Source: Oscillospiraceae bacterium (GTDB taxonomy: Bacteria; Bacillota; Clostridia; Oscillospirales; Ruminococcaceae). From it: a DNA stretch of 64,000 nucleotides. The translations under genes were made by a program, and so were the position numbers. The notes under the pieces were generated by a model that was not told where the DNA came from, made no database searches, and saw only the letters and a program-made list of their open reading frames with translations. Shown piece by piece: positions 1 through 64,000 of the stretch (its first letter is position 1; the number at the start of each line of letters is the position of its first letter). The stretch lies in assembly GCA_017415165.1 (NCBI GenBank), contig JAFQIY010000046.1, forward strand, positions 1 to 64,000. Reading direction: 5' to 3'.

Positions 1-360
1 AAAACGGAGAATGGGGTGAGAAATGCGACAGCATTTCGAGGGGAAGCGTACAAGACCGCTTCCCCTTGTTGCAGTTACACAGCAAATTAATCTCAAAAAC
101 GTGCCAGTGGCACGTTTTTGACGTAACTTTACTTTAATCACTACGCAGAAGCAGTGGCTTGCGCCACTGTTGGAGAGGCTCTCTCTTGCAGAGCCTCTCC
201 CTTTTGAAGCTACCGCTTCAAAATTCCCTCTCCAGAGCGTTTCTCAGGCAGCGCCTGCGGGCGCAAGAAAGGTTTTCGCCCTCTGCGGAGGGCGATTTAG
301 GGGCGTTGCCCCTAAAAACCCCACCAAAGGGGACACAGTCCCCTTTGGAAACCCATTATT
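1..360 (+). repeat. Multi-hairpin intergenic repeat, copy A
   Basis: About 360 nt made almost entirely of consecutive stem-loops. Visible stems pair 21-26/31-36, 40-48/57-65, 94-105/109-120, 152-158/163-169, 172-182/190-200, 202-210/215-223, 251-255/259-263, 277-283/288-294, 296-303/309-316 and 324-333/339-348. A second full copy lies inverted at 17530-17887 and a 3' fragment at 17902-17989. Stem sequences differ between copies while pairing is mostly kept. No coding gene is supported here: reading frames across it are hairpin artefacts. I do not recognise the family. It could be a structured RNA or a palindromic mobile repeat. It may continue left of the window. Confidence 0.85.
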
Positions 361-427
361 TAAACGCTATAGTTAGTCAGCTAAATCATAATTCTCCATT
401 GAGTCAATATAATAAACAGCAAATGCC

Positions 428-460
428 CAAAACGCTGGGAACCAAAATTCCCAGCGTTTG
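428..460 (-). terminator. Rho-independent-type terminator after the small Cys-rich gene
   Basis: A 12-bp perfect stem (430-441 with 448-459) with a 6-nt loop lies just past the stop of the minus-strand pair at 462-2185. The T-tract on the minus strand is short, so termination strength is uncertain. Confidence 0.7.
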
Positions 461-461
461 T

Positions 462-716
462 TCATTCCCATTTATTCTTTTCATCGGGGCAGTCGGCGTT
501 CTTTTTCGCTGCCCTTGCTTCAACGTAACAGCCGCATTTCACGCACATTCCGTCTGCAAGGCTTTCGCACCCCTTGCAGATTTCAAGACGTCTTGCGTAC
601 TCCTCATCGTCAGCCTTTTTATCGGGCGGCAACGCTTCGACGTACTCACTCACGCTTTGGTAGACCTCCTGCAAATCCATTTCTGCAAGCAGGCATTTTC
701 TGCAAACTATTTTCAT
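462..716 (-). CDS. Small Cys-rich protein, DUF6171-like
   Basis: An 84-residue soluble protein with no signal or membrane segment. Cysteines fall in clusters typical of a small zinc-binding fold: CRKC near residue 5, CKGC near 48, CVKCGC near 58, and a late single Cys near 76. The pattern resembles the DUF6171 family of Clostridia, whose function is unknown. Its start overlaps the stop of the GH51 gene by 4 bases (ATGA type), so the two are translationally coupled and it is the last gene of that operon, with a hairpin terminator after it. The family assignment is from memory of the pattern; zinc binding is inferred. Confidence 0.7.
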
Positions 717-2185
717 TCAAGCACTACCGACACAACGGAACAAGCAGGCATTTTCACGGTTACTGCGCCATTATCAAGCTTAACCTCATAAGCCTTTGGT
801 GCAACCTTGTTGCCGTCCTCGAAGTCATTGTACGCACGGATATCTGCGTCAAGAATTTCAGCGGCAGCCTTTGCTGCTGCAAAGCCGCTGATTGCACAGC
901 TGATTTCGTACTCCTCATCAAGTGAACAGTTGGCAAGTGTAATTGTCATCTTGCCGTCACGGACGGAAACGCTCTGAGAAATTGCAGGAATTTCCTCCTT
1001 GCCGACCTTGTCGTTTTCGCAGAAGCTGTAAACGAGGTCACTGTCCTGATGTGTCTTGAACATATTGAAAATGTGGTATGTCGGTGTCTTGACCATCTTC
1101 TTGCCCTCGGTAAGGATAAGCGCCTGAAGCACGTTTACTGCCTGAGCGAGGTTAGCCATTATCACTCTGTCGGAATGGCTGTTGAACATATTGAGGTTTA
1201 CTGCCGCAACGATAGCGTCACGCATTGTATTCTGCTGATAGAGGAAGCCTGGGTTTGTGCCGGGTTCAACGTCGTACCAGCAGCCCCACTCGTCAACGAT
1301 AAGACCGATTGTGTTGTTGGGGTTGTAGCGGTTCATAATCTCGCTGTGACATGTGATAAGCTCATCCATATAGAGCGTTTTGGAAATTGTTGTGTAGTAT
1401 TCCTCGTCTGTGAAATCGGTAGCGCTGCCCTTGTGTCCCCAATCGCCTGTTGGCACGGTGTAGTAATGGAGGGAAATAGCCTTTGTGTGCCAGTCCTTGA
1501 CATTTTCCATCAGCACCTCTGTCCAGTGGTAATCCTCGGCGTTAGGTCCGCAGGCAACCTTGAACAGCTCGTTGCCGCTGAAATTACGGCAATAGGTCTG
1601 ATAACGGCGGTACTCGTCGGCATAATATTCGGGACGCATATTTCCGCCGCAGCCCCAGTTTTCGTTGCCGATACCGAGATATTTCAGCTTCCACGCCTTG
1701 TCACGACCGTTCTTGCGGCGCAATTCAGCCATTGGTGAGATGTCGTCTGAGGTTATGTACTCAACCCACTCTGCAAGCTCCTGAACAGTACCGCTGCCGA
1801 GATTTCCTGCAAGATATGGCTCACATTCAAGCTTCTCACAGAGGTTGAAGAATTCGTGCGTACCGAAGCTGTTGTCCTCAACAACTCCGCCCCAGTGGGT
1901 GTTTATCATTTTCTTACGGGAGGATTTTTCGCCAATACCGTCCTTCCAGTGATATTCGTCTGCAAAGCAACCGCCCGGCCAGCGGAGTACGGGCATTTTA
2001 ATCTCCTTGAATGCCTCGATAATGTCGTTTCTTACGCCGTCTGTGTTTGGAATTTCGGAGTCCTCACCGACGTAAATTCCGTTGTAGATACATCTGCCGA
2101 GGTGCTCGGAAAAATGACCGTATATTTCACGGTTGATATGGGATTTTTTATCAAGTGCATTAACCAACATATTAAGCTTTTTCAA
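713..2185 (-). CDS. abfA: Alpha-L-arabinofuranosidase, GH51
   Basis: 490 residues, the usual length for intracellular GH51 enzymes, which release terminal L-arabinofuranose from arabinan and arabinoxylan oligosaccharides. The N-terminal TIM-barrel hallmark [13 protein letters not shown] lies near residue 68. The acid/base Glu is E175 in GNENWG and the nucleophile is E299 in IVDEWG, both in the expected contexts, followed by a C-terminal beta-sandwich. There is no signal peptide, so it should act in the cytoplasm on imported oligosaccharides. The start has an AAGGAGC ribosome site at about 2196-2204 and a near-consensus promoter further upstream. It is cotranscribed with the small Cys-rich gene and diverges from the aldolase-like gene. 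Confidence 0.95.
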
Positions 2186-2217
2186 TTTGAACAGCTCCTT
2201 TTCAATTTGTTAGGCAA

Positions 2218-2246
2218 AGTATACCACTCCTGCAATATCTTGTCAA
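2218..2246 (-). promoter_or_regulatory. Promoter of the GH51 operon
   Basis: On the minus strand TTGACA (2241-2246) and TATACT (2218-2223) are separated by 17 bp, about 35 bp before the GH51 start. The space 2250-2420 between this and the divergent promoter holds no clear operator that I can name. Confidence 0.8.
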
Positions 2247-2426
2247 TAGCTTAGGATGCTCAGAACTGACTTATTGTGCAAAAGCCAATTGAATTTATAA
2301 CATTCTGAGCAAAATATATGCTTTGATAACGGACATTGATTTTTGTTGCTCGGCACATATAAATGCTGTCATAAATTCTGCTTTTTTGTTAAATGTGCAT
2401 ATATTATAAAAATTTGAAAATAATGA

Positions 2427-2455
2427 TTGACAAACCTCAGATGTTGTGATATAAT
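2427..2455 (+). promoter_or_regulatory. Consensus promoter of the aldolase-like gene
   Basis: TTGACA (2427-2432), a 17-bp spacer and TATAAT (2450-2455) form a perfect sigma-A-type promoter. The leader that follows, about 2462-2548, contains four near-direct repeats of TTAAAGT at 15-16 bp spacing. Confidence 0.9.
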
Positions 2456-2548
2456 AATTAATAGTTTAACACTTTAAAGTCCCAAGTTGTTAAAGTTTGC
2501 ATTGCTAAAGTGATGATTGTTAAAGTATTTAAATGGAGGTTATATACA

Positions 2549-3526
2549 ATGGATAAAAGAAAGGGCTCATTAATGAGTGTAAGAGATGATTTAAAGGTTC
2601 TTGATGCAACTATCAGAGACGGTGGTCTTTGCAACAATTTCAATTTCTCCGATGAATTCGTTACAGAGCTTTACAAAATGAATGTAAAATGCGGAACTGA
2701 TTATATGGAATTCGGCTACAAGGCAAGCAGAAATATGTTCAAGGAAAGCGATTTCGGAAAGTGGAAATTCTGTAAGGAAGAAGATATCCGTTCTATCGTG
2801 GGTGAAAATCCTACTGATTTGAAAATCGCTGTTATGGCTGACGTTGGAAGATGTGATTTCAAAACAGACTTCCTGCCAAAATCCGAAAGCGTTATTGATA
2901 TGGTGCGTGTAGCGTGCTACATTCATCAGATTCCTGCTGCTATTGAAATGATTGAGCATTTCCACAACCTCGGATACGAAACCACCTGCAACATTATGGC
3001 TATTTCTCAGGCAAGCACAGAACAGCTTACACAGGCGCTTGAAATGCTTTCTGAGACAAATGTCGATGTAATTTACCTTGTTGACAGCTACGGCTCACTT
3101 TACCCTGAAAATGCCTGCGAGCTTGCAAAGTTCTACCTTGCCGCTGTTGAGGGTACAGGCAAGCAGATTGGTTTCCACGCTCATAACAATCAAAATCTTG
3201 CTTTTGCCAACACTATTGAAACAATGTCCTACGGCGTTTCCTATCTTGACGCAACTGTTCAGGCTATGGGACGCGGTGCAGGAAACTGTGCTCTTGAGCT
3301 TCTTCTCGGCTTCCTTAAAAATCCGAAATACAATCTCTACCACGTTCTCAGATTTATTGAAAAATATATGACTCAGCTTAAAAAGGACGGCGTTGTATGG
3401 GGCTTTGATATGCAGTATATGCTGACAGGTCAGCTCAATCGTCACCCTCGTGAGGCAATTGAATTCACAACACTTGAACGCACGGATTACTCCGAATTTT
3501 ACAAGTCGCTGCTTGAAAATTATTGA
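2549..3526 (+). CDS. HMGL-like aldolase (DRE-TIM metallolyase family)
   Basis: 325 residues from the ATG at 2549, chosen because TGGAGG at 2534-2539 is well spaced; an upstream ATG at 2510 has no ribosome site. Near the N-terminus LDATIRDGG matches the DRE motif that binds substrate and metal, and GFHAHNN carries the paired His ligands of the divalent metal. The fold is that of the HMG-CoA lyase, isopropylmalate synthase and 4-hydroxy-2-oxovalerate aldolase superfamily. The reaction cannot be told from the sequence. The protein lacks the C-terminal regulatory domain of alpha-isopropylmalate synthases. It is monocistronic, with its own promoter and terminator. Confidence 0.85.
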   Translation: MDKRKGSLMSVRDDLKVLDATIRDGGLCNNFNFSDEFVTELYKMNVKCGTDYMEFGYKASRNMFKESDFGKWKFCKEEDIRSIVGENPTDLKIAVMADVGRCDFKTDFLPKSESVIDMVRVACYIHQIPAAIEMIEHFHNLGYETTCNIMAISQASTEQLTQALEMLSETNVDVIYLVDSYGSLYPENACELAKFYLAAVEGTGKQIGFHAHNNQNLAFANTIETMSYGVSYLDATVQAMGRGAGNCALELLLGFLKNPKYNLYHVLRFIEKYMTQLKKDGVVWGFDMQYMLTGQLNRHPREAIEFTTLERTDYSEFYKSLLENY

Positions 3527-3535
3527 TTTCATACA

Positions 3536-3582
3536 AAAACAAATGCACCGTACACGGGAATTCGTGTACGGTGCATTTTTGT
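3536..3582. terminator. Bidirectional terminator
   Basis: A 16-bp perfect stem (3541-3556 with 3563-3578) is flanked by A-rich and T-rich tracts on both sides. It serves the convergent aldolase-like gene and putP. Confidence 0.9.
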
Positions 3583-3592
3583 GCGTTTTACA

Positions 3593-5125
3593 TTATTCGA
3601 TTGTCTTTGCCTTTTCAAAGATTTCAAGAACTTCATCAGAAGGCTTCTTATCAATGAGAGAAACAACAACTGTGAGAAGAATTGATGCTGCAAATCCGGG
3701 AACGATGGAGTACATAATTCCGCCGAGGTGGAGAATGTTGTCCCAGAGGAGAACTGTTGCTGCACCTGCGATAATACCTGCAACCGTACCCTTGAGGGTG
3801 AGTCTCTTCCAGTAGAGGGAGAGGAGAATTGCAGGACCGAATGCTGCACCGAAGCCAGCCCACGCATTTGATACGATACCCATAATGGAATCCTTAGGGT
3901 CAAGTGCGAGGATGCAGGCAATTACGGAAATAGCCATTACTGCACCACGGCTTACCCACATTGTTGTCTTTTCGGAAACTTCCTTCTTTACAACTACCTT
4001 AAAGAAGTCGTTTGCTACTGCGGAAGCTGTTACGAGAAGCTGGCTGTCTGCCGTACTCATAATTGAAGCAAGAACAGCGGAGAGGAAGATACCTGCAAGC
4101 ACACCCGGAAACAGCATTTTTACAACATTGATGAAGATAAGCTCCTGTTCAGCAGAAGTAGAAAGCATTGCAAGTCCGTTTGCCTCATAGTAAACACGTC
4201 CGAGGATACCGATGAGAACTGCTGCACCGAGGGAGATAAGTACCCATACAACAGCGATAATTCCCGACTTCTTAACGCTCTTGGCATCCTTGATTGCCAT
4301 AAAACGAACAAGAATGTGCGGCATACCAAAGTAACCGAGTGCCCACGCTACATCACTGATAATTGCATTTGCACTTCTGTTTTCAAAGAGAGAAGCAAAG
4401 CCGCTTGCGTCCTCGCCCTCAGCAACAAGCTTCTGAGTTGATGTAATCATATCCCAGCTGAAATTGTCAATGTTGCTGATAAGTGCGATTGGAAGTGCGA
4501 CAATTGCAAGGAACATAAGCAGTCCCTGAATGAAGTCTGTCCACGCAACAGCATTGAAGCCGCCCATAAGTGTATAAGCGATAATGATAAGTGCTGAAAT
4601 AATTACAGCAGCCTTAGTGTAGGTTTCGTTAGTGCTGTCGATATTGAATACAACCTGGAAAAGCTTGCCGCCCGAAACAAAAGCGGAAACTGTGTACACA
4701 AGGAAGAACACGAAGATTACTACCGCACATACAAGACGTACAATCGGGCTGTCAGCCTTAAATCTGTTCTGGAGATACTGCGGAATTGTAATTGAGTCGC
4801 CTGCCGCTTCTGTGAAACGGCGGAGTGGTTTTGCAACGAATGCCCAGTTGAGAATTGTACCGATTGCAAGACCGATTGCAATCCAGTAGTTGCCCATACC
4901 TGTTGCAAAAGCCGCACCCGGCAGACCCATCAGAAGCCATCCGCTCATATCGGAAGCCTGCGCTGACATAGCTGTTACCCAGCTGTTCAGTCCACGACCT
5001 GCGAGGAAATATTCGTTCATATTTTTGCTCTTATTGGAGAAGTAGAAGCCGATTGCAAGCATTACTGCAAGATAACCGATAAATGCCACAAGCACTAACG
5101 GGTCGGCATTTTGGAAAAACCCCAT
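3593..5125 (-). CDS. putP: Sodium/proline symporter (SSS family)
   Basis: 510 residues with about 13 hydrophobic segments, the normal size for PutP. It imports proline with sodium across the cytoplasmic membrane. The second helix region carries LAGRGLNSWV and then SAQASDMSGW, with D59 in the place of the conserved Asp needed for sodium binding in PutP. The Ser/Thr/Ala-rich helices and the Gly-rich segment after residue 315 also fit the family. A ribosome site, AAAGGA, precedes the ATG. Upstream, 5126-5297 holds a short G/A-rich repeat, so it may be transcribed apart from deoB. Substrate choice within the SSS family is inferred from overall similarity. Confidence 0.92.
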   Translation of the reverse strand: MGFFQNADPLVLVAFIGYLAVMLAIGFYFSNKSKNMNEYFLAGRGLNSWVTAMSAQASDMSGWLLMGLPGAAFATGMGNYWIAIGLAIGTILNWAFVAKPLRRFTEAAGDSITIPQYLQNRFKADSPIVRLVCAVVIFVFFLVYTVSAFVSGGKLFQVVFNIDSTNETYTKAAVIISALIIIAYTLMGGFNAVAWTDFIQGLLMFLAIVALPIALISNIDNFSWDMITSTQKLVAEGEDASGFASLFENRSANAIISDVAWALGYFGMPHILVRFMAIKDAKSVKKSGIIAVVWVLISLGAAVLIGILGRVYYEANGLAMLSTSAEQELIFINVVKMLFPGVLAGIFLSAVLASIMSTADSQLLVTASAVANDFFKVVVKKEVSEKTTMWVSRGAVMAISVIACILALDPKDSIMGIVSNAWAGFGAAFGPAILLSLYWKRLTLKGTVAGIIAGAATVLLWDNILHLGGIMYSIVPGFAASILLTVVVSLIDKKPSDEVLEIFEKAKTIE

Positions 5126-5210
5126 TATAACCCTATCCTTTCATAATATATTATTCTAATATTTTACCATAAAAATTAACAAAATGTATGAACTTACGGT
5201 AAATTATGAG

Positions 5211-5306
5211 TTTGGAGTGTGAAGAGTGGAGTGTGGAGTTGTAACGCTGACTTCGCTCCTCACTCCACTAAACGAACTTGTTCGTTTTTCTATCTCCTCA
5301 CTCTAA
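5211..5306. repeat. Short G/A-rich and C/T-rich intergenic repeat
   Basis: Repeated GAGTGGAGTGTGGAG-like units face their complements CTCCTCACTCCAC, around a small hairpin (AAACGAACTTGTTCGTTTTT at about 5270-5289). The right end runs into the deoB stop codon: the TGA at 5298-5300 is part of a GAGTGAGGAG unit. A related fragment lies at 18008-18040, next to the multi-hairpin repeat. Confidence 0.7.
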
Positions 5307-6410
5307 AAATTCCATTACCATATCCGCGCAGGCTGTGTAGCTTTCTGTCACGCCGAGATTTTTCGGAGCAGCCTTTTTTCCGTACACAAGAAGCGGCACG
5401 GTTTCACGGGTGTGGTCCGTACCCTTGTAGCAGGGGTCACAGCCGTGGTCAGCGGTAATCATAATCACTTCATCATTGCCAATCATCTCCATAAGCGTGC
5501 CAAGCTGTTCGTCAAAACGATTCAGTGCATTGGTGTATCCCTCAACGTCACGGCGGTGACCGTAGCTCATATCAAAATCAACTAAGTTAACGAAGCAAAG
5601 TCCGTTAAAATCACGCTTTGCGTAGCCGAAGGTCTTTTCCATACCGTCATCGTTGCCGCTGGTGCGGACAAACTCGGTTATGCCCTTGCCAACAAAAATA
5701 TCGTTGATTTTTCCCACGGCAATGACGTCCTTACCTGCGTTTTTCAGCTTGTCAAGCATTGTTTCAGCAGGCGGCTCGATGGAAAAATCGTGGCGGCGTG
5801 AGGTGCGTGTGAAAGGGTACTCGCCCTCGAAAGGACGTGCAATAACTCTGCCTACACCGTGTTCACCAACAAGAATTTTTCTCGCAATTTCGCAGTATTC
5901 GTACAGCTTTTCCACAGGAACAACGCTTTCGTGCGCCGCAATCTGGAACACGCTGTCTGCTGAGGTATAGACGATAAGCGCACCCGTTTCCATATGCTCC
6001 CTGCCGTAATCCTTGATAACCTCCGTGCCCGAATAGGTCTTGTTACATAGCACCTTTCTGCCTGTTGCCGCAGAAAACTTGTCGAGGATATCCTGCGGAA
6101 AGCCGTTGGGGTAAGTGGGAAGCGGATTTTCGGAAATTATGCCGGCGATTTCCCAGTGACCGATTGTGGTGTCCTTGCCCATTGACTTTTCCGTCATTCG
6201 TCCGTATGCACCGATTGGATTTTCACAAGGCTCGCCGTAGTCCATACCATCGATGTTGAACAGACCAAGCTTACGCATATTCGGCACGTTCAGCCTGCCC
6301 GTATTATAACAGCTTCTGAACGTATCAGCACCCTTGTCACCGAACTTTTCAGCGTCGGGGGCGTTGCCGATACCTGCACTGTCGAGGACTATTAAAAATA
6401 CTCTTTTCAT
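5298..6410 (-). CDS. deoB: Phosphopentomutase
   Basis: 370 residues, slightly short of the roughly 390 usual for DeoB. It interconverts (deoxy)ribose 1-phosphate and 5-phosphate in nucleoside salvage and catabolism. It is an alkaline-phosphatase-superfamily metalloenzyme: the N-terminal VLDSAGIGNAPDA supplies metal ligand D10, and the C-terminal ITADHGCDP followed by GTDHTRE supplies the second metal cluster. The cap domain, with the phosphorylated Thr in KDTTIGHWE, lies in between. It lies downstream of deoC on the same strand; DeoC consumes the deoxyribose 5-phosphate it makes. A 124-bp gap separates it from the unknown gene before it, so a separate promoter is possible. Confidence 0.96.
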   Translation of the reverse strand: MKRVFLIVLDSAGIGNAPDAEKFGDKGADTFRSCYNTGRLNVPNMRKLGLFNIDGMDYGEPCENPIGAYGRMTEKSMGKDTTIGHWEIAGIISENPLPTYPNGFPQDILDKFSAATGRKVLCNKTYSGTEVIKDYGREHMETGALIVYTSADSVFQIAAHESVVPVEKLYEYCEIARKILVGEHGVGRVIARPFEGEYPFTRTSRRHDFSIEPPAETMLDKLKNAGKDVIAVGKINDIFVGKGITEFVRTSGNDDGMEKTFGYAKRDFNGLCFVNLVDFDMSYGHRRDVEGYTNALNRFDEQLGTLMEMIGNDEVIMITADHGCDPCYKGTDHTRETVPLLVYGKKAAPKNLGVTESYTACADMVMEFLE

Positions 6411-6534
6411 AAAATCTTCCTTTCGGGTAATTACTCTTTAAACCTGCACCATCTTTTGTATAATACTCGTAAAGACGATATATTTCTGCCTCTTTTTTCA
6501 CTTCTTCACAATTACTAGCATATGAATATTACAA

Positions 6535-7140
6535 TTAATTTGGACAATACTCTTTTTCAAAATTATATTTTTCAAGTATTTCCATAAATACCTTTTTGTC
6601 TTCCTCCGAATGGTATGATTCAAAACACATCCACGTCCCCTGAAGTTGATTGTCTCCAGTATCCCATAAATATCCATCATCATATGGTATATTACCTATT
6701 CCAGCACTGATATGTCCTGAATCTTCACTTCCAAACAACACATCAGGAACACCTGCTTCTAAATAAACATCTCTATTTATATTCCAAAAATCTTTTTGTG
6801 ATAATTCGTACAAAAACTCATTAAGTTCAGCAATAGTTCGAGCTGATTTTTGAGGTAACCCGCTGTAATCTTCAATATACCAATTATATAGAAGCACTAC
6901 CGAAATAGAATCATCTGTAATTTTGACAGACGAGATATGTTCCTCAAAAGGATTCATTAAAGTCAATAATTTAAATCGTATTGCCATATGTATTTTAAAA
7001 TCTGTAAATATAAATAATGCTGTGAAAAAAGCAACTAAACAGCAAAATCCTAAAATTATATGTTTTATATGTTTTTTAAAATTTGCATATACATTATGCT
7101 CGGCAATTCTCTGCATAGTATCTTCGTATGTCGGTTTCAC
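6535..7140 (-). CDS. Hypothetical single-pass membrane protein
   Basis: 201 residues that I do not recognise. A short cytoplasmic head is followed by one hydrophobic segment at about residues 28-47 and then a soluble acidic domain rich in Trp, Tyr, Asp and Glu, presumably outside the cell. Codon use is clearly more AT-rich than in deoC and deoB around it, suggesting a later arrival. It starts 6 bases after the MutS-like gene stops, so it is probably cotranscribed with it. No catalytic motif or lipobox is visible. Confidence 0.7.
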   Translation of the reverse strand: MKPTYEDTMQRIAEHNVYANFKKHIKHIILGFCCLVAFFTALFIFTDFKIHMAIRFKLLTLMNPFEEHISSVKITDDSISVVLLYNWYIEDYSGLPQKSARTIAELNEFLYELSQKDFWNINRDVYLEAGVPDVLFGSEDSGHISAGIGNIPYDDGYLWDTGDNQLQGTWMCFESYHSEEDKKVFMEILEKYNFEKEYCPN

Positions 7141-7146
7141 TTTCTC

Positions 7147-8805
7147 TCATCGTCTTTCCTCCGAAAGCTTCTCCGCAAGCTGTTCCGCCGCCGAGATAAC
7201 CGCCTCTGGAAAACCGTTTACCTTCAACAGCTTTATAGCGTTTCTCGTCCTTGCGGCGCCTTCCTTTATCTTATAATCAAAGGTTACGTCATCATCGGTA
7301 ACCGTTTCTTCAAAATGAACATTTCTGTAGCAATCCTCAAGCATAACCGTCAGCTCGATATCGTGGGTTGCCGCAACGCAGATACTCTCCGTTTCAGCCA
7401 TTTCCTTCAGCACGCTTACCGAAGCAGCGATACGCTCGATTGTGTTTGTGCCCTTTAAAATCTCGTCAATCACGCAGAAGCAGTATTCCGTCCTGACCTG
7501 CTCAACAATACGCTTCATTGACTTGATTTCCGCCACGAAGTAGCTGTCCCCTGCGCAGATATCGTCACGTACAGCCATTGATGTCACGACCTTGCACCTA
7601 CGCAGACGGAATTGCTCCGCTGTACAAGTGAGGATACTTTGTGCAAGAATTGCATTTATTGCGGCGGCTTTGACAAAGCTGCTCTTGCCCGAAGCGTTTG
7701 ACCCTGTAACAAGGATATTCCCCGTTATGTCAAAGTCATTCGCCACGGGATTTTCGATAAGTGGGTGCACCAAGCCATTGAATGTCATTTCCCTTTTCTC
7801 GGTAAATTCAGGCACGCACCAAACCTCTGAGCTGCCCCTGAAATTCAGCACCGCACAAACTGCGTCGAGAAAGCCTATGTGCTTGTAGACACGGTTTATT
7901 TCTTCTTTCTTGTCACCGATAAGCTCACGGAGATATGCGTAGGTATTCAAATCTCGGAGAGTTATAAGCTTGGCATAGCCTTCAACTATATCAGCCAAGA
8001 CATCGGCAGACGCTTCCTTGCCAATCTGTGAAAGAAGCTTTGCCGCCGATGCAAATGGCTTGTATAGCTCGTTGAATTCGGTATAGTAACTGTCGTTGCT
8101 GACCTTGCCCAGCTTTTGCGCACAGAAAAGAATTCTGCACAGATATTTCATCATTCCGAGGTGATGCTCGATTTTCACGGAAGTTTTGTAATAAACCGCC
8201 ATATTACAGATACAGCCTGCAATTGCACCAACCAGCGCACCTGTTCCCGATGCAAAAAGGAAACCGAGAATGCCTGCTGCAATCGGAAGAAAAACCAGCA
8301 CCATATAAAGCTTTGGACTGCCGATATACTCAAATCCCTCTGCACCCCGCAGGCAGGATTTTGCTACGCTGTTGTAGTTGAAAATTCCGAGATTGTGCAG
8401 GGATTTACAGGTTTCATAGCGAAGCTTTTCATCCTTTTCCAGCAGGTCAAGCAGATGCTTGAAGTCCGCCTCCTCCTCAGAGGTAAGCTGTCTGTGCAGA
8501 AGTGCGTAGAGGTACTCCTCGCCCACGGAGCTTTCACAGGTGTTGACACGCTCAAAAACCTCATCCATATCAAGGTCATTCCACGTGATATCATCGGCAT
8601 TGAGATTGTCGATATCGACGTACCGATAATACTCGGAAATGCTTTCCATTTCGTTGTCACGCTTGCTGTCGGGAGCCTTGTCAAAGGCGTTCAGTACGTC
8701 CTTCTCAAGTCTGTTTTTCTTTGCAATTTTTGATACAATTATTGCCGCAATAACCATCGTAATAAAAACCAGCATTACAATGGTAATCATAATTCCGTCT
8801 TCCAT
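7147..8805 (-). CDS. Membrane-anchored MutS-like ATPase
   Basis: 552 residues. It has a hydrophobic N-terminus (about 5-25), a second hydrophobic hairpin (about 165-205), then a helical lever-like stretch and a MutS domain V ATPase at about 360-552. The Walker A is GSNASGKSSF at 368-377 and the Walker B region is FCVIDEILKGTN. The mismatch-recognition and connector domains of true MutS are absent, so despite usual database names it is unlikely to do classical mismatch repair. Its start overlaps the deoC stop by one base (TAATG), so it is coupled to deoC. The function is unknown. Confidence 0.85.
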   Translation of the reverse strand: MEDGIMITIVMLVFITMVIAAIIVSKIAKKNRLEKDVLNAFDKAPDSKRDNEMESISEYYRYVDIDNLNADDITWNDLDMDEVFERVNTCESSVGEEYLYALLHRQLTSEEEADFKHLLDLLEKDEKLRYETCKSLHNLGIFNYNSVAKSCLRGAEGFEYIGSPKLYMVLVFLPIAAGILGFLFASGTGALVGAIAGCICNMAVYYKTSVKIEHHLGMMKYLCRILFCAQKLGKVSNDSYYTEFNELYKPFASAAKLLSQIGKEASADVLADIVEGYAKLITLRDLNTYAYLRELIGDKKEEINRVYKHIGFLDAVCAVLNFRGSSEVWCVPEFTEKREMTFNGLVHPLIENPVANDFDITGNILVTGSNASGKSSFVKAAAINAILAQSILTCTAEQFRLRRCKVVTSMAVRDDICAGDSYFVAEIKSMKRIVEQVRTEYCFCVIDEILKGTNTIERIAASVSVLKEMAETESICVAATHDIELTVMLEDCYRNVHFEETVTDDDVTFDYKIKEGAARTRNAIKLLKVNGFPEAVISAAEQLAEKLSEERR

Positions 8806-9467
8806 TAATAGCTGCCTGCCTCCTCGTTGTTGAGAAGCTTAACAGCTGAGCTTGTACCAATTCTATCACAGCCTGCTTCAAGGAACATTTCCAAATCCTC
8901 ACGGGACTTGACACCGCCTGCGGCTTTCATCTTCACATTCTCACCGATGTGCCCCTTGAAAAGGCGGATATCCTCAATCTTTGCGCCGCCTGTGCCGAAG
9001 CCTGTGGAGGTCTTGATGTAGTCTGCGCCGCCCTCGGTTACGCACTGGCAAAGCTGGATTTTTTCCTCGTCGGTAAGGTAGCAGGTTTCAACGATAACCT
9101 TGAGAATATGACTGCCGCAGATTTTCTTCACAGCGGCAATCTCTCTTGTTACCTCGTCAAACTCGTTGTTTTTAACCATACCGAGATTGATTACCATATC
9201 AATTTCGTCAGCGCCGTCAACAATTGCGTTTGCCGCTTCAATAACCTTTACCTCGGTTGTGTTGTAGCCGAGAGGAAAACCGATTACCGTACAGATATTG
9301 AGACGCGGAAACTTTTCCCTTGCGTATCTTACATAAGCGGGAGGGATACAAACGGAAGCCGTGCCGAACTTTTCTGCTTCGATGCAGAGTGCGTCGATGT
9401 CAGCCTTTGTGCTTACCGCTTTAAGCTGTGTATGGTCAATGTGGGACATAATTTCGTTGTTTGTCAT
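8805..9467 (-). CDS. deoC: Deoxyribose-phosphate aldolase
   Basis: 220 residues from the ATG at 9467, preferred over 9485 because AAAGGA lies between the two with proper spacing. It cleaves 2-deoxyribose 5-phosphate to glyceraldehyde 3-phosphate and acetaldehyde in the cytoplasm. The Schiff-base lysine is K152 in DYIKTSTGFG, and KVIVETCYL carries the second conserved stretch. It is the first gene of a minus-strand group with the MutS-like ATPase, the unknown membrane protein and deoB. A 17-bp-spaced promoter precedes it. No DeoR-type operator was recognised. Confidence 0.96.
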   Translation of the reverse strand: MTNNEIMSHIDHTQLKAVSTKADIDALCIEAEKFGTASVCIPPAYVRYAREKFPRLNICTVIGFPLGYNTTEVKVIEAANAIVDGADEIDMVINLGMVKNNEFDEVTREIAAVKKICGSHILKVIVETCYLTDEEKIQLCQCVTEGGADYIKTSTGFGTGGAKIEDIRLFKGHIGENVKMKAAGGVKSREDLEMFLEAGCDRIGTSSAVKLLNNEEAGSY

Positions 9468-9499
9468 ATGTAACAATCCTTTCATTTTCAGATATATTA

Positions 9500-9528
9500 A
9501 TTATAACCTATTTATTGTATTTTGGCAA
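9500..9528 (-). promoter_or_regulatory. Promoter of deoC
   Basis: On the minus strand TTGCCA (9523-9528), a 17-bp spacer and TATAAT (9500-9505) lie about 35 bp before the deoC start. Confidence 0.75.
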
Positions 9529-9557
9529 TAATAATATACAAAAACAACAATATTTTA

Positions 9558-9585
9558 TTGACATTTCTTCGAAGCGTGGTATAAT
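9558..9585 (+). promoter_or_regulatory. Promoter of the diguanylate cyclase
   Basis: TTGACA (9558-9563), a 16-bp spacer and TATAAT (9580-9585), with AGGAG at 9609-9613 before the ATG at 9621. It diverges from the deoC promoter. Confidence 0.85.
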
Positions 9586-9620
9586 ATAAACAACACCGCT
9601 TTAACACAGGAGAGTGTATT

Positions 9621-10703
9621 ATGAGCAGCAAAAAATTTTCCCTCATAAATTTCTTATACAAGGACGTTTCCTTCGACAGCGAGGAAAGTCAGTTTCTGCT
9701 GATGATGAGATTTTTTTATATCATCACGGCTTTGTACATAGTTTCATTCTATATTTTTGCCGCAGTTTCAGGCATACTCAAGGAAGCACCTATACTGCTG
9801 GTATGGCTGCCGCTTCACGTTGCCTGCTTCTTTACTACCTACCACTGCGGCAGACGTGTGGTATTCCACATATTCTCAGGCGGAATACTGACGTGGCTGA
9901 TTTACTCGGTTTACCTTATGGGCGAGGATTACGGTGCGCACTACTTTATTTATCCGCTTATGGTAATCTCCTTTTTTGCAACATATCGGAATTTCAGGGG
10001 CAAGGCAATTTATATGACCTTCCTGCTGGCGCTGAACATTGCAGTGTATTTCTACGGCACGGTGCACGAGCCTGTTCTGAAAATTACCGAAAAGCAGGGC
10101 AATGTGCTGAATGTTATGTACACGGTTACGCTGTTTGTGTGTATGTTTGTAATCTGCTTTATTTTCAGCAACACCAACCAGTCTGCACTTGAAAAGCTGA
10201 ATGTCTACAACCGCAGGCTGAAAAAAGAAGCGGAAACCGATGCGCTTACGGGGCTTATGAACCGCCGCTGTATGTACAAGGCACTGGAAGAAAATATGAG
10301 TATTGCAGACACAGTTTTCTCCGTGGCAATCGGTGACATTGACTTCTTCAAGAAAATCAATGACACTAAGGGGCACAACTTCGGTGATGATGTGCTGAAA
10401 CAGCTTGCGGCATATTTTATGGAATATATGAAGGAAAAGGGTATCGTCTGCCGTTGGGGCGGCGAGGAATTCCTGTTCCTGTTTCCTTCCTGCGGCATTG
10501 ACAAGGCTTACGGTTATGTGCTGGAAATGAAAACTCACATTGAAAAAATGCCGATTACTTTTTTCGGCGAAACAATTAATATAACAATGACCTTCGGTGT
10601 TGAGGAACACAAGGCAGGGTCACTTGTTACCGAGCTGATAAGCAAGGCTGACAGCAAGCTTTACGACGGCAAGGCAGGCGGACGAAACACAGTTGTAAAA
10701 TAA
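9621..10703 (+). CDS. Membrane diguanylate cyclase (GGDEF)
   Basis: 360 residues. The N-terminal 185 contain about six hydrophobic segments forming an unnamed membrane sensor, followed by a GGDEF domain that makes cyclic di-GMP from two GTP. The domain begins with DALTGLMNRR, has the metal and base site region GDIDFFKKINDTKGHNFGDD, and an intact active-site loop GGEEF at 280-284, so it is expected to be active. The inhibitory I-site (RxxD nine residues before the loop) is replaced by KEKG at 271-274, so product feedback at that site should be lost. It is monocistronic. The input signal is unknown. Confidence 0.93.
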   Translation: MSSKKFSLINFLYKDVSFDSEESQFLLMMRFFYIITALYIVSFYIFAAVSGILKEAPILLVWLPLHVACFFTTYHCGRRVVFHIFSGGILTWLIYSVYLMGEDYGAHYFIYPLMVISFFATYRNFRGKAIYMTFLLALNIAVYFYGTVHEPVLKITEKQGNVLNVMYTVTLFVCMFVICFIFSNTNQSALEKLNVYNRRLKKEAETDALTGLMNRRCMYKALEENMSIADTVFSVAIGDIDFFKKINDTKGHNFGDDVLKQLAAYFMEYMKEKGIVCRWGGEEFLFLFPSCGIDKAYGYVLEMKTHIEKMPITFFGETINITMTFGVEEHKAGSLVTELISKADSKLYDGKAGGRNTVVK

Positions 10704-10710
10704 AAAAATC

Positions 10711-10741
10711 AAGGGTACCGGATTTGCGTTCCGATACCCTT
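10711..10741 (+). terminator. Terminator of the diguanylate cyclase gene
   Basis: A 12-bp stem with one mismatch (10711-10722 with 10730-10741). Its sequence is nearly the same as the ppiB terminator 220 bp away. Confidence 0.75.
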
Positions 10742-10742
10742 C

Positions 10743-10927
10743 CGACTGTCGATAAAGTCGACAGTCGAATGAAAAATGAATAAAGAATAATGAATAGTGA
10801 ATAGTTAAGGTGTCCGCTTTGCGGACATTTTTAATATTATTGCCGAAGGCAATTCCTTAATTATAAATTATTCATTCTTCATTATTCAATATTCACTATT
10901 CTTTGTCGAAAAGTCTTTTTCGACAAA
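10743..10927. repeat. Inverted-repeat, MITE-like intergenic cluster
   Basis: The cluster holds a palindromic hairpin CGACTGTCGATAAAGTCG, then AT-rich GAATAATGAATAGTGAATAG repeats (about 10769-10815), a GTCCGCTTTGCGGAC hairpin, a TTGCCGAAGGCAA hairpin, the inverse AT-rich repeats (about 10855-10903), and a GTCGAAAAGTCTTTTTCGAC hairpin. Overall it is an imperfect inverted repeat without a gene. It looks like a non-coding mobile repeat; no transposase accompanies it. Confidence 0.7.
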
Positions 10928-10930
10928 CTA

Positions 10931-10962
10931 AAGGGTATCGGATTTTGTGTTCCGATACCCTT
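10931..10962 (-). terminator. Terminator of ppiB
   Basis: A 12-bp perfect stem (10931-10942 with 10951-10962), almost identical to the one at 10711-10741, directly after the ppiB stop. Confidence 0.75.
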
Positions 10963-10967
10963 TCTTG

Positions 10968-11441
10968 TTATTCCTCGATATAAACCTTCTTCATCTTCTG
11001 TTCGTTGACAGGTCTGTCACCGAAGCTTGTCTTTGTTGTTGCAATTTCGTCAACAACCTCGATACCCTCAACAACCTTGCCGAAAGCAGCGTATTCGCCG
11101 TCAAGGTGAGGAGCGTCCATATGCATAATGAAGAACTGAGAACCTGCGCTGTCCTTCATCATAGAACGTGCCATAGAGATAACGCCTCTTGTGTGCTTGA
11201 GATCGTTCTTTACGCCGTTGGAAGCAAACTCGCCCTTGATATGGTGACCGGGACCGCCCATACCTGTTCCCTCAGGACAGCCGCCCTGAATCATAAAGCC
11301 TTCGATTACACGGTGAAAGATAAGTCCGTCGTAAAAGCCGTCCTTAACGAGCTTTTCGAAGTTTTCAACTGTAATAGGAGCGATTTCGGGATAAAGCTCC
11401 AGCTTGATTTTCTTGCCGTTTTCCATTTCAATAACTACCAT
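10968..11441 (-). CDS. ppiB: Peptidyl-prolyl cis-trans isomerase, cyclophilin type
   Basis: 157 residues, a minimal cyclophilin without signal peptide, so a cytoplasmic folding catalyst that isomerises Xaa-Pro bonds. The core FHRVIEGFMIQGG contains the catalytic Arg, and SQFFIMHMDAPHLDGEYAAFGKV contributes the Phe, Met and His of the active site. The Trp that binds cyclosporin in many cyclophilins is His here, as in many bacterial forms. AAAGGAATT precedes the ATG. It has its own terminator and lies apart from the ABC operon upstream. Confidence 0.95.
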   Translation of the reverse strand: MVVIEMENGKKIKLELYPEIAPITVENFEKLVKDGFYDGLIFHRVIEGFMIQGGCPEGTGMGGPGHHIKGEFASNGVKNDLKHTRGVISMARSMMKDSAGSQFFIMHMDAPHLDGEYAAFGKVVEGIEVVDEIATTKTSFGDRPVNEQKMKKVYIEE

Positions 11442-11518
11442 AGTGATAATTCCTTTCAGAGTAAAAATATTACTGAATGATTATATCACATTTTCCAGCA
11501 AATTGCAAGTGGCATCTG

Positions 11519-12352
11519 CTACCCCTTTACAGCGCCTGCGATAACGCCCTCGATGATATATTTCTGGCTGAAAAGGTAGAAAATTATTATGGGGACAATT
11601 GCAAGGACAAGCATTGCCATAAAGCCGCCCCAGTTGACAGCACCGTATGCGCCCTGCATTGCAATCTGAATTGCCACGGGGAGAGTCTTGTTGTCCGTGC
11701 CTAAGATAAGATATGGCAGGAGATAGTCGTTCCATATCCACATTGCGTTGAGGATTGTTACGGTTATTGCTGTTGGTTTGAGAATTGGCATTACCACGAG
11801 AAAGAAAATCTGCACGGGGTTACAGCCGTCGATTTCCGCCGCTTCTTCAAGCTCCCTCGGGATACTTTTCACAAAGCCGCTGAGCATAAACACGGACAGA
11901 CCCGCTCCGAAACCGAGGTACACGAAAATTATTCCCACAGGGTTATTGAATTTAATTTTTGTTACTACATAGGTCATAGTGTACATAACCATCTGAAAGG
12001 GTACAATCATACTGAACAGAAAGGTTTTGTAAATCGCGCCTGTGAGAAAATTCTTCACGCGGACAAGATACCAGGCTGTCATTGAGCAAAGCACTGCAAT
12101 CACCAGCACGGAAAGCACGGTGATAAACAGCGAGCGGAGAAATGCTCCGAGAATTCCCGAGCTTTGTATTCCTGCGGCATAGTTTTCGAGTCCTGCAAAG
12201 GTTTCGCTGTTTGGCAGAGTGAAGGGGCTGCCCATAATGCTGAATTTTGTCTTGAATGAATTGATTACGACAATAAAAATCGGAAACAGAAACAGTGCCG
12301 CAAGCAATACAAGAAAACCAAAAAGAATGATATTGTTACGCTTTTTTGCCAT
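11519..12352 (-). CDS. Carbohydrate ABC transporter permease, MalG type
   Basis: 277 residues with six hydrophobic segments and the EAA loop that contacts the ATPase (EEAAEIDGCNPVQIFFLVVMP), normal for MalG-family permeases. It forms the channel with the MalF-type partner encoded just upstream. Its ATG overlaps the partner's TGA, so the two are coupled. No ATPase gene accompanies the operon. Such importers in Firmicutes commonly share one MsmK-like ATPase encoded elsewhere. It is the last gene of the operon. Confidence 0.93.
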   Translation of the reverse strand: MAKKRNNIILFGFLVLLAALFLFPIFIVVINSFKTKFSIMGSPFTLPNSETFAGLENYAAGIQSSGILGAFLRSLFITVLSVLVIAVLCSMTAWYLVRVKNFLTGAIYKTFLFSMIVPFQMVMYTMTYVVTKIKFNNPVGIIFVYLGFGAGLSVFMLSGFVKSIPRELEEAAEIDGCNPVQIFFLVVMPILKPTAITVTILNAMWIWNDYLLPYLILGTDNKTLPVAIQIAMQGAYGAVNWGGFMAMLVLAIVPIIIFYLFSQKYIIEGVIAGAVKG

Positions 12353-13164
12353 CAGCTTTCGACCTCCCTGCTGCTTGTGAATTTAAGCTGTGCAAAGGCA
12401 ATCAGCGCCACGATAAGGAAGAAAATTACCGCCTTTGCCTGACCTACACCCTGCCAGCCTGCACGTCCGTAAAAGGTGTTGTAGATGTCAAGTGCAAGCA
12501 TTGATGTTTTTCTTGCAGGTGCACCTGCGGTAAGGGCGAGGTTCTGGTCAAACAGCTTGAATGAGTTGGTCAGGGTGAGAAAGGTGCAGATTGTTACTGA
12601 CGGCATAAGCATTGGAATTGTCACGTTTTTAAGTGTCTGCAGACGTGTTGCACCGTCAATCTGCGAGGCTTCGTGCAAATCACGGGGGATATTCTGCAAG
12701 CCTGCGATATAGATTACCATCATATAGCCGATTAACTGCCAGTTGGTAAGGATAACCAGTCCCCAGAAGCCGTAGCTTGGGTCATAGCTCAAATCTACGC
12801 CGAAACGGTTCAGCACGCCGTTGATAATTAAATTCCATATATAGCCAAGCACAATTCCGCCGATAAGGTTCGGCATAAAGAAAATTGTGCGGAACACGTT
12901 CTTGCCCCTGACTGCACTTGTCAAGGCAAGTGCCAACAGGAATGCAAAAATATTCACGGTTACAACCGAAACAACAGTGAACTTTGCCGTAAACCACAGC
13001 GCATTTAGAAAATCGGCATTGCTGAATGCAAGTGCGTAGTTCTTGAAGCCTACCCATTGTGCATTTTCAACCGTAGTGAACTTGTTGAAGGAAAGGTAAA
13101 TTCCCATCAGAAACGGCACTATGAAGAACGCTGCAAAAGCAATCAGTGTCGGCAGAACAAACAA
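12352..13164 (-). CDS. Carbohydrate ABC transporter permease, MalF type
   Basis: 270 residues from the TTG at 13164; six hydrophobic segments and the EAA loop (HEASQIDGATRLQTLKNVTIPML). The start is unclear. TTG at 13164 has no ribosome site at proper distance, while AAAGGGG at 13192-13198 sits ideally for an in-frame ATT at 13182, which would add KKYFPL-like residues usual before the first helix in this family. No ATG or GTG is in frame between the lipoprotein stop and TTG. It lies between the binding protein and the MalG-type permease in a sugar-uptake operon. Confidence 0.9.
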   Translation of the reverse strand: MFVLPTLIAFAAFFIVPFLMGIYLSFNKFTTVENAQWVGFKNYALAFSNADFLNALWFTAKFTVVSVVTVNIFAFLLALALTSAVRGKNVFRTIFFMPNLIGGIVLGYIWNLIINGVLNRFGVDLSYDPSYGFWGLVILTNWQLIGYMMVIYIAGLQNIPRDLHEASQIDGATRLQTLKNVTIPMLMPSVTICTFLTLTNSFKLFDQNLALTAGAPARKTSMLALDIYNTFYGRAGWQGVGQAKAVIFFLIVALIAFAQLKFTSSREVES

Positions 13165-13199
13165 AGGAAAATACTTTTTAATTTTAACCAGCCCCTTTG

Positions 13200-14570
13200 T
13201 TACTGTGCAAGATAAGAGCTTTCTGTTTTCCAGCTTTCTGTTACAATTTTCTCAACGCCTGACCAGTCTATGCTGCCCTGCGCATACTGGAGAAGGGCTG
13301 CGCCGAAATCCTCCTTGAAGGTCTGACTTGGGAAAAGTGTAAAGTTCCAAGGAATATTTACGATGCCGTCCTCGTCCATCCAGTCGAGCACTTCACGGGT
13401 AAGCGGGTCGTCAGGTGTGTCTGCGTCGTCAAAGGTATCAAACGGTGCAATGAAGCCGAGGCTGTTTGTAACGTAATCCTTGCCCATTTCGCTGGAATAG
13501 AGCCAGTAGAGGAAGTCAGCGGCAGCCTGCTGTTCCTCCTCGGAAGCCTGAGAATTGATACAGAAATAGTTTTCCGTACCGATGCAGAGTCCCTGATTTT
13601 CTTCGCCCTCAACACCTGTATAAATCGGCAGATACTTGATATTCTCAGCGGTTACAACGTTGCCGTCAATGCCGTTAATCTGACTCCACGCCCAGTTGCC
13701 GTTCTGCACCATTGCGCACTCGCCGAGGGCAAATTCAGCCATTGACTCGTCGGTAATCTTTGAACCGAGCATTTTTCTGTCAACGGTGGAATTGTTGATA
13801 TACAGGTCAAAGATATTGCGGAAATTTTCGCCGTATGCAAAGGTGATTTCCTTTGTTGCGTCACTTGTCAGGTCAACGTTGTTATTGGTAAATTCATAAT
13901 AAATCGGCACGTTTGCAAGGTGTGTCTGCCAGCGCCAGTCGTCACCGGGTTTGAGTGAGGTGCAGGCAAAAACGCCCTTGATACCAAGCTCGTCCTTCTT
14001 CGCCTGCATATCCTCAACAACGGCTTTAAGCTCGCCAAAGCTGTCAACATCTTCCATATCTTCAAGGGTAACTGCCTTGTTTTCAAGGTCGAAATATTTA
14101 TCGGTAATTTCTTTGTTGTAAATAATTCCGTAACCCTCAACGGTGTACGGAATACCATAAGGCACGCCGCCAACGGAAAGGGCGGAATTCTTATCAGTAA
14201 GCGCAGCATAAATTCTTGTATTGCTGAGGTCGGCACAGTAACCGCTCCAGTTTGCGTAGCCTCTTGGTCCGTTTACCTGAAAGATTGTCGGCGCTTCGGA
14301 GGTGGACATCTTCGCACTGAGAGTCTGCTCGTAGGTGTTGTTTGCGGCGGTTTCAACGATAACCTTGTTGCCTGTCTGCTCCTCGTAGGTTTTCACAATT
14401 TCCTCGTAAGCAGTTGCACTTTCGGGCTTGAAGTTGAGAAAGCGGACGGTATGCACAGCATTTTCGGGCATATCGGTTACACCTTGTTCAGGCTCTTCGT
14501 CACGTCCGCAGGCGGTAAAAAGTGATGTACCTGCGGCAAGTGCAAGAATTAAAGCAATCTGTTTTTTCAT
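13200..14570 (-). CDS. Sugar-binding lipoprotein of an ABC importer
   Basis: 456 residues, family 1 extracellular solute-binding protein. The N-terminus is a lipoprotein signal: two Lys, a hydrophobic stretch, and lipobox FTAC with the acylated Cys at residue 21. It captures sugar outside the cell for the two permeases downstream. Divergence from a GH3 beta-glucosidase across a 163-bp control region suggests the ligand is a beta-linked oligosaccharide, such as cello- or xylo-oligosaccharide. That is inference from context. Confidence 0.92.
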   Translation of the reverse strand: MKKQIALILALAAGTSLFTACGRDEEPEQGVTDMPENAVHTVRFLNFKPESATAYEEIVKTYEEQTGNKVIVETAANNTYEQTLSAKMSTSEAPTIFQVNGPRGYANWSGYCADLSNTRIYAALTDKNSALSVGGVPYGIPYTVEGYGIIYNKEITDKYFDLENKAVTLEDMEDVDSFGELKAVVEDMQAKKDELGIKGVFACTSLKPGDDWRWQTHLANVPIYYEFTNNNVDLTSDATKEITFAYGENFRNIFDLYINNSTVDRKMLGSKITDESMAEFALGECAMVQNGNWAWSQINGIDGNVVTAENIKYLPIYTGVEGEENQGLCIGTENYFCINSQASEEEQQAAADFLYWLYSSEMGKDYVTNSLGFIAPFDTFDDADTPDDPLTREVLDWMDEDGIVNIPWNFTLFPSQTFKEDFGAALLQYAQGSIDWSGVEKIVTESWKTESSYLAQ

Positions 14571-14667
14571 ATAATCAAATCCTTTCTGAAATTACAAAAA
14601 TTGTTTTAACTATTATTTTCAGAAATGCCTTGACTATACATAAAAAATTTATTATTAAAAGCAAATT

Positions 14668-14701
14668 TTTTGTTGCAACAAAATTGAATATATAGTACAA
14701 T
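14668..14701 (+). promoter_or_regulatory. GH3 promoter with a 16-bp palindrome over the -35
   Basis: TTGCAA (14673-14678), a 17-bp spacer and TACAAT (14696-14701). The -35 is the centre of a perfect palindrome TTTTGTTGCAACAAAA at 14668-14683, a good operator candidate for a dimeric repressor that may control GH3 and the divergent importer together. No regulator gene is adjacent. Confidence 0.7.
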
Positions 14702-14733
14702 ATCTGTAATCACATTGAAAGGGTGTAATTATT

Positions 14734-17481
14734 ATGGCTAAGATAACTCTTGACTGGAATAAATATATTAATAAGTCACGTCAGGTTGCCGCTGAGGGCG
14801 TTGTGATGCTGAAAAACGACAACAGCGTGCTTCCGCTTGACAAGGACAAGTGCACAGCTGTTTTCGGACGTATTCAGAGTCACTACTACAAGAGCGGTAC
14901 AGGCTCAGGGGGACTTGTAAATGTTACCGAGGTTGTGGGCATAACCGAGGGACTTCTGCGCTGTGGTGCAAAGCTTAATCAGGAGCTGATTGACACCTAC
15001 GCAAAGTGGGAGGAAGAAAACCCATTCGACAACGGTGCAGGCTGGGGCGGCGAGCCTTGGTCACAGAAGGAAATGCCCCTCGATGATGATTTTGTTGCGC
15101 ACATTGCAGCTGAGTCAGACTCCGCCGTGGTAATTATCGGACGTACCGCAGGTGAGGAGCAGGACAGCTCACCTGTTGAGGGGTCTTATCTTCTCAGCGC
15201 ACTTGAAAAGGAAATGCTTTGCAAGGTTCGTAAGCATTTCAGGAAAATGGCGGTGCTTCTCAATGTGGGCGGCGTGATTGATATGAGCTTTGTGAAGGAG
15301 ATTAACCCTGACTCTGTTCTTTACGTCTGGCAGGGCGGTATGGTTGGCGGACTTGGCGTTGCTGACGTGCTCCTCGGCACAGTCAACCCTTGCGGCAAGC
15401 TTGCTGACACGATTGCTGAAAAGCTTGAAGATTACCCTGCTTACAAGTATTTCGGCGACCCTGTAAGAAACTTCTACTGCGAGGATATTTATGTGGGTTA
15501 CCGCTACTTCGAAACGTTCGCTCCTGAAAAGGTGCTTTATCCTTTCGGCTACGGTCTTTCCTATACAACATTTGAATTTAAAACAGTTTCCGCTACTTCC
15601 GACAGCGAAAAGATTACTCTTGAAATCAAGGTGAAGAATACTGGCAGTTACGCTGGCAAGGAAGTTGTGCAGGCTTACTGCGAAGCACCGCAGGGCAAGC
15701 TTGGCAAGGCAGCAAGAGTGCTTTGCGGATACGAAAAGACAAAGGAGCTTGCACCGAATAAGGAACAAGTTCTCCGCATTGAAATTCCGATGTACAGCAT
15801 TGCTTCCTACGATGACACAGGTGCAAGCGGACACAAATCCTGCTATGTTCTTGAAGCAGGTACATACAATATTTATGCAGGCGGAAACGTTCGCTCTGCG
15901 GCTTGTGTTTACAGCTTTGATATCGCTGAAACAACCGTTGCTGAACAGCTTACCGAGGCACTCGCCCCTGTTCTCCCCTTCGAAAGAATGGTAAACCGTG
16001 ACGGCAAGGCTGTTATGGAAAATGCACCTCTTGCTGAATTTGATATGGACAAGCAGCGTGCTGAAAATCTTCATGCTGAAATTTTGCAGACAGGCGACAA
16101 GGGCATTAAGCTTTCTGATGTAAAGCGTGGCAAGGCTGCAATGGACGATTTTATCGCACAGCTTACTGACGAGGAGCTGTCCTGCATAATCCGCGGCGAG
16201 GGTATGGGAAGTCCGAAGGTTACCCCCGGTACGGCTTCTGCTTTCGGTGCGGTTTCACAGTGCCTTGCTGACAAGGGTATCCCCTGCGGCTGTTGCTCGG
16301 ACGGTCCGTCGGGTATGCGTCTTGACTGCGGAACAACCGCTTTCAGTATCCCTAACGGCACGCTTATCGCCTGCACCTTCAACAAGGAACTTGTTACTGA
16401 GCTGTTTGAATTTATGGGCAACGAGGTTGCGGCGAATAATGTTGAATGCCTGTTGGGTCCCGGTATGAACATTCACCGCTATGTTCTCAACGGACGTAAT
16501 TTCGAATATTTCAGCGAGGACCCTTACCTTACGGGTACAATGGCGGCATCTGAGCTCAAAGGCTTGCACAAGTTCGGTGTTACGGGCACGGTCAAGCATT
16601 TCTGCGGCAACAATCAGGAGACTCACCGTCACGACATTGACTCGGTTGTTTCAGAGCGTGCGCTCCGTGAGATTTACCTCAAAGGCTTTGAGATTGCTGT
16701 CAAGGAAGGCAAGGCTTGCTCCGTGATGACGACCTACGGCTCGGTAAACGGCTTGTGGACAGCTGGCAATTACGACCTTGTAACAACAATTCTCCACAAC
16801 GAATGGGGCTTCAAGGGCATTGTAATGACTGACTGGTGGGCTAACATCAACGAGCGTGGCAAGTCCCCTGACAAGAGCAATTTTGCGGCAATGGTGCGTG
16901 CACAGAATGACATTTATATGGTTTGCTCCGATGGTTCGAGAAATTCAGCAAACGACAACACACTTGCTTCACTTGAAAACGGCACGCTGACCCGTGGTGA
17001 GCTGCAGAGATGTGCAAAAAACATATGCGAGTTCCTTATGGGCACACGTGCGATGGACAGGGTTGAGGGCGTTGCTGACGAGTTTGAGATTATCAACCGC
17101 CCAGGCGACGATGATGATTTTGACGCGGCAAATGTTGTGTTCCACAAGCTTGACGGAACAGTTACAATCCCGCTGGAGGACATCTGCACCGACAAGAAGA
17201 CTTCCTATGTGTTTGCACTTGACATTGTACGCTGCGGCAAATTCCGTGCGACGATTACTGCTAAATCCGATATGAGCGAGCTTGCACAGATGCCTGTTAC
17301 GCTGTTTACGATGGGCACGCCTTGCGGCAACTACACCTGGAACGGCACAAACGGCGAATGGGTTTCCATTTCCCGTGACGACATCAATCTGTTCTCACGC
17401 TTTACGGCTTGCAGACTTTATTTTGCACAGAGCGGCTTGAAGCTTCGTGATATTACTTTTGAGATTATTCAGGAATATTAA
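14734..17481 (+). CDS. GH3 beta-glucosidase with permuted domain order
   Basis: 915 residues. Domain order is inverted relative to ordinary GH3 enzymes. The beta-sandwich normally placed C-terminally comes first (starting RQVAAEGVVMLKNDNSVLPL at residue 16), a fibronectin-III-like domain follows (VKNTGSYAGKEVVQAY near 292), and the TIM-barrel catalytic domain is last (LGPGMNIHR, GRNFEYFSEDP, VKHFCGNNQE). The nucleophile is D700 in VMTDWW. The same order is known from Ruminococcus albus and Butyrivibrio beta-glucosidases. There is no signal peptide, so it hydrolyses imported beta-glucosides in the cytoplasm. It diverges from the sugar ABC operon and ends at a strong terminator. Confidence 0.94.
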   Translation: MAKITLDWNKYINKSRQVAAEGVVMLKNDNSVLPLDKDKCTAVFGRIQSHYYKSGTGSGGLVNVTEVVGITEGLLRCGAKLNQELIDTYAKWEEENPFDNGAGWGGEPWSQKEMPLDDDFVAHIAAESDSAVVIIGRTAGEEQDSSPVEGSYLLSALEKEMLCKVRKHFRKMAVLLNVGGVIDMSFVKEINPDSVLYVWQGGMVGGLGVADVLLGTVNPCGKLADTIAEKLEDYPAYKYFGDPVRNFYCEDIYVGYRYFETFAPEKVLYPFGYGLSYTTFEFKTVSATSDSEKITLEIKVKNTGSYAGKEVVQAYCEAPQGKLGKAARVLCGYEKTKELAPNKEQVLRIEIPMYSIASYDDTGASGHKSCYVLEAGTYNIYAGGNVRSAACVYSFDIAETTVAEQLTEALAPVLPFERMVNRDGKAVMENAPLAEFDMDKQRAENLHAEILQTGDKGIKLSDVKRGKAAMDDFIAQLTDEELSCIIRGEGMGSPKVTPGTASAFGAVSQCLADKGIPCGCCSDGPSGMRLDCGTTAFSIPNGTLIACTFNKELVTELFEFMGNEVAANNVECLLGPGMNIHRYVLNGRNFEYFSEDPYLTGTMAASELKGLHKFGVTGTVKHFCGNNQETHRHDIDSVVSERALREIYLKGFEIAVKEGKACSVMTTYGSVNGLWTAGNYDLVTTILHNEWGFKGIVMTDWWANINERGKSPDKSNFAAMVRAQNDIYMVCSDGSRNSANDNTLASLENGTLTRGELQRCAKNICEFLMGTRAMDRVEGVADEFEIINRPGDDDDFDAANVVFHKLDGTVTIPLEDICTDKKTSYVFALDIVRCGKFRATITAKSDMSELAQMPVTLFTMGTPCGNYTWNGTNGEWVSISRDDINLFSRFTACRLYFAQSGLKLRDITFEIIQEY

Positions 17482-17487
17482 AAGGAT

Positions 17488-17520
17488 AACCCGAGAAGTT
17501 TGGCTTCTCGGGTTGTTGTT
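17488..17520 (+). terminator. Terminator of the GH3 gene
   Basis: An 11-bp stem (17488-17498 with 17504-17514) followed by a T-rich tract. Confidence 0.85.
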
Positions 17521-17529
17521 TGTACAATT

Positions 17530-17887
17530 AATAATGGGTTTCCAAAGGGTGTGCGCACCCTTTGGTAGGGTACTTAGGGACAGCGTCCCTAAGTCGCTCT
17601 CCGCAGAGAGCGAAACTCTCGCTTGCGCCCGCAGGCGCTGCTTTGAAAACGCTCCGCAAGGGTGAATTTTGCAACCGTGTTGCAAAAGAGGGACGCCCTG
17701 CACGAGAGGGCGTCCCTAACAGTCGCGAAGCTACTGCTATTCTTGAGCAATGAAAGTAAAGTTACGTCAAAAACGTTCCACTGGAACGTTTTTGAGGAAT
17801 GTTCTGTCTGTACTTGCAACAAGGGGAAGCGGTCGTGTCCGCTTCCCCTCGAAATGCTGTCGCATTTCTCACCCCATTCTCCGTTTT
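17530..17887 (-). repeat. Multi-hairpin intergenic repeat, copy B
   Basis: A full-length inverted copy of the element at 1-360, reading on the minus strand. Conserved linkers such as GACGTAACTTTACTTT and GCAGCGCCTGCGGGCGCAAG are shared, while stems differ by paired changes. Examples: CGTGCC/GGCACG in copy A is CGTTCC/GGAACG here, and the stem at 172-200 of copy A differs at four positions, all compensated here. One pair (A opposite G) in the fourth stem is lost. No coding gene is supported. Confidence 0.85.
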
Positions 17888-17901
17888 AGAACGATTGGGG
17901 T

Positions 17902-17989
17902 GTTTCGCCGTCTGCGGACGGCGATTTAGGGGCGTTGCCCCTAAAAACCCCACCAAAGGGTGCGAAGCCCCCTTTGGAAACCCATTATT
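17902..17989 (+). repeat. Multi-hairpin intergenic repeat, 3' fragment (copy C)
   Basis: Only the last three hairpins of the element, in opposite orientation to copy B and starting 15 bp from its 5' end. The first stem reads CGCCGTC/GACGGCG, against CGCCCTC/GAGGGCG in copy A and CGCTCTC/GAGAGCG in copy B, so three versions keep pairing around the same TGCG loop. Confidence 0.8.
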
Positions 17990-18007
17990 GCTTCGCTAAT
18001 TCTGCAA

Positions 18008-18040
18008 CAACTCCTAACTCCACTCTTCACTCTCCACACT
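18008..18040. repeat. Fragment of the short G/A-rich repeat
   Basis: CAACTCCTAACTCCACTCTT and the following CACTCTCCACACT are the complement of the repeat at 5211-5306. It fills the space between copy C of the multi-hairpin element and the gpmI terminator. Confidence 0.6.
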
Positions 18041-18076
18041 AAAAAACGGTTTCTGAAATTTCAGAAACCGTTTTTT
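18041..18076. terminator. Terminator of gpmI
   Basis: An 18-bp perfect inverted repeat (18041-18058 with 18059-18076) ending in A and T runs on either side, able to act on both strands. Confidence 0.9.
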
Positions 18077-18082
18077 CTATAA

Positions 18083-19603
18083 TCAAACAATAAGTGACTT
18101 ACCTGTCATTTCTGCCGGCTGTGGTACGCCGAGAATCTGGAGCATTGTTGGTGCGATATCTGCGAGTACGCCGCCTTCACGGAGCTTGCAGTCGCCGCAG
18201 CCTACAACAATCAGCGGAACTGGGTTTGTTGTATGTGCTGTGAATGGTGAGCCGTCAGCTTCCATAAGCTTATCAGCGTTGCCGTGGTCGGCTGTGATGA
18301 TTGCTGCACCGCCCTTTGCGAGGATAGCGTTTACCATTCTGCCTACGCACTCGTCAACAGCTTCAACTGCTGCTGTTGCTGCTTCGATGATACCTGTATG
18401 TCCAACCATATCGCAGTTAGCATAGTTGAGGATAATAACGTCATACTTATCGGAGTCGATAGCCTTTTCAACTGCGTCTGTAACCTCGTATGCGCTCATT
18501 TCAGGCTTCATATCGAAGGTTGCAACCTTTGGAGAGTCGATGAGAATTCTGTCCTCGCCCTCAAAAGTTGTTTCCTCTCCGCCGTTGAAGAAGAATGTAA
18601 CATGAGCATACTTCTGTGTTTCAGCGATACGGAGCTGAGTCATACCCTGCTTGCTGATGTATTCGCCGAGGGTCATTGTGAGAGCCTCTGGAGGGAATGC
18701 AACGGAAACGTTTGGCATTTCAGCGTCGTACTGAGCCATACAAACGAAATTGAGCGGGAAGAAGCCGTTCTTTCTTTCAAAGCCTGTGAATGCTTCGTCA
18801 ACGAAGGAACGTGTAATCTGTCTTGCACGGTCAGGACGGAAGTTGAAGAAGATTACGCTGTCGTCAGCAGCAATCTTGCCGTTTGTATCAACAACTGTAG
18901 GAAGCATAAATTCGTCTGTTACGCCGTTTGCATAAGAATTCTTGATAGCTTCAACAGGGTCGGTTTCCTTAACGCCTTCGCCGTAAACAAGTGCAGCATA
19001 AGCCTTTTCAACACGGTCCCAAGCGTTGTCACGGTCCATAGCGTAGAAACGACCTGCGATTGTTGCAACAGAGCCTACGCCGATTTTGCCGATTTCAGCA
19101 ACAAGTTCTTCCATATATTCAGCAGCGGAAGATGGCGGAACGTCACGTCCGTCGAGGAAAGCGTGAACGTAAACCTTGTCAAGACCGTTCTTCTTAGCCA
19201 TTTCGAGGAGACCGTAGAGGTGTTCCATATGGCTGTGTACGCCGCCGGGGGAAAGAAGTCCCATAAGGTGGAGTGCACTTCCCTTAGCCTTACAGTTTTC
19301 GATAGCGGAAACGAGTGCAGGGTTTGTGAAGAAGTCGCCGTCCTTGATAGACTTGGAAATCTTAACGAGCATCTGATAAACAATTCTGCCTGCACCGATG
19401 TTGGTGTGACCAACCTCGGAGTTACCCATCTGACCGTCAGGGAGACCAACGTCAAGACCTGAAGCGCCGATGATTGTGTTGGGGCACTCAGCAAAATACT
19501 TGTCAAGGTTAGGCTTCTTTGCAGCAGCAATAGCGTTGCCGTAATCGGAGTTATTGATGCCGTAGCCGTCCATAATAATTAAAGCAAGAGGTTTTTTGCT
19601 CAT
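18083..19603 (-). CDS. gpmI: 2,3-bisphosphoglycerate-independent phosphoglycerate mutase
   Basis: 506 residues from the ATG at 19603 (AAAGGA lies properly before it; an ATG at 19621 is upstream of that site). It converts 3- to 2-phosphoglycerate in glycolysis using two manganese ions. [15 protein letters not shown] gives the first metal Asp. [19 protein letters not shown] contains the phosphorylated Ser and substrate-binding residues. [10 protein letters not shown] supplies the second metal set. It follows tpiA and a small membrane gene on the same strand, a usual glycolytic grouping. A long terminator follows. Confidence 0.97.
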
Positions 19604-19621
19604 TGGAATTATTCCTTTCAA

Positions 19622-19948
19622 TTAAATATTCACGGATTTGGGCAGGAGCCAGAACCCCATATAGTAACGGGTTTCGTCCTCAAAGGGGTTGTAGTCCTTC
19701 CAGACCTTGTAGAAAAGTCCGTAGTAATCCTCGCTGCCGTTTTCGTACTCCATAACGGGCACGCAGAAAATCGGCGGCTGATTATTTTTCTTTGCACGGA
19801 CCAAGTCAACCGAGAAGAAGCACAGCGCAATTGTCAGCACAGCACCGCACACCGCCGCAATGATTTTCCACTGCTTTACGGTAAGGGGCTTGTCCCGATT
19901 ACGCTTTTCTTCTTCACGTCTTACACGCTTTAATCGTGAGGTTTTCAT
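19622..19948 (-). CDS. Hypothetical small membrane protein
   Basis: 108 residues, unrecognised. A very basic N-terminus (about 25 residues of Arg, Lys and Glu) precedes one hydrophobic segment at about 28-50, then an aromatic, acidic tail rich in Tyr. The topology suggests a short cytoplasmic head and an outside tail. AAAGGA precedes the ATG. It sits between tpiA and gpmI, with its stop next to the gpmI ribosome site, so it is cotranscribed with gpmI. Confidence 0.65.
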   Translation of the reverse strand: MKTSRLKRVRREEEKRNRDKPLTVKQWKIIAAVCGAVLTIALCFFSVDLVRAKKNNQPPIFCVPVMEYENGSEDYYGLFYKVWKDYNPFEDETRYYMGFWLLPKSVNI

Positions 19949-20011
19949 AAATAAAATCCTTTAAGAGTTACTTTAGAAAACGTACTTTGTGAGTTGTACT
20001 CACATCCCCAA

Positions 20012-20068
20012 AAGTTTTGTGCTTGCACAAAAACTTGGAGTGGTTAATTTTCGTGCCGAAAATTAACC
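20012..20068 (-). terminator. Hairpin cluster after tpiA
   Basis: Two stems: 20042-20053 with 20057-20068, overlapping the tpiA stop, and 20012-20022 with 20025-20036. A smaller one, GTGAGTTGTACTCAC, lies at 19989-20003. They may terminate part of the tpiA transcript before the small membrane gene and gpmI, or stabilise its 3' end. Confidence 0.55.
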
Positions 20069-20839
20069 ATTTACTGCTGCCTGAACGATTGTGTTAAAGT
20101 CAGCAGCCTTGAGGGAAGCACCACCGATGAGACCACCGTCAACGTTTGGCTTGGAGAGAAGCTCAGCAGCGTTAGCAGCGTTCATAGAGCCGCCGTACTG
20201 AATTGTTACAGCGTCAGCAGTTGCAGCGTCGTAAATCTTAGCAAGTGTAGCACGGATGAATGCGCAAACTTCTTCAGCCTGATCAGCTGTAGCTGTCTTG
20301 CCTGTACCGATAGCCCATACTGGTTCGTAAGCGATTACGCACTTCTTAACATCTTCAGCGGAGATATCGAAAAGGTCGAGCTTAATCTGACGTGCGATAA
20401 CTTCTTCAGTGATATTGCATTCTCTTTCCCAGAGAAGTTCGCCAACGCAAACGATTGGCTTGAGACCAGCAGCGAGAGCAGCCTTAGTTCTCTTGTTAAC
20501 TGTTTCGTCTGTTTCGCCGAAGTACTGTCTTCTTTCAGAGTGACCGAGAACAACGTATTCAACGCCAACTTCAACGAGCATATCAGCAGAGATTTCACCT
20601 GTGAATGCACCGCTCTTTTCAAAGTGGCAGTTTTCAGCGCCAACCTTAACATTGGAGCCTGCTGTTGTATTTACAGCTGTTTCGAGGTTTGTGAAAGGTA
20701 CGCAAGCGATAACTTCAACCTTGCCGTCAGCATTAGCAACGAGTGGCTTGATAGCTTCGAGAAGCTCCTTAGCTTCAGGACGGGTCTTGTTCATCTTCCA
20801 GTTACCTGCGATAATAGCTTTTCTGAGATTCTTGTTCAT
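20063..20839 (-). CDS. tpiA: Triose-phosphate isomerase
   Basis: 258 residues, normal length. It interconverts dihydroxyacetone phosphate and glyceraldehyde 3-phosphate. AGNWKMNKT holds the catalytic Lys, VVLGHSERR the catalytic His, VIAYEPVWAIGTGKTA the catalytic Glu and flexible loop 6, and IQYGGSMN and GLIGGASL the phosphate-binding loops. A consensus promoter and AAAGGAGT precede it. It leads the group tpiA, small membrane gene, gpmI; hairpins after its stop may reduce read-through. Confidence 0.98.
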   Translation of the reverse strand: MNKNLRKAIIAGNWKMNKTRPEAKELLEAIKPLVANADGKVEVIACVPFTNLETAVNTTAGSNVKVGAENCHFEKSGAFTGEISADMLVEVGVEYVVLGHSERRQYFGETDETVNKRTKAALAAGLKPIVCVGELLWERECNITEEVIARQIKLDLFDISAEDVKKCVIAYEPVWAIGTGKTATADQAEEVCAFIRATLAKIYDAATADAVTIQYGGSMNAANAAELLSKPNVDGGLIGGASLKAADFNTIVQAAVNG

Positions 20840-20883
20840 ATTGATTAACTCCTTTTTTAATAGAATGAAATTTTACCTATACA

Positions 20884-20912
20884 ATTATACTATATTACAA
20901 CTGCTTTGTCAA
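20884..20912 (-). promoter_or_regulatory. Consensus promoter of tpiA
   Basis: On the minus strand TTGACA (20907-20912), a 17-bp spacer and TATAAT (20884-20889): a perfect match, fitting a highly expressed glycolytic gene. Confidence 0.92.
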
Positions 20913-20967
20913 TTATTTGACAAATGCAAAAGTAAGTTTTTTTCGGTGCCGAATTTGTGTAAATAAG

Positions 20968-21002
20968 AAAAAACGTCCCCGCTGACATTGCAGCAGGGAC
21001 GC
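20968..21002 (-). terminator. Terminator of the GntR/ABC operon
   Basis: An imperfect GC-rich stem, GCGTCCCTGCTGCAATGTC against its partner GCGGGGACG, followed by six T on the minus strand, just past the last membrane gene. Confidence 0.85.
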
Positions 21003-21019
21003 TCAAAAGGAATATACAG

Positions 21020-21694
21020 TTAATATATGAATGCGTTTTTGATTTTTCTTGCACAGAGTGCAACGGCTGTGTAGATTATAAGTCCAACAGCGGAAACTGC
21101 GATAAGCCACGGTGCGTCTGCGGAAAGGTCGGGAGAAAGCGTTTGCAGAAGAACAACAAAACCTGCACCGCCGCCGATAAACATATAAGCAACCGCTGTA
21201 AGTGCAACACGGTTTGTATTCTTTTTTACTACCTTTTCTTCCTCATTCAGACTTTTAGGCTGTGCATAAGCATATCTGTCCTTTGAATACCACAATACAG
21301 CCACCGATACCGTTGCAAGAAAAATGCAGTCCATACAAAGGAAATACGGAAGCATATCAAGCTTGCCTGCAATGGATAAAAGTATGATATACGGAATTGC
21401 CATAAGCACTACGCCTATAAAGCTGTGTATTGTAATAACATCTACTATATCTGTGTTTCTCATAGGCATTACTCTGTAAAGCTTCAGATTACCCATAGCA
21501 ATTGACATATATACTATAGCCATTGAAACATTAAGCACGCTGAAGCAGAACATTCCCATTACTTTGATAAAGCCTTCATCAGCGAAAAACATTGAAAGTG
21601 TAAACAGCGGATAAACCATAACCATCAGCTTAACCAGCCAGCCCTCCGCCATAAAGGCAAGCCTTATTTTTTTAAGTAAAGATAATTTTTTCAT
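21020..21694 (-). CDS. Membrane component of the GntR-controlled ABC transporter
   Basis: 224 residues with six hydrophobic segments and short loops. Unlike the two genes before it, it lacks the shared N-terminal coil and the terminal SWN motif. Its place as last gene of the operon and its topology suggest an ABC-2-type membrane subunit. It starts 10 bases after the preceding gene stops. The substrate is unknown. Confidence 0.75.
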   Translation of the reverse strand: MKKLSLLKKIRLAFMAEGWLVKLMVMVYPLFTLSMFFADEGFIKVMGMFCFSVLNVSMAIVYMSIAMGNLKLYRVMPMRNTDIVDVITIHSFIGVVLMAIPYIILLSIAGKLDMLPYFLCMDCIFLATVSVAVLWYSKDRYAYAQPKSLNEEEKVVKKNTNRVALTAVAYMFIGGGAGFVVLLQTLSPDLSADAPWLIAVSAVGLIIYTAVALCARKIKNAFIY

Positions 21695-21704
21695 AAGCTA
21701 TCTC

Positions 21705-22469
21705 CTATTGCATATTCCAGGAAATATTCTTCCTGTGCTTCGTCCAGATTTCCGCACCTACCGTCAACAGAACAGCGGCAACCACTGTAACGATTATTCC
21801 GTTTACTCCAGACAGAAAGGATAACCCCTCTGCACTTGCGGAAAGTACTTCGTAGCTTTCCATTGCACCTCTCAGAAGCGGATGACTGGCAAATACTGCA
21901 CCAAATGCAGCAGGCAATGTCATAAATTTCATATGCCACGCTGTTGAAATAAACATAAGTGCTGTTTCCGCACCGATAAATCCAATCACGCAAAGTCCTG
22001 TTATGCCGTGATTTACTTCATAGCCGTTGTTTTCAGCTACAAGCATAGCAGTTTGCAATGCGGCTGTAATAATCGTTGAAGCAGCAAGCTGTCTTTCCCA
22101 GTTCAAAAGACGAAGGTGAAGCGAGTCCTTTGCACTGAATGGAAGTGACGCAAGAAATTTGCCCGTAAAAATCGTACTGCCATACTGTGTCGTAAAATTT
22201 TCTGTTGAGCCTGCAACCGTGCTGTTATCGCCCATATTTGAAGTGGATATCATCGAAAATATTCCCATAGCCATATACAACATAAGGTTATGAACGGGGA
22301 ATATGTCAAGCATATCGTTGTCATTCAGACCTATAACGAAAAGTGAAACATCAAGAATAATTATCAGGATTGCCGCAATGGCAATAAGCCAGACTGCAAC
22401 ACCGCTTCTGCTGTACGCTTTTGTAACCCTTTCAAGATGTATTGCACGCTTTCTTTCTTCAATTGTCAT
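21705..22469 (-). CDS. ABC-2-type membrane subunit, paralogue 1
   Basis: 254 residues, about six hydrophobic segments after a charged N-terminal helix (ERKRAIHLERVTKAYSR). It is clearly related to the next gene upstream: both share the LPF.AKD motif near residue 110, a similar helix pattern and a C-terminus ending NISWNMQ or NVSWNLR. The pair therefore arose by duplication and probably forms a heterodimeric membrane part for the ATPase at 23260-24126. Confidence 0.78.
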   Translation of the reverse strand: MTIEERKRAIHLERVTKAYSRSGVAVWLIAIAAILIIILDVSLFVIGLNDNDMLDIFPVHNLMLYMAMGIFSMISTSNMGDNSTVAGSTENFTTQYGSTIFTGKFLASLPFSAKDSLHLRLLNWERQLAASTIITAALQTAMLVAENNGYEVNHGITGLCVIGFIGAETALMFISTAWHMKFMTLPAAFGAVFASHPLLRGAMESYEVLSASAEGLSFLSGVNGIIVTVVAAVLLTVGAEIWTKHRKNISWNMQ

Positions 22470-22486
22470 ATAACCTCACCCCTGCG

Positions 22487-23263
22487 TTATCTCAGATTCC
22501 AGGAAACATTCTGCTTGCTGTCGGCAATTTTCTTTGCAGCAAATGCAATTGCCACGCCGCATACAGCGAGAAAAATCATTCCCGGAACCTCTGCGAAAAC
22601 CTCAAGAAATTCAACTGCTGCTGCAAATTCAGCGGACTTTTCGTGGTCATCTGCAAAAGAAGCCATACCCATTATCGAAACAACGGGAAATGCTGCTGCC
22701 GCCGCTGTTGTGAGCATTACAGGAACAGGCTTTTTCATATACAGCGTTGACATCATAATCAGTTCGTATATTACAAGCACGATAACAGTTGCACCGCCGA
22801 AGCCGCAGTGCATTGTGTAGCCTTTGTTTCCTGCAAGCATACAGAGTATCTGAACGATTATTGTTGTGCCGATTGCTGTGAAAAGCTGTATCTGAAAATT
22901 TTTCACACGCATATAGATTACGTCCTTTGCGTGAAACGGAAGCGTACTCAGGAAGTCGCTGCCATTCATACTTCCGCCAATGCCCATAGCGGCGGTGTTG
23001 TTGCTTGTAAGAGTCTGAATGTTGCTTATATATGAGGTTGCAATGTAGGACATTGTGCCGATGAAAATTGTTGCAAAAAAGATATGGAACGGCAAAATCA
23101 TATAAAGCTCGTCGTCCTCTGCCGCAGCAAAAAGAAGCATAATATCAATCAGCAGAACAGTAACGGGTATGAGAATTCTTGATATAAGTGACATACCGTA
23201 AACGCCTTGCATTTTTGTTACCTTTTCAAGCAGCTTCAATCTGTTTTTCTCCGCCTTTGTCAT
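22487..23263 (-). CDS. ABC-2-type membrane subunit, paralogue 2
   Basis: 258 residues, about six hydrophobic segments. The N-terminal charged helix (EKNRLKLLEKVTKMQG), STLPFHAKDV motif and terminal NVSWNLR match the paralogue downstream. Its start overlaps the ATPase stop by 4 bases, so translation is coupled. The arrangement GntR, ATPase, membrane subunits resembles ytr-type systems that respond to cell-wall stress, but the substrate is not shown by the sequence. Confidence 0.8.
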   Translation of the reverse strand: MTKAEKNRLKLLEKVTKMQGVYGMSLISRILIPVTVLLIDIMLLFAAAEDDELYMILPFHIFFATIFIGTMSYIATSYISNIQTLTSNNTAAMGIGGSMNGSDFLSTLPFHAKDVIYMRVKNFQIQLFTAIGTTIIVQILCMLAGNKGYTMHCGFGGATVIVLVIYELIMMSTLYMKKPVPVMLTTAAAAAFPVVSIMGMASFADDHEKSAEFAAAVEFLEVFAEVPGMIFLAVCGVAIAFAAKKIADSKQNVSWNLR

Positions 23264-24126
23264 ACGGCAAGCTCCTTTCTGTTTTGCCAGATTGAGAATG
23301 TAAGCAGGTTTTCCACGTTAGGATTTCTCACGCTTACGCCGTTGAATTTGCCGAGGTTTTCACGGAGAACAAGTGCTTCAAAGCCTGCGTTTGTCTTTCT
23401 GATACCGATTGTGTATTTCTCATTGTCACGGGTCAGCTTGTCGTTTGCACCGCTGATTACGGCGTACTTATCCTCGATAAGGTCAATGCTCATTGATTCA
23501 CGGATTTTGCCGTCGATGATAAGCGTGATAACGTCAGCAATCTTGTCAAGGTCGCCTGTGATATGTGTTGAGAACAGCACTGAGCGTTCACCGTCCGCAA
23601 CAAACTCACGGAGGATGTCGAGAATTTCAATTCTTGCCACAGGGTCAAGTCCCGCTGTAGGCTCATCAAGGATAAGAAGCTGCGGCTTGTGGGAAAGTGC
23701 AATCGCAAGCATTGCCTTTGTCTGCATACCCTTTGAAAATGCGGAAATTTTCTTCTTTTCGGGCAAATCCCACATTTTGATAAGCTTGCTGAACTTTTCC
23801 TTGTCCCAGTTTTCGTAAGCAAGTGCACAAGCCTGTGCTGTCTTTGCGAGGGTGGAGTTATAGAAAAGGTAGCACTCGTCTGAAACGTAGCCGATTTTAT
23901 TCTTCACGGCAATTTCGTCCGCAATGTTATCGAAGCCGCATACTGTGATTTTTCCGTCTGTTCTGTCAATCATATTCATTATCAGGCGGATAATCGTTGT
24001 CTTGCCTGCACCGTTCTGACCAATGAGTCCCATAACCGTACCTGGCTCAATGGAGAATCTTACATTATCGAGTTTAAAGTCCTTATAGTCCTTACAAAGA
24101 TTATTAATGTTAAGAATGTCATTCAT
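23260..24126 (-). CDS. ABC transporter ATPase (YtrB-like)
   Basis: 288 residues. Walker A GQNGAGKTT near residue 37, signature-like FSKGMQTKAML near 134, Walker B LLILDEPTAGLDP near 154, H-loop STHI near 188. The tail beyond about 215 is a small extra domain typical of drug- and lantibiotic-type ATPases. It energises the two paralogous membrane subunits. It is the second gene of the GntR operon, 37 bases after the regulator, with AAAGGAAT before its ATG. Confidence 0.93.
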   Translation of the reverse strand: MNDILNINNLCKDYKDFKLDNVRFSIEPGTVMGLIGQNGAGKTTIIRLIMNMIDRTDGKITVCGFDNIADEIAVKNKIGYVSDECYLFYNSTLAKTAQACALAYENWDKEKFSKLIKMWDLPEKKKISAFSKGMQTKAMLAIALSHKPQLLILDEPTAGLDPVARIEILDILREFVADGERSVLFSTHITGDLDKIADVITLIIDGKIRESMSIDLIEDKYAVISGANDKLTRDNEKYTIGIRKTNAGFEALVLRENLGKFNGVSVRNPNVENLLTFSIWQNRKELAV

Positions 24127-24163
24127 ATATATATTCCTTTCAAATTGTATTTGTTATTGGTTT

Positions 24164-24541
24164 CTATTTCTTGTTTCGGTAGATTGTTTTCAGTTCATCA
24201 TCAAGACGCTCCATCGGAACATCAAGCTTTTTCAGCGCTTCCGCCTGCTTTCTGAAAAGCTCAAGCGCTTCATCAACGTGTTTTTCCTGCATCATACTGA
24301 CGTCCTCCAGTTTAACAAATGTACCCTTGCCTGCAACCGTGTAAATCAAGCCTTCCTGTTCAAGGTCAGCGTACGCTCGCTTTGTGGTAATCATACTCAC
24401 GTTAAGGTCGGCGGAAAGCTGTCTTACGCTGGGCATAAGCTCGTGGGCTTTCAGCTCGCCGTTCATTATCGCCTGTCTGATTCCGTCCTTGACCTGCTCA
24501 TACATCGGCTTGTCACCTGCTGCGTTGATGTATAAATTCAC
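24164..24541 (-). CDS. GntR-family repressor (YtrA subfamily)
   Basis: 125 residues: a winged helix of about 75 residues (PMYEQVKDGIRQAIMNGELK, then LPSVRQLSADLNVSMITTKRAYADLEQEGLI) and a short helical tail instead of a ligand-binding domain, which defines the YtrA type. Such proteins repress the ABC operon they head and are often released under cell-envelope stress. A 13-bp inverted repeat covers its own promoter, a direct sign of autoregulation. Confidence 0.93.
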   Translation of the reverse strand: MNLYINAAGDKPMYEQVKDGIRQAIMNGELKAHELMPSVRQLSADLNVSMITTKRAYADLEQEGLIYTVAGKGTFVKLEDVSMMQEKHVDEALELFRKQAEALKKLDVPMERLDDELKTIYRNKK

Positions 24542-24556
24542 TCAATCGCCTCCTTC

Positions 24557-24615
24557 TGTGTATACTGTGCATAACGTTATATACACAGTATACACAGATA
24601 TACACACCTTGTCAA
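24557..24615 (-). promoter_or_regulatory. GntR operon promoter and operator
   Basis: On the minus strand TTGACA (24610-24615), a 17-bp spacer and TATACT (24587-24592). The -10 lies inside the right arm of a perfect 13-bp inverted repeat: TGTGTATACTGTG (24557-24569) and CACAGTATACACA (24584-24596). Extra TATACACA half-sites lie at about 24599-24606 and 24624-24631. A repressor bound here would block the polymerase. Confidence 0.88.
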
Positions 24616-24850
24616 TACGCATATACACATTTTGTAAGTTATTACAACTAATTTTAAATTTAGCGAGCGTTATTAGTGCATAATCAACAACAAAGCACTA
24701 TGTAACTGTGTATATACAGATATCTATAGCGCAGCTGTGTATTTATTGATGTTATGTACAAAAAATAAAATGTACGGCTTTTACTCTTGCTTTTTTACGC
24801 AGTTTGTTATATACTAATATAGTGTTATGTTTTATGAAAGGACGATTTTT

Positions 24851-26323
24851 ATGGGCAGTAAAAAAATCGGATTTGACAATGATAAATATCTGAAAATGCA
24901 GTCTGAACACATCAGGGAACGCATTTCTCAGTTCGGCGATAAGCTGTATCTTGAATTCGGCGGAAAGCTTTTTGACGACTTCCACGCTTCACGCGTACTC
25001 CCCGGCTTCAAGCCTGACAGTAAGCTTCAGATGCTTCTCCAGCTGAAGGATGACGTTGAAATCGTTATTGTAATCAGTGCTGGAGATATCGAAAAGAACA
25101 AGGTACGCGGCGACCTGGGAATTACTTACGATATGGACGTTATACGTCTGTTCAATATCTTCTCAAAAATCGGACTGTATGTAAGCAGCGTTGTTCTTAC
25201 TCAGTACGAGGGACAGGCTTCTGCTGACGCTTTTCAGGAACGTCTTGAGGCGCTTGGTATCAAGGTTTACCACCACTACCACATCAAGGGTTACCCCTCA
25301 AATCTCCAGCTGATTATGAGTGACGAGGGCTTCGGCAAGAACGATTTTATCGAAACCACCCACAACCTTGTTGTCATTACAGCACCCGGTCCCGGAAGCG
25401 GAAAGATGGCTACCTGTCTTTCTCAGCTTTACCACGAACACAAGCGCGGCGTCAAGGCGGGTTATGCAAAGTTCGAGACATTCCCTATCTGGAATATTCC
25501 CCTCCGTCACCCTGTCAACCTTGCTTACGAGGCGGCTACCTCTGACCTTAACGACGTGAATATGATTGACCCGTATCACCTTGAAGCATACGGCGTGACA
25601 ACCGTAAACTACAACCGTGACGTAGAGGTTTTCCCCGTACTTAATGCAATTTTCGAAAAAATTATCGGAGAGTCACCCTACAAGTCCCCTACCGATATGG
25701 GCGTAAATATGGTCGGCAACTGCATTGTTGACGATGAAGCTGTCTGCGAAGCGTCACGTCAGGAGATTATCCGCCGTTACTATGCGGCACTCTGCGGACG
25801 ACGTCAGGGTATGGTTGCCGATGATGAAATCTACAAGCTTGAACTGCTTATGAAGCAGGCAGAAGTCAACGCTTCTGACAGAAATGTTGTTGCACCTGCT
25901 CTTGAAAAGGAACAGGCAACGGGTGCACCTGCCGCTGCTATGGAGCTTCCTGACGGAACAATTCTTACGGGTAAGACTTCAAATCTTCTCGGTGCTTCTT
26001 CGGCACTTCTGCTCAATGCGCTGAAATATTTTGCCGAAATTGATGACGAAGTATTGCTTATGTCCCCGCAGGTTATCGAGCCTATTCAGAATTTAAAGGT
26101 TGAACACCTCGGCAACATCAATCCGCGTCTGCACACGGACGAAACTCTCCTTGCACTTTCCATCTGTGCAGCAACAAGCGAAAAGGCAAAGCTTGCTATG
26201 GAACAGATTGCAAAGCTGAGAGGCTGTGAGGTTCACTCGACGGTAATTCTTTCCCCTGTTGATGAGAGAATTTTCAAGCGTCTTGGTATCAATGTTACCT
26301 GCGAACCTAAATATGAAAAATAA
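24851..26323 (+). CDS. DUF1846 family protein
   Basis: 490 residues from the ATG at 24851 with GAAAGGA before it (an ATG at 24827 has none). It matches the DUF1846 family, widespread in Firmicutes and of unknown function. A glycine-rich loop, APGPGSGKMATCLSQL, near residue 190 looks like a nucleotide-binding P-loop. The C-terminal third has an oligomerisation-like helical region. It stands alone between the GntR operon promoter and a terminator. The region 24640-24826 before it has weak TATACACA-like half-sites, so co-control with the GntR system is possible but unproven. Confidence 0.88.
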   Translation: MGSKKIGFDNDKYLKMQSEHIRERISQFGDKLYLEFGGKLFDDFHASRVLPGFKPDSKLQMLLQLKDDVEIVIVISAGDIEKNKVRGDLGITYDMDVIRLFNIFSKIGLYVSSVVLTQYEGQASADAFQERLEALGIKVYHHYHIKGYPSNLQLIMSDEGFGKNDFIETTHNLVVITAPGPGSGKMATCLSQLYHEHKRGVKAGYAKFETFPIWNIPLRHPVNLAYEAATSDLNDVNMIDPYHLEAYGVTTVNYNRDVEVFPVLNAIFEKIIGESPYKSPTDMGVNMVGNCIVDDEAVCEASRQEIIRRYYAALCGRRQGMVADDEIYKLELLMKQAEVNASDRNVVAPALEKEQATGAPAAAMELPDGTILTGKTSNLLGASSALLLNALKYFAEIDDEVLLMSPQVIEPIQNLKVEHLGNINPRLHTDETLLALSICAATSEKAKLAMEQIAKLRGCEVHSTVILSPVDERIFKRLGINVTCEPKYEK

Positions 26324-26340
26324 GTTTTTGCTTAATGAAA

Positions 26341-26372
26341 AAACCTGAGAAGAAATCAATCTTCTCAGGTTT
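26341..26372. terminator. Bidirectional terminator
   Basis: A 12-bp perfect stem (26341-26352 with 26361-26372), flanked by A-rich and T-rich sequence, between the convergent DUF1846 and ABC exporter genes. Confidence 0.9.
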
Positions 26373-26379
26373 TCTGTTT

Positions 26380-28281
26380 TTATTCAAGTTCGAATGCGCC
26401 TGTGTAAAGCTGGTAATACTTGCCCTTTTCGGCAATAAGCTTGTCGTGGCTGCCGCGCTCAATTATGCGTCCCTGTTCAAGCACCATAATCACGTCGGAA
26501 TTCTTTACCGTGGACAATCTATGAGCGATAACGAAAACAGTTCTGCCCTTCATAAGTGCGTCCATACCACGCTGTACAACCGCTTCGGTATGGGTGTCGA
26601 TTGAAGATGTTGCCTCGTCCATAATCATTACGGGTGGGTCGGCAACTGCGGCACGGCTGATAGCGAGAAGCTGTCGCTGCCCCTGTGAAAGGTTGCTGCC
26701 GTTTTCGGTAAGCACGGTATTGTAGCCGTTAGGGAGACGTGTGATGAAATCGTGTGCACCTGCAAGCTTTGCAGCTTCAATACACTCGTCATCTGTTGCA
26801 TCAAGACGTCCGTAGCGGATGTTATCCATAACCGTACCTGTGAAAAGGTTGGTATCCTGAAGGATTACACCGAGGGAGTGACGCAAATCCGCTTTTTTGA
26901 TTTTGTTGATGTTGATACCATCATAGCGGATTTTACCGTCATCAATATCGTAGAAACGGTTGATAAGGTTTGTGATTGTTGTTTTGCCTGCACCTGTTGC
27001 ACCGACAAAGGCAATTTTCTGTCCCGGCTCTGCAAAGAGTGAAACGTTGTGGAGCACGATTTTATCGTCAACATAACCGAAGTCAACGTCGTCCATAACG
27101 ATGTCACCACGCAGACGTGTATAGGTAACAGTGCCGTCTGCCTGATGAGGGTGCTTCCACGCCCATATACCTGTACGCTCCTTGCACTCAACAAGCTGTC
27201 CGTTTTCTTCCTTGGCATTGACAAGGGTTACATAGCCGTCGTCAACCTCAGGCTCTCTGTCGATAAGGTCGAAAATTCTTTCCGCACCTGCAATACCCAT
27301 TACAACGGAATTAATCTGGTGGGAAACCTGACCGATGTTGCCTGCAAACTGCTTTGTCATATTGAGGAAAGGTACAACAACGCTGATGCTGATTGCCATA
27401 CCCGAAAGGCTGAGGTTTGTTACGTTGTTAAGGTAAAGGAAGCCGCCTGCGATTGCTACGATTACATAGAGGACGTTACCCATATTATTGAGGACAGGTC
27501 CGAGAATATTGGCATACTTGTTTGCCTTTTCAGAAGCAAGGAAAAGCTCCTCGTTGATTTTGTCGAAGTCCGCCTTGCTTTCTTCCTCGTGACAGAAAAC
27601 CTTGACAACCTTCTGACCATTCATAATTTCCTCGATGTAGCCTTCTTCCTTACCGATTTCAATCTGCTGCTTGACGAAGTATTTCGCCGAGCCGCCGCCT
27701 ACTTTTGATGTGACGATAAGCATAAAAATTACACCAACAAGCACAACAATCGCCATCCATACGCAGAAATAAAGCATAATGGAGAAAAGCGTTGTTACGG
27801 TAAGAATTGACACAAGAAGCTGCGGGAAGCTCTGTGAAACCATCTGACGGAGGGTATCAATATCGTTGGTGTAATGGCTCATTATATCGCCGTGATTTGT
27901 GGTATCGAAAAACTGTACAGGCAAATCCTGCATCCTGTTGAACATTTTCTCACGGAGCTTTTTAAGCGTACCCTGAGTGATAATTGCCATTGTCTGATTG
28001 AATGCAAAGCCTGACAGCAATGACAGCACATAAAATACGACGAGAATAATAACAGTGCCGATAATCTGCTCCTTAACGCCTGCCCAGTCACCGCTCTGCC
28101 AGCTTGTTTCAACAGCGGAAATAACCCTCTGCATAAAGATAGCAGGCATTGAGCTGACAATTGCGTTGAAGATTATGCACACGAGAGTCAGCGGCATAAG
28201 CACTGGATAAAACTCAAAAAGTGTTTTGATAACACGCTTTGCTGTACCCTTCTTTACGGTTGGTCTTTTGTTATTCTTCAT
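26380..28281 (-). CDS. ABC exporter, half-transporter with canonical ATPase
   Basis: 633 residues from the ATG at 28281, placed by AGGAGG about 8 bases upstream. Six membrane helices (about 30-340) precede the nucleotide-binding domain: Walker A GATGAGKTT, signature LSQGQRQLL, Walker B VMIMDEATSS with the catalytic Glu present, and H-loop IAHRLST. About 45 extra residues (CKERTGIWAWKHPH) sit between the two domains. It overlaps the end of the partner gene upstream, so they form a heterodimer. Multidrug or lipid export is the usual role; the substrate is unknown. Confidence 0.93.
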   Translation of the reverse strand: MKNNKRPTVKKGTAKRVIKTLFEFYPVLMPLTLVCIIFNAIVSSMPAIFMQRVISAVETSWQSGDWAGVKEQIIGTVIILVVFYVLSLLSGFAFNQTMAIITQGTLKKLREKMFNRMQDLPVQFFDTTNHGDIMSHYTNDIDTLRQMVSQSFPQLLVSILTVTTLFSIMLYFCVWMAIVVLVGVIFMLIVTSKVGGGSAKYFVKQQIEIGKEEGYIEEIMNGQKVVKVFCHEEESKADFDKINEELFLASEKANKYANILGPVLNNMGNVLYVIVAIAGGFLYLNNVTNLSLSGMAISISVVVPFLNMTKQFAGNIGQVSHQINSVVMGIAGAERIFDLIDREPEVDDGYVTLVNAKEENGQLVECKERTGIWAWKHPHQADGTVTYTRLRGDIVMDDVDFGYVDDKIVLHNVSLFAEPGQKIAFVGATGAGKTTITNLINRFYDIDDGKIRYDGININKIKKADLRHSLGVILQDTNLFTGTVMDNIRYGRLDATDDECIEAAKLAGAHDFITRLPNGYNTVLTENGSNLSQGQRQLLAISRAAVADPPVMIMDEATSSIDTHTEAVVQRGMDALMKGRTVFVIAHRLSTVKNSDVIMVLEQGRIIERGSHDKLIAEKGKYYQLYTGAFELE

Positions 28282-30019
28282 CGCTGTCACCTCCTGTCTT
28301 GTTCTGAATATTATAGAGGTCTTTATAGATTTCGTTGGATTTCAGCAGCTCATCGTGCGTACCTGCGGCACTTACCGCGCCGTTTTCCATAACAACAATA
28401 ATGTCTGCGTCCTGCACAGAGGAAATACGCTGTGCGATGATAAGCTTTGTTGTTTCTGGAATATACTGACGCATTGCCGCTCTGATAAGTGCGTCTGTCT
28501 TTGTGTCTACGGCGCTTGTAGAGTCGTCCATAATAAGGATTTTAGGCTTTTTCAGCAGCGCACGGGCAATACAGAGTCTCTGCTTCTGGCCGCCTGACAC
28601 GTTTGCACCGCCTTGCTCGATATATGTATCGTAACCGTCAGGGAAACGCACGATAAACTCGTCAGCCTGAGCAAGCTTGCAGGCTTCTATCATTTCCTCG
28701 TCGGTTGCATTCTTGTTACCCCAGCGGAGGTTGTCCTTGATTGTACCTGAGAAAAGGATATTCTTCTGAAGCACTACCGCAACCTCGTTACGGAGAGTTT
28801 CAAGGTCGTACTCACGGACGTCACGTCCGCCAACAAGGACAGCACCCTCAGTTACGTCATAAAGACGTGAGATAAGCTGTACAAGAGTTGACTTTGATGA
28901 ACCTGTACCGCCGATGATACCTACGGTCTGTCCCGACTCGATATGGAGATTGATATTTGACAAGGTATTCTTTTCAGCTGTCTTTGCGTACTTGAAGCTT
29001 ACGTTATTGAAGTCGATTGAGCCGTCAGCAATATCAAAAACAGGATTTTCGGGATTTGTAAGACTGCTCTGTTCGTCAAGCACTTCAACGATACGCTTGC
29101 CTGACTCGGAAGCCATTGTAATCATTACAAACACCATCGAAATCATCATAAGGCTGTTTAAAATCATAAAGCTGTATGTAAGAAGTGCACTGAACTGACC
29201 CACGTCAAGGTCAAGTCCCTTTGATGTAATAATGGTATATGAACCGAAGGAAAGCACGAATACCATTACCGCATAAAGACAGAACTGCATAATCGGTCCG
29301 TTAAGTGCAAGGATACGGTCAGCCTTTGTAAAGTCTGCGCAAACGTCCTCAGCGGCGGTGTTGAATTTTTTCTTTTCGTAATCCTCACGGACGTAGGACT
29401 TCACAACACGGATACCCTTTACGTTTTCCTGAATTGAGCTGTTAAGACGGTCATATTTCTTGAACACCTTCTTGAACAGCGGCATTGTCTTTGCGATAAC
29501 AATGATAAGTGCAACCGCAAGGATTGGTGCTACAATAAGGAAGATGAACGCCATTCTTCCGCCCATTACAAATGCCATTACAAATGCGAAAATCAGCATA
29601 AACGGACAGCGTACTGCCATTCTGATAATCATCATAAATGCCATCTGCACGTTGGTTACGTCTGTTGTAAGACGTGTTACAAGGGAAGATGTGGAAAATC
29701 TGTCGATATTCTCAAAGGAAAAATTCTGAATACTGTAGAACATATCCCTGCGCATATTCTTTGCAAAACCGCAGGAGGCTGTTGCACAGGTTATTCCCGC
29801 AAGTGAGCCGAAGGTCAGTGACAGAATTGCCATAACCACCAGCACAAGTCCGTAATTAAGGATTGTTTTCATATCACAGCCGCCCTTAATCTGGTTTACA
29901 AGCTCTGCAATGATGAACGGAATTATACATTCCATTACAACCTCAAGCGATACCAGCACGGGCGTAAGAATTGAATCACGTTTGTATTCCCGTATACACG
30001 ATGCCAGTTTTTTTATCAT
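28271..30019 (-). CDS. ABC exporter, half-transporter with degenerate ATPase site
   Basis: 582 residues from the ATG at 30019 (GAAAGGAAGG before it). Six membrane helices, then Walker A GGTGSSKST, signature VSGGQKQRL and Walker B ILIMDDSTSAVD, where Asp replaces the catalytic Glu. This is the pattern of heterodimeric exporters: one non-hydrolysing and one active site, the active one being completed by the downstream partner. Promoter and upstream space lie at 30020-30180. Confidence 0.93.
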   Translation of the reverse strand: MIKKLASCIREYKRDSILTPVLVSLEVVMECIIPFIIAELVNQIKGGCDMKTILNYGLVLVVMAILSLTFGSLAGITCATASCGFAKNMRRDMFYSIQNFSFENIDRFSTSSLVTRLTTDVTNVQMAFMMIIRMAVRCPFMLIFAFVMAFVMGGRMAFIFLIVAPILAVALIIVIAKTMPLFKKVFKKYDRLNSSIQENVKGIRVVKSYVREDYEKKKFNTAAEDVCADFTKADRILALNGPIMQFCLYAVMVFVLSFGSYTIITSKGLDLDVGQFSALLTYSFMILNSLMMISMVFVMITMASESGKRIVEVLDEQSSLTNPENPVFDIADGSIDFNNVSFKYAKTAEKNTLSNINLHIESGQTVGIIGGTGSSKSTLVQLISRLYDVTEGAVLVGGRDVREYDLETLRNEVAVVLQKNILFSGTIKDNLRWGNKNATDEEMIEACKLAQADEFIVRFPDGYDTYIEQGGANVSGGQKQRLCIARALLKKPKILIMDDSTSAVDTKTDALIRAAMRQYIPETTKLIIAQRISSVQDADIIVVMENGAVSAAGTHDELLKSNEIYKDLYNIQNKTGGDSDEE

Positions 30020-30177
30020 ACCAAATATTCCTTCCTTTCTGCGTCCGCCGTGACGCACTGATTTTATACCCTATATCAAAAACAACTTTTATTATAACAC
30101 ATTTTCCGACAAAAAATAAGGCATATAAAATTAACATAGTAATATTTTGTTAATATATTTTCGGCAAATAAATTGTA

Positions 30178-30207
30178 TTGACTTCTCCGTGTCAGATATA
30201 GTATAAT
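30178..30207 (+). promoter_or_regulatory. Promoter of the zinc-ribbon/repeat protein
   Basis: TTGACT (30178-30183), an 18-bp spacer and TATAAT (30202-30207). The leader is nearly 90 nt. A strong Shine-Dalgarno-like AAAGGGGGA at 30239-30247 is about 55 bases before the ATG and may belong to a leader structure. Confidence 0.8.
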
Positions 30208-30301
30208 AATTACATCAAAAATTCCCATATCATATACGAAAGGGGGACGTGCTTCGTAAACTCCGAATGTTAAAATCGGGTATGAGAAGCATACATAAAA
30301 T

Positions 30302-31741
30302 ATGTTCTGTGTATACTGCGGTGCTAAAATGCACGATAACGGCAAATTCTGTCCGCAATGCGGAAAGCCTGTAAAATCTGCACAGCCTGCTCCCGTTGAG
30401 GAAGCTGTTCCTGTGGAGGAAGTTGCTCCTGTTGAGGAAGTTACTCCCGTTGTGGAAGCTGCTCCCATTGAGGAAGCTGCTCCTGTTGAGGAAGCTGCTC
30501 CTGTTGAGGAAGTTACTCCCATTGTGGAAGCTACTCCCATTGAGGAAGCTGCTCCTGTTGAGGAAGCTGCTCCTGTTGAGGAAGTTACTCCCATTGTGGA
30601 AGCTACTCCCATTGAGGAAGCTGCTCCTATCGAAGAAGCTGCTCCTGTTGAAGAAATTGCTCCTGTTGAAGAAATTGCTCCTATCGAAGAAACTGCTCCT
30701 ATCGAAGAAGCTGCTCCTATCGAAGAAGCTGCTCCTATCGAAGAAGCTGCTCCTATCGAAGAAGCTGCTCCTATCGAAGAAGCTGCTCCTGTTGCGGAAA
30801 CTCCCCCTCAGGTTAACACGGCAAAGCCCGCAAAGAAAAAAAGTCTTGCAAGAAAAAATCTTTCAGCAGCACTTGCTTACATAATTTCTGCGGCTGTTGT
30901 GGCGGGACTCGGCTTATATGTTATTCCTAAGCTTGCTTTTAACCCTGCATTGGAAAAAACTGCGGAAAGAAGTACTCCCGAAGCGGCACTTGCTCTTTAC
31001 AAAGCTGCCGGAAACGATGATGCTGTTTATGATACAAAATTCGCGCTTGCACAAAAAGCTCTCGAAAGTGAGAACTACGCTTATGCGGCTGCACTTTTCA
31101 GCGAGCTTAAAAATGCTGAATACGCTGCTGACAAGAGTCTCATATCTTATGTTGATGAAGCTTTCGGCGGCAGATGCCGCGTACTTATAAACGGCGGCAA
31201 ACACAACCTTGCTGTGGCTGACTCCACACAGATTTCCGATGAACTTCTCAGTGCAGGCATTATAAATGACGCTATTATTTCCGATGCGAAAGTTCTGTCC
31301 GCTGAGGGCAAGACTATCGAAGCCTATGAAGAAGTGTCAAAAATCAACACATCTGCGGCATACGATTCTGAGTCCTACAACATCATTGTCTACAACTATG
31401 CCGTTGAATTCTACAATGAAATGAAGTTCGCCGAAACCTATGAAATTCTTGCAAACGCAACTGACGAGGCTTCAATCGAACTGCGCCGTTCTTCTGCGTA
31501 CTACATAGCAAATGATTTCCTTAAAGACAAGGATTACGAAAAGGCTATCGAAATGTACGAAAAGGCTGAGGGCTTCAGCGACTCTGCTGAGAAAATCAAG
31601 CAGTGCAGCTATCAGCTTGGTCTGAGATGCTACAATCAGGGTCAGTTTGAAGCGGCACTTGAATATTTCGAAGCTGCTGACGGCTACGGCACATCCGATT
31701 TCTATGTGCAGAAAATCAAGGGCAAAAGGACAATTATCTAA
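30302..31741 (+). CDS. Zinc-ribbon membrane protein with hexapeptide repeat and TPR-like tail
   Basis: 479 residues in four parts. A zinc ribbon (FCVYCGAK, FCPQCGKP; residues 2-23) is followed by a low-complexity stretch of about 22 hexapeptides of the form VEEAAP or IEEAAP (about 30-165), a basic segment with one membrane helix (about 178-205), and a helical TPR-like domain to the end (YEKAIEMYEKAEGFSDSAEK and similar). The architecture suggests a cytoplasmic zinc ribbon on a long rod joined to an extracellular repeat domain. Function unknown. It is probably cotranscribed with the membrane gene downstream. Confidence 0.88.
   Translation: MFCVYCGAKMHDNGKFCPQCGKPVKSAQPAPVEEAVPVEEVAPVEEVTPVVEAAPIEEAAPVEEAAPVEEVTPIVEATPIEEAAPVEEAAPVEEVTPIVEATPIEEAAPIEEAAPVEEIAPVEEIAPIEETAPIEEAAPIEEAAPIEEAAPIEEAAPIEEAAPVAETPPQVNTAKPAKKKSLARKNLSAALAYIISAAVVAGLGLYVIPKLAFNPALEKTAERSTPEAALALYKAAGNDDAVYDTKFALAQKALESENYAYAAALFSELKNAEYAADKSLISYVDEAFGGRCRVLINGGKHNLAVADSTQISDELLSAGIINDAIISDAKVLSAEGKTIEAYEEVSKINTSAAYDSESYNIIVYNYAVEFYNEMKFAETYEILANATDEASIELRRSSAYYIANDFLKDKDYEKAIEMYEKAEGFSDSAEKIKQCSYQLGLRCYNQGQFEAALEYFEAADGYGTSDFYVQKIKGKRTII
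30384..30800 (+). repeat. 18-bp coding tandem repeat with a 72-bp higher-order unit
   Basis: An 18-bp unit such as GTTGAGGAAGCTGCTCCT repeats about 22 times. A 72-bp block encoding VEEVTPIVEATPIEEAAP plus VEEAAP occurs three times with few changes. Near the end, CCTATCGAAGAAGCTGCT is repeated almost exactly five times. All units keep the reading frame. Confidence 0.92.
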
Positions 31742-31775
31742 CAATTACCGATAAAGGAAAGGAGGATTTTCACAT

Positions 31776-32744
31776 ATGAACACTCAGATTGAAGAAACTG
31801 TTGTAAACGAACTGCCTCAGGCTTCTGCTGCTGAAACAGTGCACACAAATGCACAGCCTGCAAAGAAAAAGATGCCTGCCGCTGTACGGTTTATTCTGTG
31901 CATACTGCTTGCGGTACTGCTTATTGCCGACGTCATTGCAATTGCGGCAGTAACAACTGTCCGCACGGTCGTTACCGAAAAGAACATAGAAAAGCTTATT
32001 GATTACACCGACTATATGACCATTCCGCTTACGATTGACAATATTCAGTCCAACCTTTACGAGATGTTCTTCATTGCCTTTGCAAACAGTGAAACTGACA
32101 TCGTTGACATCTACAAGCTTGCTGAGGATACCAATTTTGAGGGACTGATTGCTGAACATCTTTACAATTATGCGGCATTTATTTTGTACGACAAAAGACT
32201 TGACGGCATCAACAGCGAGGACATCAAGACCTTTTATGTTGAAAATCTCAATATAATCAACAACGCATTCAACGTCACATACAGCCGTGACGAGGTTTTT
32301 GAAATCATCGAAGAACAGGACGAAATTTACAGCAAGCTTACCAACAACGAGATTGAAGCCGCTATTCCGATGATTGGACTTATCCGTTTTGTGATGTCCC
32401 CTGGGGCACTGATTATTTTCGGTGTGCTGGCAGTAGTGCTTATCGTGTTTATCGGCGTTATATCCCGAAGCGTCGGCACAGCGCTTGTGGTTACGGGAAT
32501 TTCCGCTACGGCAACAGGACTTGCGGGCGCTGTAGCGTCCTGCCTTGCAATTTTCGGCAGCATAGGCATTTCTCCAACACCAGTCACAGCGGCAAGCGTA
32601 ATATGGCAGGGCGTTGTAAGTGCGCTGCTTTCTGACGTCTGCACGCTGTTTGTGTACATACTTACAGCAGGAATTCTGCTTATTCTCACAGGCGGCTTTA
32701 TCGGACAGATACGCAGGAATTTAAGACGTGCGAAAAACAGCTGA
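31776..32744 (+). CDS. Hypothetical multi-pass membrane protein
   Basis: 322 residues, unrecognised. A hydrophobic helix at about 30-53 precedes a soluble, presumably external, helical domain (about 60-200). Three or four membrane helices then follow to the basic C-terminus RRNLRRAKNS. The N-terminal linker TNAQPAKKKMP resembles the basic linker of the preceding protein (TAKPAKKKSL), hinting that the two work together. AAAGGAGG is well spaced before the ATG. The operon ends with a clear terminator. Confidence 0.7.
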   Translation: MNTQIEETVVNELPQASAAETVHTNAQPAKKKMPAAVRFILCILLAVLLIADVIAIAAVTTVRTVVTEKNIEKLIDYTDYMTIPLTIDNIQSNLYEMFFIAFANSETDIVDIYKLAEDTNFEGLIAEHLYNYAAFILYDKRLDGINSEDIKTFYVENLNIINNAFNVTYSRDEVFEIIEEQDEIYSKLTNNEIEAAIPMIGLIRFVMSPGALIIFGVLAVVLIVFIGVISRSVGTALVVTGISATATGLAGAVASCLAIFGSIGISPTPVTAASVIWQGVVSALLSDVCTLFVYILTAGILLILTGGFIGQIRRNLRRAKNS

Positions 32745-32753
32745 TAAAAATTT

Positions 32754-32787
32754 ACACCTGAGAAGTCGAGTGCTTCTCAGGTGTTTT
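32754..32787. terminator. Terminator between convergent genes
   Basis: A 12-bp stem (32754-32765 with 32773-32784) followed by a run of T on the plus strand. Confidence 0.88.
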
Positions 32788-33345
32788 TTATGCTTCATAT
32801 TCACTTCGGAGAATTGAAAAATACAGTCTGCCCACATATTCGCCGTTCATAAAGAAATAATCACGGAGCGTACCCTCGTATGTAAAGCCGCATTTTTCTA
32901 TAACACGCTTTGACGGTGCGTTGATGGTCTTGGTGCAAATCTGAACCTTGTGGAGGTTCATTTCCTTGAAGCCGTAGTCAATCACAGCCTTAGTTGCCTC
33001 AGTTGCGTAGCCTTTGCACTGAAATTCCGAACCAATGCAATACTCAATTTCGGCAAAGTGATTTTTGCTGTCCACGAGAAAATACGCAATCTGACCGATA
33101 CACTCGTCCGATGCCTTTTCGATTACTGCCCAACGGTAATAATCCTCACGCTCATATGAGCCGATATATTTATCAAGCAGACCCTTGACCTCAGCTTTTG
33201 TTGAGTAGACAGGCTCGGAGTAAAGCGACTGAATTTTCTCGTCCGCAACCCAGTTTTTCAGCATTTCTTCGTCGTCAGTATACTCAAATCTGCGGAGCAC
33301 GAGACGTTCGGTTTCGATTGTTTTTGTTCCGATGTGGGTAAGCAT
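32788..33345 (-). CDS. GNAT acetyltransferase, RimJ/RimL type
   Basis: 185 residues. It begins with IETERLVLRRFEYTD, the hallmark of the RimJ/RimL branch that acetylates N-termini of ribosomal proteins or small amines. The acetyl-CoA loop is IGSEFQCKGYATEATKAVIDYG, and motif B includes VIEKCGFTYEGTLRD. It is cytoplasmic. It stands alone after tyrS on the same strand, behind a hairpin. The substrate is unknown. Confidence 0.9.
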   Translation of the reverse strand: MLTHIGTKTIETERLVLRRFEYTDDEEMLKNWVADEKIQSLYSEPVYSTKAEVKGLLDKYIGSYEREDYYRWAVIEKASDECIGQIAYFLVDSKNHFAEIEYCIGSEFQCKGYATEATKAVIDYGFKEMNLHKVQICTKTINAPSKRVIEKCGFTYEGTLRDYFFMNGEYVGRLYFSILRSEYEA

Positions 33346-33408
33346 AGTTCATCACCTCAGTTATTTGTTATGGAAATTATATCACCCTGTCAGATTATTG
33401 TCAAGAAA

Positions 33409-33445
33409 ATCCCACGGAAAACCATTCTTCCCGTGGGATAATTTT
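33409..33445 (-). terminator. Terminator after tyrS
   Basis: A 7-bp outer stem CCCACGG/CCGTGGG (33411-33417 with 33431-33437), extended inward imperfectly, then ATTTTCTT on the minus strand. Confidence 0.7.
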
Positions 33446-33465
33446 TTCTATAGTTTTATTGCTGA

Positions 33466-34680
33466 TTAGGATTTTATAGCCTTATGGAAAACCTTCTTGC
33501 CCTTCTTGATGATAACTTCTGTTTCAATCTGAATAAGAGCGTTAGGGTCAGTAATCTTCACATCATCAACGGAAACACCGCCCTGCTGAACGTTACGTCT
33601 TGCCTCACTCTTGGATGGAACAAGTCCTGTCTTTACAAGCAGGTCGAGAATGTTGATACCCTCTGCAGGAATTTCAGCCGCAGGAATTTCTGTGGAAGGC
33701 ATATTTGCTGTGTTGCCTCCGCCGCCGAAAAGTGCCTTTGCACCCTCCTGTGCCTTGTTTGCTTCTTCCTCGCCGTGAACAAGCTTTGTAAGCTCGTAAG
33801 CAAGGATTTCCTTAGCCTTGTTGAGCTGGCTGCCTTCCCAGTCTGCCATTGCTTCGATTTCCTCGATTGGAAGGAATGTGAGCATTCTGATACACTTCAT
33901 AACGTCAGCGTCAGCAACGTTTCTCCAGTACTGGTAGAAGTCGAAAGGACTTGTCTTTTCAGGGTCAAGCCATACTGCACCCTTTTCTGTCTTACCCATC
34001 TTCTTGCCCTCGGAGTTGAGGAGAAGTGTGATAGTCATAGCGTGAGCGTCCTTGCCAAGCTTCTTTCTGATAAGTTCTGTACCGCCGAGCATATTTGCCC
34101 ACTGGTCGTCGCCGCCGAACTGCATATTACAGCCGTACTTCTGGAACAGCATATAGAAGTCGTAGCTCTGCATAATCATATAATTGAATTCAAGGAAGGT
34201 AAGACCTCTTTCCAGTCTCTGCTTGTAGCACTCAAATGTGAGCATCTTGTTTACAGAGAAGCACGCACCAACCTCACGGAGCACGTCAACGTAGTTGAGG
34301 TTGAGAAGCCAGTCAGCGTTGTTTACCATCATAGCCTTGCCGTCGGAGAAGTCGATGAAGCGGCTCATCTGCTTCTTGAAACATTCGATATTGTGGTCGA
34401 TGTCTTCCTTAGTGAGCATCTTTCTCATATCGGACTTACCTGATGGGTCACCAATCATACCTGTACCGCCGCCGAGAAGTGCGATAGGCTTGTTGCCTGC
34501 CATCTGGAGACGCTTCATAAGGCAGAGTGCCATAAAGTGACCAACGTGAAGGCTGTCAGCTGTAGGGTCAAAGCCGATGTAGAACGTAGCCTTGCCCTCG
34601 TTAATCATTTTCTTGATTTCTTCCTCGTCTGTTACCTGTGCAATAAGTCCACGGGCAACGAGTTCTTCGTAAAGTGTCAT
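33466..34680 (-). CDS. tyrS: Tyrosyl-tRNA synthetase
   Basis: 404 residues, normal length for TyrS. It charges tRNA-Tyr. HVGH at 45-48 is the HIGH signature in this family. [12 protein letters not shown] is the tyrosine pocket region. KMGKT at 227-231 replaces KMSKS, as in many TyrS. An S4 RNA-binding domain occupies about 338-400. It is preceded by AAAGGAG and starts 5 bases after the GNAT gene stops. A T-box leader with a UAC (Tyr) specifier lies 3.3 kb upstream on the same strand, at the head of the gene run that ends with tyrS. Confidence 0.98.
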
Positions 34681-34685
34681 AGTTT

Positions 34686-35144
34686 TTACTCCTTTTTTAA
34701 TTTTAATTCTAAATTTAATGTTCTCGGCACGAAGCCGTTTTTACCATAAAAATCAACTGCTTCATAATTTTCGTACCACACACCCAGTTCAATCACCGTG
34801 CAGTCATTCTCCAATGCGTACTCACGGATAAACTGCATAAGCTTACTGCCAACGCCCTGCCGTCTGAATTCTTTCTTTACAGCAAATTGGTCAACATAGC
34901 AACGCTTTCGTGCAATGTGGATACAATCATCACGCCCATCTATATACAAAATTGCATAGCCTTGAATTACACCGCCGTCCTCGATTACAAACACATAATC
35001 AAGCTGTTCAGCAAGCTGACTGCGGTAAAAATCCATATCGGGACTTCGGTAGAAATCAGGACGTATCTGAATGTGATGCTCGTGCAGTTCTTTGTAAATT
35101 TCAGCTGTTTCGTTAATATCATCAGCTGTTGCTTTTCTTATCAT
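34686..35144 (-). CDS. GNAT acetyltransferase
   Basis: 152 residues with the GNAT core: acetyl-CoA loop [20 protein letters not shown] near residue 97 and motif [19 protein letters not shown] near 125. The substrate is unknown. The stop is 5 bases before tyrS. The 97-bp gap upstream contains a hairpin (TGAAATCAGCTTTTGATTTCA-like) and TGATATAAT, an extended -10 sequence, so an internal promoter for this gene and tyrS is possible. Confidence 0.9.
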
Positions 35145-35241
35145 TGTTTCACTCCCAATCTTATTTTGATTTAAGGAGCAACATAAACGATGAAATCAAA
35201 AGCTGATTTCACGGATACCACCGCCTTTCAGGGTAATTATA

Positions 35242-35745
35242 TCAGTTTTCGCCGAATGCAATCCATTCAGCTTCGTCAAAGCCATTTTCAATCAGTGCAG
35301 CATTGCACATTCCCACGTGACACATAATATGTCTTATCTGTGCCGCAATCACGCTTAAATATGTAAATTCGTTATCTGACCACGTCTTGCTGTTAAGCAT
35401 TTCGTCAGTAATTTTGCCCCAAAAGCTTTCCAGCCGTTTGTCAAGACATTCGAGACACTCGTTCACTTCAGCTTTTGTCATAAAATCATCGGAGTCAACG
35501 CACCAATCATCATTTATAATTTTGTCACGAAGTCTTTCGGGTAATGGCAGTTCCCACGAAAAATGTTTTTCATAATCCTCACGAAGCCAGAAGAAGCTTC
35601 CGCAGATTGTGTGGATAACCTGATTCCACACAGGCAAGCCGTGATTTTCAGCCTTCCACAAATTATCGGGACAAATCCGCACCAGTTCTTTCAGCATATT
35701 GTAGCTGTCATAAAACTGTATTTTCAGCATTTCTGTTGTTACCAT
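35242..35745 (-). CDS. DinB-like four-helix protein
   Basis: 167 residues, all-helical. It has the DinB/DfsB family pattern: an N-terminal helix, VIHTICGSFFWLRE with the first His, and AAQIRHIMCHVGMCNA with a His pair near residue 138. Three His normally bind a metal, often for thiol-dependent transferase reactions. The role is unknown. It lies 10 bases after the Nudix gene in the run leading to tyrS. Confidence 0.8.
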   Translation of the reverse strand: MVTTEMLKIQFYDSYNMLKELVRICPDNLWKAENHGLPVWNQVIHTICGSFFWLREDYEKHFSWELPLPERLRDKIINDDWCVDSDDFMTKAEVNECLECLDKRLESFWGKITDEMLNSKTWSDNEFTYLSVIAAQIRHIMCHVGMCNAALIENGFDEAEWIAFGEN

Positions 35746-35755
35746 AAAAACCTCT

Positions 35756-36241
35756 TTATCTCATATCATTGACATAACTCGTGAAATGCTCGGGAAGCTT
35801 TTTCACAAGCTCCTTTGCAAGCACGGGTCTTACGTCATATTCATCAATTTTGTCAATTGGCAGCCAGCACATCCTCTCGTGTGCTCCGCAGGTTGTAACA
35901 CTTTCAACATCATACTCACGCTTTTTCGTGGACTTCATCAGATAGTAGAATTCAACAGCGTGGCAATTAAGGTCTTTCAGCCACACATCGTCACCCTTGA
36001 AGAAATTTTCTACAAGGCAAAGCGGTCTTTCAACCTCAAACCTTTCGCCCGTTTCCTCGTAAACCTCACGGATAACAGCGTCCTCTGAGCGTTCCCCGAC
36101 GTGAACACCGCCGCCGATTGTGTAGTAGTAACCCGACTCCTCGCCGTAGGAGAAAAGAGCGTGCCCCTCTGAAATAATTATCGCACCCACACGGTATCGG
36201 AACCAGTCGTTGTCTTTGCAGAAACAGCAGTCTATGGGCAT
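35756..36241 (-). CDS. Nudix hydrolase
   Basis: 161 residues from the ATG at 36241, set by AGAGGTG just before it and the methyltransferase TGA two bases away; the longer frame upstream overlaps that gene. The Nudix box is complete (GGGVHVGERSEDAVIREV then YEETGE, about 44-66). The enzyme cleaves a nucleoside diphosphate linked to some group; the substrate is not evident. Confidence 0.92.
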   Translation of the reverse strand: MPIDCCFCKDNDWFRYRVGAIIISEGHALFSYGEESGYYYTIGGGVHVGERSEDAVIREVYEETGERFEVERPLCLVENFFKGDDVWLKDLNCHAVEFYYLMKSTKKREYDVESVTTCGAHERMCWLPIDKIDEYDVRPVLAKELVKKLPEHFTSYVNDMR

Positions 36242-36242
36242 A

Positions 36243-37034
36243 TCAACACCTCTTTTCAAGCACCGCAATTGCACAATAATGCAGCACGTCAAACTGTTCG
36301 GGAGCAATTTTCCCAAGCATTTCAAGATGTTCATTTTCAAACTCTGCAATCTCATTTTCGGCAAGCGATGCGCCTATTCCTCGGCACGCCTTGATGCGTC
36401 CGTTCCAGCTTTCACGGGTAAATGGCACATTAACATCGAAAATCTCGCTGTGCACACGCTTGAAGTATTTGTCATAAACCTCAGAAACGAAGATATCACG
36501 GCGGGTTTCGCCGCACCCAGTCCAGTTAGGATTGTATTTCAGCACAAGCTCCTCGCTTGCACCTGCAATCTTATCCTCATAAGGCAGCCAAGCCATATAC
36601 AGCACCGCAAGTCTGCCGCCACTTTTCAGCATTTCCGCAAGCTTCGGAGCTGTTACATCGTGGTCAAAATAGAAGAAACACTGACAGGCTGTAACAGCGT
36701 CAAAAGTATTACTTGGGAAGTCAAGCTTCTCGGTCGGACAGCACAAAAAGTCAATGTCCATACCACTTTGCTGTGCAAGGATTTTCGCCTGTTCAATCTG
36801 ATTTTCGGCAATATCCGTACCCGTGAACTTTGCACCGAAGCGGTACATATTCCGCGGGATAACGCCTGTTCCCGTGCCGATATCGAGGACGCTCTGACCC
36901 TCGGTACAGATGCCGAGAGAATGGATTTTGCGGTAAAATTCCTCAGGATAAATATCACGATATTTCGCATAATCGGCGGAAGTCCTGCCCCAGTCAAAGG
37001 CTTTGCCGTTGTCGATTTCCTTGTTTGTAATCAT
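36243..37034 (-). CDS. Class I SAM-dependent methyltransferase
   Basis: 263 residues. SVLDIGTGTGVIPRNM near residue 49 is motif I for SAM binding, with acidic GTDIAENQIEQA following and DAVTACQCFFYFD as motif II. It resembles the UbiE/Methyltransf_11 class. The acceptor is unknown. It follows the radical SAM gene by 18 bases and is followed by Nudix at 2 bases, so it is cotranscribed with both. Confidence 0.9.
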   Translation of the reverse strand: MITNKEIDNGKAFDWGRTSADYAKYRDIYPEEFYRKIHSLGICTEGQSVLDIGTGTGVIPRNMYRFGAKFTGTDIAENQIEQAKILAQQSGMDIDFLCCPTEKLDFPSNTFDAVTACQCFFYFDHDVTAPKLAEMLKSGGRLAVLYMAWLPYEDKIAGASEELVLKYNPNWTGCGETRRDIFVSEVYDKYFKRVHSEIFDVNVPFTRESWNGRIKACRGIGASLAENEIAEFENEHLEMLGKIAPEQFDVLHYCAIAVLEKRC

Positions 37035-37052
37035 AATATTTCTCCTTTCAAT

Positions 37053-37943
37053 TTAGTCAAAAAACGTCAGTTGACTATCGCCGTAGCCAAGCTTATACGC
37101 CGCAATAATCTCCCTCATATCGTAAATCAGCCCCAGCCGTTCGCATTCTTCCGTGAAAATTTTCCACAGCCGTTTTGCGTGGGGCGAGGTGCAGATATAT
37201 CTGTCGCCGTAAGTTTTTTCGTATTTTTCAGCAAGTCCCTGTCCCGAAAAGTTTTCTTCAAGCTTGCTGTAGAAATATTCACGCTGTCCTGCACGAATTG
37301 TCACCCCGAACATCGGGTAGACAGACCTTGCACCACATTCCTTTGCCATTTTCAGCACACGCAGGATATTATCCTCGTTATCCTCGATAAACGGCAGTAT
37401 CGGTGTCATTACAACTCCCGTAAACAAGCCGTTTTCAGACATTTTTGCAAGTGCATTGAGCCGCTCCGAGGTAACGCTCACATTCGGCTCTATAAGCCTT
37501 GACAAGCTGTCATCTGCGGCGGTAACTGTCACCTGACACAGCACGGGAGAGTGCTCCGCAATGCTGCACAAAACATCAGTATCACGTTCAATCAGCGCAC
37601 TTTTCGTCAGCACCGCTGCCCCGAATTCGTAAGCGTCAATAAGTTCAAGAGCGTGACGGGTAAGCTGTTCCGCCTCCTCAAAAGGATTGTACGGGTCACT
37701 CATTGCACCCGTGCCCACAATGCCCATCCGCACCTTACGTCGAAGTTCGTCACGGAGAATTTGCAGGCAATTTTCCTTTGCACGCACCTGCTCGAAATTG
37801 TCAACGTGATAGCAGTCGCTTCTGCTGTCGCAGTAAATACAGCCGTGTGAACAGCCGCGGTACAGGTTCATATTGTAGTCGCTGCCGAACCAGTCGGTGC
37901 TTTTGTTTTTCTGTAAAATCGTCTTTGCAGGAATTGTGTCCAT
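37053..37943 (-). CDS. Radical SAM protein, SPL-like
   Basis: 297 residues from the ATG at 37943 (GGAGG lies right before; a TTG at 37955 is less likely). The CX3CX2C cluster is C31, C35 and C38 in GCSHGCIYCDSR, binding a 4Fe-4S cluster that cleaves SAM. The fold and the opening NMNLYRGCSHGC match the spore-photoproduct-lyase-like radical SAM group, whose substrates are mostly unknown. It is the first gene after a T-box leader, whose terminator ends only about 15 bases before this start. Confidence 0.9.
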   Translation of the reverse strand: MDTIPAKTILQKNKSTDWFGSDYNMNLYRGCSHGCIYCDSRSDCYHVDNFEQVRAKENCLQILRDELRRKVRMGIVGTGAMSDPYNPFEEAEQLTRHALELIDAYEFGAAVLTKSALIERDTDVLCSIAEHSPVLCQVTVTAADDSLSRLIEPNVSVTSERLNALAKMSENGLFTGVVMTPILPFIEDNEDNILRVLKMAKECGARSVYPMFGVTIRAGQREYFYSKLEENFSGQGLAEKYEKTYGDRYICTSPHAKRLWKIFTEECERLGLIYDMREIIAAYKLGYGDSQLTFFD

Positions 37944-37956
37944 AACCGCCTCCAAA

Positions 37957-38200
37957 AAGAAAAGCCCCCTGACAAAAGTCAGAGGGCGAATTATCGCGGT
38001 ACCACCTCAGTTTGTCAAAAGGCAAGCTTTTGACCTCGAAACGCTTTAACGGGCGTACCCGTGCACCCCTACTATCCGCAGATTTGTTCAGGGAACAAGC
38101 TCAGTGATGTATTCGCCGCAGTTCGTCACCTTTTTGCACCGTCCAAAGGCTCTCTTTATCAGAATTGTGCGGTTACTTCTTCACTTCGTTGCATTTGATT
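37957..38200 (-). promoter_or_regulatory. T-box leader, tyrosine specifier
   Basis: Minus-strand RNA with the T-box parts in order: AGAGAG (38150-38155), a stem I distal part GGACGGTGCAAAAAGG, GCGAATACATCACTGAGC with specifier UAC (Tyr) at 38109-38111, the T-box sequence GAGGTGGTACCGCG (38008-37995), and a terminator stem 37978-37987 with 37964-37973 followed by TTTTCTTTTT. The UGGU bulge would pair with ACCA, matching the A73 discriminator of tRNA-Tyr. Uncharged tRNA-Tyr should favour the antiterminator. The first gene is the radical SAM gene, and tyrS comes sixth. Confidence 0.93.
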
Positions 38201-38210
38201 ATTATTTATT

Positions 38211-38525
38211 TTACGGATATCCACAAGCATCATCTACATTGACAGCAACCTTGTCATCAAACTCAACATAGCAATAATGCTGGGTTGAAAAGAAACAGGT
38301 TACTTTGTAGCAATAATCGCCGCAGAATATAAAATCAGGCTCGCCATAAATTTGAACAACCTCATCTCTGGTTTTGCCCAATATTATATTTTCATTGTAA
38401 ATATACGGAGGTTTTGTATCGTTAAGTATTATTTCCAGTGAAACAAATACTGCATATACAAGCAATAAAACACATACGATTTTTAAAAACTTTTTTACAC
38501 CGCTGTGCTTTTCTTCTATCTCCAT
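38211..38525 (-). CDS. Small membrane-anchored SmpA/BamE-like domain protein
   Basis: 104 residues: a short charged N-terminus, one hydrophobic segment at about 12-33, then a domain with ILGKTRDEVVQIYGEPD, the turn motif seen in SmpA/BamE-like and related lipoprotein folds. Four Cys (FCGDYC, VTCF, HYCY) lie outside the membrane and might form disulfides. Codon use is AT-rich. It ends just before the T-box leader. Function unknown. Confidence 0.68.
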   Translation of the reverse strand: MEIEEKHSGVKKFLKIVCVLLLVYAVFVSLEIILNDTKPPYIYNENIILGKTRDEVVQIYGEPDFIFCGDYCYKVTCFFSTQHYCYVEFDDKVAVNVDDACGYP

Positions 38526-38605
38526 AATATCACCTGAATATATTCACAACATTCATAAATTCATTTACATTTGAATGATACCACATATTGCGTGGTTTGT
38601 CAAGC

Positions 38606-38640
38606 AAAAAAGTAGGGGCGGATTCAATATCCGCCCGTTG
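38606..38640 (-). terminator. Terminator of the isomerase-like gene
   Basis: A stem GGGCGGAT/ATCCGCCC (38616-38623 with 38629-38636), then a T-run on the minus strand. The rest of 38526-38666 shows nothing else clear. Confidence 0.85.
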
Positions 38641-38666
38641 TATCAACATTTGTTTGATTTGGATTA

Positions 38667-40148
38667 TTACGCAAACGGATTTTCCGTTTTATAAAGCATA
38701 CCCTGTGGCTGATTGAAGCCGATTTCCTCTACGCCGAGGTAACGGAACACGTTAAACAGTGCCTTACCATTGTGAGCAAAGGTTACTGCGCCGTGGTGAG
38801 GGTATCTGCCCTCGATAAGAACGTGACGATAGAAGCGTCCCATTTCCTTGATTGCGAATACGCCGATACCGCCGAAGCTCTTTGTTGCAACAGGAAGAAC
38901 CTCGCCCTCTGCAACGTAGGCACGAAGCTTTGCGTCAGCTGTGCTCTGGAGGCGGAAGAACGTAATCTTGGAAGGTGCGATATCGCCTTCAAGTGTACCT
39001 CTTGTGATGTCAGGCTCTTTGTCAGGCTCAAGACCTCTGTGCATAATAAGCTGGTACTTCATAGTGCGTGTGGAAAGCTTGCAAGCGGCTGTGTTACCGC
39101 AGTGGAAGCCCATAAATGTATCAGTGTGCTTGTAATCAAACTTGCCCTTGATATCGTTGAGATACATATCAGCAGGAACGCTGTTGTTGATATCGAGAAG
39201 TGTTACAACATCGTCGGAAACACACTGACCGATGAATTCGCTGAGTGCACCGTAAATGTCAACCTCGCACGCAACAGGGATACCCTTTGCGTTCATACGG
39301 CTGTTTACATAGCAAGGCACGAAACCAAACTGTGTCTGGAATGCAGGCCAGCACTTGTTTGCGAAAACAACGTACTCACGACTGCCCTTGTGTTCCTCTG
39401 CCCAGTCGAGAAGTGTTGCTTCGTACTGTGCAAGCTTTGGAAGGATACCTGCCATCTTGTTGCCCTCGCCAAGCTCAGCTTCCATATCTGCGATTATTGC
39501 AGGAATACGGCTGTCGTTTGCGTGCTCATTATATGCAGCAAAAAGGTCAAGCTCAGAGTTTTCTTCGATTTCCACGCCGATGTTGTAAAGCTGTGCGATT
39601 GGAGCGTTGCAAGCGAGGAAGTCCTGAGGACGTGGACCGAATGTGATAATTTTAAGGTTGGCAAGACCGAGGAGTGTTCTTGCAATCGGCACGAATTCAG
39701 CAATCATATCAGCTGTTTCAGCAGCTGTGCCGACTGGATATTCAGGTATGTAAGCCTTTACGTTTCTCAGACCGAGATTGTAGCTTGCGTTGAGCATACC
39801 GCAGTAAGCGTCGCCTCTGCCATCGATAAGTGTATCGGAGGACTCCTCAGCAGCCGCAACAAACATTACAGGTGCGCCGAACTGCTTCGCGAGAAGTGTC
39901 TCAGATGTTTCTGGGCCGAAGTTGCCGAGGTACATAACAAGAGCGTTGACCCCAGCCTTTTTCATATTCTCGATTGCTGCAAGCATATGCTTTTCGTTTT
40001 CAACAGTTACAGGACATTCATAGATTTCGATGTTCTTTTCCTTACAAGCCTTTACAACCTCACTGCGACGTCTTTCGGAAAGCTCCATAGGGAAGCAGTC
40101 ACGGCTTACAGCGCAGATACCAAGCTTTACAACAGGCATATTGTTCAT
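38667..40148 (-). CDS. L-fucose/L-arabinose isomerase family protein
   Basis: 493 residues, cytoplasmic. The family converts aldoses such as fucose or arabinose to ketoses with manganese. Visible conserved parts include VMYLGNFGPETSETLLAKQF near residue 92, ANKCWPAFQTQFGF near 265, CEVDIYGALSE near 297 and the late FHCGNTAAC; E and D in these are likely metal ligands. Many such genes in Clostridia have unproven substrates. AGGAGAAT precedes the ATG. A secreted lipoprotein gene precedes it by 23 bases on the same transcript. Confidence 0.85.
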   Translation of the reverse strand: MNNMPVVKLGICAVSRDCFPMELSERRRSEVVKACKEKNIEIYECPVTVENEKHMLAAIENMKKAGVNALVMYLGNFGPETSETLLAKQFGAPVMFVAAAEESSDTLIDGRGDAYCGMLNASYNLGLRNVKAYIPEYPVGTAAETADMIAEFVPIARTLLGLANLKIITFGPRPQDFLACNAPIAQLYNIGVEIEENSELDLFAAYNEHANDSRIPAIIADMEAELGEGNKMAGILPKLAQYEATLLDWAEEHKGSREYVVFANKCWPAFQTQFGFVPCYVNSRMNAKGIPVACEVDIYGALSEFIGQCVSDDVVTLLDINNSVPADMYLNDIKGKFDYKHTDTFMGFHCGNTAACKLSTRTMKYQLIMHRGLEPDKEPDITRGTLEGDIAPSKITFFRLQSTADAKLRAYVAEGEVLPVATKSFGGIGVFAIKEMGRFYRHVLIEGRYPHHGAVTFAHNGKALFNVFRYLGVEEIGFNQPQGMLYKTENPFA

Positions 40149-40171
40149 AGCATTATTCTCCTTAATAGTAA

Positions 40172-40837
40172 TTATTCTTCGGCAGCAGCAGTTGTTCCGC
40201 CGATTGCTGTTTCAGTCTTTACTGCCTTTTCAATGATTTCGATGGCGAAATATGTGCCGTAATAACCGTCAACGCCGTTTACAGTGTCATAGGTTTCAAC
40301 CATTTTAAACACAATATTATAGGACGGACAGTCATACTTCTGAGTATATGTAAGCTCCATATCTATATCTTCTGTACCTGTCATAGCGCCAATCGGCTCA
40401 ACACCGTGCTTCTTTGCAAGTTCAGCTGTCTTGCTTTCAAAATACTTTGTAGCTGTTTCACGGTCAAGCAGGCAGGTAACCTCGGACATATAACCGTTAA
40501 GATAGATTTCCTCATCACCCTTTACGGTACGGAAATTGTATGTGATAATGGAGTCGTCAGCATAAAAGTAAGCGTCCTCAGCAGGAACAAGGTCACGGAT
40601 TTCCATAAGCTCCGTATCAGTATTCACGCTCCAGATTGTAACGTCGTCCTCGTAGTAAAGCTCAACGCCGTCAGGCTGGAGGGATATAATCTTAGTAAGT
40701 GGCATACCGAGCTTCACCTTGGTAAGGATACCTGCATAAGCGCTTTCGGAAACCGCCGCTTCTTCATCCTTTCCGCAGGCAGACAAGCAGGTGACCGCCA
40801 TTGCAAGAGTGAGTATAAGGGTAAGTATTTTTTTCAT
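40172..40837 (-). CDS. Hypothetical lipoprotein
   Basis: 221 residues from the ATG at 40837 (AAAGGA before it). The signal ends in lipobox LSAC, with Cys at about residue 20, so it is anchored outside the membrane. The mature part is acidic, with an AGILTKVKLGMPLTKIISL segment resembling SmpA-like turn motifs. No known enzyme motif. Its own promoter diverges from that of the mannosylglucose phosphorylase, and it leads the isomerase-like gene. Confidence 0.8.
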   Translation of the reverse strand: MKKILTLILTLAMAVTCLSACGKDEEAAVSESAYAGILTKVKLGMPLTKIISLQPDGVELYYEDDVTIWSVNTDTELMEIRDLVPAEDAYFYADDSIITYNFRTVKGDEEIYLNGYMSEVTCLLDRETATKYFESKTAELAKKHGVEPIGAMTGTEDIDMELTYTQKYDCPSYNIVFKMVETYDTVNGVDGYYGTYFAIEIIEKAVKTETAIGGTTAAAEE

Positions 40838-40888
40838 TTTTATCATTCCTTTGCTGCAAAAAATTTCAAATTAATATCAATCATTTAT

Positions 40889-40917
40889 ATAATAATACAA
40901 ATTTGCCAAAAAGTCAA
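40889..40917 (-). promoter_or_regulatory. Promoter of the lipoprotein/isomerase-like operon
   Basis: On the minus strand TTGACT (40912-40917), a 17-bp spacer and TATTAT (40889-40894), overlapping closely with the divergent promoter at 40939-40967. Confidence 0.78.
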
Positions 40918-40938
40918 CGGAATTAACGACGATTTCTA

Positions 40939-40967
40939 TTGAAATTTTTTTACACATATTGTATAAT
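40939..40967 (+). promoter_or_regulatory. Promoter of the GH130 phosphorylase gene
   Basis: TTGAAA (40939-40944), a 17-bp spacer and TATAAT (40962-40967), with GAAAGGAG just before the ATG at 41000. Confidence 0.82.
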
Positions 40968-40999
40968 GTCTGTAACAAGGTTATCGAAAGGAGCTTTTT

Positions 41000-42175
41000 A
41001 TGACTGAATTTGAAAAAAACTTGGCAAAGGTTATTGCCGATTATGAGGCGCTTATCAACCGCCGCAACGTCAAGGCAGGACGCTACAACGGCATTTATGA
41101 CTGCTGGAAATACCCTGTACTTACTGCACTTCACGCGCCTTACATCTGGAAATATGATATGAACCCCGAAACAAACCCCTATTTTATGGAAAGGCTTGGC
41201 ATCAATGCCGTGCTCAACTCAGGTGCAATCGAGCTTGACGGCAAATTCTACCTCGTTGCAAGAGTTGAGGGCAACGACAGAAAGTCTTTCTTTGCTGTTG
41301 CAGAGAGCGAAAGCCCTGTTGACGGCTTCCGCTTCTGGGACTTTCCTGTACAGCTTCCCGACACCTGTCCGGAGGAAACCAATGTATACGATATGCGTCT
41401 GACAAAGCATCAGGACGGCTGGATTTACGGTGTATTCTGCTCCGAAAGCAAGGATACTTCCTCAAACGACCTTTCCGCCGCTGTTGCGCAGGCTGGTATT
41501 GTCCGTACAAAGGATTTGAAAACCTGGGAAAGACTTCCTAATCTGAAATCCAAATCCCCGCAGCAGAGAAACGTTGTGCTCCATCCCGAATTTGTTGACG
41601 GAAAGTACGCTTTCTACACACGTCCTCAGGACGACTTTATCCAGACAGGCTCAGGCGGAGGCGTTTGCTTCGGACTTGTTGAGGATATCAACAACCCTGT
41701 TATCTGCACCGAAGAAGTGGTTATTTCCCCAAGAATTTACCACACAATTACAGAAGTAAAGAACGGCGCTGGCGCTGTACCAATCAAGACGGAAAAGGGC
41801 TGGATTCACATTGCTCACGGCGTAAGAAACACCGCCGCAGGTCTCAGATACGTTATCTACGTTTTTGCAACCGACCTTAACGACCCGTCAAAGCTTATCG
41901 CTTCTCCGTCAGGACTTTTCATTGCTCCACACGGCTATGAGCGTGTGGGCGACGTTTCAAACGTTGCATTTACAAACGGCGCAATCGTTCGTGACAACGG
42001 CGAAGTGTACATCTATTATGCTTCCTCCGATACAAGACTCCACGTTGCTTCCACTACACTTGACAAGCTTATGGACTACACCTTCAATACACCGTCCGAC
42101 CCGCTCCGCTCCGTTGACTGCGTAAAGCAGAGATGCGAGCTGATTGCAAAAAATCTTGAATATATGAAAAAATAA
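41000..42175 (+). CDS. mgp: 4-O-beta-D-mannosyl-D-glucose phosphorylase, GH130
   Basis: 391 residues, the size of GH130 subfamily 1 enzymes such as RaMP1 of Ruminococcus albus and Bacteroides Mgp. It phosphorolyses mannosyl-glucose to mannose 1-phosphate and glucose in the beta-mannan pathway. Five-bladed propeller features are visible: [19 protein letters not shown] near 72, [16 protein letters not shown] near 129, [19 protein letters not shown] near 195, and the late [12 protein letters not shown]. Cytoplasmic, no signal. No epimerase or mannanase lies next to it here. Subfamily 1 is judged from length and motifs. Confidence 0.9.
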
Positions 42176-42187
42176 ATAACGGACAAA

Positions 42188-42228
42188 ACAAAATCCGCTT
42201 CCGATATCAGTCAGAAGCGGATTTTTCA
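42188..42228. terminator. Bidirectional terminator
   Basis: A 12-bp stem (42190-42201 with 42214-42225) with A-rich and T-rich flanks, between the convergent GH130 and holin genes. Confidence 0.88.
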
Positions 42229-42240
42229 TTTCCACAATAA

Positions 42241-42636
42241 TTATTTGTTATCCTTATTTTTCAGCTGTTCAAGCACATCAAGCAGCTTTTTCGGGACAGG
42301 CACTCCAATCCGTCCCGCATTCTCAATCAGGCTTATGCACTCATTTGCAATGTAAAACAGCGTCGTAACCGTGCGGAGGACGTGCCCCTCGCCGATAGCA
42401 TTCACATCAACGATGTTCGCAACCGCCACAATCAGAAGCATAAAAATCTTTTTTGCAATGCCCTTTGCACCGACTGCGGAAGAAAGCTTCTTCTCAACCG
42501 CCGCCGCAATTACCCCCGATATGTAATCAAGCACGATGAGCGCAATCAGCGCAAGGAACATACCGTCCACATCTCCGAAAACGAAGCTGAACAGCGTGCA
42601 GAAAAAGGCAATAATGCTCTTGAAGATATTTTCCAC
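42241..42636 (-). CDS. Phage-type holin
   Basis: 131 residues from the GTG at 42636; AAGGAGG is well spaced before it, and the lysozyme stop lies just upstream. Three or four hydrophobic segments and a charged C-terminus match the phage_holin_4 (TcdE-like) family, which forms membrane pores that release endolysin or toxins. It directly follows the GH25 lysozyme, the usual lysis pair. Confidence 0.88.
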   Translation of the reverse strand: MENIFKSIIAFFCTLFSFVFGDVDGMFLALIALIVLDYISGVIAAAVEKKLSSAVGAKGIAKKIFMLLIVAVANIVDVNAIGEGHVLRTVTTLFYIANECISLIENAGRIGVPVPKKLLDVLEQLKNKDNK

Positions 42637-42637
42637 G

Positions 42638-43375
42638 TTATTCCTCCTTCTTGACAACCGTCATACCCAGCGCAGAAGCTTCTTTTGCAAGCAAATCCGC
42701 TTCTGTTGAGTTCATTCCGCCCTTGACAGCCGTAATTCTGTAGGTTGTTTTACCGCAGCCATTCAGCCCCGCACGCTTGATAATTGACGGATAATCACGG
42801 TAGGAAATGTTCATATCAACCGCCGTTTCAATTCCGTCAACCCTGCCGCTGTCGCTGTACTGCCACAAACCGCCGAATTCATTTCCCCATCTCGGAGAAG
42901 TAACCCAGTGTGCAAGCCACTTGTCATAAGCTTCAAGCCTTGACCGGTCAAGCTTGTTTATGAACCAGTCCACGTTGCTGTAAACAGCCGTGTAATAGCC
43001 TGCCGCTTCGATTTTTTCACAGAATGCAACGGTAATGTCCGTCAGCACCTTCTTGCCAAGCGCCTGCTGAGTCTTGTCCTCAATATCGAAAATGACAGGG
43101 TATTCAAACTGCTTGCCTGCAATCAGTTCAAGCATAAAATCCGCTTCAAGGCGTGCGTCCTCAGCAGTTTTTGCATAGCTGTAATGGTACACGCCCACAG
43201 GCATTCCCACACGCTTACATTCACGGTAATTCCGCTCAAACTGCCTGTCAACCTGCTTTATGCTTTTTCTGCCGTAGCCGCACCGCAGGATTGCAAACTG
43301 TATTCCTGCCGCCTTTACCTTGTCCCAGTCCACAACGCCGTTATGATGGGATACGTCAATACCTTTATACTGCAT
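42638..43375 (-). CDS. GH25 lysozyme (endolysin)
   Basis: 245 residues from the ATG at 43375 (AAAGGAGTG before it). The GH25 barrel opens with KGIDVSHHNG (D7). The DxE pair D97 and E99 in VIFDIED is catalytic. WLAHWV and GGLWQYSDSGRVDGI close the fold. The last 45 residues are a small SPOR-like or wall-binding domain. No signal peptide, as expected for holin-dependent release. It cuts the glycan strand of peptidoglycan. Confidence 0.94.
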   Translation of the reverse strand: MQYKGIDVSHHNGVVDWDKVKAAGIQFAILRCGYGRKSIKQVDRQFERNYRECKRVGMPVGVYHYSYAKTAEDARLEADFMLELIAGKQFEYPVIFDIEDKTQQALGKKVLTDITVAFCEKIEAAGYYTAVYSNVDWFINKLDRSRLEAYDKWLAHWVTSPRWGNEFGGLWQYSDSGRVDGIETAVDMNISYRDYPSIIKRAGLNGCGKTTYRITAVKGGMNSTEADLLAKEASALGMTVVKKEE

Positions 43376-43379
43376 AAAA

Positions 43380-44147
43380 TCACTCCTTTGCCGACCTTGT
43401 GGTAATTGTACCGCTGTATTTTCTGTAATGAGCAATCATCTTGTATGTATGATCGGTACTGATTTTTTTCAAGGTATCAACCGCTGTCACTACACCTGTT
43501 CCACACAAATGAACAATATCATAACACACTACAGGAATAGATACGATTGTTGAACCCGACTCATTACCCAGCACACCTTCATAATATTTGGATTTGATTT
43601 CCACATATGGGGCAGTACCGTCTGTATTCAGCTCATAGCTGCCATATGACGTTTCAACAACCGTGTCATCAGAAAGATTTGTTGTAACCATCTCGATGCA
43701 GCCTTCAATATCAACCGTGTTGGGTCCTCGGCTTGTGATTGTAATAGCCTTTTGTTCCGTCACAGATGTAATGTCCAGAGTATTTTCGGTTGTTACGGGG
43801 TAGTATTTGTATACCGCGTGGAAATCAGTATCCGCAGTCGGTCTCACTGTTGAACTTGTGCCGTGCTCAGATGTGTTTGAACCATAGGTTTTAGTCCAGC
43901 CGGAATGCGAATAATCATCGCCGTAAACAAGCGGAGCTTCAGGAAAGGAAACAGTTGATCCCTTTTTGCAGGTACGGGTTTCCAGCAGCTTTCCGTAGCT
44001 GAAATAACGCACTATGTAATAGTCTCTTTCAAATACAGGCTTCCACTCCCCGTTTACCATAACAGAAGCCTTGCCAACTTTATGCCAGTTTCCGTCAACA
44101 GCAACATACGGCTGCACAACCGTTTTATCATTATCAATAGTAATCAT
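43380..44147 (-). CDS. Tail-associated beta-rich protein
   Basis: 255 residues from the ATG at 44147, which overlaps the stop of the fibre gene upstream (TGATG). It is beta-rich, with an N-terminal VNGEWKPV repeat-like part and an internal InlB/listeria-repeat-like stretch around FPEAPLVYGDDYSHSGWTKT ending FHAVYKYY. Position between fibre and lysozyme suggests a tail-tip or receptor-contact role. That is inferred, since no exact family is recognised. Confidence 0.65.
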   Translation of the reverse strand: MITIDNDKTVVQPYVAVDGNWHKVGKASVMVNGEWKPVFERDYYIVRYFSYGKLLETRTCKKGSTVSFPEAPLVYGDDYSHSGWTKTYGSNTSEHGTSSTVRPTADTDFHAVYKYYPVTTENTLDITSVTEQKAITITSRGPNTVDIEGCIEMVTTNLSDDTVVETSYGSYELNTDGTAPYVEIKSKYYEGVLGNESGSTIVSIPVVCYDIVHLCGTGVVTAVDTLKKISTDHTYKMIAHYRKYSGTITTRSAKE

Positions 44148-45322
44148 CACGTCACCTCATACTGATACCAGATTGTTCCCTCAGGTGCTGTTCCGCTTGG
44201 TTCTTCGGTTGAAATAATTACATTACGCACCTGTGCAACGGTATAATCCGTGTTGCTCTGAGCAACCAGCGTGCCCGTCATTGTTCCTCCCGAAAGCGGC
44301 AGATAATCCTCGTCCGAGGAATTGACAGCAGCGGAAATCACGCCGTTTTCATCAATCGTAACAGTTGTACCATCAACCTTTACACCGCCAAGCACTGACT
44401 CAGACGCAGCAGGAAGCGTGTAAACCGTGTCAGTGAAAACAGCGTCCTCAGGAACGTCAGTGCCGACTGTTTTTCCGTTGACGGAGTTGACTGTCACAGC
44501 ACCGTTTCCGCCAACTGTTATGTCACCGCCTGAAAGTACGCCGCCAAGCCTTGACTCTGTAGCAGGAGCAATAACAGCTGCACCTGTTCCGTCAGAACCG
44601 CCTATAACGGAAATCACACCGTTCTCATCTGCCGTAACGGTCGTCCCGTCAACCATAACACCGCCCTTTACGGTTGTTGAAGCGGTAGGAAGCGTGTAAA
44701 CCGTGTCCGTAAAAACAGCATCCTCAGGAACGTCAGTGCCGACAGTTTTTCCGTTGACGGAATTGACTGTCACAGCACCGTTTCCGTCAACTGCGATATC
44801 ACCGCCCGACAATACGCCTCCAAGCTTTTCTTCCGTTGCAGGTTCAATAACAGCCGTACCCGTTATATCGCCGTTTTCAATTCCGTCAATAACCCTTTGC
44901 ACCTCAAGCTGAATCTGATTGTAAGCCTGTTCAAGAATTGTCGGCGACTCAAGGAAATCAAGCCGTGCGTCGTCATTGATTAAGACAGGCTGAGAAATAA
45001 ATTTGACCTGTACCGTATTTTCAGTATTGATACCCGCAAGAACAAGCGTTACCTCTCCGCTTGAAACAGTAAAATCAGATGTAACCTCCCAAAGAAGATG
45101 AATGATTTCATCGGTAATTCCGTCCATATCAAGCACCTGCTCCGCTACGGTTTCATTTGCCTTTGATACCGCCGTCAGACGGAAGCTGAACTTTGAAAGG
45201 TCGTGTTCGCCGTACATTCTCGGTACGGTTATCCCCACCACATCAGCACCGTATTCGCCCTCAGTGATATTTCCGTCAAGGTCCTGCGTTATAAGCCGTT
45301 TGCAAATTACCTTTAATTCCAT
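44147..45322 (-). CDS. BppU-like baseplate upper/fibre protein with duplicated repeats
   Basis: 391 residues from the ATG at 45322, with TGGAGG before it. The N-terminal 150 residues resemble the BppU N-domain that attaches fibres to siphophage baseplates. Two copies of an approximately 90-residue unit follow, each with LGGVLSGGDI, AVTVNSVNGKTVGTDVPED and VYTLP, typical of repetitive trimeric fibre shafts. The end has LPLSGGTMTGTLV, a tail-fibre sign. It is the first gene of a four-gene phage-type cassette with no capsid or terminase nearby. Confidence 0.8.
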   Translation of the reverse strand: MELKVICKRLITQDLDGNITEGEYGADVVGITVPRMYGEHDLSKFSFRLTAVSKANETVAEQVLDMDGITDEIIHLLWEVTSDFTVSSGEVTLVLAGINTENTVQVKFISQPVLINDDARLDFLESPTILEQAYNQIQLEVQRVIDGIENGDITGTAVIEPATEEKLGGVLSGGDIAVDGNGAVTVNSVNGKTVGTDVPEDAVFTDTVYTLPTASTTVKGGVMVDGTTVTADENGVISVIGGSDGTGAAVIAPATESRLGGVLSGGDITVGGNGAVTVNSVNGKTVGTDVPEDAVFTDTVYTLPAASESVLGGVKVDGTTVTIDENGVISAAVNSSDEDYLPLSGGTMTGTLVAQSNTDYTVAQVRNVIISTEEPSGTAPEGTIWYQYEVT

Positions 45323-45392
45323 AAAAAACCTCCATAAAAATATTATTCCGCACCCTGACGCTTTAGCGGTGCGGAATATTTCCCATAATTTC

Positions 45393-45420
45393 AGTATATC
45401 CGATTTTACGGCAATTGCAA
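45393..45420 (-). promoter_or_regulatory. Promoter of the fibre-lysozyme-holin cassette
   Basis: On the minus strand TTGCAA (45415-45420), a 16-bp spacer and TATACT (45393-45398). The leader then forms a stem ATTCCGCACC/GGTGCGGAAT just before the fibre gene ribosome site, which could hold back expression. Confidence 0.65.
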
Positions 45421-45491
45421 CACTTTGCAGGCAAGTTCGGATAAGCCCATAACCGTTGCACGAGAGCAGCGTGCAACTATTGTCCGTACCG

Positions 45492-45559
45492 ATAAAAAAA
45501 TAACCCGCACCTTTACGGCACGGGCTTCCATACGGAATTTCAGAACAAATATCAAGAAC
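45492..45559 (-). ncRNA. Candidate small RNA
   Basis: A promoter at 45566-45595 is followed within about 70 nt by a terminator: stem CCCGTGCC/GGTGCGGG with loop GTAAA, then seven T on the minus strand (45492-45526). No ORF of size fits between. The product would be about 68 nt. It lies upstream of, and in line with, the phage-type cassette. The family is not recognised. A second hairpin, GTTGCACG/CGTGCAAC, lies beyond the terminator at about 45456-45479. Confidence 0.5.
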
Positions 45560-45565
45560 AGTTTT

Positions 45566-45595
45566 ATTATAGCACGCCCCAAATGTGCTTGTCCA
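45566..45595 (-). promoter_or_regulatory. Promoter before the candidate small RNA
   Basis: On the minus strand TGGACA (45590-45595), an 18-bp spacer and TATAAT (45566-45571). Confidence 0.65.
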
Positions 45596-45638
45596 GCGTT
45601 TGATGTACAGAAATGCGGACTTCTTTTTCCCAAAACCG

Positions 45639-45667
45639 TTGCAAAACGGAAAAAACTGTGCTATACT
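45639..45667 (+). promoter_or_regulatory. Promoter of the WYL regulator
   Basis: TTGCAA (45639-45644), a 17-bp spacer and TATACT (45662-45667), with AAGGAAAGGA shortly after. Confidence 0.75.
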
Positions 45668-45685
45668 TGAACAAAAAGGAAAGGA

Positions 45686-46681
45686 ATGATTGCATTGAGT
45701 GAAAAGAATTCCAACCAGAAGCTTAAAATGCTTTATCTGAGCCGTATATTCACCAAGTACACCGATGAGGAGCACTCCCTTACCATTGCCGAAATTATTG
45801 CAATGCTTGCCGAAAACGGAATTACTGCCGAGCGTAAGACCCTATACAACGACATTCAGCTGTTGAAGGATTTCGGACTCGATATAGTTATGAACAACGG
45901 AAAACAATATTCCTACTACCTTGCAAGCCGTGACTTTGAGCTTCCCGAGCTGAAGCTTCTTGCGGACGCTGTTGCGTCGTCACGTTTCCTTACCGATAAG
46001 AAATCCCGTGAGCTTCTGCAAAAAATCGAGGACCTCGCAAGCGTCTACGAGGGCAAGCAGATTAACCGTCAGGTTTACGTTGCAAACCGTGTAAAATCAA
46101 TGAATGAGCGTATCTACCTGAACGTGGATATTATCCACCGTGCAATAAAGGAAAAGAAACAGATTTCATTTAAATATTTCGACTACGACCTGAACAAGAA
46201 GAAACGCTACCGTGACGGTCTGCGCGTTGCATCGCCCTTTGCACTTACCTGGGACGACGAACGCTATTACCTTGTAGCATTCTACCCCAAGCGCCCCGAC
46301 AACTACACAAATTTCCGCATAGACCGTATGGAGGAAATCGAAATCCTCAGTGATAAAGTCGCAAAAGTACCGCTGAATTTCTCGCTGTCCGAATATATGA
46401 ACTCAACCTTTTCGATGTTCAGCGGAGAAATAAAGGACGTAAAGCTCCGCTTTCACAATTCGCTCATCAATGCCGTGCTTGACCGTTTCGGCAAAAATGT
46501 TATCATCATTCCCGACGGCGGCGAGCATTTCACCGTCAGCGTGCAGGTTAGAACAGGTGCGCCATTCTATGGATGGCTGTTCCAGTTCGGCACAAATGCG
46601 GAAATCGTCCGCCCTTCCGCAATAAAACAGGAGTACCTCGATATGCTTCGGGAGGTTATACAAACAGCGGAAGCAAAGTGA
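45686..46681 (+). CDS. WYL-domain transcriptional regulator
   Basis: 331 residues from the ATG at 45686; a TTG at 45695 is better spaced from AAAGGA and may be the true start. An N-terminal winged helix (LTIAEIIAMLAENGITAERK near residue 31) is followed by a WYL domain at about 150-225 (ISFKYFDYDL, ALTWDDERYYLVAF) and a C-terminal WCX part. WYL domains sense ligands, often nucleic acid fragments or second messengers. Target genes are unknown; it sits divergently next to the phage-type cassette and may control it. Confidence 0.9.
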   Translation: MIALSEKNSNQKLKMLYLSRIFTKYTDEEHSLTIAEIIAMLAENGITAERKTLYNDIQLLKDFGLDIVMNNGKQYSYYLASRDFELPELKLLADAVASSRFLTDKKSRELLQKIEDLASVYEGKQINRQVYVANRVKSMNERIYLNVDIIHRAIKEKKQISFKYFDYDLNKKKRYRDGLRVASPFALTWDDERYYLVAFYPKRPDNYTNFRIDRMEEIEILSDKVAKVPLNFSLSEYMNSTFSMFSGEIKDVKLRFHNSLINAVLDRFGKNVIIIPDGGEHFTVSVQVRTGAPFYGWLFQFGTNAEIVRPSAIKQEYLDMLREVIQTAEAK

Positions 46682-46754
46682 GCAGCTGTTTCTCTTGATT
46701 TTAATAAGGGCATATGCTATAATGTAAATTAACGCTGAAATAAGGAGCTTTCTT

Positions 46755-47192
46755 ATGAACAAAATCGAACTTTACGAACACAGAGTAAGCTACTACGAAA
46801 CCGACCAGATGGGAATTGTCCACCACTCCAACTATATCAGATGGTTTGAGGACGCACGTGTTGACTTCCTCGAAAAGGTAGGTTTTTCCTACGATAAAAT
46901 GGAGGAGCTTGGCGTGATGATTGTCGTGCTCGGCGCTTCCTGCGAATATAAATTTTCCGCACGCTTCGGTGACAGGGTTATAATTATTCCCAAAATTTCC
47001 GAATTCAACGGCTTCAAGCTGACAGTTACCTACCGTGTGCTGAACAAGGCTGACGGTACGCTTCTTGCCACTGGTGAAACAAAGCACTGCTTCACCGACC
47101 TGAAGCTGAAGCCTGTCCGCACCAAAAAGGATTACCCCGATATCTACAAGGTTTTCAACGACTATGTAGGCGTTGACCTTGACGCTGAATAA
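46755..47192 (+). CDS. Acyl-CoA thioesterase, YbgC/4HBT type
   Basis: 145 residues, single hotdog domain. YYETDQMGIVHHSNYIRWFED near residue 13 carries the catalytic Asp and the substrate loop of the 4-hydroxybenzoyl-CoA thioesterase family. It hydrolyses an acyl-CoA thioester in the cytoplasm; the substrate is unknown. AAGGAGC precedes the ATG. The next gene begins about 20 bases after its stop, so the two are likely cotranscribed. Confidence 0.92.
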   Translation: MNKIELYEHRVSYYETDQMGIVHHSNYIRWFEDARVDFLEKVGFSYDKMEELGVMIVVLGASCEYKFSARFGDRVIIIPKISEFNGFKLTVTYRVLNKADGTLLATGETKHCFTDLKLKPVRTKKDYPDIYKVFNDYVGVDLDAE

Positions 47193-47211
47193 CCCGGAAA
47201 GGATTTTTTCT

Positions 47212-48285
47212 ATGCAGACTTTTTTTGCCGACGACAAGCACGTCCGCACCATCGGACGCAGTATTTTCCGTAATAATATCCGCTATCTCAGCTGGAGCTG
47301 CAGCGCGGTTGAATTTGTTTTCACAGGCACGGAAATCACCGCGGAAATATGGACAGATTGGGTAAATGATGAGCCCTGGAAGGAAATTTTCCAGCCGTAC
47401 CTTGCTGTTTTTATTAACGATGAAGCCGTGCCCCGCAAAAGATTTGCAGTAAACGAGGGTACAGACACCTACACAATATACAAAAGCGATACTGCCGAAA
47501 CAGTGAAAATCCGCATTATGAAGCTTTCGGAAGCTGCTTTCAGCAAAATCGGTATCATCAGCATTTCCGCTGACGGCGAAACCGTACCGACCTCTCCCCT
47601 CTCACGCAGAATGGAATTTATCGGCGACAGCATAACCTGCGGCTTCGGCATTGAGGGCAAATGTGCGGAGGAAGGTTTCCGCACAAGCACGGAAAATCCG
47701 TACATAAACTATGCTTCAAAAGCCGCACGAAGCTTCTGCGCTGAATGTAATCTCATCTCCTGGAGCAGTATCGGCGTCTATTCAAGCGATACAAAAACCG
47801 ACGAAATAAACGATAGCTGGCTTATGCCTATGCTGTACGGCTATACCGACATCGGCATTGAAAACTCCCTTGGTATTGATGAGCACGCCGAATGGGATTT
47901 CAGCAGCTTTCCACCTGATGTTATCGTTGTAAATCTCGGAACAAACGATAATTTCTACACAAAGGGCATACCCGAACGTGTCGATGGATTTAAGGCTGCC
48001 TACGAAAAATTTGTAAGAAAAATCCGTGCTCTTAACCCTCACTCCCACATAATATGTACCCTCGGAATGATGGGTGCAGAGCTGTACCCTGCCATTGAAG
48101 AAACCGTGCAGAAGCTTGACGACGATAAGGTGTACGCTCTTGGATTTGATGTTCAGCGTGACGAGGACGGCATAGGCTGTGAAAATCACCCGAATTCCGT
48201 CACCCACAACAAGGCTGCTATAAAACTTGCGGAAAAAATTTCCAAAATCACAGGCTGGGAATGTGATAATTCCGTTTTTGACTGA
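47212..48285 (+). CDS. SGNH-type carbohydrate esterase, CE2-like
   Basis: 357 residues from the ATG at 47212 (GGAAAGGA before it; the frame upstream overlaps the thioesterase). An N-terminal jelly-roll of about 120 residues is joined to an SGNH hydrolase: MEFIGDSITCGFG with nucleophile S140, VNLGTNDN as block III, and ENHPNSVTHN with the catalytic His. This two-domain layout is that of CE2 acetyl esterases acting on acetylated xylan or mannan oligosaccharides. No signal peptide, so it would deacetylate imported sugars. Confidence 0.88.
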   Translation: MQTFFADDKHVRTIGRSIFRNNIRYLSWSCSAVEFVFTGTEITAEIWTDWVNDEPWKEIFQPYLAVFINDEAVPRKRFAVNEGTDTYTIYKSDTAETVKIRIMKLSEAAFSKIGIISISADGETVPTSPLSRRMEFIGDSITCGFGIEGKCAEEGFRTSTENPYINYASKAARSFCAECNLISWSSIGVYSSDTKTDEINDSWLMPMLYGYTDIGIENSLGIDEHAEWDFSSFPPDVIVVNLGTNDNFYTKGIPERVDGFKAAYEKFVRKIRALNPHSHIICTLGMMGAELYPAIEETVQKLDDDKVYALGFDVQRDEDGIGCENHPNSVTHNKAAIKLAEKISKITGWECDNSVFD

Positions 48286-48402
48286 CCTGATAAATTATAC
48301 ACAGCTTTCGTTATCATTTCACAGGATTTACACATTGAAGCTTTACAATATAGCCACAGTTAGAAAACTGGCACTTGCTTAACATAGAAAGGCGGTATTG
48401 TT

Positions 48403-49764
48403 ATGTACGAAGAAAACAATAACAATAATTATACTTATGAAGCAAACTACACTCCCACAGAACCTGAAAAGCCAAAGAACAACGGCGGCAAAAAGGCAGG
48501 AAAAATTTTTGCACTTATTATCGCTGTCGCACTTATCGGCGGTGCATCAGGCTTCGGCGGTGCGCTTCTTGCAAATTCAATGAATTCCGACAAAATTTCC
48601 TCATCCGAAGAAACCGAGACAGAAACCGAAGAAAAAAGGGAAACCATCAGCACGGTTACCGCTGCTCCGCAGAACACTACTGACGAGGAAGCCCCATTAG
48701 GCAACCTGCTTAACATTGAAACTGCTGACGGTGCACTCTCAACCGAGCAGATTATCCATAACTCAACCCCCTCCGTTGTGCTCATCACCTCAAAATTTAC
48801 CGAGGCTCAGGGCAGCGGTACAGGTACAGGAATTGTTCTTTCCGCTGACGGTTATATCATTACAAACTGTCACGTTATCGAAACTTCCTACCAGACCTAT
48901 CAGAGCTCAGGCGATATCAACCCGTTTGAAAATCCGTTCAGCTTCTTTGGCGGCGGCTACGAAGCTGTAACTCAGACCGCACAGGCTGACAAGGTTACAG
49001 TTACAATGTCTGACGGCTCAGAGCACGAAGCTGAAATCATCGGCAGCGACGAGAATACCGACCTTGCACTGCTTAAAATCGACGTAGACGGACTTATCCC
49101 TGCTGTCCTCGGCAGCAGCGACAACCTCAGACTCGGTGAGGCTGCAATAACACTCGGCTACCCGCTCGGTCTCGGACTTTCCGCTTCCGAAGGTATCGTT
49201 TCAGGTCTTGAAAAGGAACTTACCATCGAGCTTTCCAGCGGCGGTACAGCAACAATGACCCTTATCCAGACTGACGCTTCAATCAACCCCGGCAACTCAG
49301 GCGGTCCGCTTCTCAACGAAAGAGGCGAGGTAATCGGTATTACTTCCTCAAAGATTGCCGACAGCACAGTTGAAGGTATCGGCTTCGCTATCCCGATTAC
49401 AGACGCACTGCCTATCCTTGATGACCTTATGAACAAGGGCTACGTTTCCACACCGAAAATCGGTATAACAGGCACAGATATCACTTCTGCCGTAAAGCGT
49501 TACTACAACCTCCCTGTTGACGCAGGCGTGCTGGTTGTATCTGTTGAAGCAGGCTCCTGCGCAGATATTGCAGGCATTGCAGAAGGCGATGTTATCGTTG
49601 CGGCTGACGGCAAAGAAATCAGCGATATGAACGGACTTGTTGCCGCAAAGAATAAGCACAAGCCAGGCGAAACAATGACTGTTACCCTCGCAAGAAACGA
49701 CGGAAACATTGACATTGAAATCGTGCTTGATGAAACGCCTAACGAAGAAACAGCTGATGAATAA
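48403..49764 (+). CDS. htrA: HtrA-family serine protease with PDZ domain
   Basis: 453 residues. A cytoplasmic N-terminus rich in Asn, one membrane helix at about 34-57, an acidic Thr/Glu linker, then a trypsin-like domain with H157 (TNCHVIE), D220 (ENTDLALLKID) and S299 (NPGNSGGPLL), and a C-terminal PDZ domain at about 350-440. It is a membrane-anchored quality-control protease acting outside the cytoplasmic membrane. AAAGGCGG precedes the ATG. Monocistronic, with a strong terminator after it. Confidence 0.96.
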   Translation: MYEENNNNNYTYEANYTPTEPEKPKNNGGKKAGKIFALIIAVALIGGASGFGGALLANSMNSDKISSSEETETETEEKRETISTVTAAPQNTTDEEAPLGNLLNIETADGALSTEQIIHNSTPSVVLITSKFTEAQGSGTGTGIVLSADGYIITNCHVIETSYQTYQSSGDINPFENPFSFFGGGYEAVTQTAQADKVTVTMSDGSEHEAEIIGSDENTDLALLKIDVDGLIPAVLGSSDNLRLGEAAITLGYPLGLGLSASEGIVSGLEKELTIELSSGGTATMTLIQTDASINPGNSGGPLLNERGEVIGITSSKIADSTVEGIGFAIPITDALPILDDLMNKGYVSTPKIGITGTDITSAVKRYYNLPVDAGVLVVSVEAGSCADIAGIAEGDVIVAADGKEISDMNGLVAAKNKHKPGETMTVTLARNDGNIDIEIVLDETPNEETADE

Positions 49765-49779
49765 ATACATTTAATACAA

Positions 49780-49808
49780 CAAACAGCCCGTGAAATCACG
49801 GGCTGTTT
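49780..49808. terminator. Bidirectional terminator
   Basis: A stem AACAGCCCGTGA/TCACGGGCTGTT around 49782-49807 with a T-run, between convergent htrA and the unknown gene; its right part is inside the latter's 3' end. Confidence 0.85.
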
Positions 49809-50482
49809 TCAGCTTTGTTCAAGGCTTCTACTATTAAGTATATATATTTATTGCCAAGCTTATCTTTGGGACTTATGCAAAGAATATCATATATATCCGT
49901 AGTCAGGTCAAACTTCTGCTCATCAATTCTGAGTTCACAGCAAGGCGTGCCATCAAAGAAATCAATGTACTTGCAGGTAATTACCATACGCTCGTCAAAA
50001 ATTTCTTTCAGCAATTCAATAGTTGTATCATAATTAAATCTATCGTTTTCAGCATAGCTTACCATAATATACCCTTCGCGTGCCATTTCTTCAACGTAGT
50101 ATTTATTACGGCTCGGTTTTTCAGTGCAATTCGGATTAAGCCATAGAGTTTCAATAACAATTCCTTTTTTAGAATAGTTGCGTTGAAGCCATATTTCATT
50201 GACCTCATCAACAGGCTTTTCTAAAATTATATCACTGCTTATATAGCGCTTATAATAACAAATTCCGTCTTTGAATTCCACAACAGAATATCGTATGCCA
50301 TTTATGTCACAGTCCGCAAGCTGTAAATAATCATCGTCCTTGTCCCCATTTGAAATACGCATAAGCGGAGTTGTTTTGGCAATATCGTCAGTATCAAAAA
50401 GTTCATAATCATTTGTATACGATTTGGCACGGTAAGTAATTCCCTTGTATACGACAAAATCATCACAATATTTGTTGCCCAT
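49796..50482 (-). CDS. Hypothetical soluble protein
   Basis: 228 residues from the ATG at 50482, set by AGGAGGT; an upstream start has no site. It is acidic, with many Tyr, Asp and Ile and AT-rich codons. No signal or membrane segment and no motif I can name. The N-terminal GITYRAKSYTNDYELFD part looks like a small beta-rich module. It may be a recent gene next to the tRNA and integrated element. Confidence 0.65.
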   Translation of the reverse strand: MGNKYCDDFVVYKGITYRAKSYTNDYELFDTDDIAKTTPLMRISNGDKDDDYLQLADCDINGIRYSVVEFKDGICYYKRYISSDIILEKPVDEVNEIWLQRNYSKKGIVIETLWLNPNCTEKPSRNKYYVEEMAREGYIMVSYAENDRFNYDTTIELLKEIFDERMVITCKYIDFFDGTPCCELRIDEQKFDLTTDIYDILCISPKDKLGNKYIYLIVEALNKAENSP

Positions 50483-50603
50483 AACATACCTCCTGATTTT
50501 CAATGATTATAACACCATTTTATTCCAAAGTCAACATCATTTGCTCTTGTCGTATTTTGTCAGAAAGCCCAAAAATATTTTTCAAAAAAATTTTCAAAAA
50601 AGC

Positions 50604-50632
50604 TTGACAAAGCATTTTCATTGTGATATAAT
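50604..50632 (+). promoter_or_regulatory. Consensus promoter of the tRNA gene
   Basis: TTGACA (50604-50609), a 17-bp spacer and TATAAT (50627-50632), about 36 bp before the tRNA. Confidence 0.93.
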
Positions 50633-50668
50633 ATAAAAGCACTCTTAATGAGAGCAAAATAAATATAT

Positions 50669-50745
<77 letters not shown>

Positions 50746-50752
50746 CGTAGGT

Positions 50753-50790
50753 AAGCCGTTTGATTGATTTCAGACGGCTTATTATTTTGC
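50753..50790 (+). terminator. Terminator of the tRNA gene
   Basis: A stem AAGCCGT/ACGGCTT (50753-50759 with 50774-50780), then a T-rich tract. The remaining 50791-51019 contains no gene that I can support. Confidence 0.78.
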
Positions 50791-51019
50791 TCAAAAACAG
50801 CGTTTAGGACACTATTAGGGCACTAACACCTCAAAACAAGACACCACAAAACGCATCAAAACAACAAGTAAAACGCTTCTATCCCCTGTTATATCAAGCA
50901 TATCCTGCTCTTTTTTCTTCCAAAATTTACCCACCGGGGGGATGTGCAGAAAGCGTCCAAGAGTTACCCCGCAAGAATTTTTACCCTTTCCACGCGAAAA
51001 AATCTCATAGAAATAATTC

Positions 51020-51057
51020 AAGGCAGTTTCCATTTAATTTTGGAAGCTGCCTTTTTT
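51020..51057 (-). terminator. Terminator of the integrase gene
   Basis: An imperfect stem AAGGCAG...CTGCCTT with TTTCCA/TGGAA inside, ending in runs of T on both strands, next to the integrase stop. Confidence 0.85.
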
Positions 51058-51058
51058 G

Positions 51059-52582
51059 TTATCCTGCTATATTTCCCTTTTTATCCTCTTCATCGTCCTG
51101 AGCATTCTTTTTAAGTTTCTGAGTAAAAAGAACATCTCCGAGAGTATCAGCTATTCTTGAATTTGCTTCTTCAAGAACGTGAGCATATATATTTTGTGTT
51201 GTACTTGGCTGGGCGTGGCCTAAATAGCCTGAAATTGATATTGTATCAAGTCCGTTGAAATAAAGTAGACTTGCCGCTGTATGTCTGAATTGATGTGGGT
51301 GCAGATGCGGTAAATTGTGACGTTTTGAAAAAGAAGAAAGCCATTGAGCAATGGAATCCGGGTGAAGCGGATAGCCTAAATTGTCAAAGTTTTCCGATAC
51401 AAAAATAAAATCATTCTCAAAAGTCTGCATTACACCTTTTCCATCGGGAATAGAAATATTTCTGTTCCACTTGCTTCCTGAATCGCTTATGAGCGGGTCA
51501 TAATACTTTTGCTTGTACTCCTTCAGAAGCTGCATAACCTGAACAGGAAGTTTAATAAAGCGGTTTGACTTCTCTGTTTTAGGAATATCTGTGTAAATAC
51601 CTATATCAGGCTGATAATAAACACAACGTTCAATATGTATCTGATTGAACTCCCAATTTACACAGGACCAACGCAAGCCTATAATTTCGCCACGTCTTGC
51701 ACCTGTTGCAATGAGCAGGTTAATTATAGTTTTCCATTTCAAAGGCTCATATTCAAGAGCATCCATAATCTCATTGACCTGCTCCAATTCGAGATAATCA
51801 GCTTTCGGAGCAATACATTTAGGCGGCATTGCCCTTGCAGCAGGATTGTAAGGGATAAGATTTTCTTTTACAGCCATTTCAAGAACAGCGTGAATAACTC
51901 TGTGATGTTCCTTTACTGTCTTTGGTGAAAGAGGCTTCATATTCCTTTGCACCTTAAACAACTCATTTGTAGGAACATTAAAAGCCATTGCTATTTTATC
52001 CGCTGTACTTTCAGCTATAATTTTACCCTTCATTGCAAGGTTGAATGTGGTGTAAGACATATTCAGCTTTTCCTTGCAGAAAGTTTCCTTGTTTGTATAC
52101 CCTGCCTTCTTTACAAGTGCCCCTATATCAACGTTAGGCCTAACAACAGCCTTTGCACCCTGTAAGCGTAAACCGTCCTGTGAAAGCTGTCTATACAGTT
52201 CATTCAGGTGTTGAGGGCGAATATCAGCAATCTTGATGTGTCCGATACCTGCATTTATGCGTACAAGCAATTCTCTGTAACGCATTTCCGTATTATGTCG
52301 AAGCACTCCGCTGTCAGCCTTCACCTTCATCACATAGTCAGCATAGTTTTCAAATTTCTGCTTACCGTCACCCATAAGACCGAGTTTGCATTGTTCCTCA
52401 AAAAGTGTTGCCTGACGGTTAAGCTCTTTTTCAATCTGCTTTTTCGTCATATTCGGAGCGGGTTTCCACGTCATTTCATAGGGTTTTATCTTCTCCCCTG
52501 AAGCTGAATACCCTGCCGCCACTCTTATTCTGTAAGAAACTATTTCGCCGTTTTTATTCGTTCTTGGGGTTATGTTGGGCAT
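51059..52582 (-). CDS. Tyrosine recombinase (integrase) with internal HTH insert
   Basis: 507 residues from the ATG at 52582 (AAGGAGGA before it). An AP2-like arm-binding N-terminus is followed by a SAM-like core-binding domain interrupted at about 148-213 by what looks like a Cro/CI-type HTH (IGALVKKAGYTNKETFCKEK, then MSYTTFNLAMKGK and ADKIAMAFNVPTNELF). The catalytic domain has R296 (TGARRGE), H431 and R434 (HPHQFRH), H457 (GYLGH) and the nucleophile Y467. It should integrate and excise the element at tRNA-fMet. It overlaps the repressor gene's end. Confidence 0.95.
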   Translation of the reverse strand: MPNITPRTNKNGEIVSYRIRVAAGYSASGEKIKPYEMTWKPAPNMTKKQIEKELNRQATLFEEQCKLGLMGDGKQKFENYADYVMKVKADSGVLRHNTEMRYRELLVRINAGIGHIKIADIRPQHLNELYRQLSQDGLRLQGAKAVVRPNVDIGALVKKAGYTNKETFCKEKLNMSYTTFNLAMKGKIIAESTADKIAMAFNVPTNELFKVQRNMKPLSPKTVKEHHRVIHAVLEMAVKENLIPYNPAARAMPPKCIAPKADYLELEQVNEIMDALEYEPLKWKTIINLLIATGARRGEIIGLRWSCVNWEFNQIHIERCVYYQPDIGIYTDIPKTEKSNRFIKLPVQVMQLLKEYKQKYYDPLISDSGSKWNRNISIPDGKGVMQTFENDFIFVSENFDNLGYPLHPDSIAQWLSSFSKRHNLPHLHPHQFRHTAASLLYFNGLDTISISGYLGHAQPSTTQNIYAHVLEEANSRIADTLGDVLFTQKLKKNAQDDEEDKKGNIAG

Positions 52583-53363
52583 TGTCGGAGTCCTCCTTAT
52601 TTTCATCATTTATCTGTTCTAATAAACATTTAATATGGATATCTGCCATCTTTTCAAGAGATAATCTTGATTTTGGTGTAAGTGTTATAGCTTTACTGAT
52701 GTTATATATAACAGACATAGATTCTTTAGGCGATAATTTATGAATTGTTTGACTTATCAAGCTATTTACCTTTAATTGTATTTCCTGTGAATAAAACTTT
52801 TTATAATCATAACCTGATAATATTTTAAAATCACTATTATTTACATTGGGAAAATTATCAGATATCATATTTGATATCTTTGATAATAATTCAAAATCTG
52901 TACTCTCATTTAACATTGCTGCTTCAGATATGTCAACAACTATAGAACGGTCTTCATTCAAGCCTGATAACAACTCTGAAATAATATCAATATATTCAAT
53001 TTCAGTATATTGATTTTTATCACCTTCGACATTCAACATATATTTTTTATTCACTTTTTTCAATTCATTGAGTTTATTGAGAAATTTAACATTGCTTTCA
53101 GAAAGACCTGTATAATTACATACATCTATCAATTCCATATCAGTTGTAGAATTAGGCGAAAGTCCAAGCAAATAATCTGTTGTTACATTAAGATATTTTG
53201 CTATTTCAATTATTTGTGTCGTATTGGGGGTTCGTTTTCCGCTACAAAAGTATGAAATTGTATTATCTTTAACCTTAAGATGTTCCGCCAAATCCTTTTG
53301 TTTCAAGTTTCTCAACTTCAATATTTCATCTATACGCTGTCCTATTATTAATTCATTGTTCAT
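52554..53363 (-). CDS. CI-like XRE repressor
   Basis: 269 residues from the ATG at 53363, set by GGAGG at proper spacing. The N-terminal HTH is clear (LRNLKQKDLAEHLKVKDNTI, then FCSGKRTPNTTQIIEIAKYL). The C-terminal 190 residues are helical and AT-rich in codon use, without a visible S24 protease motif, so induction probably does not follow the LexA-like route. It leads the integrase, with the two genes overlapping. A 20-bp palindrome sits just before its start, likely its operator. Confidence 0.9.
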   Translation of the reverse strand: MNNELIIGQRIDEILKLRNLKQKDLAEHLKVKDNTISYFCSGKRTPNTTQIIEIAKYLNVTTDYLLGLSPNSTTDMELIDVCNYTGLSESNVKFLNKLNELKKVNKKYMLNVEGDKNQYTEIEYIDIISELLSGLNEDRSIVVDISEAAMLNESTDFELLSKISNMISDNFPNVNNSDFKILSGYDYKKFYSQEIQLKVNSLISQTIHKLSPKESMSVIYNISKAITLTPKSRLSLEKMADIHIKCLLEQINDENKEDSDNAQHNPKNE

Positions 53364-53381
53364 TATCATTACCTCCACGCC

Positions 53382-53401
53382 AAATAACAAATTTGTTATT
53401 T
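53382..53401. promoter_or_regulatory. 20-bp palindromic operator of the repressor
   Basis: AAATAACAAATTTGTTATTT is a perfect palindrome. A half-site ATAACAAA recurs at 53413-53420, and TTGTTAT recurs near 53440 within the rightward promoter. This fits a CI/Cro control region. Confidence 0.85.
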
Positions 53402-53425
53402 TTTTAAAAAAGATAACAAACCATA

Positions 53426-53454
53426 TTGACTTGTTGCTGTTGTTATGTTACAAT
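53426..53454 (+). promoter_or_regulatory. Rightward early promoter
   Basis: TTGACT (53426-53431), a 17-bp spacer containing TTGTTAT, and TACAAT (53449-53454), leading into the Cro-like gene. The operator half-sites around it suggest repression by the CI-like protein. Confidence 0.82.
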
Positions 53455-53515
53455 GTAATTGTAGCATATACGTTATCTAATGTCAACAACAATTTTTACG
53501 AAAGGAGAAGTAGAT

Positions 53516-53701
53516 ATGATTGGAAGTGAAGTAAAAGCTCTTATACAGTCTCAGGGTCTTAAGTGTTGGGAAGTGGCTGAAGCTTGGGGAATGACAGATG
53601 GAAATTTCTCACGCAAATTAAGAAAGCCATTCAACGAAGAAGACACAGCAAAGCTTTATCAGATTATCGAAACACTTACACACAAGAAACAGGAGGTCTA
53701 A
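53516..53701 (+). CDS. Small Cro-like HTH protein
   Basis: 61 residues from the ATG at 53516, set by GAAAGGAG. A single helix-turn-helix: KALIQSQGLKCWEVAEAWGM then TDGNFSRKLRKPFNEED. It faces the repressor across the operator region, so a Cro role is likely. The stop is 4 bases before the next gene. Confidence 0.82.
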   Translation: MIGSEVKALIQSQGLKCWEVAEAWGMTDGNFSRKLRKPFNEEDTAKLYQIIETLTHKKQEV

Positions 53702-53705
53702 AACT

Positions 53706-53912
53706 ATGTTCTACGTTAAAGCCACACTCGCAGAAGGTGTTGAAATCAATATCGACATTACAGATGAGAACGTATATACACGTTGCCCTGTTTGTGGTAA
53801 GGAAATGAATGTTGATATTGTAGAATACGCAAGAGGCACAGAATTTGACCTTTGTGGTACATCGGTCTACTGTAGTAAAGAAAGCTATGAACAAGTGAAA
53901 GGAGAAAACTAA
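53706..53912 (+). CDS. Small zinc-finger-like protein
   Basis: 68 residues. CPVC near residue 28, and later single Cys in FDLCGT and VYCSK, could hold a zinc ion. Acidic, soluble, function unknown. It is in the early operon, 2 bases before the next gene. Confidence 0.7.
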   Translation: MFYVKATLAEGVEINIDITDENVYTRCPVCGKEMNVDIVEYARGTEFDLCGTSVYCSKESYEQVKGEN

Positions 53913-53914
53913 CA

Positions 53915-54307
53915 ATGATACCTGCAAAATACTTTTTTGATGAAAACGGCAATGTTGCAAAGATTATTTCAGTTTCTGAAATCGAACCATATCACGAAGC
54001 TGAAGATGAGGAACTGTACAGAGTAACCCTCTTATACCCTGACGGCACAACCTCGGAAAGGGATATGGGTTACAATGTCAATGGCGGATATGAGCTTTTC
54101 AGACACGGTGAAAAGAAGCTTATCCCTGTCAAGATTGTCAATGAAACAATTTATTTTGCTTACGATACCGAACATATTCCGCAGGAAGATGTTATCAGCA
54201 TTGATGTTGAGCATATAAGCAAGCTGATAGAAAGCCTTACTATTCTTGGAGGTGCAATGGAAAATACTATTGCTTCTGTCCATAGACTTTTCAATCCACA
54301 AAAATAA
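53915..54307 (+). CDS. Hypothetical early protein
   Basis: 130 residues, unrecognised. Acidic, beta-rich N-terminal half (YRVTLLYPDGTTSERDMGYN) and a helical C-terminus (HISKLIESLTILGGAMENTI). GAAAGGAG lies just before the ATG. Part of the early operon. Confidence 0.68.
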   Translation: MIPAKYFFDENGNVAKIISVSEIEPYHEAEDEELYRVTLLYPDGTTSERDMGYNVNGGYELFRHGEKKLIPVKIVNETIYFAYDTEHIPQEDVISIDVEHISKLIESLTILGGAMENTIASVHRLFNPQK

Positions 54308-54313
54308 AACGCC

Positions 54314-54412
54314 TTCTGCTGAATACTTTGGCGAGCGTACAGCAGAAAGCGTATATCGAATCAATAAAGTCTATTGACCCGTTCCTATTGTACCACATCG
54401 GGAACGGGTTTT
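54314..54412 (+). terminator. Two hairpins between early genes (possible attenuator)
   Basis: The first stem is TTCTGCTG/CAGCAGAA (54314-54321 with 54340-54347). The second is ACCCGTTCC/GGAACGGGT (54377-54385 with 54401-54409), followed by only three or four T and then the Rha-like gene's AAGGAGG. This may be a partial terminator. Confidence 0.55.
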
Positions 54413-54431
54413 CAAGGAGGAATTATTATTT

Positions 54432-55103
54432 ATGGAAAATGAACTCGTTTTCTTACCCGATAACTACATAAATGCAGAACCATATACCACGTCTTTAATC
54501 GTTGCCGATTGTGCAGAAATTAAGCATCACACAATACAAGTATTAATTTCAAAATATGAGAATGACCTTTCAGAGCTGGGCACGCTCTCATTTGAAATGA
54601 GAGCGTGCCCCCATAAAACTGGTGCTGCTCTTGAAAAAATATATCACCTCAACGAACAGCAGGCAACACTTCTCATCACATACATGAAAAATACTGAGCC
54701 TGTTCGTAAATTCAAGAAAGCACTTGTAAAAGGATTTTTTGCAATGAAAGAAGAACTTACAGAACGCAGAATTAACCGCAGTATGCTCAAGCATACACAT
54801 AAAAGCCTTGCAGAAGCTGTAAAGCTTATTCCTCCGCACCCTCATTCTGCATTTGATTATGCAAAATATCACGCCCTTGCATATATTGTTGCATTCGGTT
54901 GTTCCCCTTCCAAGCTTAAAAAGCGGCGTAATGCCAAAACAGAAGCAAGTGTTGCCGACTATCTCACAGCAGCTGAAATTGAGAGTGTTGCCAATATCAA
55001 GGACAAAATATGTGTTTGTCTTGAAATGGATATGGAATACGCTGAAATCAAGGATAAACTTATGAAAATGCAAATTCAAAATTTATCATCAAAGGAGGAT
55101 TGA
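54432..55103 (+). CDS. Rha-family phage regulatory protein
   Basis: 223 residues. The N-terminal 110 resemble the Rha domain (TTSLIVADCAEIKHHTIQVL for DNA or partner contact, ATLLITYMKNTEPVRKFKKA, FFAMKEEL). The C-terminal part is basic (KLKKRRNAKTEAS), then helical. Rha proteins affect phage growth in IHF-deficient hosts and serve as antirepressor-like regulators. The function here is inferred. AAGGAGG precedes the ATG, and the stop overlaps the next ribosome site. Confidence 0.72.
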   Translation: MENELVFLPDNYINAEPYTTSLIVADCAEIKHHTIQVLISKYENDLSELGTLSFEMRACPHKTGAALEKIYHLNEQQATLLITYMKNTEPVRKFKKALVKGFFAMKEELTERRINRSMLKHTHKSLAEAVKLIPPHPHSAFDYAKYHALAYIVAFGCSPSKLKKRRNAKTEASVADYLTAAEIESVANIKDKICVCLEMDMEYAEIKDKLMKMQIQNLSSKED

Positions 55104-55105
55104 AA

Positions 55106-55333
55106 ATGACAGGGATGAAAATGTACACAATAGCCGAAGCCTCTAACAGCTTCGGCGTTACAGAATACGCATTACGCAAATGGGTAAGAGACGGCACTTT
55201 GCCTTCTGTAAAAATCGGTAAAAAGTATCTGATTAATGAGCAGGTGCTTGAAAAGTTCCTGCAAGGTGAAAGCCTTAACGCACCTGCTCAGAACGACAGC
55301 GTTTGCCAAATCAAACCTATTGCTGTTAGGTAA
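55106..55333 (+). CDS. Excisionase/MerR-like HTH protein
   Basis: 75 residues from the ATG at 55106 (AAGGAGG before it). An HTH_17-type winged helix: MYTIAEASNSFGVTEYALRK then WVRDGTLPSVKIGKKYLI. Such proteins act as excisionases or small regulators; as the only one here it is the best candidate to direct excision with the integrase. Confidence 0.82.
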   Translation: MTGMKMYTIAEASNSFGVTEYALRKWVRDGTLPSVKIGKKYLINEQVLEKFLQGESLNAPAQNDSVCQIKPIAVR

Positions 55334-55344
55334 AGGGTGATATT

Positions 55345-56133
55345 TTGGAAAATAAAATTGAAAATATCATACCTCAAGGATTTACGGGAATATGGATTGA
55401 CCGGGAAATATTACTTCAAGATAATTTATCCCTTAATGAAAAAATTATCATTTCCATTATCAAGAGTTTTGAAGAAAATCAAAGTGAATGCTTTGCATCA
55501 AACAAATTCTTTTCAAAGGTTTTAAATCTGTCCTCCAAAAGAGCCTCTGAAATAATTAATGGTCTTGTAACAAAAGGCTTTATTACCTCTGAAACAATAT
55601 TTCGTAAGAACACAAAAGCAATAGAAAAACGTATTTTAAGGATAAATAATGCTATTACCTATCCCGATATGTCGGGATACCCTCCCCCGAGAAATACGGA
55701 TACCCCTCCCGAATTTTCGGGATACCCTCCCCCGAGAAATACGGAAGATATAATAAATATATATAATAAACCTTATAATAAAAATTATATAAAAAATAAT
55801 AAATGCTCAAATTTCGAAAATTTGAGCGACGATGTTTCAGATGAATTTATTGCTGAAAAAGCAATTGAATTTTATTTTGATACATATTTCGAGTATCACA
55901 GTACACTTCACCCAAATCTGAAAACTGAACAACTCAACCGAGTTAGAGAAGAATTAAGCTTTCGTATAAATGAATTCTATTTATCCCTTGAAGATGTTCA
56001 GGAAATGACCCTGTACTTTTTTGAACACCCTCCCAAAGGTTCTGACGGAAATATAAACTTGTTTGTTGAAAGAAGCGTTTTTGTCCGGGTGGGTTATTCA
56101 ACAGGAGTGATTTCGGGATATACTGAATTATAG
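55345..56133 (+). CDS. Replication initiator-like wHTH protein
   Basis: 262 residues from the TTG at 55345 with AAAGGGTGA before it. An N-terminal winged helix at about 30-100 (LNEKIIISIIKSFEENQSEC, FFSKVLNLSSKRASEIINGL) is of the HTH_36 kind seen in phage and plasmid initiators. A low-complexity linker repeats GYPPPRNT, and a helical C-terminus follows. The linker codons form exact DNA repeats with an AT-rich tract after them, as in initiators with an origin inside the gene (lambda O type). Function inferred from this layout. Confidence 0.75.
   Translation: MENKIENIIPQGFTGIWIDREILLQDNLSLNEKIIISIIKSFEENQSECFASNKFFSKVLNLSSKRASEIINGLVTKGFITSETIFRKNTKAIEKRILRINNAITYPDMSGYPPPRNTDTPPEFSGYPPPRNTEDIINIYNKPYNKNYIKNNKCSNFENLSDDVSDEFIAEKAIEFYFDTYFEYHSTLHPNLKTEQLNRVREELSFRINEFYLSLEDVQEMTLYFFEHPPKGSDGNINLFVERSVFVRVGYSTGVISGYTEL
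55661..55826 (+). other. Putative replication origin inside the initiator gene
   Basis: A perfect 29-bp direct repeat (55672-55700 and 55717-55745) with a degenerate third unit between gives GGATACCC at 55675, 55698 and 55720, about two helical turns apart. Inverted forms overlap them: TATCCCGA/TCGGGATA at 55661-55680 and TCCCGAA/TTCGGGA near 55707-55722. Then comes an almost pure A/T tract at 55747-55803 and a 23-bp palindrome at 55804-55826. Iterons followed by an unwinding tract are the usual origin plan. Confidence 0.72.
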
Positions 56134-56153
56134 TTTCAAAAAGGAGGATACCT

Positions 56154-56897
56154 TTGACAAACGAACAGCTCGCAGACTTCATAAAACAAGGCGGCAATGA
56201 TGAACTTATACCGTTGTTATGGAATAATGTCAAAAAACTTTTATACATACTTGCTGACCGTTATTACAAAGCATACAGCGATGATTTAAGCCGTTACGGT
56301 GTTACTGTATGGGATTTGAAACAGCAGGCTTACAGTGCGTTTCTGAAAGCAATAGAAGGATATGATGAAAGCAAGGGCTATAAATTTATTTCTTATCTGA
56401 AATATCCTTTCAAAAACGCTATACGAAGTTTACGCACCCATGACACGCTGAACAAGTCCGAAAGCCTTAATACAATGATAACGGAAAAGGACAACATTGA
56501 AGCCTATGAGCTGGGCGATACAATTCCTGATGAACATTCTCTTGACTTTGCGGAAAAGCTTGAAAATGAAAGTATGTACAAAACAGTACGGCAAGCAGTT
56601 GCAAATCTACCCGAAAGTGAAAAAGAGATTATAACGGAACGGTATTTCAATAACCGAAGCTTTGCTGATATCGCAAGAGAAAAAGGTAAAACTTCCGAAA
56701 GCATACGTCAGCGTGAGAAAATAGCATTACAGCGTTTACGCAATAACAAAGATATCCGCAAGCTCAGCAATGAACTTGGTTACTCCTCATACAGAATATA
56801 CCGAAACAACTACACCTCTTTTAAAAGTTCTTACGTATCAAATGTTGAACTTATCGCCTGCGAACGTGCAGACATTGAAGCCCGTTTTTTACGCTGA
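56154..56897 (+). CDS. Sigma-70 family RNA polymerase sigma factor
   Basis: 247 residues from the TTG at 56154 with AAGGAGG before it. Region 2 is visible as YGVTVWDLKQQAYSAFLKAI and KFISYLKYPFKNAIR. Region 4 is LPESEKEIITERYFNNRSFA, then DIAREKGKTSESIRQREKIA. Regions 1 and 3 are reduced, as in SigK/phage-type factors. A 55-residue Tyr- and Ser-rich tail follows region 4. It probably directs transcription of element genes, perhaps the tape-measure gene just downstream. Confidence 0.9.
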   Translation: MTNEQLADFIKQGGNDELIPLLWNNVKKLLYILADRYYKAYSDDLSRYGVTVWDLKQQAYSAFLKAIEGYDESKGYKFISYLKYPFKNAIRSLRTHDTLNKSESLNTMITEKDNIEAYELGDTIPDEHSLDFAEKLENESMYKTVRQAVANLPESEKEIITERYFNNRSFADIAREKGKTSESIRQREKIALQRLRNNKDIRKLSNELGYSSYRIYRNNYTSFKSSYVSNVELIACERADIEARFLR

Positions 56898-56911
56898 AAG
56901 GATTTGATTAT

Positions 56912-57211
56912 ATGGTAAAAATAACAGAAAAATTTTATTTTGATAATGACGGTACACAGTATATACTTGTGCAGCAAGGAACACGTCAGGGTATTGACCG
57001 TAAAACCAAGAAGCCGACAGGAGAACTTGTAAATTATACTGAAATCGTAGGATATTATTCAAGTATAGGTGCAATGCTTGAAAAGTGTTCAAGGTTGTTA
57101 TTGGCTGATAAAATAAAAAGCGGTGATATAACAACTATTTCGGAATACATATCCGAAATGAAACGATTGAAAAATGAATTTGCTGATTTAATATCTTCTA
57201 TTTCAATCTGA
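56912..57211 (+). CDS. Hypothetical protein after the sigma factor
   Basis: 99 residues, unrecognised. The first half is beta-like (KITEKFYFDNDGTQYILVQQ), the second helical (GAMLEKCSRLLLADKIKSGD). GAAAGGAT precedes the ATG, 14 bases after the sigma factor stop. It could be a partner of the sigma factor or a tail-related helper. Confidence 0.7.
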   Translation: MVKITEKFYFDNDGTQYILVQQGTRQGIDRKTKKPTGELVNYTEIVGYYSSIGAMLEKCSRLLLADKIKSGDITTISEYISEMKRLKNEFADLISSISI

Positions 57212-57316
57212 CGAACACGCAGAGCCATTTTAAAGTCTTACCCCTTAAAACTACCCTATTAAATTCAAAGTGGCTGAAATCGCTTTAAATTTTAAAATAT
57301 GAAAGGAATGATAATT

Positions 57317-60300
57317 TTGTCAGAAGTATCAACAGAAGTTCAGCACATAACCGCTCTTGATTTTGATATTGAAAAGGCAATGCAGCAGCTTGATATGCTT
57401 CACAATAAATTCAACGAACTTACCCGTCAGATAGGAAGTCAAAGCTGGTCTATCAGGGCTGTAATTGAAGGAACAGGTGAATATGGAAGGTTACAAGCAG
57501 AACTTGCTGAAACCACACAACGCATTGAAGAACTGGAAGAACAAATCCGCTCAATGTCGTATACAGGTTCAAATTCAATAATTGAGTTTGCCGGAGTAAT
57601 ACAAGAAAAGCTTGTATCTGCATTGAAAGAGGCTGCTTCAGCAGCGAGTGAAGCAGTAAAATCGGTTGAAAACTCTATGACTGATATTTCAAGAGTTCTT
57701 GAACTTACTTCTTCACAAACAGAAGATTTGCGAGGAAGTCTTTTTAATTTGGGTAAGGAATACGGAAGGTCATTTGAAGATGTTTCGGATATTGCATTGC
57801 GTTTCGCACAAGCAGGAAATGATATGACAGATACCGTTACACTTACAAGAGATGCACTGCTTGCACTCAATACGGCTGAACTTGATTCTGAAGAAGCTAC
57901 TCAAAGCCTGATTGGTATTATGAATCAATGGGAAATGGGAACAGAGGACCTTATTACAATCATTGACAAGCTTAATTACACAGCTGATAATAATGCTGTA
58001 ACAACGCAGGATTTGATTGACGGACTTCTCAAGGCTTCGTCTATGGCAAGAACGGCAGGAATGTCATTTGATGATACTGTAGGTATCCTTACTTCAATGA
58101 AGGTTGCATCGGGTGCAGCAGGTAAGGAAGTAGGTAATGCGTTCAAGTCTATTATGGCATATATCCAAAGACCAAGCAGCTTGAATGTATTTGAAAATAT
58201 GGGTATTGACGTATATGCTGACAAGGTAACGGGTGAACTTCTTCCGATGATGGAAATCCTTGAAAATATGTCTAAAAAGTGGAACAGTTCACAACAGGAA
58301 ATGCTTAACACTCTTGTTGCTTCGGGTGATGCCGCTCAGATGATGTCAGAAGAATGGGCAATTGCTACTGACAGTATGGACGAATATACACAATATCAAG
58401 AGGCTATGACAGTTGCTACCGAAAAAGCTAACACCGCAGAAGCGAGGGCACAAGCACAAGCGGCGGCAGGTGTTTACAGACGTAATTATTATATCGCTCT
58501 TATGGAAAGTCTTGCAGATGCTCAGAGAATTTCGGGTGAGCTTTCTGAGGCTGAAGGACACTCAATGCAGGAAAACGCTCGATATATGGAAACTTTGACA
58601 GCAAAGACCGAACAACTCATAGTTTCATTGAAAGACCTTGCAGTTACAGCTGCAGATGCAGGCTTGCTTGACCTTGCAAAATGGGCTGTTGATACCGCTG
58701 TCAAAATTGCTGAATTTTCAAATGACCTCAACCTGCTCCTCCCTTTGATTGCCACACTTGGAAGCAGTATGCTTGCACTGAAATCAATGAAAATCAGCGA
58801 ATATATTATTGATAATATATCTGCTTTGAAATCCTGGGGAACACAGCTTAAAAATACTGTAAATCACGTTAATGACACGGGAACTGCATTAACAGGAGCA
58901 GCGGCAAAGGCAGCCACTTTCAAAACAGCAATGTTTGCAGCAGGTACAGCATTGACAGCTATTTCAGTAGCCGTAACGATTGCAACAGGTATTATTTCAA
59001 ATTATAATCAAAAGCTTGATGAAACCATTGAAAAGGGTGAACAGGCTGCCAACTCTTTTGACACCCTGCTTGAATTAACTGAAAGGTATAACACTCTTGC
59101 AGAACTTACAGACCGTACCGCTGAACAGGAAAATGACTACAAGAGCGTGCAGGAAGAAATTATTGAATTGCTCGGAGAACGTGCAGAAGAACTCAACAAT
59201 CTTACAAAGGGTACACAGGCATACAATGAAATGCTGAAAGAACAGATTAAGCTTGAACTTGAAAGTCAGCGTGCAGAGGTTATAGCTGCTTCTGATGCCG
59301 CATACGATAAGCTTGAAAATACAGAATACTGGAAAACAACGGGCTCATACGGTGTTGAATATAACAGTGAGGTATATAAGGCTTTGGATAGTGCCGGCAA
59401 AATCGGCTATAATTCAAACGGCGATTCAATGGTTTTCTACGCAGGTGAAACTGCTATTGAAACATATGCAAACCTTGCTGAAATTATGGATGTTCTCAAT
59501 GGCAAACTCAACAAACTTGAAAAAAGCAATTCTGACCTTGCAGATGAATTCGTTAATGACAGTACATATCAAAAGCTGAAAGAAAACTATGAACAGCTCA
59601 GTGAAGCCGCTGAAGAATATCTTGCAACAGAGGTAAAACGTCAAAGCATTACATATATTCTCGATAACGGAATACCTGAAACTATTCAGCAACAAGAAGA
59701 AATGAATAAGGCTGTAATTGATGCTGTTGATACAACAGACAAGCTTACCGATAAAATCAAGGGCTTAATTACTGTTTACGGCACAATTGATGAACGTCAG
59801 GTAAAATTCTATGAAGCATTCAATTCCAATGAATTCGGCAATGTTTCAGAGTCCTTGCAGTATATGGCTGAACGCGGTGAACTTACAGCTACCGTTTGGG
59901 ATTATATGAGCAGGTCAAATAATAATCTTTCCGCAAAGCTTAAAGAACTCGGTATCACTACCGAGGAGGCTGTTATTTGGCTTAATGAACTATTTGAAAG
60001 TACTGCTGATGTTGGTGAAGGCATAGAAGAAGCAGGAAAAGAAATTGAAGATTTTGCAAAAACAATTGAAACAGCAGAAGATAAGATTTCCACGCTCAAC
60101 GGTTACATTCAGACACTTGGCGAGGGCAACGGCTTGACGGCTGAACAGGTGTTGGAGCTTGTTGACACTTATGGTTTGCTGTTAGACCAGTTCACACTTA
60201 CTGAAAATGGCTACAAGATTGAAATTTCGGCACTTGAACAGCTGAGAGAAGCACAGGTACAATCGGCTATTTCTGCACGAAATTCACAGATTGAGCAAAC

Positions 60301-62374
60301 ACAGGTATTACAGACGGGACTTCTTGACAGAATTAAGGCTTACGGTCTTGAAATCAACTCTATTGCGAGTCTTGCTGAGGCTCAGGCGGCTTTGCTTGCT
60401 GTTGAACAGAAACGTGCGGCTATGTCGGGAGATATAAGCAGTGAAGCGGAATACAACTACTATAAAGACCAAATTGCCGATATGGACTCTATTGTTGATA
60501 CTCTTAAAGATATTGCAGAAAACTATGCCAACACTGAGGATTTGGCACAAGGTTTTTATGAAACTCTTGGAACATCTTTTGAAGAAACGAAAAAATCAGG
60601 TGAAGAAACTGTTGACGTTCTGAAAGAATGGACAGAAGGTTACGAACATCTTGTATCACTTGGCTTGTACTCTACAGAGGAACAGATTGCCTATTATGAG
60701 AATTTACGCAGGACGTTGAGTCTTACAGAGGAACAGTATCAGAGCCTTGAAAGCACCTTACACAAGCTTTACCAAACACAGCTTGAAGAAAGCAAGGAAG
60801 CGATTGAAGCTGAATATGAGGCTCACAAAGAGGCTATTGAGGAGCAGTATGAACTTGACAAGGAAAACCGTGAGGAATACTGGGATGATGAACTTGACAA
60901 GCTTAAGGATAATCTCAATGCTCAGATAGACTCTGCGAAAAAGGCTTATGAGCAGAAAAAGAAGCTTACTCAAAAATCATATGATAATCAGAAAGAAGCT
61001 TTGGAAAGTCTGCGTGATGCGGAAATTGAGAGCATTAACGCTGCTTACAATGCTCAGATTGATGCTCTTGAAAAAATCAAGGCGGCAAGACAGGCTGAAC
61101 GTGATGAGGAAGATTATCAAAATGAGCGTGCTGAACTGCTTGAACAGATTTCCTATTATGAGCAGCGAACAGGCACGGAGGCTGTTGAACAGCTTGCAGA
61201 CCTGAGAAAACAACTTGCAGACCTTGACCGTGAACGTCAGCGTGAACTTGAAGATGAGGAAATCGACTCGCAGATTGACTCGTTGGAAAGTCAGCGTGAT
61301 GATGCAACTTCGGCGGTGAAAAAGCAATATGCGGCTCAGATTGCGGCTCTTGAAGCTTCTCAGGAAATCGAGCTTGAAATGTATGAGCAGACCTATGAAC
61401 GTGAAATTGAGCTGCTTGAAAACCGTCTTGAAAAGGAAACGGAAGCACTTGAAAAGAAGCGTGACGAGGATTTGAAACGTCTTGAAGATGAAAAGGAAGC
61501 AGCAATAAAGGCGGCAGATGACAAGTGGGCGGAGATTGAGGCTATTTTTGAGGACAGAAACCTTGCAATGATAGCATCCGCAGGAATGTTTGCACCTCAG
61601 CTGTACGACCAGTTCCACGAACTTTTCACCGAGAAATTTAAGATGGATTTAGAGGAACTGGCAACTCTTATGGGTGAACTGGAAGGCGGCATAGGCGGTT
61701 TTGAAGGTTTGAGCGGTTCAAGACCCGATTTCTCCGCACCTTCTTCAGCAGGTTCTTCCAATTCTTCAAACACTCAAGATACTTTGGGAAGTTCGGGCGG
61801 TTTCTCTGTTGGGACAAAGGTTAAAGTATCAGGTACAGTTTACAGTGACTCTTACGGTGGCAATCCCGGTGCAAGCTTTGACAACAAAAAAACCACAATT
61901 ACCAAAATAAACAGCAGCGGTACAAAGCCTTATCACGTTGGAAATCTCGGTTGGGTTGATGAAAGTCAGCTTGTACAGGCAAGAACGGGCGGTAAAACAA
62001 CGGCTGACGGTCTTGCAATGCTTCACAAGGACGAACTTATCATTAATCCGCCTGTTACAAAGATGCTTGAGGATTTGGTTAAGGTGCTCAATCCGCAGGT
62101 TACAAAGGCTGATATTGCGGCACAGCAGGATGCTTTTTGCAGATATTGGGGCAAGGAAATCAACGCTTCACATCGTGCAATGTATCAGAATGTGAGCAAT
62201 AACAATACTTACAATAATTCCAACAGCAGTATGGATAATCACAGTAAAAAGGTTGAAGTCAACATCAATGGTCCTTTACAGAACATTGAACGTGTTGAAG
62301 ACAATGCCGATATGACAGCGGCGGTCAATGCACTTGAGCGTAAGTGGGAACGTGAGATTGCTTCTAAGCTATAA
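57317..62374 (+). CDS. Phage tail tape-measure protein, very large
   Basis: 1685 residues from the TTG at 57317 (AAAGGA 9 bases before; the ATG at 57299 overlaps that site). An N-terminal coil is followed by the TP901-type tape-measure core at about 110-390 (SSQTEDLRGSLFNLGKEYGR, SGAAGKEVGNAFKSIMAYIQ), two hydrophobic stretches (about 471-491, 534-561), long helical regions, a highly charged coiled coil at about 1130-1415 rich in Glu, Lys and Arg, a Ser-rich linker, an SH3-like segment near 1496 (VGTKVKVSGTVYSD), and a tail with LAMLHKDELIINPP typical of tape measures. A 57222-57274 hairpin precedes it. No tail-tube, chaperone or capsid genes adjoin. Confidence 0.88.
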   Translation: MSEVSTEVQHITALDFDIEKAMQQLDMLHNKFNELTRQIGSQSWSIRAVIEGTGEYGRLQAELAETTQRIEELEEQIRSMSYTGSNSIIEFAGVIQEKLVSALKEAASAASEAVKSVENSMTDISRVLELTSSQTEDLRGSLFNLGKEYGRSFEDVSDIALRFAQAGNDMTDTVTLTRDALLALNTAELDSEEATQSLIGIMNQWEMGTEDLITIIDKLNYTADNNAVTTQDLIDGLLKASSMARTAGMSFDDTVGILTSMKVASGAAGKEVGNAFKSIMAYIQRPSSLNVFENMGIDVYADKVTGELLPMMEILENMSKKWNSSQQEMLNTLVASGDAAQMMSEEWAIATDSMDEYTQYQEAMTVATEKANTAEARAQAQAAAGVYRRNYYIALMESLADAQRISGELSEAEGHSMQENARYMETLTAKTEQLIVSLKDLAVTAADAGLLDLAKWAVDTAVKIAEFSNDLNLLLPLIATLGSSMLALKSMKISEYIIDNISALKSWGTQLKNTVNHVNDTGTALTGAAAKAATFKTAMFAAGTALTAISVAVTIATGIISNYNQKLDETIEKGEQAANSFDTLLELTERYNTLAELTDRTAEQENDYKSVQEEIIELLGERAEELNNLTKGTQAYNEMLKEQIKLELESQRAEVIAASDAAYDKLENTEYWKTTGSYGVEYNSEVYKALDSAGKIGYNSNGDSMVFYAGETAIETYANLAEIMDVLNGKLNKLEKSNSDLADEFVNDSTYQKLKENYEQLSEAAEEYLATEVKRQSITYILDNGIPETIQQQEEMNKAVIDAVDTTDKLTDKIKGLITVYGTIDERQVKFYEAFNSNEFGNVSESLQYMAERGELTATVWDYMSRSNNNLSAKLKELGITTEEAVIWLNELFESTADVGEGIEEAGKEIEDFAKTIETAEDKISTLNGYIQTLGEGNGLTAEQVLELVDTYGLLLDQFTLTENGYKIEISALEQLREAQVQSAISARNSQIEQTQVLQTGLLDRIKAYGLEINSIASLAEAQAALLAVEQKRAAMSGDISSEAEYNYYKDQIADMDSIVDTLKDIAENYANTEDLAQGFYETLGTSFEETKKSGEETVDVLKEWTEGYEHLVSLGLYSTEEQIAYYENLRRTLSLTEEQYQSLESTLHKLYQTQLEESKEAIEAEYEAHKEAIEEQYELDKENREEYWDDELDKLKDNLNAQIDSAKKAYEQKKKLTQKSYDNQKEALESLRDAEIESINAAYNAQIDALEKIKAARQAERDEEDYQNERAELLEQISYYEQRTGTEAVEQLADLRKQLADLDRERQRELEDEEIDSQIDSLESQRDDATSAVKKQYAAQIAALEASQEIELEMYEQTYEREIELLENRLEKETEALEKKRDEDLKRLEDEKEAAIKAADDKWAEIEAIFEDRNLAMIASAGMFAPQLYDQFHELFTEKFKMDLEELATLMGELEGGIGGFEGLSGSRPDFSAPSSAGSSNSSNTQDTLGSSGGFSVGTKVKVSGTVYSDSYGGNPGASFDNKKTTITKINSSGTKPYHVGNLGWVDESQLVQARTGGKTTADGLAMLHKDELIINPPVTKMLEDLVKVLNPQVTKADIAAQQDAFCRYWGKEINASHRAMYQNVSNNNTYNNSNSSMDNHSKKVEVNINGPLQNIERVEDNADMTAAVNALERKWEREIASKL

Positions 62375-62380
62375 AATTAA

Positions 62381-62420
62381 TGAGCAGGTTTACCATTTCG
62401 GCAGACCTGCTCAAATTTAT
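62381..62420. terminator. Bidirectional terminator
   Basis: A stem TGAGCAGGT/ACCTGCTCA (62381-62389 with 62404-62412) with AT-rich flanks, between the convergent tape-measure and Abi genes. Confidence 0.82.
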
Positions 62421-63322
62421 TATGTAAATGAAGATAACAATTCATTTTTCCAATTAGTTGGAAAACCTATATGTTTAAGATTTATTTGTTGCGAGTAAGT
62501 ATCAATAAGCGCTTCCAATTCTGTTACAAAATTATTCCAACGGTCAGGAACAGGTGTTAAAAGCTTAAGAATAAACAAATATTGATATAGTCTCATATTG
62601 TTAGGGTTGATTTTTATTTCTTTAGAAACATATTTAGGAAATTTGGGAATTGTACCGAATTTATGATAATACAATCTTGTAAAATGAGCACATTTATTTC
62701 TTAAATGAGTTAAGCAAAATAATAAGCTTTCAAGTTGTTTGTATTGATATTCGTATCCAGTCAATTCGGTAATGTTTTTGCAGATTGATTTTTTGTCTGC
62801 TGCTGTCATCTGTGAATAAAACTGTGAGATATTGCCTAAAGTGAATAATTCCACAGCAACCCAAAGAGGAAATTGTCCATTATAATTTTTATTATGATGT
62901 TTTACAAAGAGTGTATCAGAATTGTTTTGCACTTCACGATTAAATAAATCAATTAAGTCCTTATGCTTGTCTGCCTTTGAGGGGATAAAGTTATTATCAT
63001 CAAGATACCCTAATGCCCCATATGTCAAAGAATGATAATATGCAATTTGTGTTTTAATAAACACTTCTATTTCCTCGATAAGTCCGCAAAGCATAACTGT
63101 AAGCCTTTTATCGAATTCATATATTCCTGAAATACGTTCAAGGGTTGTATCACTCATATATGAACCGTCACTTTGCTTAAAAGGAAGGAAATATGCTGAC
63201 AAACGGTAATAATTTACCCTTTTCAGAACATTGACAGCATAATCCTGACTTTTTATTTCACAGCCTCTTTCGATAAGCTTGTTTATCTGTTCTTCGTAAG
63301 TGTTATGCTCTTTAACGTCCAT
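62420..63322 (-). CDS. AbiF/AbiD-type abortive infection protein (Abi_2, HEPN)
   Basis: 300 residues, all-helical. The Abi_2 signature is present: VNYYRLSAYFLPF near residue 36, FPLWVAVELFTLGNISQFYS near 151, and RNKCAHFTRLYYHKF with the HEPN RNase motif Rx4H at R208-H213. Proteins of this kind stop phage growth by RNA cleavage, are controlled by a small RNA encoded just upstream, and have been related to the origin of Cas13. AGGAGCG precedes the ATG. The upstream RNA at 63339-63391 fits that scheme. Confidence 0.9.
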   Translation of the reverse strand: MDVKEHNTYEEQINKLIERGCEIKSQDYAVNVLKRVNYYRLSAYFLPFKQSDGSYMSDTTLERISGIYEFDKRLTVMLCGLIEEIEVFIKTQIAYYHSLTYGALGYLDDNNFIPSKADKHKDLIDLFNREVQNNSDTLFVKHHNKNYNGQFPLWVAVELFTLGNISQFYSQMTAADKKSICKNITELTGYEYQYKQLESLLFCLTHLRNKCAHFTRLYYHKFGTIPKFPKYVSKEIKINPNNMRLYQYLFILKLLTPVPDRWNNFVTELEALIDTYSQQINLKHIGFPTNWKNELLSSFT

Positions 63323-63338
63323 AATAATACGCTCCTAT

Positions 63339-63391
63339 AAAAAAACACCCTCGCTGGGACACATGCAAGCAGAGGTGCGCGAGGTTTTATT
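63339..63391 (-). ncRNA. Small structured RNA upstream of the Abi gene (abiF RNA-like)
   Basis: On the minus strand a perfect promoter is followed by a short transcript with stem CCTCGC/GCGAGG (63379-63384 with 63349-63354), inner pairing GCAC/GTGT around a CTCTGCTTGCAT loop, and a run of seven T. It ends about 17 bases before the Abi start. This matches the known association of abiF genes with a conserved RNA that acts as antitoxin or control element. Assignment rests on position and shape, not on an alignment. Confidence 0.75.
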
Positions 63392-63397
63392 ACCTTT

Positions 63398-63426
63398 ATT
63401 ATATTCTGCTTTTTATAAATTGTCAA
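63398..63426 (-). promoter_or_regulatory. Consensus promoter of the abiF-type RNA
   Basis: On the minus strand TTGACA (63421-63426), a 17-bp spacer and TATAAT (63398-63403): a perfect match. A strong promoter before a terminator suggests abundant RNA and limited read-through into the toxin gene. Confidence 0.9.
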
Positions 63427-63500
63427 TCCCCAATTATCGCAAATAACGTCAAAATACGGCATTTTTCGACGATTTACGGCAATATATCACTGCTTACTAC

Positions 63501-63550
63501 GATTTTAACGCTCTTTAACGCACTTTAAACGATTTTAAACAACAATAAAC
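63501..63550. repeat. Five 10-bp helically phased repeats
   Basis: GATTTTAACG, CTCTTTAACG, CACTTTAAAC, GATTTTAAAC and AACAATAAAC follow one another without gaps. Each unit places a TTTAA-type tract on the same face of the helix. Upstream, 63433-63478 has looser ATAACG, ATACGGC and TTTACGGC relatives. The stretch is intergenic, between the Abi RNA promoter and the next gene. Confidence 0.7.
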
Positions 63551-63571
63551 GACAATGTTTACCTTAAATAC

Positions 63572-63964
63572 TCAATCCCCCATCATATCAAAATGACGGC
63601 GGTATCTTTTCGGTATTTCAACAGGAACATCATAACCGAGTTCCTTTAATGCTTCAGGAATAACGTTCATACCATCCTTGAAAAAACGTTCTATGCGTTT
63701 ATCCTTGCGTGTCATACCGTTGTAATCAGGCGGACACACAAAAGTCCAGTCCGCTCCCGAACGGTCAAGAACAATACGGAAATACTTGTCAATATCGGTA
63801 TCAGGTAAGCCAACCTTACGAATAAGAATATTCCCCTCTACACCCTCATCAATCGGACTTATAATCACCTGCTCGCCGTTGAAACCTACAAGCACAAGAA
63901 GCGGTTCGTCCTGCTCCATTGCAGCTGTTACGCTTTCTTTATCAGGGTAGTAGGTTATATTCAT
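63572..63964 (-). CDS. Hypothetical soluble protein
   Basis: 130 residues from the ATG at 63964, set by GGAGGAAA. Unrecognised. It has a beta-rich N-terminal half (EPLLVLVGFNGEQVIISPID) and a basic C-terminus (KRYRRHFDMMGD). Part of the integrated element, upstream of the Abi RNA on the same strand. It may be a small defence-related or replication-related protein; nothing in the sequence decides this. Confidence 0.65.
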   Translation of the reverse strand: MNITYYPDKESVTAAMEQDEPLLVLVGFNGEQVIISPIDEGVEGNILIRKVGLPDTDIDKYFRIVLDRSGADWTFVCPPDYNGMTRKDKRIERFFKDGMNVIPEALKELGYDVPVEIPKRYRRHFDMMGD

Positions 63965-64000
63965 TCTGTGGTTTCCTCCGTTAATGTTAAGCACTTTCGA

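Follow-up and report, generated by a model that had tools for sequence, protein, structure and literature searches.

The window, by which we mean the whole 64,000-nucleotide stretch analyzed here, carries two copies of an interspersed repeat, non-coding and about 460 bp long, that is bounded by inverted ends (AATAATGGGTTTCCAAAGGG...). Copy B, the complete one, occupies 460 bp on the minus strand (17530..17989) in the gap between two convergent genes, a GH3 glycosidase gene (14734-17481, plus strand) and an iPGM gene (18083-19621, minus strand), each of which flanks it by its 3' end. Copy A (1..360, plus strand) lies downstream of an arabinofuranosidase gene. Its left-hand cut is the contig end: the first base of the window is also that of contig C45 in an assembly of 2.62 Mb and 75 contigs (G000, hereafter the source genome), so that A has been broken off by the assembly and, compared with full copies, is short by about 100 bases, its left inverted end. 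The first-pass annotation of this DNA had taken 1-360 as a ten-hairpin unit. That unit is too short, as A is cut by the contig end and B extends to 17989 with an inverted end.

The left inverted end of B (17530..17616) comprises three hairpins (17542-17565, 17572-17594, and 17595-17612) and is an inverted match to both A 274-360 and 17903-17989. The right inverted end (17903..17989), which lies beyond the unit first described, likewise has three hairpins (17906-17923, 17925-17945, and 17953-17977) and matches A 274-360 directly at 92% identity. The plan of the element is therefore that of a core, running from H1 to H7, between two inverted ends that measure about 87 nt and hold three hairpins apiece. 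A possible extra hairpin of the full element, on the minus strand at 17870..17902 (CACCCCA with TGGGGTG), straddles the edge of the unit first described and, by eye and uncounted, has paired changes in L004, L002, and L011. Several copies carry an extra inverted outer flank ending in AAATTATAATTT, so the exact termini of the element are uncertain. A long leader hairpin (AATTATTTT...AAAATAATT; for example in L064, L068, L098, and L128) often precedes the end motif in Ruminococcus flavefaciens-like genomes; it stands directly before AATAATGGG, and its stem is hypervariable between copies yet paired.

A (1-360) aligns with B (17887-17530, minus strand) over its full length, as first reported; the alignment has 370 columns and a mean column identity of 89%. 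Pairing was scored in 13 copies. Five hairpins, given here by their positions on the plus strand of A and then in B, are 100% paired: H1 (20..37; 17851-17868) with 7 pairs, 3 of them double-changed; H3 (93..121; 17767-17795) with 5 of 13; H5 (172..200; 17689-17717) with 7 of 11; H6 (202..223; 17667-17687) with 5 of 9; and H8 (277..294; 17595-17612) with 5 of 7. H2 (39..66; 17822-17849) is 99.2% paired, with 4 of its 10 pairs double-changed, and H4 (152..169; 17720-17736) is 98.9% paired, with 4 of 7. H10 (324..348; 17542-17565), which adjoins the element end, is 97.2% paired and has 2 of 11 pairs double-changed, and H9 (296..316; 17572-17594) is 93.2% paired, with 5 of 9. The weak H7 (A 236-264) is broken in many copies and was excluded from all stem counts. 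Those individual changes claimed between A and B that were checked are correct: four changed and kept pairs in the stem at 172-200 (172/200, 174/198, 177/195, and 180/192), two in that at 202-223 (207/218 and 209/216), and a sole broken pair, A opposite G, in the fourth stem of B (156/165).

The folds of A and B have z-scores of -13.6 and -9.8. Perfect hairpins (arms of at least 9, loops of 3 to 8) number 26 in the window, 13 of them in A and B, against 1, 0, 0, 1, and 0 in five first-order random controls. Small palindromes such as AACCAAACGCTTGCGTTTGGTT stand inside or between element hairpins in L011, L012, L050, L108, and L133, as if inserted; the 14-base core occurs five times in the source genome.

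Copies in the source genome and its relatives

In the source genome, the element gives 36 BLAST matches, 10 of which cover at least 340 of the 360 query bases, and a 17-mer near the element end is present at 33 places when up to two mismatches are allowed. Six of the seven nearest inward-facing end pairs span 453-459 bp (C7, C33, C36:6086, C36:38813, C45, and C54); the seventh, C36:25247, spans 418 bp. An additional, shorter variant on C18 has a right end with more mismatches. End pairs at similar spacing are also seen in L138, and L122 (approximately 5020-5510) contains, by eye, a further element about 480 nt long; its ends are similar, whereas its core is different and has inverted GACAGCGTGAGGAAAGCAAATAGAAC.

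Matches were found in 18 of 61 genomes: the source genome, 15 further members of its genus, and 2 genomes from other genera within the family. The exact end 20-mer was found in 96 stretches of named genomes; among the 80 listed by title, 77 were Ruminococcus or Oscillospiraceae and one each was Bacillota, Angelakisella, and Binatia. The same 20-mer was not found in viral contigs, and copy B had no match among phages or plasmids; we ruled out a phage or plasmid origin on the absence of matches in those collections.

Copies lie mostly in gaps between genes. Among 173 places with the element or its end motif, 80 are between codirectional genes, 26 between convergent genes, and 19 between divergent genes, with 43 at contig edges and 5 inside open reading frames (ORFs) of at least 90 aa (316, 113, 382, 592, and 103 aa). 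Contig C36 makes up 2.2% of the assembly but holds 6 of the 24 places in the source genome, around dnaA, dnaN, recF, and gyrB, a clustering (p=1e-5) that was noticed first and tested afterwards. One stretch of this contig (L230, G000:C36:35500-45500) has copies in three gaps from dnaA to gyrB and one just after gyrB.

The same gaps differ in content between close relatives. At the site of B, the closest relatives are G011 and G017, in which the iPGM stretch is 96-97% identical (in G017 over 830 of 911 bases). G017 lacks the element there, and G011 keeps a remnant, one terminal hairpin with both ends; 17 further relatives have unrelated sequence downstream of iPGM and are hence uninformative on B. 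After dnaN (C36:38810), G011 and G017 have element-free gaps of 78 and 84 bp. Before gyrB (C36:40923), G011 has no copy and G017 a shortened one, and between dnaA and dnaN (C36:36974) the source genome, G011, and G017 each have a different set of modules. Other palindrome-rich fillings occupy some of the dnaA-gyrB gaps in G001, G003, and G006. None of these sites provides a base-exact empty site with a duplication, that of B in G017 being nearly exact, and by eye no consistent direct repeat stands beside the ends, whose outer boundary is uncertain.

Bacterial MITEs are short and non-coding, have terminal inverted repeats (TIRs), and occur in many copies. The element shares all of these features, with TIRs of about 87 nt, and differs from MITEs in that neither a target duplication nor a matching insertion sequence was found for it. 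A MITE in the strict sense, mobilized by a DDE transposase that belongs to an insertion sequence not found in this assembly and with hairpins that serve as protein sites, would explain the TIRs, the near-constant length, the missing coding capacity, and the many copies; we consider it rather improbable, since no target duplication was seen and no insertion sequence with these ends occurs in the source genome. No end pair in that genome (a 93% complete assembly) encloses a kilobase- or ORF-sized insert, and no autonomous parent was found among these end pairs. In L073, ends that lie 2.5 kb apart enclose ORFs that by eye are not transposase-like.

Our search for transposase families covered Y1 alone. 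Y1_Tnp (PF01797) had no match in G000, G001, G003, or G011, the four highest-copy genomes checked, and mobilization by a RAYT or IS200 enzyme was rejected for these four. The family is present in 1 of 13 genomes of the same genus (G004) and in 6 of all 21 searched.

Paired changes and wobble asymmetry

Paired changes are a standard proof of RNA structure. The covarying stems first noticed in A and B are real: over 13 copies and 84 base pairs, 98.7% of 1,092 stem cells hold standard pairs, against 86.5% in shuffles (sd 0.6; 0/500 as high), and 40 of the 84 pairs are double-changed, against 25.3 in shuffles (0/500 as high). Sliding the partner by 1 to 3 columns leaves pairing at only 41-51%. Further pair types numbered 50, against 60.9 in shuffles, and 500/500 shuffles equalled or exceeded the observed value, so this measure does not exceed the shuffles. 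The scored rows were drawn from 19 near-full copies, leaving out L050 (insertions), L032, L034, and L049 (ends missing or divergent), L038, and L054. Stems are thus kept in the other copies, not broken as often as kept.

The claim that the linkers are nearly unchanged holds for the outer ones, 1-19 and 349-360, where none of 31 bases differs between A and B. It fails for the three inner linkers, 67-92, 122-149, and 224-276 (which includes weak stem 7), where 11/26, 9/28, and 14/53 bases differ; these account for all of the 34 differences in 138 linker bases. Over 17 copies (the 19 near-full copies without L038 and L054, the 3' halves of which are divergent), per-site differences are 0.283 in linkers, 0.231 in stem arms, and 0.171 in loops. 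The lower value for loops than for linkers argues against a neutral mosaic, in which leftover palindromes repaired by template switching would spread by duplication and recombination without mobility or function at the level of the element. Gaps that mix several palindrome families and small palindromes inside hairpins agree with such a mosaic; the near-constant, TIR-bounded length and the fixed order of hairpins do not, and we regard it as very improbable.

Stem alleles more often differ by a whole pair than by a single base. Among 141 of them (91 perfect), 92 allele pairs are one base pair apart with both arms changed, against 25 that are one base apart. Between copies of the element, stem pairs differ on both arms at 0.211 and on one arm at 0.040; the corresponding values for RNase P are 0.087 and 0.047, at lower divergence. 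Double transversions number 664 of 2,189 in the element (30%) and 123 of 479 in RNase P (26%), and their share was dropped as a discriminator between RNA and DNA because of this similarity. Among copy pairs with the same H5 allele, the H6 allele is also the same in 0.80, against 0.14 overall, whereas H8 and H9 alleles are scarcely linked (0.14 against 0.10). H2 of L008 resembles a chimera of two alleles. Between the orthologous copies L008 and L113, several whole stems differ with pairing kept, and linker positions differ too.

A strand that is kept as RNA tolerates G-U pairs and not A-C pairs. In 206 distinct sequences of the nine hairpins, counted without the T-box and Y1 loci, 1,984 pair cells comprise 1,844 Watson-Crick pairs, 27 GT, 41 AC, and 72 others on the strand read in the first-pass annotation. 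Predicted pairs of RNase P RNA from 11 genomes of the same genus gave GT 124 and AC 2 after pairs failing a 75% filter were dropped and the truncated L229 was removed from 12 sequences; its covarying pairs gave 13 and 1. In 63 terminator-like hairpins, allowed up to two mismatches and at least one of them resembling a hairpin of the element, the counts were GT 20 and AC 7. Two other controls were set aside: tRNAs (GT 7 and AC 0 of 128 pairs), a sample too small at just 6 distinct tRNAs, and T-box leaders, which were too diverse to align.

The ratio of 27:41 differs from that of RNase P (p about 2e-21) and from that of terminators (p=0.003). We take this to speak strongly against RNA selection on the strand first read, where the G-U over A-C asymmetry of RNase P and terminators is missing; on that strand, the inference from compensatory change to selection on RNA structure is not supported. 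Read on the complementary strand, the ratio of 41:27 is again unlike that of RNase P (p about 2e-12, or 0.028 when its covarying pairs are taken) and is not distinguishable from that of terminators (p=0.24). Its GT excess comes from H9, without which the ratio is 20:22 (p=0.045 against terminators). In an automatic consensus fold, which favors G-U, covarying pairs gave GT 11 and AC 5 on the strand first read and GT 15 and AC 6 on the other.

Two observations lean toward RNA on the complementary strand. Between codirectional genes, 28 copies are antisense and 13 sense on the strand first read (p=0.028; 69 copies examined), and the leader hairpin, which could be counted in 68 of 116 upstream sequences, the other 48 having no good hairpin, shows 1,018 Watson-Crick pairs, 28 GT, 7 AC, and 33 others. 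Because the complementary-strand ratio is indistinguishable from that of terminators, a role in 3' UTRs on that strand is possible. A structured RNA, likeliest on the strand beginning AATAATGGGTTTCC, with a 3' UTR role in mRNA stability or termination and with covariation that reflects RNA selection, would also fit the strong fold of either copy and the loops, which differ least between copies. We nevertheless judge it unlikely: even without H9, the strand first read has GT 22 and AC 20, against 124:2 in RNase P, and the same gap differs in content or is empty in close relatives. Nor does the element match an Rfam family at gathering score; a permissive scan around B gave as its best hit inside the element CC2171, with 16.8 bits against the 75 needed (E 0.33). 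Known RNA families were ruled out on this absence.

A probable mobile-like element and its likeness to known repeats

The first-pass annotation had left a choice between a large structured RNA and a palindromic mobile element. Length, inverted ends, and gap content favor the second; the first is not supported on the strand for which it was proposed. The interpretation that we favor, with some confidence, is that of a palindromic DNA element, non-autonomous and mobile-like (MITE- or BIME-like), of intergenic gaps in a Ruminococcus-like genus, with arms that are matched at the DNA level. It fits better than RNA because of the near-constant, TIR-bounded length, the mostly intergenic copies, and the presence or absence of copies in close relatives. 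Copies would move or be copied between sites, by an enzyme acting in trans or by replication. The arms would stay complementary as the polymerase copies one arm from the other during replication, the template switching that corrects quasi-palindromes; this is probably the source of the arm matching. Hairpins and alleles may also be exchanged between copies by recombination, which could yield part of the paired-change pattern, and effects on neighboring mRNAs (3' ends and termination) would be secondary.

That paired changes can arise by template switching, with both arms altered in one event, has been published by Monttinen and Loytynoja (PMC8794818), who propose template-switch maintenance of hairpins in rRNA and microRNA genes and call their evidence for the maintenance of short stems circumstantial. 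Our proposal differs in concerning a dispersed DNA repeat. More speculatively, the element may be a transposase-free hairpin replicon, enriched around the dnaA-gyrB region, that is both copied and kept palindromic by template switching at replication forks, with covariation that reflects no RNA function; we hold this to be a minor possibility. The family warns that paired changes need not imply a working RNA. Its hairpins have many alleles and few intermediates, and the strand first read lacks the wobble asymmetry of an RNA, so it offers a natural test set for RNA selection against DNA-level copying from arm to arm.

Among known repeats, REPs are single palindromes of 20-40 bp that carry a GTAG tag and often come with a RAYT gene; in stems of the GTAG type, frequent GT pairing is reported and taken as a sign of RNA (PMC3733652). 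Like the REPs and BIMEs described there, the element is intergenic, high-copy, and palindromic, has alternative complementary residues in its stems, and can be grouped (PMC3733652). Unlike them, it is 460 bp long, strings together at least ten different hairpins in a constant order, has no Y1 match in four high-copy genomes, and rarely shows GT pairs. By its tag, too, the element is no REP: GTAG or CTAC stands within 6 nt of the stem in 3 of 117 hairpin instances (nine hairpins in 13 copies) and inside the hairpin in 7. The same source also describes CGTC-tagged palindromic repeats that are dispersed and for which it reports that no dedicated transposase was found (PMC3733652); they resemble the element as dispersed palindromes and differ, as described there, in being short single hairpins with another tag. 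Hairpin repeats of sponge mitochondria are dispersed in intergenic regions as well, and their mechanism of spread is discussed as uncertain (PMC2800124); these belong to organelle genomes, and the likeness is one drawn from their description. Among the papers listed in literature searches on MITEs, palindromes, or REPs of Ruminococcus, and in a general one, none describes the family, which would make it a repeat family of gut Ruminococcus relatives that seems to be new to the literature.

The window has other features as well. At 30315-30871, 21 register-shifted copies form an array with a period of 18 bases, and two 186-nt direct repeats, 85% identical and with starts 276 nt apart, lie at 44403-44864. 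Two adjacent 45-nt copies at 55656-55745 are 89% identical, and a T-box leader is found on the minus strand at 37979-38198.
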